Of a stretch of DNA of 64,000 nucleotides, positions 1 through 64,000 are shown one piece after another. Source of the DNA: Actinostola sp. cb2023. Taxonomy: Eukaryota > Cnidaria > Anthozoa > Actiniaria > Actinostolidae. Under the pieces are notes generated by a model. It saw nothing but the letters and a program-made list of their open reading frames with translations. It ran no database searches and was not told the DNA's origin. Position numbers and translations under genes: made by a program. The stretch is taken from positions 62,001-126,000 of the forward strand of contig JAUJYZ010001069.1 in assembly GCA_033675265.1 (NCBI GenBank). Direction: 5' to 3'. Each line of letters starts with the position of its first letter. Position 1 is the stretch's first letter.

Positions 1-194
1 AGTCGGATTTTACCTTCGAGAGTACATCGGCAAGTGCTCGGTTGCTAAACATGACGTATTGGTACGTCAGTTCACGTCATGTTACTGTATACGCCATTTT
101 GGTTTATGTCACAAGCTACATTGTTATATATCACTGTATTTTATACATACATACATACATACAAGCCTCATAATTTATCAAAACAAACTTACAA
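1..194. other. Upstream sequence with short ACAT microsatellite
   Basis: No gene is visible. A run of about six ACAT units lies near 147-170, just upstream of the helicase start codon at 195. It may be 5' untranslated or promoter sequence of that gene. Confidence 0.4.
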
Positions 195-1436
195 ATGAGC
201 GAAATAGTTTTAAATGCAGAGCAAAGGAGAGTTTTGGATCGAGTAATGTGTGGCCACAACTTATTTATCAGTGGCAAAGCCAGTACAGGTAAGACATTTA
301 TCATCAAACACATTGTCAAGTTGATTGAGAAGACGAAGGCCATTGTTGTCACTTGTACAACTGGTATGGCTTGTACGCTTTACGAGAACGCTAAGACGTT
401 ACATTCATTTGCTGGGCTACGAAATGGACGAAGGAACATTGATGCGTTGGTCTCGTCGGTCATGAACAACACCGAGTGTTTGCAAAGATGGCGTTCAACT
501 GAGATATTGATAATCGACGAGATATCTCAGTGTAGCATGAAGACCTGGGAGACCATTAACACGTTAGCCCAGAAAACAAGGGGAAATAATCTTGTATTTG
601 GAGGTATGCAGGTAATTGGGGGTTGGGGATTTTTTTCAGTTGCCTCCAGTTAAGAACGACATTGACGAAGCGAATTATTGCTTTGAAAGTGAAGTGTGGA
701 ATGAAGTTTTCGCTCACACTGTGCTTTAAAAAAATGTTTATTGACAAGATGAGACTGAAAGAGAATTTCTGAATGTACGTGGAGAACTGGCTGGTGGTGA
801 ATGTTCTCTAGAGACACTATATTTCATTAATAATCAACTGGCAAGGAAAAGATTACATGCCAAAGATTTTGGACTGACATTTGTTCCACATATTTTTTGT
901 AATCATTTTGATGCGAATTAATTACAACATGGAGGAGCTACAGAAGCTGCCAGGGGAGATGAAAATATATCAGGCAACAGATACGTGCTGTGAATCAGTA
1001 TTGAAAAAGGTAACCGTGGCAGAGAAATCGCTTGCACTAAAGGAAGGAACAGAAGTGATGCTCCTGTACAACATCTCTTCAAAGCTCACTAATGGAACCA
1101 GGGGAATAATTGTTTTCTTTGTGTGATGCTCCAATTGTAAACTTTTATAAAGTTGGGATTCATTACAAAGTATCAAAAGTGACGTGGTTTGCCTACAAAC
1201 CGGGTAGCGTTGACACCATTGTTGGCCAAAGAACCCAATACCCTTTGAAACTGGCATGGGGTATTACAGTGCACAAGAGTCAGGGTCAAACTTTGAAAGC
1301 ATGCTGTGTTCACTCTGGAAAAGAGTTTGTTCCTGGACAGCTTTATGTTGCTTGCTCTCGAGTATCTTCAGTGAAAGGATTGTCAATTGTCAACTTCAAT
1401 GAAAGGAAGTTAATCTTTGCATCAAGGAAGGTGTAG
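195..1436 (+). pseudogene. PIF1-like DNA helicase, decayed (copy 1)
   Basis: Superfamily 1B helicase of the PIF1/RRM3 type. The ORF from ATG 195 carries Walker A (GKASTGKT, about residue 27), a TGMA motif, the THSFAG-like segment and Walker B (LIIDEIS). The frame breaks near 615, where the next frame reads the FFQLPPV motif expected in this family. Further stops and shifts lie between 725 and 1130. The C-terminal motif VHKSQGQT and the final block LYVACSRVSS are present at 1270-1370. Helicases of this type unwind DNA with ATP, and in animal genomes many PIF1-like genes are carried by mobile elements. The multiple breaks make this a relic unless some are read errors. It runs straight into the ORF at 1525, which may be its C-terminal part. 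Confidence 0.85.
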
Positions 1437-1524
1437 GAGTTCTATGCCCACCATCATGATCAAGTTTGTGAACCATCATTGCAGTGTTGTAGAAAAAAAG
1501 AATTATGTTTTGATTGTTTTTCAG

Positions 1525-4500
1525 GAATGCCAGCACTGAATGACCCACTGGATTTTGATCTGGACGAGAGTGATATACAGGAAATTGATGAAATATGTAG
1601 ATCATATTTTTCACAAGAAGAGGATGAAGAAGTTAATGTGATAGATTTGGAAGAGGTGTTAAATGATATTCTCTCACAAGTGTCTGTTGATGCTTCTTTT
1701 TCAGATCCCATTTGCCCACATTCTATGTTGGAACAATTATTGAGAGACGATTCCAAAGTGGTAGGATGTTTTGTAGAAAAGTACAATGCTCTTATTTATT
1801 TCTTACAGCAAGATGAAATGCTGCCTAAAGTGAAGTCATTTACCAGAATTCAGTGTACCCGTCTGTGGCAGGCATTGCATGACAAGGCAAAGAAGAAAAG
1901 GGATGGACCTGTGAAGTTTGACTTTAAAGGTATAAGGACCTCAGAAATGACTCTTCTGGCTAGTCCTGAGATTGTCAATGAATTTGCATCATTACTAGAT
2001 AATGTAAACCTTGGTAGAGTGCACTATTGCTTACTGGCTGAGCTTGTCAAAGCAATAAGAGGTTACATCATTGGACACCTGTACAATTCCCAATTTTCAA
2101 ACATTGAAACTGAAAACCAAGGAAAAAGTGTCTGGGATATGAGTAATGAAGGCCAAGGAAAGGTTCGATATGTTGGTGGTTGGACAATCATCAAGCTGAT
2201 ATATTCCTTCAAGAAGTATATAACAACAAACATCAGTTCTTGTAATCCAAGTGTGAGACAAGAAATGAGAAGGAGGTATCTTTGGATTAACCTACTTGAT
2301 TCTATTCTTGTACATAGCACAATTGTACATCAGTCGTCAAGCTACAAGGCGACGTTGATAGTAACTGATGTTAAACAGTATAGAAATAATTCTTTGCTGT
2401 ATGTTGATGATTTAACCTTTGAATTCTTCATGGAACTTGAACAGAAAAGAATTCGCACCCTTTGTCATCAGAACCTAAACATTATGAAGGGAGATGTCCT
2501 TGCTGTAGCTATCATTGCTGTCAAATGTAATGAGGCCTTAAGGGAAAAGTGGATTCATTTATTCAGTAACAGTGACGAAGGCAAACAATCTGCAACTGAG
2601 ATCTTATTTCACAAGGTGATAGACAAGTACTTCCAGATGGGTGCTGGGCAGTACATTAGAGATTTTAGAAGGGATTACAATGTAACCAAGACAGAAGCTC
2701 ATAGAAAGCGATTTCAAGAGAAAAAGATTGTCAAAGAGAGGCAAAGAGAAAAGGTAAGCACGTATGCAATTATTCAGGTATTGATATCGTCATTATCACT
2801 AGAACATGTATATAGCTAATTGCATAATCGTTGTCGGATTCAAAATCATAGAACATAGAAGCTGAGACCGAAGAGGGTTCTGGGAATAGAAATTATAATT
2901 ATAAATTCAGTTGTAGATGAAAACATTGCGGTGACTTACAACATGCCAAGGTCGTATTCTGAGGACCTGCGTTTGAGAGCTGTTTGGCTGCGCTATTGTA
3001 TTGGCTACAGTGTTAAAAAAAACGCATATTTACTGGCTTTATCACCAAGGTCCGTAGAAAGATACTTAAAGCGATACGTTCGTACGTCTATCGTCAGAGC
3101 AGACCGTGTAGGAAGACCTTTAGACCTCATAGGAATGCATCCACGTGAAGAACTTGTAATGATGGAGACGATGCTTGAACACCCGGAACAAACACTATTC
3201 GAGATTGTTCAGCAGATTGCAGCCGTATTCGGCAACCAATATCAGTTATCAACTGTTTGCCGATATTTTCAGAGACATGACGTGACAAGAACAACGGTAG
3301 GTTTATACCTGAGCAATTGTGAATTAGCACACTTGTGTTTCTGTTTATTACTTATTAATAATTCATTGTTTTATTTTATGTGATAACATCTTAGTTGAGC
3401 AGAATAGCTCAACAGCAAAGTGAGGTGGCACGCATCAACTTTCGTGCTGACACCAGTCTTCTTGATGCCGACATGCTGGTTTTTCTGGATGAAAGCGGTT
3501 TTGTAAGTACATGTAGTACTCTTGATTCTGATGATTATTTCACCTAAGTTTCTGTTTGTTTGTATTTAAAGGACCTCCGTATATCGCGCAAAAAGGGCTA
3601 CAGTTTTAAAGGATATTGTGCAACTGTCCGCAGAGTTTTTGCGAGTTGGGGCCCGAGAGTTACAGCCATACCCATTATCTGCACTCAGGGACTACTAGAA
3701 CTTGGCATTCATCAGGGAACGACAAATGCACAAGTGTTTCTCCAGTTTGTTCAAGAGAAGTTGGTCCCTAACTTGTTACCTTTCAACGTGTAAATCCTCG
3801 TTCCGTCGTTATAATGGGTAAAAGCAGGAAAAAACAAATTTACCAAAATACCAAATAAAAGTACACATTTTAATGATAATCATTTTATTATAAATTGTGA
3901 TTCGCAGATAATGCGGCAATACACCATTCACAGGTAGTTGTCCAAGCCATCAACGCGAGCGGAGCATTACTGATTTATTTACCACCATACAGTCCCGACA
4001 TGATGCCCTGCGAGGGAATGTTTGCAAAAGCAAAGAACTGGATAAGAGAGAATGAACTTGTTTGGCACCATTGCGATGATATGAAGACCATGGTGTTTTA
4101 TTCGTTCATGCAGATAGCCGTTCAAGACGTACTTAATTACATACATCATTCCCAATACTAATACACCCTTTCCTCTCCTCAGAGCTAATATTTATTTAAA
4201 CAATTAGCGTATGCGATAGAGTGATCCCATTAAACCTGGGCACTACTAAATAAATTAGCTGTCAGTGTTTATTAGATACAAAGAAACAAAAGAAAACAAA
4301 AGAGTGAGTGCTAATAGTGTGTATTGGTGTAGTTAGTAATGCCCAGGTTTATTGCCGGAATCACTCTAATGTATTAGAAATAACTGCAGAGGTTAATATT
4401 GGGGCTATTTTTAACAAAATATTATAATACAAAATTTGATTACAATAATTTAAAACTGTACCATTTCATCCTTTCATTTTTATTTGGAAACGCCTTGATT

Positions 4501-6413
4501 ATTGGGCGTTATTTAGATCTTGCATGAGTGAATCTCGTTGCAACTGGAACTGATCGTCAGTCAGTCAGGCTTCCATTATCTACCAAGGTTTTTAAAAGGT
4601 TTTTTGCTCTAATATCATACCACGCATGCGGATCTGTGAAGGGAAATGTTTTATCAACAAAACTTAACACTGAAATTGTTTTATTCTTTTAATTTTGTGG
4701 CCAAAGTTTACCTTTTGCTCAAATGATGTGGACGACGAGTTTGTTGCCGTGTCTGCAGTGCTGGACGTACTGCTGGTGTTTGATTTTCGACCCGTGAAAA
4801 AGGAAGCTTGAGGCATCTCTTCCTCGCTCGTGTGCGTTTTGTTTACCTTAAAAAATATTTTGAAATGTTATTGTATTTTGTTGTGTTGTTTGAATCAATA
4901 CAGTAAATATTGATATCCAATGTATTGTTCGCCATGAACAATACTGTTGAAGATATCAAAATAATACTAACTAAAAACGAAATGAAAGACAAATAATAAA
5001 AGAAACCCAAAATATTTTCAGCCATTATGCAAATTTACAAACATTTTCACAACGCTCTACTATGATCGCATATTTCTATGCACGTGCGCTAGTAGTTTTA
5101 CTTTACTATGAATTAAAAACCATGGTTTTAGCAACTATTTCTGTCTCGAATACTTATTATACAATTAGTTATCAAAACTTTATATCCTCCCAAATATCTC
5201 AACTATCTCACCAGCATTTGAGCTTGAATTCCGCTATTTTCCCCTGGTACTTTGCCCTAAGTCTTTCTAGCGTTGAATTGTACGAATTTCCTTCCAGTTC
5301 CGCGTCTGAGCTATTATCTTCGTCTTCAAGTTCGTAAAGCGAATAAATAATAATAGAATATTATATTATCAGTAAATGCCTAACTCGTTGTTGAGAAGGA
5401 TACAAAACTACATAAACTAAGGTAAATAATCTAATAGCCATACCTGATGACTGCTTCCTCTTTCTCTTGTTCTTGTTTTGAACTTGTGTTTCTCTTGTTT
5501 TTGAGCCGTGAGGGTCCACCCAAATTGTAATCCATTCTTTTTTTGCACTGTCGTATGCGTCTTTAAGTTGCCTATCGGATTTAATTAGGCATTTTTCTCG
5601 CCCTGCACCAATATACCCGACCACAAAGGAAAGGTCCTTGGCCGGAGAAATCTCTTTGTTATAGAAGTTTAACAAGTAGGTCTTCAAATCTACCACTGTA
5701 TCAAAATTAGGAAAATTTCTAATTTCGTATCTTTCGAATTGGTTCTTGTTTTCCTGTTTTAGAACTTTCAAAACAGCATTAACAAGTCTTTCAGACACAG
5801 CCGCCATACTTTCGAACAAGAGCTAGAATGTTTCACGGCGACTCAACGATGAACATCCAACTACTTGCGTCTGTGATTTTATTATATGCATATCATTAAT
5901 TGATTTCCCATGTGCCATTGCGGTCTCAGCTTCTATGTTCTATGTTTTTGAATCCGACAACGATTATGCAATTAGCTATATATTTATTGTTCATGTTTGA
6001 GCACAGACAGACGTACATGTGCATCAGAATATCCAAAATTTAACATAATATTATACATGTACATATATTACATGTATATAAACACATGGTCCGTATCCCT
6101 GAACACTTTCTAATTTCTGATTATTTTTTTCACCAGCTGACTTTGCAGGAAATAAAGAATGATTCCAGTGATAATAGGCAACACTCTCACAAGAAGTTGT
6201 TGGTTATGGTAACAAAAAGAGATGATATATTTGTTAATACTTACAGTAAGCAGGAGATCAAAGTGATCTTCCAAGCCTATGGTCAGAAATATGTTGACAG
6301 ATGGCCCAAAACTCGACTGAATTATGGCCCAAAACTCGACTGAATGAGACTCTTGTGAGATACATAAAAGAAGCAACACAGTTTACAAATCCAAATGCAT
6401 TTGATTGTTAACA
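1525..6413 (+). CDS. Uncharacterised protein, possibly C-terminal part of the PIF1-like gene; intron holds a Tc1-like element
   Basis: I do not recognise a named domain. An acceptor (TTTTTCAG, ending 1524) opens an exon that runs to 2753, where AAAAG|GTAAGC is a strong donor. The reading frame resumes after TTTGCAG at 6149, so the intron is 2754-6148, and 3,166 bp of it is the Tc1-like insertion. The protein starts acidic (D/E-rich, about residues 1-50), continues with mixed helical sequence and ends basic (KKIVKERQREK). In the last exon a 21 bp block containing cccaaaactcgactgaa is duplicated in tandem at 6302-6343. The duplication causes a premature stop at 6341; without it the frame would run to about 6411. 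Being in phase and next to the helicase suggests one original multidomain gene. Confidence 0.6.
2813..2870 (+). repeat. Left terminal inverted repeat of Tc1-like element
   Basis: 58 bp that pair with 5921-5978 in inverted orientation with a single mismatch (t/a, 36 bases from the outer end). Confidence 0.95.
2943..4161 (+). CDS. Tc1/IS630-family DD34E transposase, four exons
   Basis: Cut-and-paste transposase. Exons 2943-3296, 3395-3502, 3572-3817 and 3908-4161 join at GT-AG borders. The start at ATG 2943 (MPRSYSEDLR) is chosen over the upstream in-frame GTG. The first 110 residues form helix-turn-helix DNA-binding modules (SPRSVERYLKRY; a GRP hook follows). The catalytic acids are D in VFLDESGF (end of exon 2), D in MDNAAIHH (across the exon 3/4 splice) and E in PCEGMF, with 34 residues between the last two. 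The motif LPPYSPDMMP is diagnostic of DDE_3. Exon 3 has a one-base deletion near 3789 that puts a stop before NPRSVVIMG, so this copy is probably inactive by itself. Confidence 0.92.
4218..4373. mobile_element. Short MITE inside the Tc1-like element
   Basis: The ends are inverted: left gagtgatcccattaaacctg and right caggtttattgccggaatca followed by ctc, each about 30 bp with a few mismatches. There is no coding capacity. It lies 57 bp after the transposase stop. Confidence 0.75.
4374..5208. other. Internal spacer of the Tc1-like element
   Basis: No convincing gene. The short ORFs at 4843-5025 and 5062-5337 are AT-rich and overlap the probable second exon of the minus-strand accessory gene. 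Confidence 0.4.
5209..5819 (-). CDS. Small accessory ORF of the Tc1-like element, possible PB1-like fold
   Basis: Exon 1 starts at ATG 5819 (MFESMAAVSERL; an internal ATG also exists) and runs to the donor AG|GTATGG near 5442. A probable second exon lies about 5209-5325 (acidic DEDNSSDAELEG, then a helical STLERLRAKYQGK segment). Residues about 30-100 (segments FDTVVDLKTYL, FVVGYIGAGREKC, LKDAY and ITIWVDP) resemble the pattern of PB1/ubiquitin-like domains, but I cannot confirm homology. A basic tail KNKRKRK follows. It is convergent with the transposase and enclosed by the same TIRs, so it was mobilised with it. Function unknown. Confidence 0.6.
5921..5978 (-). repeat. Right terminal inverted repeat of Tc1-like element
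   Basis: Inverted copy of 2813-2870, followed directly by the TA target duplicate. Confidence 0.95.
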
Positions 6414-6483
6414 GTGAATTATTTTGTTGAAGTGAACTTATAAATATGGGAGTTAATAGAATATAAATTTTGATTGATTTTAA

Positions 6484-6560
6484 AATACATGTATGTGTGG
6501 TAAACCTTTGTGGTTTATTTGAAACCTTTGTGGTTTATTTGAAACCTTTGTGGTTTAACT
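6484..6560. repeat. Threefold tandem repeat of about 22 bp
   Basis: Three successive copies of a unit beginning aaacctttgtggtttatttg, the last one diverging. Confidence 0.85.
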
Positions 6561-6654
6561 AGTAACTACTGAACCTCAATTTCACAATATTATCGAAAAG
6601 GTAAAGTAAATGCATATATATTTTAATTTATTTATACAATGTACAATTTGCTGT

Positions 6655-7715
6655 TAACAGTGCTTACTGGGCATATGAAGACAAAGATAGCTATCCAGAC
6701 ATGCATGATAAGTTACAACCTGTCATTGTAAACAGTTATATGGGATTTGTTGCTTTTAATATGTGTGTATTAATAAGTTATAATATTTTGTTAACAGCTT
6801 ACTCGACATGAAGACAAAGATGGACCAAAGGACATTTACATTATATATCCAGACATGCATGTATGCATGGTTAGTTACAACCTGTCATTGTATAGAGTTA
6901 TAATATGAGATTTAATTGTTGCTAATGCGTGTATTAATAAGTTATAATATGTTGTTAACAGCTTACTCTACATGAAGACAAAGATGGACCAACATTGTTA
7001 GGACATTTATTTTAATGCTTACAATAATATCCAGACATGCACGGTAAAAATTACAACCTGTCATTGTAAACAGTTATAATATGAGATGCAATTGTTGCTA
7101 AATATAACAGTATTACACGAATTCTAAGCAAATAATACAATAAAATTACAAAACTTTCTTATAAAGGTACTTGTGACATCACTGATCATGCGCAGGATAC
7201 ACCTCAACTCATCCCACATTGGAGAGCGGGTTTTGAATTCGTAAGTAGGAACCTGTAAGGATATTCATAACTTGATGTCGGTGCAATGCAAAGGTCAGTG
7301 ATATGAGTAACAGCTTGCTCGACATATGAAGACAAATGAAAGATGCTTACGTTATATCCAGGCATGCATGGTAAACATTACAACCTGTCATTATAAACAG
7401 TTATAATATGAATTGTAATTGTTGCTAATAATATAATGTGTGTATTAATAAGTTAAAATGTCTTGTTAACAGCTTACTCGACATATGAAGACAAATGATA
7501 GATGCTTACGTTATATCCAGGCATGCATGGTAAAAATCACAACCTGTCATTGTAAACAGTTATAATATGAGATGTAATTGTTGCTAATAATATTAATAAG
7601 TTATAATATCTTGTTAACAGCTTACTGGACATATGAAGACAAATGAAAGATGCTTACGTTATATCCAGGCATGAAGACAAATGAAAGATGGACCAACGTC
7701 GTTAGGACCAACCTA
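6655..7715. repeat. Tandem repeat array, period about 130-200 bp
   Basis: Blocks recur in the same order about six to seven times: cttactcgacatatgaagac, then atatccaggcatgcatggta, then acaacctgtcattgtaaaca, then ataagttataatatcttgtt. Unit length varies through internal loss or gain of short blocks. No ORF. Each unit carries an imperfect palindrome around gcatgcatg. Confidence 0.85.
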
Positions 7716-8640
7716 ATTCAGTCAATAATCATGTTATCATATGACCCAGTTTATTGTTACATGAAGGGATGAAAAGGAAATACACATAATTAAACAAATA
7801 AATACACCTAATTCAAATAAGTTAGTCACCCTTGACACCACATTAAAAGACAAGGACAATCGTCTGAACAAGCTGTTGCCCCCCCCCCCCCCCCCCCCCC
7901 CCCCCTCCCCCATGAACAATCCAGCATATATTCCCTTAGACATAAAAGGTCCTTCTCCATACCCAAGTGGACGACTGACTGTTCCAAGAATACTTTTTAT
8001 CATAACCTCAAGCCTCAAAAGAAACTTGGAACATTAGTAGTCATTTGTCTATCAATGTCCCTATCAATGACTAAGTTTTTTATACGTAATTATAGTATTG
8101 TACATATTTGTTTGAGATTTTATTGTAATTAAATTAATTAGTTTTATGAGTATGTAATTCAGCCTTTTGGCTCATGTTGGCTGCCATTTTTTCTATTAAA
8201 CCAAATATCTATTTATCTAAAGGTTGGAGATAATGTTTACCGAGGTTTTCTACCCAAATTCCATTGTTTTCTTTTCTTTTGATTTTAATATTAGTCACTA
8301 ACAATTCCCTAACAAAAGAATTAGAGTGAAGTATATATAGTGCTATTTTGAAATCTAGGTTCTCTTAACTCTCTTAACCGTCTTACGGTATTTCCTGCAA
8401 TTTCAACGTACTTTCAAGCTATAATTATTAGTATATAGGTAAAACGTAAGTAAGTAAAGTATTTTTTCTTCTTTATCTTTTTTCGCATAATTTAGAAACT
8501 AAACTGAGGTACCCTTTTACTGGTGCATATAAGTTACATGTGATTCTCGTTGACAACCACAGGGTTCCCACATCATAACAAATTTCCCGCGAAATATTTT
8601 GGCGCGATAACACCGACGCGCCCGCGCGTACGCGTGATCA
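7716..8640. other. Non-coding stretch with C homopolymer and possible LINE 3' tail
   Basis: A C run of about 27 bases lies at 7879-7905. The segment 8020-8215 is T-rich and ends in aaatatctatttatct, like the 3' tail of some animal LINEs, but no reverse transcriptase remains. The rest holds nothing I can name. Confidence 0.35.
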
Positions 8641-8710
8641 CTTATGAGGAAAAAAAAGGGAAATCTTGTTTGTCGTTTGTCGATTTTCAGTGACGTGAAA
8701 GATTTTAAAG
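8641..8710 (+). promoter_or_regulatory. Probable 5' untranslated exon and GC-rich promoter of the zinc-knuckle gene
   Basis: A GC-rich patch at 8585-8640 (gcgcgataacaccgacgcgc) interrupts AT-rich DNA. It is followed by a short segment ending in the consensus donor TTTAAAG|GTAAGC at 8711. The matching acceptor TTTCAG ends at 9225, two bases before the start codon. This is consistent with an untranslated first exon. Confidence 0.5.
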
Positions 8711-9226
8711 GTAAGCCTAATTTGTGCTAAAAATGTTATTAATAATTAATATATTTGCAATACAATTTCAAATCAATTACAGCATAAAAGTATGTGTATA
8801 TTTAAATCGCAAATTATGTCATTGTTATTTATAAAATGACTAGTGACAGCGCATGACAGCGAAGGCCTGGCATAAAGTTGTTGCCAAGTGCCGCCGTTGC
8901 GCAAAAAACATGTCATGTTTTGGGTTACCTGTGATGACTGAGGCCATGTTTGACACAACTCTGCACATACTTCCTTTTGATAGTTTTTTTTTATATTTAT
9001 AACTAAATCCTTAGGGGTATTACACCTCCAAGGAAAATGCTCTGACATCACATCATCATTTGTCTTTAGTTAGTTATAAAAACATAAGTTTTTATATTCA
9101 GAAAAATACAAGGCCAGTTTTGATGCCCGACGGCATGTGGAGCAACAATTTTATTACTCATTCTACTTTTATTATTTCTAATTCCATTTAACAAGATCAA
9201 TGTATTTCTTTTGTTTATCTTTCAGC

Positions 9227-10125
9227 ATGGAAGACAATACTACACCGTCACCACCGGCTCCACCACCGGCACCGGCACCGGCTGTCGCACCACCAAGACC
9301 AAGTAATGTTTGATATTTGAAATGATTAATTTGAAGCATTAAGTTTAAGTCATTCATGCAGGTTAACCTCGGTGTAAAAACCTCACAACTGACGTAAGAT
9401 ACTGTAAGCTTTAATTGCTTTTTTCTCTTCACTTCGTGTAACTTAAGCTTGTGTAAGCTTATATCACAACTCACTTCGTGCTTTATAGTATGAAAGATCG
9501 CTATTCTCTCACTTTCAATTCAGCAATCTGTAATTTTGCTGGACAGCAAACTGTGGTTCACTCTTGGACTCTAACTATGTCTTTTGTTAATATTTCTGAA
9601 GATTTGACCCATGATTCCAGCCAGGCCCACCTGAAAGGAGGGCGTGTAAGTTTGTTTATGACATCATTCTATAATAATAAACCTTCAATCGCTGATATTT
9701 CGCCGAAAAGAGAGTGTGAATCATTTTTCTCGCTTTTATGGATATAATAGTTGATACTGATCTCTTCTCCTATTTCAGACAAATCTCGAAAATGCTACAA
9801 ATGTCGGGGCTGGGGGCATAAAATGAACAGTTGCCCCAGCTCTGACAGCACCATCCGGTGCTATAATTGTAAAGGGAGGGGTCATGTCATGAGAACATGC
9901 CCCTCCCCAAAGGTGCCTCATGAGGAGATTGAGACCGACAGAGGTACATTAAAAAGCTAATATTTGTAAGACTTACGGTACATCTTTGGATACAATAAAA
10001 ATATATGCCAGTTAGTTAACAGTTTTTTATTTTTGTTTTCAGCTGCGAAGTTGATTGAGAAGCTGAAGGGGAATGGGGGGAAATGTTTATTTTTATTATA
10101 CGACTGTGACGTAAATTTACCATGA
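9227..10125 (+). CDS. Small two-zinc-knuckle (CCHC) protein, three coding exons
   Basis: Exons 9227-9302, 9779-9943 and 10043-10125 join in phase and give a complete 107-residue protein. Residues 6-25 are Pro/Ala-rich. Two CX2CX4HX4C zinc knuckles follow (CYKCRGWGHKMNSC and CYNCKGRGHVMRTC). The tail is basic, with KLIEKLKGNGGK. Knuckles of this type bind single-stranded nucleic acid in CNBP-like and retroelement Gag proteins. No other Gag or Pol sequence lies nearby, so this may be a captured or domesticated knuckle gene. It is one of the few coding units here with no break. An ORF in the first intron (9488-9647) has a donor but does not keep phase with the knuckle exon, so I exclude it. Confidence 0.7.
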
Positions 10126-10647
10126 AAGGGCACAAAATCCTCCAAATATCCGAGCGTATTACCCACTGTAGATTGTCGTATTACCCGGCTTGTAATCCGT
10201 TAAAACCGGCTTTGAACACAGCATATTTTGTACCAGTTTTGATTTTCATTGCAAAAAGAAAAAAACACTATACAACGACAGAAAAGTATTTCTAAAGGGA
10301 ATAGGGAAACAAACAACTACTTTTTAATGATATCTGTATAGAAAATCTGAAGAAAATCCAATCTTTTTGGTGAAAAAAGCCAACGAAAAATCTCTCCAGC
10401 GCGCACTCGATGGCGTATCGATTGTGTGATAGCGCGCGCATTTCACAAACAAATCACAAAAACAGCTCTTGTACGCTAACAAATAAGCAAAGAAAGAAAA
10501 AAAGGACGTTTTTGGGAGAGTTTATTTTGTTGTCGTATAATAAACAATTTATTACAGTTAGAATCCAGCCGTATTACACAACTCTAGCTGTAATAACCTC
10601 TATATATATTGAAATTTTGCAACGATATTTCAATATTCAGTTGTAAT
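10126..10647. other. No gene seen
   Basis: Only short ORFs. A GC-rich patch near 10400-10440 (gcgcgcactcgatggcgtat) recalls 36045-36085, suggesting a shared repeat. Confidence 0.3.
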
Positions 10648-10877
10648 ATAATTTAGCTGAAACTTCATTGAATAATTATTCAAGGGTCTAATAATCATTA
10701 GAACATACGCGCGCTCAGATTGGCTGGTTGGCGTGTGTCCGTAAGCCCACGGACACTCGGCTCACGTCATCGGCATAGCGCGCGCTCTGAATTAGTTGAA
10801 ATCACAGAAATACAATAATTGAAATTGTATGGATCTTTGAGATTATTTCAGTGAAGTTTCAGCTAAATTAAATTTCG
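10648..10877. mobile_element. MITE, about 230 bp
   Basis: Left end taatttagctgaaacttcat and right end gaagtttcagctaaatta pair in inverted orientation over about 30 bp. The interior is GC-rich (ggctcacgtcatcggcatag), unlike the flanks. No ORF. Confidence 0.8.
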
Positions 10878-11205
10878 AACAATTTTCGTTAGTCTCCAGA
10901 TATCAATATACAAGAGTGAAAGAGAAAATAAATATTTAAATTATTGAACACTAAACCGGACTTGACATTCTGAAATGTTTCTGAAACTATTGTACATTTT
11001 TGGTGGGGGGAGTGTTTCGTTCTAAAACGAAGTTTGACGTAACGGATGACGCAAACGCGTGACGTAATAATTGTGATTAAGTTAATTAGTGTCAATTAGC
11101 TTAGACGATATCGACCAATCTGCCAAAATCTAAGAAGGCCATCGGGTAAATATCTTTTCTTTTACTTTATTGTGTTATCGCTTGTCAACTGACCTAAACC
11201 GTGTA
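10878..11205. other. No gene seen
   Basis: AT-rich spacer between the MITE and the LINE; nothing identifiable. Confidence 0.3.
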
Positions 11206-12765
11206 TGTTTCAGATGTTTCAGATATCTAACTTAACATTCATATCAAAGTGTATTGAAAAGGCTGTTGCATCTCAACTTAATCGCTACATCATATCTAAC
11301 AATCTGGATGAAAAGTTTCAATCAGCGTACAAGTGTTATCACAGTACAGAAACTGCTTTACTTAGGGTTCAAAACGATATACTTCGCTCTGTTGATGACA
11401 AAGGTTGTGTTCTACTGCTGATGCTCGACCTTTCAGCTGCGTTTGATACTGTCAATCACAACATTCTCCTAAACAGACTCCACAATCGCTATGGTATTGC
11501 AGATAAAGCCTTTTCCTGGTTCCATTCATATCTCAATGGTAGGTTACAGCATATTAACTTGGATGGATACACTTCCACTGATCATGTGGTAAGCTGTGGT
11601 GTCCCACAAGGGTCAGTACTTGGGCCGATCCTTTATTCATTGTATACATCCCCACTTGGTGACATCATGAGCTATCATCAGATGAGTTATCATTTTTACG
11701 CTGATGACACACAAGCCTATTTATCGTTCCAACCAACCATACCTGGTCACATGGAAATGACGACAGAGAAACTCCAAGCATGTATGCACTCTATAAGTAA
11801 TTGGATGTTGACTAATAAATTGAAACTAAATGATGATAAGTCTGAGCTATTGGTCTTAAGGGCTAGCCATCGACCTCATCCTCAGCTTGACAATCTACTG
11901 GTTGGTGATGAATATGTCACACCGTCTCTCGCAGTGCTAGGAACATTGGCGTGGTTTTTGATGACACTATGTCCATGGAGAGTCAAATTATGGCCATCTG
12001 CAAGTCCTGCTTCTACCACATCAAATGTATATCTCGTATTAGACGATACCTTAGCTTTGAAGATACTAAAAAACTTGTCCATGCATTTATTATATCTAGA
12101 ATTGACCATTGCAATTCACTGTTATATGGTCTACCAAATAATCTTATTGACAGACTTCAGTACGTTCTTAACTCGGCTGCTAGGCTTATAACTATGACTA
12201 GAAAATTTGATCACATTAATCAATCATTAATATATCTACATTGGTTGCCTGTTAGGCAACGTATTGAATTTAAGATAGCTCTTATTACGTACAAAGCATT
12301 AAATAGTTTAGCACCATGTTATATAAGGAATCTCATCTCGCCATATGTGCCTACTCGTTCACTCCGTTCTTCCTCAAAGAATTTACTACAAGTAATTAAT
12401 TACAATCTTAAACGTTATGGTTACAGAGCCTTCTCGGTCTGTGCTCCATTAATATGGAATTCACTTCCGATTAATGTAAGACATAGTCCATCTCTTGAGG
12501 TGTTCAAGAAAGAACTTAAAACTCATTTATTTAGGTTAGCTTATTAATATTGCACATATAATATATTATATTATTTCTTAGGATTTTTTTTAATTGCATT
12601 ACAATACATTGTATTTAGGCCTAATTTAATGTTTTAATAGTTCTAATTATATATATTATTATTTTTATTATTATATTATATATTTATACTGTAAATTATA
12701 TAAACAGCGCTTTGAGCACAAGAAAAAGCGCTATATAAATAATAAAGTTATTATTTAAAGTTATT
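11206..12765 (+). mobile_element. 5'-truncated non-LTR retrotransposon (CR1/L2-like LINE)
   Basis: Reverse transcriptase sequence begins abruptly at ISNLTFISKC, so the 5' half is missing, as is usual for target-primed integration. Motifs: HSTETALL, LDLSAAFDTVNH (motif A), VPQGSVLGP (motif B) and the catalytic box FYADDTQ (motif C, near 11695). A frameshift near 11945 moves the thumb and C-terminal part to the next frame (11951-12547, ending LPVRQRIEFK... and a KTHLFRLAY-like terminus). The 3' tail folds around agcgctttgagcac/gaaaaagcgctata and ends with aataaagttattatt repeats. Inactive copy. Confidence 0.93.
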
Positions 12766-13013
12766 ATTCGAACGCGTATCCCGAACGCATAATACGATCA
12801 TTGTGAGAATCAATAAAGGGATTGCAGTTTGAACCTTTGGCCTACATTCATATTGGCGTATATACCAATACAATTTATTACAACTGGATATTGATATATC
12901 GATATTTTATTTATTGTTATTATCATTTATTGTTATTATTTTTTTAATATGATAAGAATAAATCTTTATAAAATCAATAAAGTGGTTCTTTTTGTATAGT
13001 ACTATAGTCACTA
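12766..13013. other. No gene seen
   Basis: AT-rich, with TTATTATT-like simple repeats near 12910-12950. Confidence 0.3.
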
Positions 13014-13162
13014 TAGAGTGCAATTTAGAAAAGCGTGAAATAGTACTAACTTTAAATAGTACTAAATAGTGCTATTTCTATTGTTTTCTATTGTTTCATT
13101 TGTGCTATTTATTTAGTACTAATTAGTTATTTGGTTTTCACATTTTTCTAAATTGCACTCTA
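13014..13162. mobile_element. MITE family A, copy 1 (149 bp)
   Basis: Ends TAGAGTGCAATTTAG and CTAAATTGCACTCTA are inverted. The interior has the repeated word agtacta/tagtact. A second copy with the same ends and interior lies at 61316-61456. Confidence 0.9.
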
Positions 13163-13399
13163 TTATAAAATAATGTTATGTTATGTTTTACATGTATATA
13201 AAGATGTCAACAAGGGGGGAACTGAATCCCCATATGAATGTACTTAGACTATGAATGTACATTTGTACTTAGATTATGAATTTATCCACAATGTACGTCT
13301 GTATATAATTGCTGGAGTCAGCTTTCAAAGTAACAACGCATCCTGAAAGAGATAAAAAATTGGAACTTATTCTACAGTGACATATGGACCATTGCTATA

Positions 13400-14515
13400 A
13401 TAATGAACATCAATCAAGTGAGTCTAGTTTGGACTAGCTGGTTTATTACATTTACCACGTGATGAAGACTTCCCTGCCATAACAGTGTTTAATGATGTTC
13501 TTGGTTGAGCTTAGTACATGTCAACTGTATATATAGTCCCTGAAGACCTGTTATCCAACATTGAAACAATGAATGACCTGTAAAAATATATGAATGAACA
13601 TCAAGTGAGTCTAGTTTGGACTAGCTGGTATATTATTATATTTACCACGTGATGAAGGCTTCCCTGCCATAACAGTGTTTAATGATTTTCTTGGTTGAGC
13701 TTTTAAAGGCCCGGACACACGGTGCAACTGTTGCGCGCAACAGTGGCAGAAATAGAATCAAGTTCTACTTTTGCAACGTTGCGCGCAACAAATTGCACCG
13801 TGTGAACACGTCTGCAACATTTCTTGCAACTGCCCGAGGTTCTCATCCAATAAAATGCGATTCTTTCGTAATTCCGCTGAATACAATAACAGTGGTTTGA
13901 GGCTCGTTTTAAATTCGATTGGTATATGCGTCTGTTCTGAATTCTTGCTTCTTTTCAGTATATTTCATTAATTTATCAAGATCAAGATTGTCAATCTGAT
14001 CAAAATTCAAGTAAATACAAAAGTGCTAATTCGCAAATGTCATCGGCGAAAAGCGTGAATCGCTGATTGTTTGGGTTTATTTGCGTTTCGATCAGAATCA
14101 TTTGCACAAAATAGCACTATGTCAGGGGAAAAATTTCCCTTGACTATTTACAAAGGGACGGCTTAATGTTAGCAATCCAATACATCAATAAAGATTTCTG
14201 ATGTTCATTTTATTAGGAACTTCAGCGAATTGCGCGCAACAGTTGCAAGAAAAGTTGCAGCGTGTGGCATCCCCTTAAATTCTGTTGCGCGCAACAGTTG
14301 CACCGTGTGTCCGGGCCTTTAGTACATGTCAACTGTATATATAGTCCCTGAAGACCTGTTATCCAACATTGAAACAATGAATGACCTGTAAAAATAAATG
14401 AATGAACATCAAGTGAGTCTAGTTTGGACTAGCTGGTTTATTATATTTACCACGTGATGAAGACTTCCCTGCCATAACAGTGTTTAATGATGTTCTTGGT
14501 TGAGCATATGTAAGA
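13400..14515. repeat. Three-copy tandem repeat, about 200 bp unit, second copy split by an insertion
   Basis: Units start near 13400, 13591 and 14398 with atgaacatcaagtgagtcta and contain cacgtgatgaagacttccct and ctgaagacctgttatccaac. The second unit is interrupted at about 13704 by the element below and resumes at agtacatgtcaactg (14321). Confidence 0.88.
13706..14319. mobile_element. Non-autonomous DNA element, 0.61 kb, GC-rich inverted ends
   Basis: TIRs begin AAGGCCCGGACACACGGTGC and continue through aactgttgcgcgcaacag. TA lies directly outside both ends. The word gttgcgcgcaac is repeated subterminally at 13730, 13777, 14230 and 14285, forming four possible transposase-binding sites. It splits a tandem-repeat unit, so the empty site can be read from the sister copies. 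No ORF of note. Confidence 0.88.
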
Positions 14516-14833
14516 ATGTTGACTGTATACTTTTATGCTGCTTAAACTAAATTGGAAAAATTAGTGAAACAAGCATGTGCCTTATATCATTTAAATGTGG
14601 ACAAGCTGGTGTTATTACTGTACCTTAATTGTTGATCTTCTGTATACTGTACTAGCTGGTTAACAGTTCACAACTCAAATAATTATAATCAGTTGACCAC
14701 ACATGTCGATCAGACCACAAAGGTCAACAACAACCACACAGGTAGATCAGACCACAAAGGTCAACAATAATGTGTAATCACAAAAGTCATATTCAATATT
14801 ACATACCATTCCATACCATTGCCTTCACACTCA
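14516..14833. other. No gene seen; short repeats
   Basis: Contains two near copies of cagaccacaaaggtcaacaa (14714 and 14749). It lies just 3' of the P-like gene and may be its 3' untranslated or terminal region. Confidence 0.35.
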
Positions 14834-17800
14834 TTACATGGGTTTCTTTTCTCTTTTAACAGGTAACTTCTCTGGCTTGTAAAATGCATACTGATCAACT
14901 TTTCCAGTATTGCCCTTCTTAGTTTTTGTAGTCTGACCCAATAGAATGCTATTCATGGTTGGTCCATACTGAGCATATGTTGGGTTGTCATTTTGGCCAT
15001 TACGACCACGTTGCTGACAAAACACATTTTCAACAAGATCACTGTTTACTCGATAAGCAGAAACATTACATCCAGGGTGTGCCTGAAATGAAATCTTACA
15101 CAATGTCTTAAATCCTATAATGCAAGATGCAACATCAAACATTGTTTTATCTGAAAGAAAAAGCTTGTTGCGCTCAGAGGTCCTGAGCTCTTTTCCTTTA
15201 CATCATGTTGCCAATTCTGTAGCCACTCCAAACATCTATCATTTTCTTCTAAGCGACTATCAGCCATGCTCATATAGTACTGATAACTTGTGAAGTTTGT
15301 TATCAGTGTGGAGCACATTTCCAGGAATTCAATTGCTCCATCCAAATACTGCACTCTCTCTCTGGCATTACTGCTCAAGTAGCTTCGGTATGCCTGGTGA
15401 TTGTAAAGTGCAATGATTATTTTTTAAATGTTACAAAGTTATATTTTGCATAGTCAGATCTAACAACAACATGCCAATAAGGCCATGTACATTCCAGCTC
15501 TATACACATTACAGTACAGGAGATAACAAGGGAAGACATACCGGGTAAGACAATAATTAAACCATTCAAAAAGTTGGCATACCTCCATTAAATTCAACAT
15601 ATCCTCATTCAACACCTGTTCTACAAGATGATTTCTCATCTTTGATGAATATCCAAGCTGGAAATGTTTAGTGGTCAAACGATGATGAAATGGCAAGGAA
15701 TTGGCTTGATATCAATTAAATGCCTCAATCCACTGCTTCCATGCTATACACTTAGATCCAACCATTAGACTTTGTGTTACACTAGCTTTACTTTTGGATA
15801 AATTGTTGCGAAGCTTCTTAATATTATGCTGCAATGAAACATATAAAAAAATTAATGTATTTACCACAACATAGTTTCCACTCCTTTTGACACCAACATT
15901 CTGTCAGTAGTGTATCTACCAGTACATCAGTCTTCCTGTCAATTAACAAATTTAGTCGTACTTACCGAAAAATCCATAATGAAAATAAGTGGTTCCCTAG
16001 TATATGGATTCACTATGGTAAAGTTCTCTTTCACAGGGTCTTTTTCCTGAAAGTGAATCTTGATAAAATTACGGTTTGCTTCGCCACCATCACAACAACA
16101 GTAGACAATTGTAATTCCTCGTGTAATAAGCTCAACCACTGCCTTCCAAAACAGATCATACAGTGTGCTGCTAGGAATTTCTTTTGTTGGCCAGTGCAGT
16201 GTGCAAATGGGAAACGGAATCCAGTGTTTCCAAAAAACACAAATTGACAAACATGAGTTGCCAACTCTGCCTTAACTTCCCCTGAAAACATTAGCAGTAT
16301 ATATGTGTTTTAATATTAAATCTACGTACCTCAAATAAACAGACAATGTTCAATGAAAATACATTGACCCCCCCCCCCCCCCCCCCAATTTTGTGATATT
16401 TTGTGATATTTTGAGCCCTTGTGGATTTAAGTGAAATGTACCAACTACTTAAAACAATAATGACTGTATGTAGATTATAGATTATACCTTTCTCTGTGGC
16501 TGTCATGAACTCATGTTCCTGCCCTAAATCCACAAGACCTACTAATGTTTTCACTCCATCAACAGTTTGAAGATGAAGATCTTCCTGAAAGAACATAATA
16601 TTTGTAATGACTTCACTTAGAATATAGAATCTAACTTTACTGTATATAATGTTGAAATAATATAATCTAGTTATATTGAATAATTAATAGTATCATTGAA
16701 TTATAATTCTTAATCATAGTGTTGTAAGTATGAACTATGTTATAATATTTATTATATATGTAGTCTTGGCATATTAGCATTGTTTAGCTGCTATGGACCT
16801 ACATGTATAAACAACATCAAACCAAGTGGGAATAAAGTTATTCATTCATTCATTTGAATATATAATTCTAATTCTTAAAATACCTCCAACAAAATTATTA
16901 CCTGAATAGACATTTCATCCAAAATCAAACCACCTCCTCTACCATATGCATCAAGTTCATTTTTATCTGCCTCCTTTACAAGCCAATCTAGGACTTCATC
17001 ATTTATTCCTGCCTTCTGGCTCACAGAGTTTTTATACAAGGACAATAGCCTTCCAGATGGTAACCTGATCATACCACTGTCTTTCAACTGTCCATAAGCT
17101 TCTGGGCTTCGACACCACAGGAATAAACAAAGACGAATGATTCTAAAAAGAAAAATTGGATTAATGTTTACTCTATGTACAGGTATATTAACATCAATGA
17201 GACACTTACTTTGGGTGCCATCTATTTGCTCTTGAATCTGGATCTTCAAGAACTTGTTTCTGTGCTTTCCAGAACATTTTCATGTCCTCATTAACCTTGC
17301 TTCCATCAACTCCTCCAAACATTGACTTAAAGTCATTGTGATCTTCTTCGGTGAAGTCTTCCATTTAGTTTTGTATCTCTTCTTTGGCAGTTGCTGCCCT
17401 CTCTGCCTTTTTCTCTGCATTCTTTACACATGCTTGTTCAACATGCAGTCTACTTGATATTTCCTCTGGAGTCATGTAGGAAATTCGCTTTTGCTTTTTA
17501 AGCTGTCCATCATCAGATGAATCTCGCTCGTTCTTCCTATAGCTACGACAATGGCGTTTAAGTGTAGTACAATTTCGACATTTCATTTTGAATACATCGT
17601 AGCTCAAAATCGATGAACAGTTTCTTGCTCGATGCCTTATAGACCGAGTCTTGATTCCTTGATCGTCACGTATTTCCCAGTGTTCAGTAATATCATTGGC
17701 ATTTCCTCCCAGTTTTTGGGCTGTTGACTTCAAACTCAAAGCCTTTACATAGTGGTACCTCGGCACAAAATTCAAATACATTGTTCAGAAATTGTTTTGT

Positions 17801-18411
17801 GACACCTTGAACACTATCTATATCAAGTGCAACTTCCTTTGACATCACAGAGAACTTGATAGTTAAATCTTGACATACACGTAGTTCTCTCACCATTTTT
17901 TTACCATCGCAAAGATCGTCACTTGTTACAATCATCCACTGCATTGCCTCTGTTGACTTCTTGTTCACCGTCCACGACATGGCCGCAGTTGAAGGCTCTG
18001 GAGGATTATAAGAATTCAGAATTTCATCCCATTCTATACCTAGCGGGTAAGGCTCACTTATTCTTGCTAAATTTGTATACACCCAACATCTCTTCATTCC
18101 ACTATCACTCGGTAATGTCTTCTGCTCTCTCTTTCCGAATGGAAATAACATCTTAACCACACGTCCCAAATCATTTCGTTTGTTGAACTTATCTTTATAG
18201 GGTGAAGTTCTCAATTCCTCTTCAATTTTATTAAGCTGCATCGAGTCTCCAACACTTTTATAATATCTTCGCCACAACCTAGAAAAGCACCATGAATGTT
18301 TGTACAAACAAATATGCACCGTTTTAAAACCTAAAATATTCAAAAGTAAAAACAAACTTACCATGTATTAAGAGATAATTCTCTGAAGGGTGAGATACTC
18401 TCCATCGCCAT
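14834..18411 (-). pseudogene. P-element-like transposase, copy 1, seven exons, decayed
   Basis: Exons (minus): 18411-18362, 18278-17210, 17142-16902, 16584-16488, 16281-15966, 15828-15583 and 15393-14834, all with GT-AG borders. The N-terminus (MAMESISPF) lacks a THAP finger. A Cys/His cluster (CRNCTTLKRHC) and a helical, Lys/Glu-rich stretch follow. The RNase H-like core matches the P-element family in order: LILDEMSIQ (first Asp), YCCCDGG (second Asp), the DFS|HNIKKLRN box and LVENVFCQQRG, where Glu is the likely third acid, followed by DNPT. Breaks: frameshift near 17700, TAA at about 17364, frameshift near 16195, TGA near 15710 and frameshift near 15195. The intron at 16590-16900 carries a short (ATTC)n-tailed retro fragment. 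No 3' TIR found. Confidence 0.85.
16368..16386. repeat. C homopolymer
   Basis: About 19 consecutive C within an intron of the P-like gene. Confidence 0.9.
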
Positions 18412-18850
18412 TTAGTTTCTTGTAGAAGTCCAAAAAGGAAAAAGGTTATGCTTTATATGAAAAAGTAGCTGTATCAACAAATGTAGTTACACAGAAAATG
18501 GCGGTATAAGAGTGTAATGGGGTTGTGATGACCTATAGCTGACGTTTTGATGACGTCAACAATATCTGTGAACAAGCTGACGGCAAAGTGCACCAACAAA
18601 ATGCACCGCACATCAGGCCATGATACGCCATCAGTTTCACACCTTGTTTCAATATACACATTGCTGCGGGCGCGTCCCGCAGGACGCACACAGGGAGCCC
18701 AATATTATACCTTACTCAACACAGGAAGCCCAATATAATACGTATTGCGCACGCGCTCTACCAGAGGAAACCCATCAAGAAAAGACGCACGCATACAAAT
18801 ATATTTTTATTTATTATTAGTAGCCTCAAAAACAATGGTTGGGCTACCTA
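18412..18850 (-). repeat. 5' flank and terminal region of P-like copy 1
   Basis: Matches 40030-40440 in the same relation to its coding exon. Shared words include ccatgatacgccatcagttt and gctgcgggcgcgtcccgcag, then an accacaggaaacccatca-like block. Similarity stops shortly after agcctcaaaa...ggttgggct, which I take as the element edge. Half of it recurs inverted in the MITE at 23660-23935. Confidence 0.75.
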
Positions 18851-19085
18851 TAGTAAAACGTGTTTGGAAAAATGTTGAGTAAAAAACCTGAAATTACAGT
18901 GATGTCAAAATCTGAACTTTTTACCTATTTCAAATATACTGTTTTTGTTCTAAAAACTAATTGTTTTATAGAATTCTGCATTTATTCAGCTTTCAGAAAA
19001 TGTATACTTTATAGAGGTCTTAACGTAACGAGTACGCGCTAGAGCGTGTTGCGTGCATGATGGTCGTTTGGGGTACCCTGATACC

Positions 19086-19357
19086 TTACCGCTGATTCTG
19101 ATGAAACGCGACCACCTAGACTTTGAGGATTGAGTTTGTACATTGCTTTAGGCGGACTTAGATAAAGCTCTAACGTGCTAGAATACTTTCATATTGGTTT
19201 AGTCTGGTTGGAAATGGCTAATAAACGATACAATTGAATTATTGAGCGAAAACTATTCATTCTTCGATGATTCACATGTGATTGACATCCACCTAATGCA
19301 AACTACAAACCATCAAATCAACGTCTAGGTGGTCGCGTTTCATCGGAATCGGCGGTA
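19086..19357. mobile_element. MITE, 0.27 kb, TA-flanked
   Basis: Inverted ends taccgctgattctgatgaaa and tttcatcggaatcggcggta pair over about 35 bp, including cgcgaccacctagac. Confidence 0.88.
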
Positions 19358-19889
19358 ATGTACATAACACCATCAACACCACGGTCAAGTCTGCGCAAGC
19401 GCATGCGTAAAAGTAATTTGCATATAACTTAATCTGATTAGCATTTGTAAAAACGGTCAGCCCCTATGTTTTTCACAGCATATAAGCTCGTAATTATGTG
19501 AATAACGTTCAAATTTTCAGTTTTCTCTAACTAGCTCTTCTATACTTGATTTTCTACTGTTTTTTTCTTGTATTTTCTACTTTCCCATTCTCTTAATTCA
19601 ACACTGTCAAATATTTTTCATATAATTAATATTTGTTTCTTAAAGTAACAACAGAAAGTACAATGTATTAGCCCACAAAGAACTTTCAAAACTATCTATC
19701 TATGGAATAATAAAAGAAAGCACATGAAAATATAATCCAGACATATCACTTCCTTTTTGAAATAATCTATTACCAAATAATCTTAAACCCAAAGTCTGAT
19801 GGATATTATTACGCCGATGGATATTAGGGAACTTAATATCAAATCGTTAAGAAATTGACAAGAATATCGACAAATTGCTAGCTAGAAAT
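19358..19889. other. No gene seen
   Basis: AT-rich sequence without ORF, repeat or splice pattern that I can support. Confidence 0.3.
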
Positions 19890-20345
19890 GAAATATTTTA
19901 TTGCATTTTATATCATAGATTATTCAAAGAAATAAATAATGTTATCATAAAGATATTTTTGTAAAATGATTGCTTTAAGATATTCAAGAAAAACATGTTG
20001 CAGAGTGTGACGTTACAATGTTTGTAAAATACTTTGTTTCACTCAAATCCTCTAAATGTATTTTGACTTTTACACTGGAAAAAGAAAAGGATATCAAACA
20101 ACTTTTAGCTGAGTAAAAGTGCACATCTTATGCCTGCAAAAAAATTAAAAATTCTTTGATTTTCTTTTCTTTTTCCAGTGTAAAAGTCAAAATACATTTA
20201 GAGGATTTGAGTGAAACAAAGTACTTTACAAACCTTGTGACGTTACACTCTGCAACATGTTTTTCTTGAATATCTTAGAAAGCAATCATTTTACAAAAAT
20301 ATATTAATGATAACATTATTTCTTTGAATAATCTATAATATAAAA
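19890..20345. mobile_element. Foldback element: about 200 bp arms around a 65 bp loop
   Basis: Left arm 19890-20090 and right arm about 20163-20345 are inverted copies. Examples are tttacactggaaaaagaaaa against ttttctttttccagtgtaaa, and acatgttgcagagtgtgacg against cgttacactctgcaacatgt. A few mismatches and a small indel show age. There is no coding potential. Transcription through it would give a long hairpin RNA. Confidence 0.92.
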
Positions 20346-22050
20346 TGCAATTTTGTTTTCTTTTTTTTCTACCTGGAAGAATAATATGGCGTGCATTTGA
20401 CGTCAATTTGACAATGCAAAAATGATGTGAGTAAAACAAGAAGGTGAGAGCCCTTCTTGTTGAAAGCTATTTCGACGATGTCATTGATGATGAAGAATTT
20501 TGTATGTTATAAGATACGAGTTTCTCGAAAAATCCTGAATTTCCGTATGAAGATTACGGACAATTTGAACTTGACGAGATTGGTGACCCCGAGCAATTGG
20601 CTGAGTTCTGTTTTCACAAGCGTGAAGTACTTGGTAATTGCCTTTATTTGTAACCAAGGTACCGTTTGTGATGGGACTTAAGCAATGTTTGTTGTTGGTT
20701 CCAGTACTCAATACTGTTACCGATTTCATTGATGATTTACCCTGTCATAAGATAACTGCATGGAACAACAACAATAATAATAATAATAATAATACGTCTT
20801 TATTAATAGAAATATAAACAATGTCATTCTTGACCCAGCAAGCCTCCAAATATATGCAGATCATAACAAAGGAGCAGCCCTTGACAACTGTTAATTTTAT
20901 TTATTTATTATTTATTATTATTATTTATGATTCATTGATGGGAAAGTGAGACCTATAAGTCCACCTGGGAAATCACAGAGTATTATGTGCAATGGCCATA
21001 AACGCATTCATATTCTCTAAAATTTGCCGAATGGTCAAATGTTTGGTCCTGTTGGTGAGTGCTTTGTTGCTCTTACATTTACAAGTACCTTATCCACCAC
21101 CCATCAAATTATATTTAGCAAAATAATAGGAATAAATTACACATTTAGTTTTTGTAATTTTAAAATGTATATTTCTCACATTTTTTTAGGTTTTATAACT
21201 TAGTCCATATTATACAATGCATATAAAAAATGAACTAGAAGTTCTTAAGAGGGCTCTTCTGTAAAAGTCACCCAACTCGAGCAGACCTTGAAAAATCAAA
21301 AATCCCCAAACTTTGTCAGAATATAGCCTTATAGGAACTAAAAATAATATAACTTTGGGATTGATTTCGTCGTTATTTTTGGTGAACGACCGTAATTTCC
21401 ATTTTCGCCCTCCAAGAGGCCATTTTCGTCCCGAAATATGGCTCGTACATCAAGGTCGATTTAAAATCAAAATCAAAACAGACACACTATCTGTTATTTG
21501 GAGAAGAACGAATAGGTATCAAACTGCATTTGTGGAGTTTTGTTGGCTAATTCTCTCAAATTCAAATATTTTAAAGATTTTTGATTTGAGGAGTTTTGAG
21601 ACGGACTTCAAAAGTGCCTAAAATTCGTTAAATCTTAATAGAAATATCTCCACTGGTATGATGATCCAGAGCGTAAAACTCACGCTGATTGATAAGCAAC
21701 GTTTTCTCTTTTGAAATACGAGATAACATTTTGGGGCCACTCAAAATCCAGAAAGTTACAGCCGATAATGTTCAGGTCATAACCTCAAAATCTCACTGTT
21801 TACAAATGTGGCCGTGTCACGCAAGTCCTTGGAATATCGTTGATCACGAACAGCATGCATAATTTTTTTGTCGTTATACCTTTAATAAAGCTGGGTTATG
21901 TTTCAGGTAGATTTTATGCCACGGAATCTTGGATGGAACTGAATTTTTGGCGGTTCATACAGTTGAATATTTGAATGAACGCACCGTTTATTCAGCTTTA
22001 TGCAAAATTGTTCTTAAGAACGGAAGTCAGGAAAAATTTAGAATATCGCG
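20346..22050. other. Gene-poor stretch with simple repeats
   Basis: Contains an AAT microsatellite at 20770-20795 and a TTTATTATTTATT-rich patch at 20895-20930. A 102-codon ORF (21313-21621) has no recognisable motif and no splice support, so I leave it uncalled. Confidence 0.35.
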
Positions 22051-23476
22051 GCAAAAGTCGAAAAAGACCCTTTACATGAGAATAAAGTACTTATTTACAG
22101 TACAAAAAGTACAAAAATATATCAAAAACTGAGATTTGCTTGATGGTTCAAAAATAGAAACGTCGTAATAATAATACAACGACATGATTGACAGGCAATA
22201 ATTAGCATAAGTGCCTTCGATTTCGGCCGAGACATCACTCTTTAATATGGCGTCTTCTGAGCTCAAACCAGTTTTAAAATTCTACAACCGGCATTGATAT
22301 TAACCAAGGAGACTTATTATACCCTTGAAGTCTTCAATGAGTTGAAAATCTCATGAGTTATGGAGGAATTCCTGTGTTGACAGTTATATACTTGTCAGTT
22401 GTAAGATGGCCATCTATTGCATTTCCGACTCTCGATCAGGTTTTCGCTTCAGATGAGGTAAGAATTTCCTTCAACCTTCGTGAAGACTTTTAAAATACCA
22501 TTTCGTAGCTTATACAAACTATTTGAAACGGTCAAAGTGGTCAAAGTACGGAAGTATCACAAGAGCGAAGCGTGAGTGATGACTTCAAAGGTCAGAAAAT
22601 GCTAATTTTCAACTGATTTCAAAACACTCTCCCGTTACGCTAATTCATTTGCCCAGGTAGATCTCTCCAGCATTTGAGAGGATAACATTCCAGTTTTCAT
22701 TCATTTGTTGCTCAAACTATTTCGAGCACTACCACATGGTGAAATTTTTTTTTTAAATTGGAGCATACTTTCGGTCAACGTAAATGTAGGTCTACAAAAT
22801 AATTTCCCTGTCACGCAAAATATTGAGTAATTATCCAGATAATCACACAGTCAGTAAGTTTAGAGATCGTATAACACGTGGTGGTATTTTTAGAGCGATT
22901 GCGTGGCTCATGTTGTGATGCGAGACGATTAAACTTGAGTCACAATTTGTTGTCTTCATAAGCGATTTTCGACGGGAATCAGATTTTTCTTTTTTCTCGA
23001 AAACACAACGCTATTTCATTAAACTAACTACACAGCGATTCTAGTAACACCCTAGCCTATCTAACTTTGTAATATGAGCGAAATCGATTTTTTCAGTCTT
23101 TGCCACAAAATTTGGCTTTTCCTCGGTTTTTGGTGACATTCACTCTTAATGACTCTAGTCCTTCCATTGCCCTAAACTACTTACCAATTGATGGTTTCGA
23201 TCCCATCCGGTTTGCTAAGCAAAGCATTTAATAGAAGAGTTTATCTTCAAGGTTTGGGATGAAGCATTGACGATCAGTCATGACCAAAACTCAACGATTG
23301 CGTTACACACAGGTAACCCATGAGTGAATACTTGTGTCAATGTATGTTGGGCGGGATGTTCTGGAAGTCTTACAGAACGAGCTTTATCTGCTTATGTGTT
23401 TATAAAAAAGAGGAATGTCATGAAAATTACTGTAAATAAGTACTTTATTCTCATGTAAAGGGTCTTTTTCGCCAAA
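22051..23476. repeat. Widely spaced inverted repeat, 47 bp arms
   Basis: The segment ccctttacatgagaataaag with flanks (about 22058-22104) returns inverted at 23426-23472. The 1.3 kb between holds no gene. It could be an element with short TIRs or two fragments of one repeat. Confidence 0.65.
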
Positions 23477-23659
23477 TGCGACGAACTGGTACCGAGGGTG
23501 CTAACATATCACCTGTTTTCAATTTATACTGGGCAGAAAGCAAACAAAGTTTAGACAATAAAATAAAGTCCAGGTTGTGCAATCATTTTTCTTTGCGTTG
23601 CTTAGCGTACGATCATCAGAAAGCATTATCCTGTATTTGTAAACTAAAAATTAAATTTA

Positions 23660-23935
23660 AAAAAATATTTGTATGCGCGCGCCTTTTTCGATGGGTTTTC
23701 TGTGGTAGAGCGCGCGCGCGTTGGGATCCCTGTGTGGGTCCCGCAGAACGCGCCCGCACAAATGTAGTAGTGTGAAATACTACATGCATCGTTGTCCAAT
23801 ATAGTTTATTTCTACGCACAGGGAGCCCAACATAATACGTATATTTCGCACACGCGCGCTGTACCACAGGAAACTCATTAAAAATTATGCGAGCATACAA
23901 ATATTTATTTTTAATAACTAGAATAGCCTCACAAT
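23660..23935. mobile_element. MITE derived from P-like element ends
   Basis: Two inverted arms of about 110 bp share a block of the form ctgtggtagagcgcgcg and the word aaatatttgtatg. The right half (cacagggagcccaacataat onward) matches the 5' ends of both P-like copies (18680-18840, 40270-40430). It is therefore a deletion derivative or hairpin form of that family. Confidence 0.8.
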
Positions 23936-24008
23936 GTCTCTAATCTAGAATGAGTCACAAAAATGAATCTTTTGATATCTTTAAACATCGATTTTAGTTC
24001 AGTTTTAA

Positions 24009-24857
24009 GGGTGGACTAACATATTTATTTCGACTGTTGCTAAGGAAAATTTGAAACCTCAAAAAAATCGTAAAATTCAAAGAGAAGAGTAGGGACTTAT
24101 AGGAAGTGATTGTAAGGGAGAAAGCTTTGTCATAGCATGACGTCACCAAATTACGTCACAATGACGTCATCAAAACAGAAAACGCTCTTTTTTTCCAAGG
24201 ATTTATAAGATATTGTAAATCTATGATTATACACTTGTTCTACAACACAAGGAGCAGACAACTGAGCATGGATTTGGCATTTAAATGAAAAAAATTTTAT
24301 GGACGTTTTTCGAGCTGTTTTTAAGGATTAAATTCCATAACTTGTCATATTGTCTTTAAAAAGCATGCTCAGCAATGTTGACTAGGTCGTTGTTGATATT
24401 CTAGGTTAGAAAAAATTAACCCTCAGTGAACGTGCTCGGAAATTTTGAAGGTTTTTGAAAACGAGAATCTGCGCATGCGCAGTGAAGTCTTGTTAAATTT
24501 ACCGTTCTTTTTCAGCATTGAATTGATGGATTTCGGAAAAGAATCCTACGAAAATGTTTAGACAGTTCTCTATTTTGTCATTTGGCATAACAATTATTAT
24601 GCAGCAAAGAAGTTTTGATTTTCCTGTTGTACCCAAGCAGTAGATGCGCGAATTTTATGACTTTCAATTCATAAATTGTATGCTTGCTCATTTCTGCTAA
24701 AACGAAATTTAAAACCCCTATAGAGAAGTAGGATGTTTAACAAGGCTATAAAATATCAAAATTTCAGAAAAAAATTCTCAACAAAGCTAAAGAATTGAAG
24801 ACATGTAAAACCCCATAGCAACGCGGTTGCATAGTAACGAAATATGTTAGTCCACCC
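24009..24857. mobile_element. Non-autonomous element with TTAA duplication, 0.85 kb
   Basis: The ends are GGGTGGACTAACATATTT and its inverse, with TTAA at 24005-24008 and 24858-24861. TTAA duplication fits piggyBac or Kolobok type transposases. No ORF. A related left end (GGGTATATTAACATATTTCG after TTAA) occurs at 31458. Confidence 0.88.
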
Positions 24858-25043
24858 TTAATACACATCATAAAATATAAACAACAACTGCTCTTTGCAT
24901 ATAAGTAGCATAAAAAGGCTCTGAAATGTCAGTGTTACAACCAGTCATTAGAAAACGACATTACTTCATTCTTTATGTTGTAGCGTGGTGTGAAGAAAAA
25001 CAAATTCAAACTACACTTGCAAACATGACAACTGGACAGATAG

Positions 25044-25304
25044 ATATTAAACTGAGAAGGTTTTACGCAGAAGCAAGGGAAAAATACTGGAGAATTGTAC
25101 AGCAAATCCACCCTGCTTGGTATTAGACACGCCACAGAGTGATATATCAACTCTCCAACACACAATACAAGCTATGAGATGTCTACTGATCCTCGTTTCA
25201 AGAGATCCAACGAAATGCTGAATGCTCAAATAGTACACCCCAAGCGGGCTGGAAAAGAAAATGTTGCCCACAAACCAGCAATTGAAACTGAAGATTTAAA
25301 AAGC
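25044..25304 (+). repeat. Direct repeat, first copy (260 bp)
   Basis: Almost identical to 26159-26421; differences are very few (for example tacgcagaag against tacggagaag). It is coding sequence of the Crypton-like gene. Confidence 0.95.
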
Positions 25305-25341
25305 TGGGGCGAGTTTGAAGAAGTAACAGACGTTTTGGCTG

Positions 25342-26158
25342 TTGGTTTTTTTGGATTCTTTGTTTCGTCTGTTTGATCGTGGGGTAACAGGTATGTTTGG
25401 TTGTTGTACTCATCAGGAGATTATTGTTAATTGTGTATTATATGTTGCAAATGATGGATTTGATGGGGGTCAACCTGACAGCAATAATGTAAATAGTGTA
25501 AATATTGTAAATAATATTGAGGAATCTGCCACTGGATTGGGGTTATTGGGCATGGAGGGTGCAATTAGAAGTATTTGTGAGAGGTTGGGTGAAAATATAC
25601 AGGCACTCAAGTGTTTTGCAGATGAGCAGAGAAGAGAGATTGTATGTTTGACTGGGGAGCCTCGAGGTGATGAGGAGGAATTTGGATGAAATGTTGATTG
25701 AAGTGAATAAAAAGAGACGTTTGCTGAGATACTGCAAAGGAAGAGAGAGAAAAAAGAGTGGGAATGATAGTGAAAGGAAGAGGAGAGAGAGTGTTTTGGA
25801 AGGTGAGGTGAGAGAGTTGGAGAATGAGTGTCTCTTATTTTCACAATGGGAAGTACACCGATGAAATCCGTAGTGTTTACATGGACTTGCTTTCGATGAA
25901 CGTTGGAACAGTAAATGTTGAGCAAGTAATTCGTACCGTTTTAAGGAAGCTTTGCAACCTTAATCCAGACAGATTACCTGGTCAAATATTTGCCAAGAAC
26001 ATTTTTCTTGAGACAAGGGTACTTTCTCAGATCCAGTGTGCAGAGGTCATTTCTTCCAAATGGGGAAAGGATATGTGTACTTTAGACTCCAATGACACCA
26101 GTAAACTTGGATTTCATTACGGAGCATTTGAAATTTCTTCTGGGGATGCGAGGGTTTA
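25342..26158 (+). pseudogene. N-terminal part of an uncharacterised DDE-like gene
   Basis: Three reading frames in series: an N-terminal segment ending about 25689, a coiled-coil basic/acidic stretch (KKRRLLRYCKGRERKK and EVRELENE, 25690-25860) and 25824-26158. The last holds YTDEIRSVYMDLLSMNVG and LDSNDTSKLGFHYGAF. The final motif resembles the HxDGTTKF(x)xHY box that, from memory, marks a large unannotated family in cnidarian and other invertebrate genomes; here Asp-Gly has become Asn-Asp. It is cut off at 26158 by the duplicated recombinase segment. Family identity needs a search. Confidence 0.5.
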
Positions 26159-26421
26159 TAGATATTAAACTGAGAAGGTTTTACGGAGAAGCAAGGGAAA
26201 AATACTGGAGAATTGTACAGCAAATCCACCCTGCTTGGTTTTAGACACGCCACAGAGTGATATATCAACTCTCCAACACACAATACAAGCTATGAGATGT
26301 CTACTGATCCTCGTTTCAAGAGATCCAACGAAATGCTGAATGCTCAAATAGTATACCCCAAGCGGGCTGGAAAAGAAAATGTTGCCCACAAACCAGCAAT
26401 TGAAACTGAAGATTTAAAAAG
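26159..26421 (+). repeat. Direct repeat, second copy (260 bp)
   Basis: Near-identical to 25044-25304; its 3' end runs straight into Crypton-like part 2, while the first copy runs into unrelated sequence. Confidence 0.95.
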
Positions 26422-27570
26422 CTCAAATCTTCGGACGTCATTTCCTTGAGTAACCCACTCGCACTTCTCCAGAATGTCTGGTTTCACATAGTTTTATATT
26501 TCCGTAAACGAGTGCATGAAGAACAAAGGGACCTTACAACCTCAAGTTTCAAGTTTGAAGAAGAGGGAGCAGGTAGAATGTTTGTGACTATGGTGCACGA
26601 CGAGTTAAGTAAAAATCATCCTAGTGGATTGAAGGATACACAAAGTACTGAAAAGTATGCCAGAATCTATGAGACTGACAATGAAAACGATGGTTACAGG
26701 GCCATCAAGCTTTATCTATCGGCTATCTCAGGCTAATCCAGAAAGTTAGTGGTTCTTCCAATAGCCGAAGAGAGTTTGGAGACCTGAAAAAGTGTGGTAT
26801 GAAGCAAGACCAGTCGGTGTAAATAAACTTGATAACATGATGAAGAACATCAGTGAAGCTGCGGGTTTGTCGAAATCATACACAAATCACTGCATCCGAG
26901 CCACTGCCATTACTTTATGGTCCAATGCTGGTGTCCCAAATTGTCATATCATGGCGATTTCGGGACACCGAAATGAGTAGAGTTTAGCTCATTACAATTC
27001 CCGCCCATCGACTGCAGCGACGTTATCTCCAAAAGTCTGTCGGGAAGCAGCCATAGTTTGCCAGCTACAAACATCAGCACAGCAGTCCAGAAACATGTCC
27101 TTTTTAATCCAGACAACGTGAAGAAAGCTGCAACGGGCTCGTTTGTCCTTGGCCTTGGGACTGTTTTTAACAACTGCACAGTTGAAAACGCACAAATCAC
27201 AATTGAACACAAAAAAATATTTGGCCTTGTAGTCTTTGTAAATAGAAATGCCAAAGCATAGTTATAAACCGCTTTTTTGATCAACAGAGCAAACTATTTG
27301 CTATTTTACTTTCAAACACTTGAAAACTTTGAACAATTTGTACAGTATTGGATTCTTAGTAATCACCAGATTAGGAGAATATTGTATTAAATTAACCACA
27401 TAAGTAAGTCCGGTTTTCCTCCCTCAATAAAAACAAACTATAATTCGATCTGAGCTGTGCTCCACGGTCAGACATGGGTCGTATGATGGCAGCATAGTGC
27501 ACCTTCGACTTGACCACGTCGAGCCGCGTCCTTCGTAATTCAGCTACTGGCTTCAATGAAGGATGATTAG

Positions 27571-27592
27571 CCCCCCCCCCCCCCCCCCCCCC
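27571..27592. repeat. C homopolymer followed by ATT microsatellite
   Basis: About 22 C, then an (ATT)n tract at 27606-27642. Confidence 0.9.
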
Positions 27593-27719
27593 TCCTCCCC
27601 CTGCAAATTATTATTATTATTATCATTATTATTATTATTATTATACCTACAGATATCGTAAAGTTGTAGCATACTAAACAAACATCTGATATTAAACTTG
27701 TATTTATCTACTCTTTTCC

Positions 27720-29160
27720 AGATCATTTGCTAATAAACTTGGTGATGAAATCAAAATGGATCAAGATAATGTTCAACAAGAAACGATGTCGAGTTTTGAC
27801 AAACTGTTGTCCATTCGATTCAAAACAAAGTGAAGCAGGGTCATGGTATGGTACATTATGTATTAATGTATTGAGATTTCACGAACCTAGCAATTTAAAA
27901 CTTGAAAGAGTACAAAAAAGGAAAACCAAAATTAGTAATGAAGCTGCAGAAAATCAGACTAAGTTACCCAGAAGAAGTAATGGGCGGTGTAATGGGGAAG
28001 GGTAAATACCGTAAAATGTATAGAGATAGTGCTTAGAGTGTTAATGATAAGAAGTTGCAGACATCACTTATATCTGTTGCTGATTGTCCGGTCCCTAGAC
28101 TTGTTTCATACAATAAGCTTATGCCTTTCATCAAGTCTATTTCTATTGGTACTTTGTTCAATGTTCAAGATTGTGTGAGGGCTTGACCAACAAGGTAAGT
28201 GGTTGCTATCGAAACCTTAGAGAGACTTTAATTTATTTTGCAACAAGAGCAGTGAATATGATATTTTGTGGTTTGGCGAAGAAAATAATATTTTCCTTGT
28301 TGCTCTAGGTGGAGATGGCACCATCTCGCAAAGACGATACAGCATGTGCATGGCTAGTCAGATTTATAAACATTGGCAGTGGAGTCCTTAGCAGCAATGA
28401 AAACTTTTTAATTTTTCAGAGAAAACTGCTCTCAAAAACTCTGTACCTGTACTAAGATTTATTGACATTTTACTTTCAGATATTCAGATTATTGAATAAT
28501 TACTGGCACATTTGGAAGGGAAGTCAAGAACCTGTGGAAACCATGGTCATATACTCACCGTCTTCAGGTTGTTAAAAAAGTTGAGGCAGCAAAGAAAGCC
28601 TATTCCACCAAACACCTCACTGAAACAAAAAAACGACAGAAATTGACATCATTGATAGCAAAACTGAAAAGTCGCCAGGAGTTTAAGCCACTTCTAGGAA
28701 ACCTGGTTGACCAGGCTCATGTGGAACCTCTTCATTAAAAAAAATAATGCCTGTGCTCTCCTGTGTTCACAAATATTTTCTTGATGAAGTTATAAAAGTC
28801 TCTGACATTTCTAGTGACCATGTTTCTTTTTTGCAGTTACCGACAAAGTATGTCAATGTTCTTAAGTCGAAGTGTCATAGACATAGACTTTATTTAGTCT
28901 GTCTAGGTTGGCCAACAAGGTAGTCAAGCATTTCAATGAAGCCGGACCAGATGCTAAAGGGTTTGACTATTGATTACTGGAAAAGACTCAAGGCAATTTC
29001 TTTAAAAAATTTATGGACTTAATTGATGTTGTAGAACCTGGGTAAAAGGATAATACTAAATCGAAATTTCAATTCCATGTCCTTGCTTACCTTGCTTTGA
29101 CTCTGCGTGACTGTGTCTCACTTTTTAATCGCATTTCAGATTTTCCATTTCAGATGAGGT
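27720..29160 (+). pseudogene. C-terminal relics of the same uncharacterised DDE-like family
   Basis: Broken segments read in several frames: GGDGAPS-like then ACAWLVRFINIGSGVLSSNE (28310-28410), a GTFGREVKNLWKPW segment (28505-28555), KSRQEFKPLLGNLVDQAHVE (28670-28730), and after an insertion RLANKVVKHFNEAGPDAKGF (28905-28970) and LTLRDCVSLFNRISDF (29095-29145). The order and the second Asp (GGDGA) are consistent with the transposase whose first part lies at 25342-26158. Stops and shifts are abundant; this is a relic. Confidence 0.45.
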
Positions 29161-29319
29161 GAGCTTGCCCACTTATGTAGAACTTTCTTTAAATTAAATA
29201 ATTTGAATGACTATTATAATAGTGGATAGCTTTAGTAAATGTTATTTTATTTCCATGTACTTTCCTTCTTTATAGAAGGGAAAAGACAAGATGCTTCTAT
29301 GTTACTGTAGCTGACTCAG

Positions 29320-29656
29320 GTCTATCCAATGACCTACAACAGTATGCCTTCTCTCCGACTGGTCAACCAATGTCTGTACGGTGATTCTGCTTATCCACAA
29401 CGAGTTCACCTTCAGGCACCATTCAGAAATCACGTATTAGTTCTGTCTGTATAGCTGTAGAGTGGCTTTTTGGAGACATCATCAACTACTTCAAATGTAT
29501 GGATTTTAAAAAGAATTTGAAACTAGGCTTAAGTGCAATTGGAAAAATGTACATAGTCTGTGCTGTCTTATGATTACTTTAGCTTGCCTCTATGGTAATT
29601 CAACCTCCAACTTTTTCCAATTGGAACCCCCATCTCTTCATGAATATTTTGTTTGA
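29320..29656 (+). pseudogene. DDE_4 (Harbinger-like) transposase, C-terminal relic
   Basis: Reads YGDSAYPQRVHLQAPFRNHV, then AVEWLFGDIINYFKCMDFKK, then SAIGKMYIVCAVL, with at least two breaks. It is clearly the same family as the better copy at 44857-45435 (YGDPAYPLRVHLQAPF; VEWLFGDIISYFKFLDYKK). The likely third acid is the Glu in VEW. Confidence 0.8.
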
Positions 29657-30074
29657 ACAGTTATATATAAATCAAATAACAATATATTTCAGCTTGAAGA
29701 ATGTTTTAATTTATATCTATGTCCAGTTCATTTCCAATGGGTTTGAAAATACAAAGATTTGCTAAGATTCAATTTTTTAAGTGTAAGCAAACGAAAGCAA
29801 ACCAAAACAAACCAATACCAAAATTATTAACTAGTAACATTTATTTCCATGTGTTTTACTATAACCTGTTTGCTAAAAACATTTCAAGGTCATACCGTAT
29901 ACTTGTGTATATATGAACACTAGCTCATATATAAACATTCACCAAATTTTGACCCACAGTGTATACATCTTTTCACTCGGGTCTGATACCAGAATAAATA
30001 AAGTTGTATATGATAATAAATACCAAAACAACAACAAAAACAAAAACAGTTGATAGGAAACTATTATTGTGTTG

Positions 30075-30420
30075 ATTATCATAACGCTGCTGTAAATCTA
30101 AAATGGAAGATGGGCTTGAACACACACACAAAAGCAACAACAACATTAATGACTGGTAGATATATTGCAAATATTATGCCTTTCTTTTCTGTGTGGTCCC
30201 CTATACTCTCCATTGCCTTTCTTCTTATGTCTTCTGCCTTGATCTTGTCTTCACTCACTTTTTTTCTCCTCTGTTTCTCCTTGCTGTTCATGGTCTGCTA
30301 CTTCCTCTCTCTCAATCAGATCTTCCACCACCACTTCTACTTCTGTTAAAACAGGAGGATCCATCCCACTACCCCTCTGCTCTTCCCTCTCTCTTTTTAA
30401 ATTTCTGTGATAGCAGGTTG
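30075..30420 (-). pseudogene. Myb-like coiled-coil partner gene, relic
   Basis: On the minus strand KIKAEDIRRKAMESIGDHTE (30250-30190) matches the RAEAEEVRRKAMESLG segment of the gene at 45850-46991. Upstream, EEQRGSGMDPPVLTEVEVVV in another frame matches the KASGIETSISEVEQ region. One frameshift lies near 30290. It is convergent with the transposase relic at 29320, the same arrangement as in the 43-47 kb copy. Confidence 0.7.
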
Positions 30421-30607
30421 TATCTTTCCCTAACTGACATTATTATTCCAAATAATCTCGAAGCGAACAAAATCGAACAGAATGCGAGGGTATTTTGTCG
30501 ATATTCCTATCACCAAACTTAAAATGACAGCTGACAGCATCACGGCGCTAGCGACTTTTGTTGCCAAGCATACTTTTGCAATTTTTAATTCGCTTTTTTG
30601 TCAAATC

Positions 30608-31460
30608 AATGCCGCCCAAACGTTTGTAAAAGTGGAAAACCGACAACATTAACTTCCCTTTTTGGTAAAGACTCAAGTAATAATGAAAACAAAGCCAGCT
30701 GTCTTGAAGATGGAGTTTTTGCTGCCGTTGAGCCAATCGAAATTGCTGATGACACCGCAACTCATCAGAAGACTGCAAGTGCTGAGAAGAGAAAGCCTCA
30801 AGATCGTTGGCTGGAGTTGTGGCCATGGCTTTTTTATGAAAGCGGGAAGATATTGTGCAAAGTGTGCATGGAATTGGGCAAAAGTAATACCTTTACTCAA
30901 GGCTGCGAAACTTATAGAACATCGGCAATGACAAGACACAAGGTTGGCACAGACCACAAAAGGGTATGGAAGCAGCTATGAAACAAGCTTTCTCTGCCCA
31001 AGATATGGCCATTGTAAGGGCTACTGGCTTGCGTCAGAGAATATAGCCCTTTCAAAATATGAAAGTCTCATGAATCTCGAGCATGAACTAAGTCACAAGC
31101 TGCCACTAGTATTCCAATTCTTAGAAAATGCCAAGAATGGATGACCCAGTTGTACTATTATTTCAAGGCATCACCAACTCGAGAAAGCGAACTTCACAAG
31201 GTCCAAGAAGTTTTGGGTCACCCCAAATTGAAGTACCAAGAAGTACATGCAGTACACTGGATGCCCTTTTATGAGGCACTTAGACCAGTAATGAGGCAGT
31301 GTATAGAACACTAGATCCAGTGGAGCAGTGGAGGGTGGCAAAAGTAATAGTACGATCTGCCAAGTACCCAGTTGACAGTATGTTCAACCTGTGGCAACTC
31401 ATGGCTCTCCATCATCGAGATGAAATAGATGAGCTTCTGAAGCTTGTAGAAGTTGGATTA
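30608..31460 (+). pseudogene. hAT-like transposase relic with TTF/BED-type zinc finger
   Basis: The first ORF (to 30981) reads WLELWPWLFYESGKILCKVC, then FTQGCETYRTSAMTRH with CxxC and H..H ligands, like the TTF-type finger of ZNF862/DUF4371 hAT-derived proteins. After stops and deletions, EQWRVAKVIVRSAKYPVDSM and MFNLWQLMALHHRDEIDELL (31330-31450) match the C-terminal dimerisation region. The catalytic core is gone. Confidence 0.65.
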
Positions 31461-32039
31461 AGGGTATATTAACATATTTCGTTGTCATGGTAATTCGTTG
31501 CTATGCAGAGCTTGAATGAGAAGAGATTTCATTGAGCAAGTGCCCAGTGTTTTCCCGCGAGACATACACGAGTTTCACTTCAAAAATTACAAGTTATACA
31601 TTTTACTGAACGTTATTCTTTTAATTTTAAGTTTGTTCAATGAATAAATATTTGACATATGATAGACTGCAGTAGTTTAAAGTAAAAGAAGTCAAAGAAA
31701 TCAAGCGATAATTCTACTTGAAGAGTCGTTCAAAAGCAAACACTCAAAACAGAGATTATTGAACCGAAGTAAAACAAGCCGACTTATCGCCACAAAATCT
31801 TCAACCTAAGAGTAAAAAACGCCGATAAATCAATAAAAAACAATCAAAGATTACCTTTCTCAACAGGTTGTTGTTCTAGACTCTGCCTGTCAAAATGAAA
31901 CATGTCAAACAGTAGATGAAGTACGTCGAAGATCGGTGAAAACACCTTGAAAACACGACTGAAAAACTTTGCTGTATCGAAAGACTTTGCACAAATTAAT
32001 TTCAGCTGCATTAATATGCTTCAAAACATGAGAAAACCA
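31458..32039. other. Isolated TTAA-type element end and unassigned sequence
   Basis: At 31458 TTAA is followed by GGGTATATTAACATATTTCG, like the TIR of the 24009 element. No partner end is seen before 32040, where similarity to P-like copy 1 begins. Otherwise no gene. Confidence 0.5.
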
Positions 32040-33050
32040 TTCTTTACACGTGCTTGTTCAACATGCAGTCTACTTGATATTTCCTCTGGAGTCATGTAGG
32101 AAATTCGCTTTTGCTTTTTATGCTCTTGTCCATCATGATCTGTCTCGTTCTTCCTATAGCTACGACAATGGCGTTTAAGTGTAGCACAATTTCGACATTT
32201 CAATTCGTTTGCATTGTAACTCAAAATCGATGAACAGTTTCTTGCTCGATGCCTTATAGACTGAGTCTTGATTCCTTGATCGTCACACATTTCCCAGTGT
32301 TCAGTAATACCATGGGCATTCCCTTGCACAGCTTTTGGGCTGTTGACTTCAAACTCAAAGCCTTTGCATAGTGGTACCTCGGCACAAAATTCAAATACAT
32401 TGTCCATAAATTGTTTTGTGAGACATTGAACATTATCTATATCAAGTGCGACTTCCTTTGACATCACAGAGAACTTGATAGTTAAATCTTGACATACACG
32501 TAGTTCTCTCACCATTTTTTTACCGTCGCAAAGATCGTCACTTACCGTTATAATCATCCACTGAATTGCCTCTTTTGACTTCTTGTTCACCATCCACGAC
32601 ATGACCGCGGCTGAAGGCTTTGGAGGATTATAAGAATTCAAAATTTGATCCCAATCTAGCGGGAAAGGCTCACTTATTCTTGCTAAATTTGTATACACCC
32701 AACATCTTTTCATTCCGCTATCAGTCGGTAATGTCTTCTGCTCTCTCTTTCTGAATGGAAACGACCTGTTAATCACACGTCCCAATTCAAGCCTGTTTTT
32801 GCAATTATCTTTTAAAGGTGAAGTCCTCAATTCCTCTTCAACTTTATTCAGCTGCACCGAGTGACCAACACTTTTATAATATGTTTGCCACAACCTGTAC
32901 AAGAACGAAGCGCCATGAATGTCTGTACACACAAATACATAGCAGTTTTAAACCCTTTCACCCGCTTTTTAAAAGCTGAACTCACAAATAAAAAACTTAC
33001 CATGCATCAAGAGATAATTCGCTGGTAGTAGAAATATTCTCCATCGCCAT
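32021..33050 (-). pseudogene. P-element-like transposase copy 2, N-terminal exons only
   Basis: Exon 1 starts at ATG 33050 (MAMENIST) and ends at a GTAAG donor near 33002. Exon 2 begins near 32898 (LWQTYYKSVG) and stays open to about 32040. It matches copy 1 closely but is in frame where copy 1 has its 17700 shift (NSPKAVQGNAHGITEH). Similarity to copy 1 stops abruptly at 32040 (equivalent to 17420), so the whole catalytic core is missing. The Cys/His cluster CRNCATLKRHC is kept. The upstream half of the element lies beyond the Harbinger insertion, at 40027-40440. Confidence 0.85.
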
Positions 33051-33330
33051 TTGGTTTATTAAAAAAAGGATTTAAAGGTGCGATCAAACGGTGCATGATA
33101 GTCGATGATAGTCGATGATAGTTGATGATAGTTGAAACGCGCGATCACGTTTGATCGCAAACTATCATCGACTGTCATCGACTATCATCGACTATCATGC
33201 ACTTTGAACATGTTCAAAAAGTTCATGATAGTCGATGATAGTTTTTCTTCGTTTGATCGGGTGCGTGATAGTTGATGATAGTTTTTCGGTCAGCCGTCAG
33301 CGCAAAAATAGTCGTGGGCTCACTTTTCAA

Positions 33331-35075
33331 AATGGCCGCTGTTGTAAACAAAAGAGTACATGAAGAAGATGAAGATGATTTAGGCTCTGGACAAAGTGAT
33401 TCCGAAGAGGAAAGACTATCAATAAAAAGAAAACAGCGAGACGGAAATAAAGAAAATATAAAGAAACCGAAAAGAGAAAACAAAACCAAATGGTCTAATG
33501 AAATGTTGTTCAACTTGATCGACGAGTACGAGGCCAGACCTTGCCTTTGGGACGTTTTCTCTGATAGTTATCATAACCGTGATGTAACCAGTAAGGCAAA
33601 AGCAGAAGTGCAAGTAAGTATTTGTTTTATAAGCTTACTGTTGTTGTTGTGATGGTTGTCATTGTTGCTAAAGTACAATATTTTATAATTATTTAAATTT
33701 CAAATAAGTTAAATGTTCCTCAAAAGTACGTGAAAATTTGCTGTCAACTAGTCCTTGCAAACCAGTGTCGAAAAATTCAAGCTAATATATGCATTGTATA
33801 GGTTCTCGACATCACGACGTCTGTTAATTCATGCAGTACTGCGTCTCGACATATTTCTAGCGGAAATGAACTCGTAAAAGTCTTGGAAATTGAAACAATT
33901 ATAGTTTTTATATTTTCATTTTACCAGTTTATCAATTAGTTTCAGTATGAAAAATGTTTTTTTTTAGCTCAACATTTTGTCATATGCTAGGAAGAAATTG
34001 ATTTGTAATATTTGTAATAAAAAATAATAATAATAATATAATAAAAAAAAGGAAGAAATTGACAAAATTAAAAACATAAAAACCTAGCTAAATGCATGTG
34101 CTGAAAATCCTTTTTGTAACAAATTAGGAGTGTATTTTATAGTACCTTGACAAAATTAATAATTTATTGCAAGTCATCAATTTGCTTTAGTAATTACATG
34201 TAAATGTCATTTATAACTTGTCATTTTTATAATCATTAAATTAGAATAAATAAACAGAGAAAATTAAAATAGAATTGGAAATATATAGTTACCAATTATT
34301 TAATTAATAGTTGTTTTGCAAATTCAACTTAAAGGAATCTCTTGGCATTGAGTGGAAACTATTAAGTGTCCAGCTCACAAAACTAAGGCAGATCCTTAGT
34401 CAGAACATCAAAAAACAAAACACATACAAATCTGGACAAGGAGCTGATGATGTATACAATCCAACATGGATATTTTGGAAATCACTGCAGTTCCTGATCC
34501 CTGTGATGAATGCCAGACAGAGTCGAGACACCATAATCGCAGTTACCATAGAAGATGACGAATCAACAGGTGAGGACATGAGTACCTCCATTAATATTGA
34601 TGAGCCTGAAAGTGTCGATCCAGATCTAGATGCTACTCCTTCTAGTACTGTAACACCTGCCAGGAAATACAAGGCCAAACAAAAAGTCCAACTGCATGCC
34701 AAATCAGATTCAAAAGATGAGCTGATGAAGGAGTGTCTTCGACTCATGAAGGCTCCCAACACCCCTCCAGTTCCAGTCACACCCAATGATGCAGAGTCAA
34801 GCTTTGGTGCTTTTGTTGCACAAAAATTAAAATCGTTTGACCGAAGAACCCAGATAATTGGCGAAAAACGAATTACAGATGTCCTGTTTGACCTCGAGAT
34901 GGAGATGAGTGATGGACCTCAATGGGTGTCAAGACCAGGACAATCACTATATCCAGCAAATACAGGCTACCTTCAGAATCCAGGTACAGCTGCAGCAACT
35001 CCAGGGTCCGTACAACCTTGTGTACCCTCCCAAACAGCTAGTTCTAGCTTTACTGGTAGTTTGTACCAGTGGTAG
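33331..35075 (+). CDS. MADF/Myb-like partner protein of the Harbinger element, two exons
   Basis: Exon 1 is 33331-33612 (ends GTGCAA|GTAAGT) and exon 2 is 34335-35075 (after CTTAAAG), in phase, about 340 residues. The N-terminus has an acidic patch and then a basic nuclear-localisation-like stretch (KRKQRDGNKENIKKPKR). A MADF domain follows: WSNEMLFNLIDEYEARPCLW, NRD...KAKAEVQ|ESLGIEW, then NPTWIFWKSLQFL. After an acidic linker comes a BESS-like motif, SFGAFVAQKLKSFDRRTQII. In Harbinger elements such proteins bind the subterminal repeats and help nuclear import of the transposase. No break is visible. Confidence 0.85.
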
Positions 35076-35834
35076 ACTATATATATATTTTTTATGTAAT
35101 GTTAATGTATGTATACAAATGTACTGAGAACAGAGGCAATAATTAGCCACCAGTATATACAGTAATGTATGTACATTGGGTTAATTATATTATCAAGAGA
35201 GTGTAACTAAGAGAATGCATCACTACCCTATGATCGATAATCGCTCTAGCTGTTACAATTTTTAGATTTTGTTAGCAGATTTTATTAGCAGACATCCGCT
35301 TGTGGATGGATGACATAATTGAAAAGCTGGAATCTGATTGGTTCCAAGAATAGTAACAGAGCGATAATAGAACTATGGGGTATTACATGTGCATGGCTTT
35401 CACTTTCTTAGTTAATCATTACTCTCTTGGTTATTATATATTGCTGACATTCAAGGTCATTAACTGATTGACTTACCGGTAATTATTATATGATTGACAA
35501 TAATCACATTAATAACATGATTCCTTTGGGATTATTTTTAAAATAGTAATAATACCCACATAAAGATTACCTAGAAAGCAGAATGAGGTTAATTGTATCT
35601 GGATCAATATTGACCAGCTAGGTTATTATTCACCAATGCTGTATAAATTGACCTTGAATTCGTAATCATGATATGAGCGGTTATATTCAAATATGCAGAA
35701 GACTCAATGATATAATAATAAATGAATCATTATTTATACCCATACTTACAGTACATAATATTATTATACAGTCAATGTCATTAAGGTGTATATTAAATCC
35801 TTTACGTATAAGAAATATCTATATTAATTATAAC
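35076..35834. other. Spacer within the Harbinger element
   Basis: No gene. A weak inverted pair gataatcgctc/gagcgataat near 35227-35370 may be an old MITE. Confidence 0.35.
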
Positions 35835-36422
35835 AATACACTCGTTTGCAGAAACGTTGTAGTATACATTTATACAAATATATTTAACAAATAGAACAGC
35901 TTTTTCCGTGCTCTGTTCAGTAATACAGCACGAAGGAAGTGACGAGAGAAAATGGTGAGAAAAATGAACAAGAATGGTGAGAAAAATGGCAAGAAAGTTG
36001 AGGATTCTGTTGTGTTTTTGAATAACATTTTAGCGAGTGAAGTGCGCGCGCTACTGACGCCAGTTACGCCATCGAGCGCGCGCTTGGTTTGTTTTCTTCA
36101 GAATTTTGGATCAAACCAAACAGCCGAAAAAGAGCGTCATCAAACCGTGCTCCGTTTTCTGATACAGCACAGTTTTCAGCCAATCAGAGCGCGCGGATTG
36201 ACTTGACTATATAATAAAATGAGATACAAGATATCTAATGAGATACAAAGTGCGAAACATTGCTTATTTTCTTCTATTAAATACTAATCTAAAATTGATG
36301 ATTCTGATATATTAGAAGAAAATAAGCAATGTTTCGCACTTTGCATCAGTCATTAGATATCTTGCATCTCATTAGATATTTGAATAAATGTATACTACAA
36401 CCTTTCTGCAAACGAGTGTATT
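35835..36422. mobile_element. MITE, 0.59 kb, containing an inner hairpin
   Basis: Ends aatacactcgtttgcagaaa and its near inverse pair over about 39 bp. Inside, 36225-36372 is a second inverted repeat (gcaatgtttcgcactttg against caaagtgcgaaacattgc). Confidence 0.88.
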
Positions 36423-36605
36423 GAAGGAATGGTCAACGCTCAGCATGCGTCCATCAAGTTATGGATGCACACGGGAGGCTGCTAAGCACGAGAGAAGTGT
36501 AAGAGTCGCACGAGGTGTAGCCTAGCTTCTTGAGTGCTTAGCAGCCGACCAAGTGCATCCATAACTAGATGGATGCACAGCTAAAGCGTTGACCATTCCT
36601 TTTAT
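36423..36605. mobile_element. MITE, 0.18 kb, abutting the previous one
   Basis: Inverted ends gaaggaatggtcaacgct and agcgttgaccattcctttt, plus tggatgcac/gtgcatcca words inside. A related word (gcgtccattgagttatggat) recurs at 36681. Confidence 0.85.
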
Positions 36606-37862
36606 AACATAGTTACTGCAAATTCAATTTTATTTTCCAATTGATTTCAGAGCGTGCGCTATGGCGATGACGTGAGCGTGCGTCCATTGAGTTATGGATG
36701 CACGCTCTCGCACGCTAATTAGCCAATCAGAGCACACGTTATATCAATACTATGTTATAAATGTTAAATGTACCTTTTATTTGGTTCCAAACTCCTGCAA
36801 TACTTACAATATATGTAGCATTATTACATTATCATGTATAGCTAGTTATTTATCTAGCTGCGCTATTCAAGTCATGCAAGAACAAGCTATTATATAGATC
36901 ATGCAAGGTCGGAACCTTGCAATTTTGTAAAGATATTCTCAAAAATACAAAATATATATATTTGTGGATGCATGCATGCATGCATGATGTACGTATAATG
37001 ACTTTCAATTTCAGAAAGAGTTGTTTACATCTTTGTAAACTATAAAAACTAAATAAATTTGAATGTAAAAAAACCAATACATTTTAAATACAATTTTATG
37101 CATTCATACAATTTAATGAATAATTGCAAAAAAAATAATTATTTATGTATATTTATACTTCAAAATATTTATATTTATTTATTTATTTATTCATGTAATA
37201 GAGTAGATTTGTATGACTGTAAAGTATGGACACGTTGTGCCTTGACCATCGATCATCAGTGTTGTACATCTCATATGACAGCTGAAAACATTCTAAATCT
37301 GTGCCATTATGAATAGTGTTTTATAGCTTTTCAGCAGTCATACAAAATGTGCTCCTTACTGTAAGTATATAAATATATTGCAGATGAAATTCCAGTGCAA
37401 TTGGGCACTTAATTAATTTGTGCAAAGAAGAATACAAATTATTATGTAATAAATTATGTATGCGCTATACAACTTAATTTGTGTGTCTCTAATAATTTCC
37501 TTGTTATTAAAGTGCCAGGTTAAATTATAATGCAGATGGAGAGTAAATAATTTAAATTGATGAAATTACTCTTAATTGTCAAAAGGTAAGTTAACAAATT
37601 GATGTTGTAAAGATGATATTTTTGCATATTTACATGTTTGAGCTATAGCTTTGACGTACATCACATCATTATAGCATATTGAAAGTGCCTTTAACTCACA
37701 AATACATATCTTATACTCAGCTAACTCAAATCAATAGAATATTATATGATTATTGGATCAAGTAGGTACGCTATATTAGCTTAATTAGTATTAGACAGAT
37801 GCTGTGATTTTTGAGACAGAGGTCTATAAGCACTCGTCTGGCACTTTAAATTAATATCCTTG
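36606..37862. other. AT-rich spacer within the Harbinger element
   Basis: No supported gene. A GCATGCAT-type palindromic repeat lies at 36968-36985, and T/A-rich microsatellite-like DNA at 37170-37200. Confidence 0.35.
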
Positions 37863-39852
37863 TCAGCATCTGTCCCATTGCCAAGGCACACTTCCCTCAT
37901 TGCAAAAGTAATCAGTGAACATATCCCTTGCTTCTTTGGCTTTTTTGCTTGCATTGTGGCCAGTGCTTGGGATTGGCAATGCACGCATTTGGTCTGTACC
38001 TGTGCGCCAGGAACCTGCAGCAACTTCTCCGGTTGTAAGATCTTCTTCGTCAACCAAGCCTTTTGGACAATATACCTGTCTTGAAGAGTTGGTGGATCGA
38101 AGCAAGTTATGAAGTGTTAAGGCAGCCATAATGATGTCTTCAACATATGAAGGTGAAAGTGCCATGACTGTCAGAAACACTCTCCACCTGTTAGCTACAA
38201 TGCCAAATAGGTTTTCTGACAGTCGTATTGCTCTGCTGTGCCTGAAAATGACAATGATATTTATTGTAACGTAATTTTATAGGGGCGTAGCTAGGCTGTC
38301 TTCAGATAAGAGGGGGTTCTAGGCCTTAATTAGTATGTACATGCTATAATTTCATTAATTATTGTATCATCTATATATAATCCCATACAAGCACCTATAG
38401 TAATTTTTTTAAAGAAAATACATATGATATAATTAACAAGTAACAGGACTACATGCCTGTTGTACAATTTGGAACGTTAACAAATTGAAGATGGTTTTGA
38501 GTTGTCTGTACTCTTATTGACACGTACACACTTGACGTCATAAAATGTTCAAAACTCAAGTGGAATCACGAGCGTAGCAGTCATAACAAGGGTTCCAATA
38601 ATGTAAATTTAATAAAGCCGCAAGAACTGGTGCCAACCCGAAAACAAATGATACACGGAGCATAAATAATTATTTGTGACTTCTGTTACCATACCATGAC
38701 ACTTGATGATCATATTAAGAGGGTGTAATAAAATAAATATTATTTGTAAAATCAATCCAGATAGAAAGTACAGATGAATTGATCACAGTTACTGCTTTAT
38801 TCCCATTAATCATTACAACCCCCCTCCCCCACCAGCACCACACACACTCTCACCCCCACCCCACCACACCAAAAAAGACAATATAGTAGGAACAAAACCT
38901 AACCTGTAGTTGTAAATGCGGTTCTCTACCATCAGATTTCTCTGGGGGTATGGTTTCATTATAAATGGCCTAAGTGCAAAGGCATCATCCCCTACCAGGA
39001 CATGGGGCATGGGATCTTTTCCAAACGGGAGTGGCTTATCTTCTGGGACACCCATCCCACCGATTTCCAGTTTCTTGAGTAAGCTGCACTTATTCCACAC
39101 CCCACCATCTGAAACTCGGCCATTAGTGCCGACATCTGCGTATATGCACTCATAATTTGGCCCAGCCACTGCCATCAGTACAATGGAGTGAGTATGCTTG
39201 TAATTAAAATAATGTGATCCTGATGCTGGAGGTGGACGTATAACCACGTGCTTACCATCAACGGCACCAATACAATTAGGATACTGCCATTTTCGTTCGA
39301 ATTCATCGGCAATCACGGACCATTCTTGTGGAGTGGATGGTACAGCATGAATTTTGGTCCAAGTATTTTGTAGATAGCATGACAGACCTCGCGAATGATA
39401 TAAGAAATCGTCGCTTTTCCCATGCGAAATTGAAAGTGGAGCGATGCAAATGTTTCACCGGTGGCAAGAAATCTTAGTGCAAGAGTTAATCTTTCTGCCG
39501 AAGAAATGACTTTATGCCCACCCTGTATTTGGAATTTGGCGATTTCTGGCTCGATAGCCGTCAGAATGGTAGTAAATGTTTCCCGATCCATTCTCATCAT
39601 CTCTTTGAATCCTACAGTGTCCTCCACTTGCAATTCCCGTACGACATTGTACAGTCCTTTTTCTTCTCTTCTCCTTATCCATTGTCTCGTCTTACCTCGC
39701 TTCCAGTGTCGTTTCTCTTCAGACTCATCCAACAAATTCAAAAAAACAAAACAGCAAGCAGCTTTTTTCCACTGTAACATATCCATTTCACAAGAGTCAC
39801 AAGTGTTTACTCGACTCCGCCATTTTGTTTTCACACGGCCGGAAACTGGCAC
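37863..39852 (-). CDS. PIF/Harbinger DDE nuclease (DDE_Tnp_4), two exons, one frameshift
   Basis: Exon 1 is 39852-38904 and exon 2 is 38241-37863 (GT-AG). Start MPVSGRVKTK. The N-terminal helical region has a helix-turn-helix feel (FRMGKATISYIIREV). Catalytic acids: D in CIGAVDGKH, D in HVLVGDDAF and E in LSENLFGIVANRWRVF, the last one split off by the intron. One frame change near 39365-39370, between the N-terminal region and the TPQEW block, divides an otherwise open frame. It could be a real mutation, a read error or a tiny intron. The enzyme would cut and paste the surrounding element with TWA target preference. Confidence 0.88.
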
Positions 39853-40026
39853 TAGATGCTGTCGTGACTTGGCGCGCGTGACTTTTGATCAACTATCATC
39901 GACTATCATCGACTATCATGTACCGTTTGATCGCACGTACAATAGTTGATGATAGTTGATGATAGTTGATGATAGTTCAACTATCATCAACTATCATCAA
40001 CTATCATGCACCGTTTGATCGCACCT

Positions 40027-40440
40027 TAAGGAGTAACACTTCGAAATGAAATACGTTTTTACTCAAAATGGCGGTGATTTGTGACGTTTTGATGACCTCA
40101 AGCTGACGTTTCATCACGTCACTATAAACGTGACAACAATCTTCGGAAAGTAAAATCCGAATGTTTCACGGAAAAGTGCACCAGAGAACTGCACCGCACT
40201 TCAGGCCATGATACGCCATCAGTTTCATACCTTGTTTCAATATACACATTTGCTGCGGGCGCGTCCCGCAGGACGTACACAGGAAGCCCAACATAATACA
40301 TTTCTATACACAGGGAACCCAACATATAAATGCGCCCGCGCGCGCTCTACCACAGGAAACCCATCAAAAAAAGACGCAAATATCATTTTATTTCATTATT
40401 TAGTAGCCTCAAAAGGAATGGTTGGGCTGCCTATGATAAA
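40027..40440 (-). repeat. 5' region of P-like copy 2, displaced by the Harbinger insertion
   Basis: Aligns with 18440-18850: gccatgatacgccatcagtt, ttgctgcgggcgcgtcccgc, and the terminal agcctcaaaa...ggttgggct. It is separated from its coding exon (33050) by the 6.95 kb Harbinger element. Confidence 0.88.
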
Positions 40441-40834
40441 GTTCATGTTTCTGACAAATTGTTTATTTATTGTCACTGTTTGTAAGCAAATATCCAGGGA
40501 TTTTTTTCAGGGTGTGGCCTAATGAGATTCCTGCTTGAAATTAGAAAAATGTCCTCCTTCCATGACCCAATCTCGATTCAATGCTTATCTAGCTTGGTTT
40601 GTTTAATAAATATAAATAAGCCCCAAGAACTTTTTAAAGTTAAGACTATGTGGACTAATATGAACAATAAAACCGTAAAGTGGAACAGTGAATGTCAAAG
40701 CCTGTCATGTCCATATGAAATCAAATATTTATATAATCGTTTTTGGACAATTAGCTGTAGAACTCGACTGTAAATATCAATTCCGGCTTGACTAGAGGGT
40801 TTGTCAACATTTACTTGCTGCAGAACATAGTCTG

Positions 40835-42195
40835 TTATTTCTTTTTTGTGAGGAACTTCAACAGGTGCAACAACAACACCTCCATTAATGTCTGACTGTA
40901 AAACTGGGCAACAACAGAATCATCACAACCACCGTTTGAATTACATGGATGGTTTTCATCTAGGATTCCATTCATCCATATCTGATTTGGAGTCCAGTTG
41001 TGCTCTGATGACAATCTATGATTGTTAAACATTGTGGCAAATTCATCTAGAGCATTGTTAATTCTACCAGTAAAGACTAAATGTAATGCAAACATATGTA
41101 TGGGATTTTCAATATCTATAATTCCAGTCTGTTCCATTGCATAGAAGGTGTAATAAAAAAATGACAGACACATCTAAAGACATCTCGCCAAAGTCTCTCT
41201 ATGCGCTGATTGCTTGTGGATGACCCAGCAATAAAACTACGCCTCCCCTCACCCCAGTGGGCAACCATTTCATCACAAACTGAAACATTCTCTACCCCAT
41301 AATCCACTCGGATGCGCGAGGGCCATAAACCACCGTTGTCCTTGATAGCATCCTTGAAAATATACAGGACTGTCTCTGCCAAGTTATTTATGCTGCACCT
41401 CAAAAACATCACTTTCCTAGATTTGCCATCACAACAGCCATGAATAACAAACTTCCATCTAATAAGTGAGTGATGGCCATCGATGTGCCAAAGTGAATTT
41501 GGTCATGGTACAAAGTATCTCCTCCTTGATACAAGAGTGACCTACCTTAAGACTGTATTATGAGGATCCACTCTATTTAATGCAGCTCTTATTCTGCTTC
41601 TCTGTATATGCAGTCCCAGTGATCTAAAATAGCCTGACATGAATGACTCACCCGTGGTGGACCCATGGCGTCTTTAATGTCTTTAATGATATCATCAATT
41701 CTTTCATCTGAAATGTTGGAAAATTTCTGCAAAGTAGTCAAGCCATATTCTTCAACACGGCGCATGACAGTCCACCGTGATACTCCAAAACATTTTGAGA
41801 TCTTGCACCAGGAGAAATTGAGCCCACGTAATTCTACCAAGACCTCTTTTGGGATATAGTAACCAGGCCTGCCAGGACGTCCTGTGTCTATAATGGACAG
41901 TTGGTAGCTTACTCAAAGTACTTTTGGTAGATTCCTCATGACAGCGATTGCATACCTTGATAAATTCCGTTTCAATGTCAGAGTAAACTTGCTCAAAATC
42001 TCTCCATCTTTTCAAATCATCTGAGTCCAAAAAGGTAACATTTCCAATTTCCTGCAAAAATTCTACTGTCTTTCCAAGCAAATCCACATGGGTCAGAAGG
42101 TCACTGAGAAAATCCTCACGCATCTCTTGGCATTCTCGATGAATCATCCGATCGCTCTAACACAAACTTCAAAAACGTTTCAACATCGTCGGCCA
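40835..42195 (-). pseudogene. HTH plus integrase-core protein of unknown element, decayed
   Basis: Start MADDVETFLKFVLERSDD at 42195. A frameshift near 42135 leads to a helical region (DLLTHVDLLGKTVEFLQEIG). A GRPGRPGYYIP hook and helix-turn-helix (FSWCKISKCFGVSRWTVMRR) follow at 41880-41750. The integrase-like core has its first Asp in LWHIDGHHSLIRW (about 41490), the second in RIRVDYGVENV (41300) and Glu in NQRIERLWRDVF (41195). The tail has HNWTPNQIWMNGI. At least four frame changes occur (42135, 41890, 41615, 41480). It resembles a retroviral-type integrase fold used by several animal DNA transposons and domesticated genes; I do not see the matching element ends. Confidence 0.75.
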
Positions 42196-42501
42196 TTTGG
42201 GATAAGAAGTGCAAATTATACCTCAGTCTCTGTCGCGTGCTAGGAAAAACAAACTAATTGAACGCGCAAAAAAAAAAATGGTGGCAAGTGGTGAGTTTTA
42301 AAACGAGGTTGCATGATAACGAGGCAGTTTTGGCCGAGCTCACCCCAAGAAGATTAAATAAAATTTGAAAGGATTAAATAGAATATAGAGGATTAAATCA
42401 AATATGAAGGGTTAAATCAAATGAATTTGAACAAAGTTTACATCTAAAATTGCCCAGGATAGAAATCGTCGTTGGATTAAATATTGCTACACATGGGCAG
42501 C

Positions 42502-42630
42502 CATATGTACCATAGTCTCCCTAGCATCCGTATTTAGTTCCGTCACGTCACGCAACGCTCTCGGACCGTGGGCCGAGAGCGTTGCGTGACGGAACTAAAG
42601 ACGGATGCGAGGGAGAGTACGTGTACCATA
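42502..42630. repeat. Hairpin MITE, about 55 bp arms
   Basis: gtctccctagcatccg...cgcaacgctctcgg is mirrored by ccgagagcgttgcgtgacgg...gatgcgagggagag. The loop is only a few bases (accgtggg). Confidence 0.93.
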
Positions 42631-42671
42631 TAAACTTAATTCTGAAATATTAAAACTTCCTTTTTTTCTTT

Positions 42672-45435
42672 TTGGCTGTTCTGGGGTACGATTTTGCTCC
42701 TCCTGAGGCTGGTCGTCTATCTCGGAGAATAGGGACCTTAAGCACCGGACCATCTACGACGCGGACATCGGAAAATGACAGTGTGAGATTGGTGCGAGGT
42801 AAAATCGGCGTCACGGCATTTGTTTACCTTAAGCAAACGTACCGTCACGTTACTCGTTATTGTCGAGTTTTCAGGCTTTTTTAATGTAAATGGCATCGTT
42901 TAAAGAGTTTCATCGATGGAGACATAGATGAAAACGAGTACGTTACTGTTGTATGATTTGAACTGCTAAAAAAAAACGAATTTCCACACAAAAACTATGA
43001 GAGTTTTGATATCGATAACATGGATCCTGCAGAGTGTAAGGCAGAATTCCGCTTTGAAAAACATCACCTCGATTTGTTAGCAGAATCTCTGGGAATCCCA
43101 GAAGTGCTTATTTGTGAACAACGAAGTGTTTGTGATGGCCTCGAAGGTTTGTGCATGCTTCTACGTTGCTTTACATATCCTTGCCGGTATAGCGGTCTGA
43201 TTCCAAGGTTTGGAAAACCTGTACCAGTTATAAGCATGGTAACTAATATGGTCATGCAATGGATCTATGACAATCACCACCATCGTATAACTGGCTGGAA
43301 TGCTGCTCTATTAGACCCTGTCTTTTTGCAGCAATATGCAATATGTTCATCGTAAAGGTAAAGTTGCAAATTCGCAAACTTGATTTGTCTCAATCATTAT
43401 ATTATCATTATATTATCCGATGACAGTTGTTCCAAATTATCCAATATTTATTACAGAATATAATTCTACTGAATTATTGATAGGTATTTTCTCTATATTA
43501 GTAATTTTAAATTATATATTACATTTAATTTATACATTTTTTAATTTTAATTTAATTTCTGTTCATTTTAATTTATTAAAGGGGCACTGTCACGACGCGC
43601 GCATGCGTCAATTTTAATGATATGCTGTGATTTTTAATGATATGCAGAGGTCAACGAACTCGTTTGTTTACGAAGAGAAATGCGCTAGTAAATTTCAATG
43701 TTGTGTTTTGAAAGTGTTTTACCGTCAAGCTTTCGCAGAGTGCTTCCAACTTATTCAGAATATACAACCTTTACAGCGTGTGACCTAAATATTTCATGAA
43801 ATAAGTACTTATTATAGAGACTTCTGGTGAAGGAACGGCGATAAATAGCAGACAATCCGAGGTGACAACTCAGGTCTCAGATAAAGTTATTCACATTTCA
43901 CATCGCTAAAAACCAAGTTCGTATTACTTCTTTGCTTCAAAAAAGACTAACGAAGATGTACATGTCACAACTGTATAAGGTACTCGTGTTTTCTTAAATT
44001 GTAAGAGTACAAAAGAGTGCAAAAATAACTGCACAATATAATTCCCGTGTGAAAAGTATAATCACTGAGTTCTCTTTGCCGTTGTGTCACTACTTCCAAA
44101 CCTCGCAGAAATAAAAACTCATACAATGTGACAGTTGTTTGCAATAGCTTCAGTTCATATGAACTCGAAGGAATACATTGATATGATGTATACAACTGAG
44201 TTATTTTTGAGAACATAATAATTCGAGTGAATAAGTCAATGAACGCGTTGTCAAACATTGTTGTTGTCGTTCGGAATACTTTCCTACCTCCTTTGGTACT
44301 CCAGCGCTGTTAAAGAGAAGTATAGCGAACTCAGAATCTGTAGTATAACCGTATTCTATCTTCCCAGTAAACCAAAACTTATAAACCTGTCGCCTGAATA
44401 CATTCGTTGTCAACCACTACATCCCGGCGGCAGCCATGAGAAGCCATCGCCATCGCTCTCGCCGATTAAATAAAAAGCGTATAAAATTGGACTTCAAACC
44501 AAAAATAACTACCTACAAATACGAAACAACAATCAATCTAAGTACTGAATAAGTATCATCTTCTAGAGTGCAAGGATTACAATGATATAATTCGATATAT
44601 TAACACACTGAATTTGAATTTTCCTCGGGTCTCTTGAAAGCATTGGTCAACGATTTCAAGATTGAAGCCAAGATTCGCGCATGCGTGTGTCGTGACAGTG
44701 CCCCTTTAAACATGTCTTGTTTAAAAGTATTCGTGTTATTTCTTATAATTTATTAATTTAATTAATTTTTATCATTTTTATTTTATTTAGAATATTGATC
44801 TAAAAAAATATTTTATTTTGTTTTGAGTAATCTAGGTTTAGGTTACTGTCCCCAATTTGTGGTTTGTAACTGCTATCAGATTTGACACTGAAATAAAGTT
44901 TCTATTTTATAAAGCTGCTGCCCTGGACAATTGTTTTGGGTTTATCGATGGCATGGTCCGACCTATCTGTCGACCAGGACAATCCCAAAGAATTGTCTAC
45001 AATGGCCATAAGAGGGTTCATGCCCTGAAGTTTCAGTCAGTTACCTTGCTCATGAATTCAGGTCTCCTGAACCAGCTTCAGCAGAATGCTGTGTCACCTG
45101 CAGGTCATCCTCTTTGTCTGTATGGTGATCCAGCCTATCCTTTACGAGTACATCTTCAGGCACCATTTAGAAATGATATACTTACACCGCAGATGCAGCA
45201 GTTTAATGCGTCAATGAGTGCTGTTCGCACATCAGTTGAATGGCTATTTGGAGATATTATCAGCTATTTCAAGTTTTTAGATTATAAAAAAAATCTGAAA
45301 ATTGGTCTGAGTTCAATAGGTGAAATGTATGTAGTGTGTGCCATATTACGTAATGCAATGGCGTGTCTCTACCATAATCAAACTTCTGATTTTTTTAACA
45401 TTGAACCACCAACAATTCAAGAATACTTTGCTTGA
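42672..45435 (+). pseudogene. DDE_4 (Harbinger-like) transposase with inserted intronic element and core deletion
   Basis: The N-terminal exon (ATG 43020; earlier coding from about 42970 is possible) reads MDPAECKAEFRF, LAESLGIPEVLIC, GLEGLCMLLRCFTYPCRY and ends near 43350. The C-terminal exon 44857-45435 has FGFIDGMVRPICRPG (first Asp), YNGHKRVHALKFQSV, then YGDPAYPLRVHLQAPF, VEWLFGDIISYFKF (Glu) and a complete C-terminus. Between FQSV and SGLLNQL about 20-25 residues that normally hold GPxExRRHD, the second Asp, are missing, so catalysis should be lost. The intron is enlarged by the TTAA-flanked element at 43580-44705. Confidence 0.82.
43580..44705. mobile_element. TTAA-flanked non-autonomous element, 1.13 kb
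   Basis: Ends AGGGGCACTGTCACGAC and inverse, followed by cgcgcgcatgcg. TTAA occurs at 43576-43579 and 44706-44709. No ORF worth calling. Confidence 0.92.
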
Positions 45436-45849
45436 ATTTACAGTGAGACCAATTAACACCAATCGTTCCTGATCTCTTCGTTCTTCACAGCTCAGTCCCT
45501 CACCGAATGGAAGGTGAAGGCCCATATAAAGTATACTTCTTTCATGCTACAATGCATCCCAGTGCTCAATCGCACCAAGGCACGAGTGAACGCTTATTAA
45601 AGCGTCTAGTTTGTAAATAGTATGCATATATTTGTTTAAATGCCATTCAAATTGTTTAAAACATTTTACAAATTGTAACCATAAATATATACTCAATGTA
45701 TAAATTAGTTTGTATCATATTTGGAACTCACTGATAGTACACCATAAAAATACCATAATATATAATTATTTATTATATTATACATGTATATTAACAATCT
45801 TCAAATAAATTCAGTGAGTCATCAGCGCCATGATCAGTTTAATTTAAAA
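45436..45849. other. Spacer between convergent genes
   Basis: AT-rich; presumably 3' untranslated and terminator sequence of both genes. Confidence 0.4.
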
Positions 45850-45912
45850 TTATTTTGAAACTTTCTCAAATAACCTCATCATCATTTCAAATTGCCACTG
45901 TTGAAATTCCCA

Positions 45913-45945
<33 letters not shown>

Positions 45946-46991
45946 CATCATCTGAAGCTGCTGCATTTGCATTTGTTGCTGATTCTGGAACATCTGCATC
46001 ATGTCTGTGTGCCTTTTGCCCTCAGCTTCTATTTGTTTTTCTTTCAGCTCTTTCTCTTGCTTAGCTAGCTCAACATTTTTTTCATGTTTCTCCTTGAGAA
46101 ACTCCATTGTGTCACTCCCTGATCTGCGTTTCTTTGGGGTTGGAACTGGCTCCCCATCCTCTGACTTCCTCCTTTTAGTCGTACCTATTATTAATCAAAT
46201 AATCCGAATTAATATTACTAAAATTTATGCTGCATATTATAACTTCAATGGTACTTACATGTACATAGTAATTCTTTTATCTAACTGATTACAGCGATAA
46301 TTCTGGAGTGGTAAATTAAAGTTATATTTTAAAAATAAAAATGTTATTATAAAAAAAAAAACTCATTATCAAGTACCTAAGCTTTCCATCGCTTTTCTCC
46401 TGACTTCCTCAGCCTCTGCTCTATCTGCTAGTTTTTTCTTGGCTCCGTTCTGTCCAGCTCTTTGTAGCACTTCCGATGCTGCATCTTTTTCCATGATAAG
46501 CTCCAATGCTTGCTCGACTTCCGAAATGGAAGTTTCAATTCCGCTTGCTTTTTATTCAAATGTTGACTTCCTTTGTAGTCGTTCCGCCAGGATGTTGTAC
46601 CTGTCCCGTACCGCTCTCTTGTCAACACGGAATGGCAATTCCAGTTCTTTAATCGATGACAGAGTTGTGGCGATCTCTGCCCATTTCATACTACGTTGGA
46701 CAGTCTTTGTATCTGTGAATGGATCGACTGCTATAATTTCTCTGCAAAGGAGTTTGTCATGGGCTTCTGACCAGATCATTGTGGCTCGTTTTGGAGTACT
46801 ATAAAACATAAATTTTCAATAATGAAGTCAATGCCTCTGGAAACAGGGTAATTAATCGACGTAAACAAAACATGTTTCATTATTTCTACCAACAACAATT
46901 GATATATAGATATTAGTATATAAAATAAATAGATAAAAGCAACTAACCTGGACGACTTCAGATTTTTGCCGGGGCCAGAATCAAGACTCAT
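45850..46991 (-). pseudogene. Myb/SANT-like coiled-coil protein with poly-Gln tract, three exons, one stop
   Basis: Exons 46991-46949, 46801-46377 and 46184-45850. Exon 2 opens with a Myb/SANT-like domain (WSEAHDKLLCREIIAVDPFT, VQRSMKWAEIATTL, VRDRYNILAERL). A TAA at about 46550 interrupts just before KASGIETSISEVEQ; the frame itself continues. The second half (RAEAEEVRRKAMESLG, then exon 3) is a charged coiled coil ending in a Gln/Met-rich run with about 11 consecutive Q. It is convergent with the DDE_4 transposase and is its likely DNA-binding partner. The same pair recurs at 29320-30420. Confidence 0.8.
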
Positions 46992-47296
46992 CTTCACGCC
47001 GACTGAGAGAAAAGTACTGGTCTTACAAAAATAGTTTTATTGATACAAATGTCGCTGTTATTTCAATCAAAAACGGAAAATTTATAAAGATTATGCACTG
47101 AAGTAAGACCAGAAGCTCTTCTGTTTTCTACGGAAAAAAATAGTTTTAAAACGACCTTTTATCGGCGACGTGAAAGTAAACAAATTGACGTCGGGGACGG
47201 CGAGCGGTACGCTCGTATCCAATGGCAACACCTAATTAAAATGCACAAAATTACTTCCAGTCGACGTCCACGTCCTAGGTTTTTCCAGGTGCTTAA
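46992..47296. other. Upstream region, no gene
   Basis: Likely promoter side of the Myb-like gene and the left flank of the 7.2 kb element; TTAA at 47293. Confidence 0.4.
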
Positions 47297-48091
47297 GAGG
47301 CTGTCTCTGTAAGAACGGTCCACTCGATCTCGGACTCCAAAATGGATTTTCTTTATATTTTTACCGTGAATCACACTAACTATCGTTACTACTAAAATGA
47401 AGTTAGAATGATCGAAAAGGTTATTTTACCGAAGTTCTGAGGATTTGAAATGTTACGGTCGCTGAGCGACAAAAGTGCACTAAATTAAATTCCATAATAC
47501 ATGGTTTTTATGGCCGTTTAAAAATTATTCGCATAATCAAAACCAGAGGATTTAACCCTCAACCGAAAGTTTAGGATGTCTTTAGTTGGTTTATGTATCA
47601 TTTGGTCTTTTTCTCGCTCGAAGACGGAAAATAAATGGAAATTATCTCACCCCACTCCACTTGTAACGTAAACATAATGAAATTATGGTTCAAAATAAGG
47701 CTCGAATTCTTGCTTGTGGCACCTGGGCTAGACCTAAAACCTCATTCAAAACAGAGATTAAAACTTCTATTGCTGATTTATCGAATAAAACTTGCGGCAC
47801 AATCCGATTCCGTAAAACCAGGTTGGCGTGAATATTGCCATTCTGATGTGAGCCGATTGCGTGACACGTCAGAATGAGGTACTGTTAGCTGTTTTGTTAT
47901 TCCCTCTATAGTCCATATTCTGTCCCCAAAGAAGTGAAATTCCATCATAAGAAGAGAAACGTTTATGTGCTGCAGTTATTTTGTGTTGAAAGCTATTTTT
48001 ATGCAACATCATCTTACAGCAAGGTGTAGCAACCGCCGTGACAAGTTGTCTTATATTTTGTGTTCTATAAATAGCTCTCTAATGAGAGAAG
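47297..48091 (+). repeat. Left 795 bp terminal inverted repeat
   Basis: Pairs with 53699-54492. It contains an 80-codon ORF (47635-47877) that also appears in the other arm (53912-54154) with one residue or so changed; this looks like conserved DNA and not a gene. Confidence 0.95.
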
Positions 48092-48490
48092 AGAACTGAA
48101 GAAGAGAAAATCTTTATAAAACAACCTAAACAAAATCTTTTTTTAAAGAGAGAAAACACAGTAAGTGTATTAAATGAATTCGTAATGGTAGATCAAAACT
48201 TTTATTTTATACTTGATCAGTCGAAATCAATCTTGTTCTTAGTTCTGGGTAAAAGGCATAAACTGTAATTTCCTAGAAGTAAACTTTCACAAGATGTACA
48301 AAAAAAGTTAAAACTGACTGTAGAGTTTATTGTTAGAAAACTGAGAAAAGCGGGAAAAGGGGAAAAAATGAATTCTCATTGTTGTCATTAAGTTCTAGTT
48401 TAGGTACCATATTGTCTGCCACATTGTCTGGTTAAGTTCACACTGAATTAATTATCGACTCCAGTTTGCTTGCGGAATTGTTTTTCAAAC

Positions 48491-51400
48491 ATGGCTTTCG
48501 ATAGTTGCAATTTCAGAGAGTATACAAAGATTACTTGTGGAGGTTCACGTGGCCTCCATGAACTTAAAAAGTTATCCGATTGCCTGGATGAAATAACGGC
48601 ACACTTGCAAAGTTGTAACTTGACGAGGTCGTCAGAGTTGACCGAAGCAAAGCTGATCCTCGCAAGAGCTGGTCACTTTGACTTAACTGAGGAGCAGGTG
48701 GAATATATGTTCATTTGTCCTCAGCACCGTCATAACCTCGGAAGATTTTGGCGTGCTCCGCGTTCTTGTCAACATCCACTACACAGTGGACCACGCCCAC
48801 GCAAAAAGCAGTGCAAGGACAGGCACGTCATTGGCGTTGTCACTGCTAAAGAAATTCATACTATTTGTAAAACCACCATTGGAATTGGATCACGTATGTA
48901 ATAACAATTTTCTTTTGCATCCAAACTGCATGTTTTTTCGTAAGCAGACACTAGTTTGATAGTAATAGGCCCGGGGGGGGGGGGGGGGGGGGTACTCTCC
49001 TATATACGCTATACGGGTATGTGTCGCGGGATAGGGTATGGTTTTTGAGCTCCCAGGTCTGGGGTAGGGTATCATTCTTTGTCTTTTTAGGCTGGGATTG
49101 GGGGGTACGTTTTGGTCTGGTATAGGGTATGGTTTCCGCAATAACGCCACTATCACTTTACATATCCCTTTAGCACGCTTTCAATCTGGGATAGGGTATA
49201 CATTTTTAAGCTTTAGTCTGGGATAGGGTATACATTTTTAAGCTTTAGTCTGGGATAGGGTATACATTTTTTAGCTTTAGTCTGGGATAGGGTGTACATT
49301 TTTAAGCTTTAGTCTGGAATAGGGTATGGAAAATCAAAATTTTAGGTCTGGGATAGGGTCAGGGTTTTGAGGTGTCCGCGACACACCCCTACCCAAAAAT
49401 ACCCTTAGTGCCCGGGGGGTAATAGGTAGTTATTTTAAAATATTTTTATTTTAGCAATATGCGGAAAGTGTCGAGCTAAGCACAAAGACATGGTGACTAA
49501 TAGCATGAAGTGGCTAAAGCCAACGACCGACGAAGAATCCCTTGAGTTTCCCGATGTTAGTGCATACAACGTGCGAGAGAGGTAATTTATCAGCATAGGC
49601 TGGTGTTCCCTCACCCCTTAACCCCAATATTCTTCTCATCCCAATAAAACATAACTGTTGTCCAAACACGTAAAAAAGTGTTTTATTTGAGTATTTGAAG
49701 AGAATAGTAAGATAATTGTGTTTACGATAATTTTATTAATTTTTATTAATTTTTATTTAATTTATTCGTCACAAGATTCATGACAGGAAAGGTCACATTG
49801 GACACCGGGATGCTGGAGTGGCCCAGGAAGTGGGAACTCTCAGGAAGACATAATTGATACTTACAGTGCAGATAGAAATGGCGTTCTTTCCGATTATAAC
49901 GAAGCAATGGCAACACTGTCAAAGCACACAGAAACTAAAAACCTCCAGCCATTGACCTTCCAGCTGTCCACCACTTGGGAGGACGCAACGCCTGAAGACA
50001 AAGAGAGATGCGTGGAAAAAGCAACAGACGCATGTAACGTTATCTGCGATATAATTGCACCAAAAGATGGAAATAAACTGTTTCAAGCAATGCAACAGCT
50101 TCCACAGCCCGAATGCGTAAGCCCTAGTGATGACCTGGTCGCTTTAATGTCAGCTTATCGTGATGCCTCTACTAAGAACGTGAAGACTCAGATACTGAGT
50201 TTATATGCATACAGGTACACTATGAAAGTCTTACAAAGGTTCCACGAACCGTTCGAAAAGATTAGTCTTCGTCAAATCAAGCAAGCACGATCACACGCGA
50301 GAAAGCGAGGGCCTGGGTCTAGTGTTCCCAAATTAGTTAGTCACCGCATTCGTTTGGACACTTTGAAGGTCGATCATTTTATTGACTTTGTCAATCGTCC
50401 ATATTTTTATCAAGACGTCGCTTTTGGGACAAGAACGCTAACTCTTGACGGGGGAAGTCAATTAACGATGCCCAATGTCATTCGCACTGTCACAAGATCG
50501 ACTATGATAATGCAGTATCTTCAGCATTGCCAAGAGGAATCGTTTGAACCTGTAAGTCGTTCTACTCTATATCGCATACTCGAGGTACGAGAAGCCTCGC
50601 AGCAAAAGTCACTCAGCGGGCTCGATAATACGGCTGCTGAAGGAGTGTCATCCTTTCAACGACTGATGGGGATACTTGATGAACTTAGTCAGGTAGGTGC
50701 AGACAAGGGTAAAGTAAAGGAACTGAAGACGAAGCTGCGCGATGGAAATAAATATTTAAAAACAGAGTTCAAAGTGAATTGCTCCATTAAGGAAAGTGAG
50801 TGCGCAGACCACTGTAGACAATTTGCTTTAAGCGATCCGAGTGAGAAAGAATTTCAAACCACGTGCTCTCACTCACACACCATGTTGTGCCATCACTGTG
50901 AAGAGCTAAAGACAACGCTACACGAGATAGAGCAAAACATTGAAAAACATTCAAATGATCTATATTCCCAAGAACAACGGGACGATCTCTTGCATTATTT
51001 CAAAAGCTCTAAAAACGGTATTCTTCTTTGGAAATCTCACATTATTCGTTCTGTTAACCAAGAATCAGCTAAGCAAGAGCTTTTGCAGAACTTTGACGAC
51101 GAATCTGCGTTAATTGTAATTGACTGGGCAATGAAATTTGTTCAAACCAAATACAGAGAAAAACAGAGTGATTGGTTCGGTAAGCGAGGACTCAGTTGGC
51201 ATATCAGTAGTGTCGTTACTCGAGATCAAGAAACACAACAAATCAAAGTCCTCTCATACGCCCATTTATTTGATTCCTGTTCTCAGGATTGGTATGCAGT
51301 CGCTTCAATTCTAGAAAACCTACTTAGAAATATTAAAGTAAACTTTCCATCGGTAAAAGAAGTGTACTTGCGCTCTGACGAAGCTGGCTGCTACCACAAT

Positions 51401-52721
51401 AATCACCTTATTGCGGCTGCAAGAGATATTGGAGATCGTGTTGGAATTACGGTAGTGCGCTATGACTTTTCAGAACCACAACAAGGGAAAGATATATGCG
51501 ACAGAGTACTGTGTCCTATGAAGGGAGCAATCAGAAAGTATTGTGCAGAAGGACATGATATCATTAATGTGTCAAACATGCGAGAGGCACTGAAAGAACG
51601 GCCCATTAAAGGAACAACGGCAGCTGTAAGCATTTTGAATGATTCGAAGAAAAACCTGCAAATCAATAAGATAACACGCTTCAGTGAATTACACAACTTT
51701 CGATACGAGAATAGTGGGCTGAGAGTTTGGAAGGCATACGCTGTTGGTATTGGGAAGCTCATCCCTTGGCAGTCATTGTATGTGCGACATCAAGGACCAA
51801 CCAACCTATCAATGAACGAAGGACAGGGTTTTTTCGAATCTACTCAAATGAGGAAGTTGCCCATTAAAAAGCATCAGGAAGAGAACGATGAAAACGAAGA
51901 AGAAGCACACTTGTTCTTGTGTCCTGAAGCAGGTTGCACGGATACATTTGATTCATTTTCAGAACTGGAACTGCATATAGATGTAGGAGTACATGAGATT
52001 CCAGACGCCAAGGTGTCGTTTTATGACACAATTCGAAAGGACTGGGCAGAAAAAATTTCTTCTGTCGATGTAAGTCACGTGAGCACCGTACAGGTTCCTA
52101 TGAGTAGTGCTGTAAGGCAGGGAACGTCCTCACATCTAAGCACTGGATGGGCTCTAGCAAAGCCTAAAACTGGTGGTGTTCGTTTCTCCAAAAAAGTACG
52201 AATGTACCTGACCACAAAGTTTGGAATTGGAGAAAGGACTGGGAGAAAAGCTGATCCAGACGAAGTTGCGTTAAACATGCGTAATGCAAGGAACGAAAAG
52301 AACGAGCGGTTGTTCTTAAGAGAGGAGTGGTTAACAAAAACACAGGTTGCAGGGTTTTTTTTCACGATTAGCATCAAGGCAGAAGTCTCGTGGGCAAGAA
52401 GCTCTACCAACAGATGAAGAATTGCAATCAGAAGAAGGTGATCGACAAGACATTGAATGCCTCATTAGAGCATCTGACCACTATACATTGATGAACGACA
52501 TTGATAATGAGATCGGCCTCAAGCACCCCATAACGTTTGATGCTTTCGATCTTTGCGACCAGTACAAGAGAAGAAAGATCGAAGTATTTAATGTCGCAAT
52601 GCTTAAAGCTATTCTTAGCCATTTTGAAATCACCTATAGAGCCAAAGACCGCAAAAAGGATCTAATTCGACTGTTGGAAGAGGTTCTTCAGCATTGCCCG
52701 TGTTGTAACGACGAATCTTAA
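48491..52721 (+). CDS. Large uncharacterised protein, presumed transposase of the 7.2 kb element
   Basis: Exon 1 is 48491-48893 (MAFDSCNFREYTK; an upstream TTG is not needed). Exon 2 is 49455-49581 with ICGKCRAKH. Exon 3 opens near 49830 and is uninterrupted from ATG 49907 to 52360. A one-base change in a T8 run at 52355 shifts the last 120 residues (GFFSRLASRQK to HCPCCNDES). Landmarks: Cys/His-rich CSHSHTMLCHHCEEL, VIDWAMKF (possible first acid), FGKRGLSWHIS, LRSDEAGCYHNNHL (probable second Asp), DFSEPQQGKDICDR (possible further acids), a C2H2-type finger (CPEAGCTDTF...LHIDVGVH) and a SAP-like C-terminus (VAMLKAILSHFEITYR). The exon 2/3 junction is not resolved in phase. It sits between giant TIRs, so a DDE-type transposase role is inferred and not shown. 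Confidence 0.75.
48968..49428. mobile_element. Poly-G element with gggataggg minisatellite, in an intron
   Basis: Begins cccgggggg with about 20 G (48973-48992), then degenerate ggtctgggatagggtatggt motifs. Four to five copies of a ~33 bp unit follow (tctgggatagggtatacatt then tttaagctttag, 49186-49310). It ends acacccctac...gtgcccggggggt. TAATAGG borders both sides, a likely target duplication. The start and end are partly inverse (gtgtcgcggg/cgcgacacac). Confidence 0.8.
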
Positions 52722-52742
52722 TGAAGGCATGAGATATACAAG

Positions 52743-53272
52743 TATATACACCTATTCCAAATATCGTTGTCCGGGTCGAAAGCAACAAGCAAGAAGCTGA
52801 CGACCGCAAAGGACTTTGGGAATCTCCTAATTAAGGTATCCCTACGAGCGTTGAATAGCAATCATTTGGAACTACAGTGGAACCCCGTTATAACGGACAC
52901 CGAAGGGACCAGAGAAAGTGTCCGGTTTCTTACAGATCACCTTGATAATACAAGTGAAACTTTGTTCTTTTTCTAACAAAATGCTTATCCTCTTGCAAAT
53001 ATTCAGTTCCATTCGTCTCTAATCAGGAATAAATCTTCACGAACAATGGTGTGACGAAAGATTGTACTCAAACTGTCCGTTATAACGGGGTTGATTTTAT
53101 ATTAAATTTTGCTGTTCGGGCTGTAAAAAAAGTGTCCGTTGTCCGTTATAACGAGTGTCCGTTATACCGGGGTGTCCGTTAGGCGGGGTTCCACTCAGTA
53201 TTCGGCCATTTGAAAATGCATGTTGTCAAAATGTCTACGGATGAACGATTTTTGGAATAGGTGTATATAGTA
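52743..53272. mobile_element. MITE pair: outer tatacacctattccaaa element with an inner cagtggaacccc element
   Basis: Outer ends tatatacacctattccaaa / tttggaataggtgtatata at 52743 and 53272. Inside, 52875-53196 has ends agtggaaccccg / cggggttccact and repeated gtccgttataacgg words, resembling mariner/pogo-type MITEs. A further fragment of the inner type (gaggtgtccgtattaaaa) lies at 53578. Confidence 0.8.
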
Positions 53273-53698
53273 ATATATATAGAGTGTATATAGAGAGAGG
53301 TACTACAAGATTGTCAATGTTCAATCTCTTCAGAAAAACGCGATCTAGTTAGCAACATTGGGCCACGCCCTTACCCTTACCCTTACCCTTCTTTTCCTTA
53401 TTTTTATTTCGCTATGAAACGTCGAATTTCATGATACAGCAGCCATCACTAGTACTGATAAGAGGAAAATCATAATAAATTATTTTATCTCTTTCCGTCG
53501 AATGTACTTTGCTTTACTCCGCCGGATGAAATCGTACAGTGAAACCGCGGAAATATTAAAAGTATACCCGTAATAACGAGGTGTCCGTATTAAAAGGGTT
53601 AGTTTAAATTTTGCCGTCCGATCACTCGTTCTTACATCATGCTATTTTGTTCTTCTTCTATTTTGTTACTGTTGCTGTTTTTTGTTTTATTTTCGAAT
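53273..53698. other. Spacer of the 7.2 kb element
   Basis: No gene. A short (CCCTTA)n run at 53369-53389 looks telomere-like but has only about three units. Confidence 0.4.
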
Positions 53699-54492
53699 AT
53701 CTTCTCTCATTAGAGAGCTATTTATAGAACACAAAATATAAGACAAATTGTCACGGCGGTTGCTACTCCTTGCTGTAAGATGTTGCATAAAAATAGCTTT
53801 CAACACAAAATAACTTCAGCACATAAACGTTTCTCTTCTTATGATGGATTTTCACTTCTTTGGGGACAGAATATCGACTATAGAGGGAATAAAGAAACAG
53901 CTAACAGTACATCATTCTGACGTGTCACGCAATCGGCTCACATCAGAATGGCAATATTCACGCCAACCTGGTTTTACGGAATCGGATTGTGCCGCAAGTT
54001 TTATTCGATAAATCAGCAATAGAAGTCTTAATCTCTGTTTTGAATGAGGTTTTAGGTCTAGCCCAGGTGCCACAAGCAAGAATTCGAGCGTTATTTTGAA
54101 CCATAATTTCATTATGTTTACGTTACAAGTGGAGTGGGGTGAGATAATTTCCATTTATTTTCCGTCTTCGAGCGAGAAAAAGACCAAATGATACATAAAC
54201 CAACTAAAGACATCCTAAACTTTCGGTTGAGGGTTAAATCTTCTGGTTTTGATTATGCGAATAATTTTTAAACGGCCATAAAAAACGTGTATTATGGAAT
54301 TTAATTTAGTGCATTTTTGTCGCTCAGCGACCGTAATATTTCAAATCCTCAGAACTTCGGTAAAATAACCTTTTCGATCATTCTAACTTCATTTTAGTTG
54401 TAAGGATAGTTAGTGTGATTCACGGTAAAAATATAAAGAAAATCCATTTTGGAGTCCGAGAGCGAGTGGACCGTTCTTACAGAGACAGCCTC
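53699..54492 (-). repeat. Right 794 bp terminal inverted repeat
   Basis: Inverse of 47297-48091, ending GACAGCCTC before TTAA. Confidence 0.95.
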
Positions 54493-54615
54493 TTAAGGTC
54501 CCTAATAAATGAGCATTCTTTGGGTTGTTTAGAGGGTGTCATGATTAAAATGGAAAACAACGAGTTAACAAATAGTAGCAGGTAAGAATATTCTTGCAAA
54601 AACAAATAGTACTAC

Positions 54616-54805
54616 CATAAACTGCAATGATTTCTGCCATCAGTATTACACCGGCATAGTCGAGTTCTACAACACTTCCCTGACTGGTATTGTCACCAGA
54701 CAAAACCTTCTTAATAGATTTCGTGGCAACAACACTAATCGTTCTATCAGAGTCAAAATAAAATAATCCATATTGTGGAACTTTGAGTTGTCTACGAAGT
54801 GACAT
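54616..54805 (-). CDS. First exon of an unidentified small gene
   Basis: ATG 54805 (MSLRRQLKVPQYGLFYFDSD) to the donor TATG|GTAGTA at 54616, about 63 residues, rich in Val/Ser/Lys. No motif is recognised with certainty. The next exon is not seen: the 7.2 kb element begins 120 bp further on and may have separated it. It is divergent from the PIF1-like gene at 55334. Confidence 0.45.
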
Positions 54806-55333
54806 GATTACAGTAAGTTGATAAGCAAATGTCCAAGTGTATTGATAGCTAGAGTAGCACGAAGTGATTAATTGATTGTAATTCCACGGGCAACAGGTCA
54901 CGTAGAGTCAGTATTTTGGGTAATATTTGTATTTTCCGTATCGCTTATAAGCTCTCCGAAGCCTCTGTTATTGTCTGTATTTGTTTCTGATGACCTTTAG
55001 ATATCCGAACCCCCAACAGTAATCCGAACCCGGACATCTGGTTTTATTTATGACGTCAGCTAAAGCCCCGACTACCTAAGAAGGGAGAAGGGTATGCAAC
55101 ATTCCTGAATCCTACCTTCTGATTGGCTTAGACCTCTCTCTTCCTTCGTCTTGACTTTGTGCAAGAAAAATCACGTGGGGTGGACAAGCGATGATAGATA
55201 CGTTTTTGGAACTTACCGAAGTTTGTTTACTTTTCTTATTAACCTTTTGTTAATCAGGCCGATTTGCTGTCTAAGGTCAGGAGTTTGTAATCTTCATTCA
55301 CGTGTATTCTCTTGAGGCAAAATAATTCTTTCC
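54806..55333. promoter_or_regulatory. Divergent intergenic region, likely shared promoter
   Basis: 528 bp between two head-to-head genes. It contains a perfect CRE-like palindrome TGACGTCA (55051) and a CACGTG-type CACGTGGG word near 55172. No TATA consensus stands out. Regulatory role inferred from layout only. Confidence 0.35.
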
Positions 55334-57103
55334 GTGACAGTGATCAATGGGAAAATAATTAATCTATCATCGGAACAAGAAATCGTCTTAAGAATAATAG
55401 AAGAAGGACAGTGTTTTTTTTACGGGTGCAGCGGGAACTGGAAAGTCTGTGGTTTTACAGTCATTGAAACGATCACAACGATTAGTTCAAAACAACATAT
55501 ATTTCACAGCGCCTACTGGTATTGCCTCAGTAAATATCGGTGGAACCACAATACATTCATTTGCAGGTAAGATACTTCATATCAATTTTAGATTTATTGT
55601 GATAAATGTTTAGCTTTCGAGCAGTTGGTTTTATTTACATTTCGTCATTACAACATTTTAAAATGATGAATTATAGTACGCCAATAATCCAACTGTACTT
55701 GTACATTCAAATATGAATTTGAATCGGATTTAGAGAACCAGTATATCGCTAATCTACCACAATAGCTAGCATAAAAGTATTTACAATTGATTTATAGGTA
55801 TTGGTCTTGGTCAAGGCAGTGCAAGAGATTGTGTTGATCGAGTATTGGGCAATCCTGAGGCTTTGAAGCGTTGGCAAAATTGCAAGACATTAGTTATAGA
55901 CGAAGTATCCATGCTAAGTCGTGATTTGTTTGAAAAACTTGAACTGATAGCTAGGTCTACCAGGAACAATAACAATTCTTTCAGAGGAATTCAACTAGTT
56001 TTATGTGGTGATTTTTACCAGCTTCCTCCCGTGGTTGGTAACAACTGCTATGCGGCAAGAGGAAGTTCGTTTTGTTTCACCTCGGAAAAATGGAACCAGT
56101 TCATACAGCACTGTCTCGAACTCAAAGAGATCCACAGACAGAAAGAAGGACATTTTTCGAACGTTTTGTCCGAGCTACGAGTGGGTAATACATCGAACTT
56201 GGATAAATTTATAAACACTTTCAGTAGACCCCTATCAGAACCACTAGACGATTTTCACTGTACTACCCTATTTTCAAAGCGTTTCCACATACTTGTACAT
56301 AACAATAGACTTTTACAGAAATTGAATGGAGATACACATACCTACGTAAGCAAAGATTCTGGATCTAAAAAGAAACATCTCGACGCTCAATCTACTGCTC
56401 CCGCCGTTTTGCAACTGAAAATAGGCGCGAAAGTTATACTTCTACAAAACTTAATTTGTCAACTTGTGAATGGGAGCCGCGGGACAGTAATTGGATTTCC
56501 CAATGATTTACCTTTGGTAAAGTCTTTTTCCGGTGAAGTTATGTCAATGAAACCCACACTATTTAAAGTCTACGATGACGTGGGAGCGCATGTAGCTTCA
56601 AGAAAACAAATCCCTATCGACTTGGCATGGAGTCTCACAATTCATAAGAGCCAGGGCCTTTTCTTAACACCTTTAAAAGTTAGCTTAAAAGAAATGTTTA
56701 TACCCAGCCAGGTATACACTGCTTTGTCTCGCTGTGTTACAGATTATTGGCCACGACAGCACAGTTAATTTCTACAAAACTGGTATCATCCCTGCTTCTA
56801 ATTACTTAAACGCCCAATTACCAACCATCAATCCAGGCAGCTCACAAGCCACACCTATGCCCAGTGTTGAAAGTGAGACACACCCAGGGATCGAAACATA
56901 TGCACCTGAATTGTTCGCCTACACCGAGGCAGAAGTAATTGAACTGTATGACGTCATCCCCGAAAATATAGTATCTCAGGTTATTACAATTATCATGGAA
57001 AACCAAAGTTACCACCAAACACTGAAAGAAGACTTAAAATCGCTGCTTAACGAAAACGGAAATTTTATTACATCTATCGGTCATTTCCTGGGATGGATTT
57101 GGA
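55334..57103 (+). pseudogene. PIF1-like DNA helicase, copy 2, two or more exons
   Basis: Exon 1 (to 55566) contains Walker A, but only after correcting a one-base shift in the T8 run at 55419 (GAAGTGKS in the shifted frame), and then a TAPTGIASVNIGGTT segment. Intron 55567-55797 is clean GT-AG. Exon 2 is open to about 56740 with Walker B (LVIDEVSMLSRDL), LCGDFYQLPPV, VNGSRGTVIGF and LTIHKSQG. A second frameshift near 56735 moves the end (IIGHDSTVNFYKTG...) to another frame. A ~120-residue acidic C-terminal extension ends at the donor GGA|GTGAGT (57103). The next exon is not visible; the Kolobok-like gene follows. Compare with copy 1 at 195. Confidence 0.85.
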
Positions 57104-57376
57104 GTGAGTTATTAATCCTCCTTAAAGTGCCTATGAAATGAAATATTGAAGTTTGAGATTCTAACGTAGAAATAACATTTAAAGCCTTTTTAAAAGATTG
57201 TGAAAATTTCAGATCTTAAAATCAAAAGGAAGTATTTTATTTCTGCGTTTGAAAACCGTACAGTGACCTCTAAATCTTGAGACAATTTCCGCTCGGCCAA
57301 AACGGGTCCCATGGGACCTCGTGACGTCATCAGTTGTGTAAAGTCTCGATTGTTGTTGTATTCATAAGAAGAAAGT
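57104..57376. other. Short spacer before the THAP gene
   Basis: Starts as the PIF1-like intron (GTGAGT). A CCCATGGG palindrome and a gtgacgtcat word lie at 57308-57330, upstream of the THAP start codon. Confidence 0.35.
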
Positions 57377-58282
57377 ATGGCGAGTGTTCGAAAACGAAGA
57401 GTTAGTGGCAAGTTTTGTGTAGCTGGTGGTACAGGAATGGTTAGTTGCTGTAATACTAGCTTGACCCCGGGTATTTCGAAAAAATTGTCTTGATTTATAC
57501 AAAAGCACAGGCCAGCATTCAAACCATCGAAAACCTCTGTGATATGCTCAATACACTTCCGTCAAGACTGCTTTTCTCGGCGCCTTGATCTTCTTGGTGA
57601 AGACGGCAAAAACGCTGCCGAGATTTCAATGTGTCGTAGACTCATTAAAGGCTCTATCCCAACCATAGACACAGCAGTGGAGAAGCCTTGTACGCCAGAT
57701 TTGACGACACGTGCTAAGAGAAGGGTGAGTCGATCGCTTATTGACATCTTGTAGTAAATTATATGCTAGTCTTATACATGTATGTTGTCACAGCAATCCG
57801 AAATTGAAAGCTAGTATAAAGTATTTTAAACCAAAATATGATATTTTGTTACTGTAGATCCTTAAACAGGCTTTGACGCCAGAAGGCGGCTCATCTGAAG
57901 GCCTTGCATCGTCAAGTACTGTTGTCACGAACGTTGTCACACCATCTGGTCATGATCCCTTAGATGAGACACAGACATGCAGTGTAGATCAGCAAGACTG
58001 CACAGTAGAAGAGACCACCGCTCAATTGCGAAGTGTAGCCGATCAGCAAGACTGTAAAGAGGAAAGTTGCCATAAATGCTTAAAGAACACTCTAACTATA
58101 CGACGCTTGCACAAGAATAACAACTATCTGAGAAGAAGGGCAAGACAGCTGAAAGCCAGATCTGTAAGTATTAAATACATAATCTATATTTTGAACGTTA
58201 TTGATCTAAACTAAATCATAGTTTTTAACTGATCTTTCAACTCCTCTATATTACTTTTTTTTGTATATCAAATGAATATTAA

Positions 58283-59909
58283 CCCTTTGACTCCCACGGC
58301 GCCCGAAACCGCCCGTAAAAATCGATCTCGTTACTTTCTGAATTTTCGTAACATCGATCTCATGACCATTTTTTAGTGACAACTAGATAACTCTTCAAAT
58401 TTTAACTTCAGGTAAACTGACTTACAGGTCCGATTTCTGGGCACTAGTTCAATTTATTTTTCATAGAAATCAAAAATGCGCGTTTTTGACGCAATTTTAC
58501 ACCTCGAAAATGAACGACATTTGACTTGGATTTTCTTCCAAAATACATCCTTCCGAAACAAAACGCCACTTTCTCGGCAAACTTCCATCTCTCTTCTTGA
58601 TATAGTCATGAATTTTTCACTCTCTCTTCCTTAGCTTGCAGAACAATAGCCATTTCCTTAGGACCACTTTCGCTAACACGTGTTTTCCTTCTGCACGCCC
58701 GAAAAGGATGCCGGGAACATCTGGGAATTTTCGACAGAAATCCTCCCGCCATTTCCGTTTTTTAAGAATATATAGAGTGTCGAGCCACTCGGTCCTACAG
58801 GCAAAATATTGCACCGGTTGCATTCTTTTCAAGTTCAAAGTCGCCAAAAATGCCTTTGTAGGCCCTGGAATCCACCACAGAAAGACCAGAGAGACGATTT
58901 CACTTTGAGTCCGCCATTTTGGAAAATCTCAACGAGCTGCCGAAATGTGTTCGTGAATTCGTATCTTCTTCCTGAGTTCTTCCAGGAGAACGGTCTCTAC
59001 CACACCAGTCAAGCTTAAAGGAGAACTCCACTATTTTACGATCTTTTTATATATGATAGGTATTATGACACTTAACTTGTTTGCAAAGTTTCATTGTCCT
59101 ACCTTGCAATAAAGTCGAGAAATAATTCTTGGAAGTAACGATAAATCGCTGACATGGAGGCCGCCATCTTGAACACTCTTCTGAATCTGCAAGCAGTCAG
59201 CGGTTATCTATCGTGACGTCACACTGCGCGCTCGGTGCCTGGGGCATTAGCGCGAAATACGAAAAAAATAGCTGTAGTCGCTTTCTTATCGTACTTCTTT
59301 GGTTTATAAATCGAGATTTAAAAGCAAGATGACGCATTGCATGGTCCCTGGATTTATAAACCAAAGAAGTACGATAAGAAAGCGACTACAGCTATTTTTT
59401 TCGTATTTCGCGCTAATGCCCCAGGCACCGAGCGCGCAGTGACGTCACGATAGATAACCGCTGACTGCTTGCAGATTCAGAAGAGTGTTCAAGATGGCGG
59501 CCTCCATGTCAGCGATTTATCGTTACTTCCAAGAATTATTTCTCGACTTTATTGCAAGGTAGGACAATGAAACTTTGCAAACAAGTTAAGTGTCATAATA
59601 CCTATCATATATAAAAAGATCGTAAAATAGTGGAGTTCTCCTTTAATGATGCTGTCCTGGGGGCTTCTGTGGTGAATAATGGCTATAAACACTCTAAAAA
59701 TGCAAACTTGGCCTCTTCAAAGTAGTCAACACCACTGGCCACGAACAGATCCCAAGATGAAAGAAAGCACATGTGAAAACGCGAGCGCACAGGCATTCAG
59801 AACTGTCAAGATTTCCATGGAAACCCCTTATATGGAATCGAAATTTCCTATGACGTGATTAGGTCCAGAAAATCGCTAAAAAACTCAAAAATCTCTGGGT
59901 GTCAAAGGG
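58283..59909. mobile_element. piggyBac-type non-autonomous element, 1.63 kb, in intron 2 of the THAP gene
   Basis: Ends CCCTTTGACTCCCA and tgggtgtcaaaggg, with TTAA on both sides (58279-58282 and 59910-59913). CCCTTTGAC after TTAA is the classic piggyBac terminus. No transposase is present; the ORFs at 58617-59018 overlap on both strands without motifs. It hosts the 624 bp palindrome. Confidence 0.92.
59019..59642. mobile_element. 624 bp near-perfect palindrome with TTAA duplication
   Basis: Arms of about 291 bp (59019-59309 and 59350-59642) around a ~40 bp loop, flanked by TTAA (59015-59018 and 59643-59646). Ends AGGAGAACTCCAC. I see almost no mismatch by eye. The right arm contains caagATGGCGGCCTCCATG, opening a 23-codon reading frame that ends at a donor-like AAG|GTAGGA; the left arm has its inverse. 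Confidence 0.95.
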
Positions 59910-61315
59910 TTAATATTGTTGTTGATATACTGTACAATTACCCGACCTGTGATGCATGTTCTTACTGTGATGTAAACATTGCTATATAAATTTCATTATT
60001 CAGGTCAACGTTGACGACACTACAGAGAGTCCAGGGAGTGAATTTGAAGATGATGGCAACTGTGAACCTTCAAAAAAGAATATACAGGAGGAAAGTACCG
60101 CAAGTGAGCTTAATGACACAGAATTAGAGGATGGTGATATTGATCCAGACTGGATGTCCATAGGGGAAGAGACAGAGGGCTCTGCAACAGCAGATGATGA
60201 AGACATTGATAATGACAAGAATGAAAGTACAGTAAGGTACTGAATTTACATAAATATACAGCTAGTATACAGTATACATTACAATACATGTATACAGTTT
60301 GTAATATGTTATATTATACATGTACAGTACATGCACATGTACTCGATCCTATTTGTATTTGAACTGCAGCTGGTTTAATTAATATTGTTTAATATCTTCA
60401 TCTTATCTCCTTTCAGGGTGGAATCTGGCATACCAGTTCATGAGGAACCAAAATTCTTGGTCTTTTACACTATGCTTCTAAATCTTTTCACAATGTTTTG
60501 CTTTCACTGCAAAATGGGAAAGCCTAAGGTTGTTATGAAGAAAAATGGAACCATGGTGACTGTTGTACAGACCTGTAACAATTGCAGCAATGGCCCATTT
60601 ATTTGGCGAAGCCAGCCCTATGTCCTAGGACGGTACCCAGCAGGGAACATATTATTTAGTTTTGCTGTGTTGATGGCTGGGGCGTCAATAAGCAAGGTTC
60701 TACTTGTATGTAAACACATGGGGATGTCTGTTTACTCTATACGAACCTATTTTATCCATCAAAAAAAATCATCTTTCCTGCCATCCTGCACCACTGGGAG
60801 TCCTACAGAGCAAACCTGATAGAGCAGTTGAAAAAGGAAAAAGATGTTTCATGGAGTGGTGATGGGAGGTTTGACTCCATGGGCCATAATGCAAAGTATG
60901 GAGTTTATACAATGTTCTGTTGTACAATTTTAAAAATAGTACACTTTGAGTTGATTCAGGTAAGCATGTATATATTATATTTAAAGAAAATATTAATACG
61001 TCCCGACTAATGATCCCAGACACCCTTGCGCTACCTGACTCATCCCAGTCCTCGACTCATTTCTAAAGTGGGCAATACATGTAGCATAACAGTACTACAA
61101 GAAGTACTGGATTCTGATTGGTTAAATGTGAATTTTTTAAGTTCCTACATTGTACATGTATTTACATGTACTTGTAACTATAATTGCATGTACATGCAGT
61201 ATATTCCTTGGAATTCTTATATTAGGGGACTTATGATCATATACTTATATAAGTCTTGTATTACAAATCTACTAGTACTTATATACTTAATTCAAGATGG
61301 TTATTACATGTATAG

Positions 61316-61456
61316 TAGAGTGCAAACAATATAACCGTGAAATAGTACTATTAATAGTACTAAATAGTGTTATCTCCATTGTTTTCTATTGTTTCATCAG
61401 TGCTATTTAGTACTAATTAGTTAGTACTGTTTCACGGTTATAATGTTTGCACTCTA
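61316..61456. mobile_element. MITE family A, copy 2 (141 bp)
   Basis: Same ends (TAGAGTGCAA/TTGCACTCTA) and interior words as 13014-13162. It lies 12 bp before exon 5 of the THAP gene, next to the acceptor. Confidence 0.92.
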
Positions 61457-62024
61457 TGAAATATTTAGGCCAACCAAGTAGGAAGCAGTGGAGCCATGGA
61501 GCTAGAGGGAGCAAAACAGTGCTTCGAGTACTTGTTCTTGGCAGGACTTGCTATAACAGTATTCATTTCAGACAGGCACCTTGGGATTGCCAAATGGATA
61601 CGTGAATGCCAACCAAGGACATGTCATTTTTATGATATTTGGCATGTTGCCAGATCCATTAGTAAAAATATGTTGAAGGCCAGCAAGGAAAAGGGATTTA
61701 AAATCATAAAAAAATGGATGAAAGGTGTCAGAAGACATCTATATTGGTGTGCCACTAGCACTAAGCAGGGATTTGAAGAAATGATATTGGCCAAATGGAA
61801 ATCCTTCATGAGGCATGTTGCCAATAGACATGACGGTCATCCAGACGTATTATATAAAGAATGTGCACATGATGATCTTGAACCAAGAAATTGGATAAAG
61901 ATAGGTACTAACTTAGCTGAAAAATAATAAAAGTTTTATTCCTATCATTGGAATAAATACTGGTAACCATACATTGTGATGTAACCTTGTATATATTTTT
62001 TAGCAATTCATAGTGAGGACACAC

Positions 62025-62217
62025 TAACCGGGACCACTTGAGCAAAACCGACCAATCAGATTACACCTGAAAACAATCACATTCCAACAAAAGTCATCTG
62101 GGTCAATCAGCATTATAACTACATGTATAACACTCATTGGCCCAGACGACTTTTGTTGGAATGTGATTGTTTTCAGGTGTAATCTGATTGGTCAGTTTTG
62201 CTCAAGACAGTGGTCCC
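62025..62217. mobile_element. Hairpin MITE, ~80 bp arms, in intron 5 of the THAP gene
   Basis: ccaatcagattacacctgaa is mirrored by ttcaggtgtaatctgattgg, and attccaacaaaagtcatctg by a near inverse. Outer ends gggaccactt/agtggtccc. Confidence 0.92.
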
Positions 62218-63347
62218 ATTCACCCAATAAAGTGTTATTATAATTATAGTAACTAGTAGTAGAAGTAGTGACATATTTGACATCTTTATTGTCTACAGGA
62301 ACCAAGGCTCATGATAAACTGAAAATCATCCTGACAAACACTAGGATTTTGAACGATATCAAAAAACTTTCTTCCAATGCCCAAACTAGCTGCTTAGAGG
62401 GGTTCCATGCTACTCTAAACCATTGGCACCCCAAAATGTTGTGCTTCTCTTGGCTTGGAACATATTGCAGGTATATATTTGGAATCATCATACCAATAAA
62501 GTCTGAGTAGCATGTTGTATTAATTAGGTTTGGTAAAATCTCTAATTTATGTTCTGTTATCCTTCATTCAACAGGCATATTTTAGCAAGTCTTCATTTCA
62601 ATGAGAATGTGAAGAGAGAGCCTAAGAAAACGAAGGATGGAAGAACTTATTATAAAGTAACATGGCCAAAATTTAAACTTGGGGATGAAGTTGTACGGGA
62701 AGTTGCAGTTCCCCACACTTACAGTAAGCAGTACAACAATTATTGTGGTAATATGTAGCACAAGAACATAATATGATTTAACCATTTTCTCTAACTTCCT
62801 CAGAATATGTGGATGACATCAGAAAGTTACTTTTCAGTCTACCCAGGAAGCCCTTGCCAACAAACTTCAGAAGTATGAGGCAATGGTTCCGGAGCCCCTA
62901 AATAGGCAATTTCCTGACAGAGTATCAAAAGAGGATGCCATAAGCCGCAAAGAGGAGAGAAATAAAATTAGGACACATTTATTTCCAGCAGGTACATATA
63001 CAATGTACCTATTTTTTTACCTTTTTTGTTACAAAAACACAATGTATGCTATAAACAACAGGAAAAGTAATAGCTTATACATGTATATGGCCAATCAGAT
63101 AGATCCTGGGTGGTTGCCTGTGTATTAACTATATACATGTAGATGAAGGTCTCATACCAGTGAAGTACATTTTATTGATGTAACTGTTTTTATTACAGCT
63201 GACCATCAAGATAATCTGCAGGCAAACTTTAAAGAGAAAGAGCAAGAGGGTCAACCTGCTGCTAAGAAAAAAGCTCCAGCATGTAAAAAATGTCATCAGC
63301 CCATGAAGGGCCATTCCCGAAGTGAATGCCAGTCAGCTCCAGTCTAG

Positions 63348-64000
63348 CTAGTGACTTACATTGTATTATGATGCAGAATAATGTACAATGTAGTACATCA
63401 TATTCTCATATACCGGTATACAGCTATTTCAAAAAACGTTGATACTGAATACCAATTCTATATAATATCACGATTTTCAAGTCACTTTTGTTTTATTTTG
63501 AGACGTCAATATTTTGTGGTATTGACGTCTCAAAATTACCGCGCGCGATTGGTTCACAGGATATGATTGACAGCGAAAATGACATTTTTTTGGTATCTGG
63601 CTTTCAACTACAATGCGAATGCAGGAATGTTCTTCGATTTTTCAAGGAAAATTCAAGGTTATTCCACAGTAAAAAGGAGTTTCTACAATGCAGTATTATC
63701 AGTATTATGTTATGTGTATAAACAAGGGAAGCTAAGGTCGTAGTTAAGGTGAGAAATGATTCTGTCAAACCTCATTCACAGCTAAAATTTCATTTCACGG
63801 CGAAAGCTACGAACACTCTACTCTCTAGTTTCTTGATAAAACTTGATGCTGTAAAAGTGTAAATTACAATCAGGCACATGATGAAAACCTTGATCCAGTA
63901 TTAAAGACAATAAAACAGTTATTATAATTATTTGGTCGTTTGTTTATTGCAGAATAACATTGAATGAAGTTGAATGAATTTACAGTGAAAGTTGTTCTTT
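63348..64000. other. Downstream sequence, no supported gene
   Basis: A 40 bp palindrome (ttttgagacgtcaata ... tattgacgtctcaaaa) lies at 63496-63536. Short ORFs at 63381-63721 have no motif. aataaa at 63909 could serve as a polyadenylation signal. Confidence 0.4.

Follow-up and report, generated by a model that had tools for sequence, protein, structure and literature searches.

A multi-copy, apparently TTAA-specific DNA transposon family in Actinostola, most likely of the Sola superfamily

The 64,000-nucleotide stretch of Actinostola sp. cb2023 DNA analysed here (the window; contig JAUJYZ010001069.1, positions 62,001–126,000) contains, at 47297–54492, a candidate DNA transposon with very long terminal inverted repeats (TIRs). 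A preliminary description made from the sequence had been unable to place its protein in any named superfamily, Sola included. To which kind of transposon does the element belong, and do its borders, its gene and its proposed recent activity hold up when other copies and relatives are compared?

The ends could be delimited as first proposed, with TTAA duplicates next to long TIRs. The left TIR (47297–48092, + strand; first letters GAGGCTGTCTCTGTAAGAACGG) and the right TIR (53700–54492, − strand) were defined by arm alignment, the left terminus being common to other copies, and are 97.4% identical over 796 aligned bases (780 of 801 positions once the flanking CTTAAG is counted in). TTAA lies immediately outside both arms (47293–47296 and 54493–54496; no strand), as seen in the arm alignment and a flank check and, on the left, also in other copies; the chance of finding TTAA on both sides is approximately 5 × 10−5, and the flanks beyond it agree at just 13 of 36 positions. 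When the element was compared with the window by BLASTN, it matched itself, its own arms, a tandem repeat inside it and a single 37-bp stretch, and nothing else. Elsewhere in the window, DDE_Tnp_4 domain fragments, which we take to be Harbinger-type, lie at 38816–39454 (−) and 44842–45432 (+), and a piece of a PIF1-like helicase lies just downstream of the element (55791–56765, +).

This is a multi-copy family with copies at different sites. An arm search of the source genome (424,152,321 bases, 1,594 contigs) gave at least 43 matches (40 of 50 candidates scored), and 39 of the 43 places lie inside the window or in 20 examined genomic stretches. TTAA at other copies had been proposed as a check: it stands immediately outside GAGG at 22 of 25 genomic copy ends, the 25 being the termini readable from position 1, window included. 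The ends without it are both of L011 and one of L014; L015, whose non-TTAA flank is identical to that of L014, was excluded (22 of 26 if counted). Two copies within the 25 ends, L025 and L026, share an identical 12-bp flank and may be alleles. The first bases are GAGG in all 25 ends, a count that is not independent because the ends were located through their likeness to the window arm. No empty site was found in the 20 genomic stretches, the sole spanning match being L021 with its own right border. On sequence comparison, the other genomic copies confirm the boundary of the window element, and TTAA at the copy ends points to a target duplication and a TTAA-specific element.

Three subfamilies can be distinguished: that of the window, L020 with L022–L024, and L021 with L025–L028. 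Similarity of the window element to the other two is concentrated in the outer ~65 bp, with one or two short matching stretches further in; L020 has no mutual BLASTN match with L021, L027 or L028, their first bases being similar by eye. Homologous transposases are encoded by L020, L027 and L028, which have their own arms of ~730–920 bp, and L020 contains no internal stop within the matched stretches. The window element has a second copy in L012 (98.1% identity over 4.6 kb), and L027 and L028, on different contigs with different flanks, share 98.2% identity over 4.6 kb and 97.7% over another 1.6 kb. Recent activity, which the preliminary description had derived from the near-identity of the arms, is plausible because copies elsewhere are 97–98% identical, and not because of arm identity. 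L009 (G000:C1206) is a 3.66-kb non-autonomous derivative without a transposase match, with TTAA at both ends; both of its arms (~1.26 kb) correspond to the right end of the window element and extend into sequence that lies past the TIR there. Another copy, L021 (G000:C317), is a 5.5-kb element with arms of ~1.02 kb that are 99.8% identical and a short transposase match.

Arm identity was dropped as an age clock. The arms are 97–99.8% identical in every copy compared (window, L009–L011, L020, L021, L027 and L028), and identity within copies (L009, 99.5%; L011, 98.9%; window, 97.7%; L010, 97.1%) was set against 93.2–97.4% between copies. In an arm tree, the arms of L009, L011 and L014 (inner left and right) pair by copy with support and those of L013 weakly; the pairs of the window, L010 and L012 lack resolution, the window's right arm being closer to L012 than to its own left arm. 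Arms of the same copy can thus be more alike than arms across copies, which makes their identity a poor clock. The within-copy identity and the pairing by copy suggest, though they do not prove, occasional copying of one arm onto the other, possibly during repair after excision.

The transposase gene is longer than the 836-codon open reading frame (ORF) and ~1,000-residue protein originally described. The large ORF spans 877 codons from stop to stop (49784–52417), and the full window protein would have ~1,150 residues because two more exons lie upstream. Both were revealed by tblastn with P0002 (Oculina patagonica, 1,186 residues) and have GT/AG borders: exon 1 (48491–48893, +; 134 residues; 68% identity, E 2.4e-52; GT donor at 48894) encodes a C/H-rich N-terminal module, and exon 2 (49455–49581, +) matches P0002 residues 133–177 (52%) between AG and GT splice sites. 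P0002 residues 178–202, at the join of exon 2 and the main exon, had no tblastn match within the window, and the left border of the main transposase exon (49790–52721, +; ORF list and tblastn) is approximate. The frame break noted earlier was located in the T8 run at 52355–52362: homology resumes in a different frame over 52335–52721, and P0007 (JGI source) crosses the site unbroken, with 98% and 96% identity on either side. The transposase gene of the window copy is damaged. Within intron 1, positions 48972–49420 hold a G-run plus 32-bp tandem copies of GCTTTAGTCTGGGATAGGGTATACATTTTTAA, and a comparable repeat flanks L021 elsewhere in the genome. Directly after the stop codon, at 52734–53278, a 35-bp inverted repeat surrounds a stretch with CAGTGGAACCCC...GGGGTTCCACT ends, which we take to resemble those of pogo/Tigger; this is probably a nested MITE.

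The main exon encodes a predicted RNase H-like catalytic core (51104–51547, +; model residues 409–556, numbered from 49880). Its putative catalytic aspartates—D1 in DWAMKF (51122–51124, +), D2 in RSDEAGCYH (51377–51379, +) and D3 as the second D of GKDICDR (51500–51502, +)—are each present in 110 of 110 alignment rows. The D1–D2 spacing is 79–85 in the window family, and the D2–D3 spacing is 40 throughout, in the 114 of 120 proteins whose motifs could be located. Both the protein boxes of the preliminary description and its C2H2 zinc finger (51920–51994, +; model C681, C686, H699 and H705) are present and invariant in a 52-row alignment. The SAP-like tail stands in part, as a C-terminal HeH/LEM helix–extension–helix match was found (52593–52682, +; E 1e-5) that at 25.6 bits falls under the curated cut-off of 28.9. 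At cut-off, no Pfam model fitted the transposase pieces, P0002 or P0091 and no NCBIfam model fitted the window pieces; this absence of a Pfam family says little about the kind of element. NCBIfam, PHROGs and PDB sequence searches gave nothing useful.

An RNase H fold, also proposed as something to look for, is present in structure models of the core. Foldseek gave eight matches at E ≤ 0.001, namely Argonaute-type, NurA, terminase and RuvC chains with low TM-scores, transposases not coming first; the VIA structure ranking had integrases and Mos1/SETMAR on top. These rankings of modelled structures do not single out one eukaryotic superfamily, and the best match in a viral structure library, an uncharacterised Ostreid herpesvirus protein (TM-score 0.27), is taken as reflecting the common RNase H fold only. 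Model and conservation together indicate a DDD transposase with an RNase H fold, which with TTAA at the copy ends agrees with the TTAA-specific DNA transposon first suggested. We regard it as nearly certain that the element is a DDE/D transposon.

A protein search found 383 relatives at E ≤ 0.001; among the 120 matches listed, the organism names are Oculina, Actinostola and one 'Gammaproteobacteria' MAG. The family member filed under that MAG, P0046, probably reflects animal contamination. Among P0090–P0120, 21 proteins are exactly 992 residues long and mutually 96.1–99.9% identical, as in a family that may have spread recently. Neither tblastn for relatives nor a search for the exact terminus sequence found a match in the viral contigs and genome contigs collections.

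That the protein cannot be placed is not supported by profile comparison. A Sola2-like transposase fragment retrieved 1,376 real proteins, so a family of this kind exists. The 120 of these that were listed, aligned without the query, form family B, which we take to be Sola2. The core of the window family matched the family B profile with a probability of 94.9, an E value of 4.2e-8 (single comparison) and a score of 63, compared with 18 for the reversed profile and 23.3 for the best of 100 column shuffles; identity is 19% over 202 columns. In family B, D fills the three Asp columns in 102, 116 and 114 of 120 rows; in the third column, the Asp of the GK..CDG box aligns with D3 of the window family. 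Of the 101 family B proteins measured (of 120), 93 have a D2–D3 spacing of 40; the D1–D2 spacing is mostly 80–88 in this family. Judged by these profiles, the catalytic core is homologous to that of a large, already sequenced transposase family.

Sola3 elements have a TTAA target with a 4-bp duplication, a DDD transposase and GAG...CTC ends, and are found in cnidarians. These features recur here: TTAA at 22 of 25 ends, a DDD core with an RNase H fold, and GAG...CTC ends. It is highly probable that the element belongs to the Sola superfamily and likely that it is Sola3 by name; the reading that we favour overall, with good probability, is a Sola element that moves by cut and paste, most likely one of the TTAA-specific Sola3 group. 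Counting against this reading are the ends of L011 and L014 that lack TTAA, the lack of an observed empty site, a TIR length and target unlike those of amoebozoan Sola2, a target and ends that would suit Kolobok too, and a Foldseek ranking not led by transposases. The family is new and its transposase class already known, Sola being most likely. UniRef names one family B member 'Cc8L18.2-like', and the accessible part of one report describes Sola2-derived MITEs in Cotesia bracovirus segments (PMC7822920); both agree with family B being Sola2 but do not prove it. No statement on the Sola3 sequence or target was found in the accessible parts of the literature searched, including PMC5199201, PMC4455052, PMC9976928, PMC10294476, PMC8634313 and PMC5753468, nor anything on Sola targets in those of PMC8969392 and PMC7998251.

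Several other explanations were weighed. A spliced and conserved gene would suit a host gene family lying between chance palindromes, but this was rejected as scarcely conceivable, since the family occurs in many places with termini that are conserved, with TTAA and with genes that are damaged or deleted. piggyBac shares the TTAA target, but its ends are CCY. The ends here are GAG and the Pfam matches include no piggyBac transposase domain, so that piggyBac, a very remote prospect, was also rejected. A divergent lineage of Kolobok, whose elements use TTAA and, according to the accessible part of PMC9587614, have 5'-RR and YY-3' ends, would account for the TTAA target and the GA...TC ends observed, and Kolobok has been reported from cnidarians in the same source. 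That source also describes C/DxxH between the second D and the last acidic residue and, in nearly all Kolobok except Kolobok1, a zinc finger between D2 and the third catalytic residue; in the window family, however, only 2 of 114 proteins have C/DxxH between D2 and D3, and the 40-residue spacing in all 114 leaves no room for a zinc-finger insertion, none being seen in the model. No THAP domain, usual in Kolobok (PMC6004289, accessible part), turned up when the window pieces, P0002 and P0091 were matched to Pfam, and profile comparison, made with family B, gave a clear match to that family instead. Kolobok was rejected on the motif, the spacing and THAP, and we consider it quite improbable.

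A separate, unnamed TTAA-specific superfamily, or a fourth Sola-like group sharing only a deep ancestor with Sola2, would be in keeping with a TIR length and target unlike those of amoebozoan Sola2 (PMC3627910, accessible part). It would also suit the lack of a fitting Pfam or NCBIfam model and a family B match that is clear but remote (19%, 202 columns). We nevertheless hold it to be rather unlikely: relatives in named cnidarian genomes would make a Repbase entry likely, and the features coincide with those of Sola3. Also unlikely, in our view, is a separate TTAA-specific DD40D group, sister to Sola2 and not Sola3, whose 0.7–1.3-kb arms are kept alike within a copy by transfer of one end's sequence to the other, a reading drawn from subfamilies whose likeness is largely limited to the outer ~65 bp although the same-copy arms compared are 97–99.8% identical, and from the right-end sequence being present twice in L009.

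For the Sola transposon that we favour, the spliced gene would yield a transposase of ~1,150 residues comprising, in order, the N-terminal C/H-rich module, a helical region, the RNase H-like DD40D core, the C2H2 finger and the HeH/LEM-like tail. This protein would recognise the GAGGCTGTC... ends, excise the element by two-metal-ion catalysis and join it into TTAA, leaving TTAA on either side; we infer these reaction steps and the DNA-binding roles of the modules. To a transposon group without a Pfam match here, the family contributes a well-delimited, multi-copy example whose ends, target and protein are clear. Since at least one genomic relative, L020, has no internal stop in the stretches matched, the family could serve in tests of DNA cutting and joining by this group and of how terminal repeats of such length keep their similarity.

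Compared by description only, the window element shares the TTAA target, the DDD residues and the GAG...CTC ends with Sola3. In the rows for Mos1 mariner and retroviral integrases identity is 11–12%, which does not imply membership. Amoebozoan Sola2, with AT-rich 4-bp duplications such as AWWT and TIRs of 12–21 bp in the accessible part of PMC3627910, differs in both TIR length and target. Kolobok has the TTAA target and RR...YY ends seen here; its C/DxxH, its zinc finger between D2 and the last acidic residue and its THAP domain were not found in the window family. The core of family B is homologous by profile, with the same D2–D3 spacing of 40 and the same GK..CD box as the window family.
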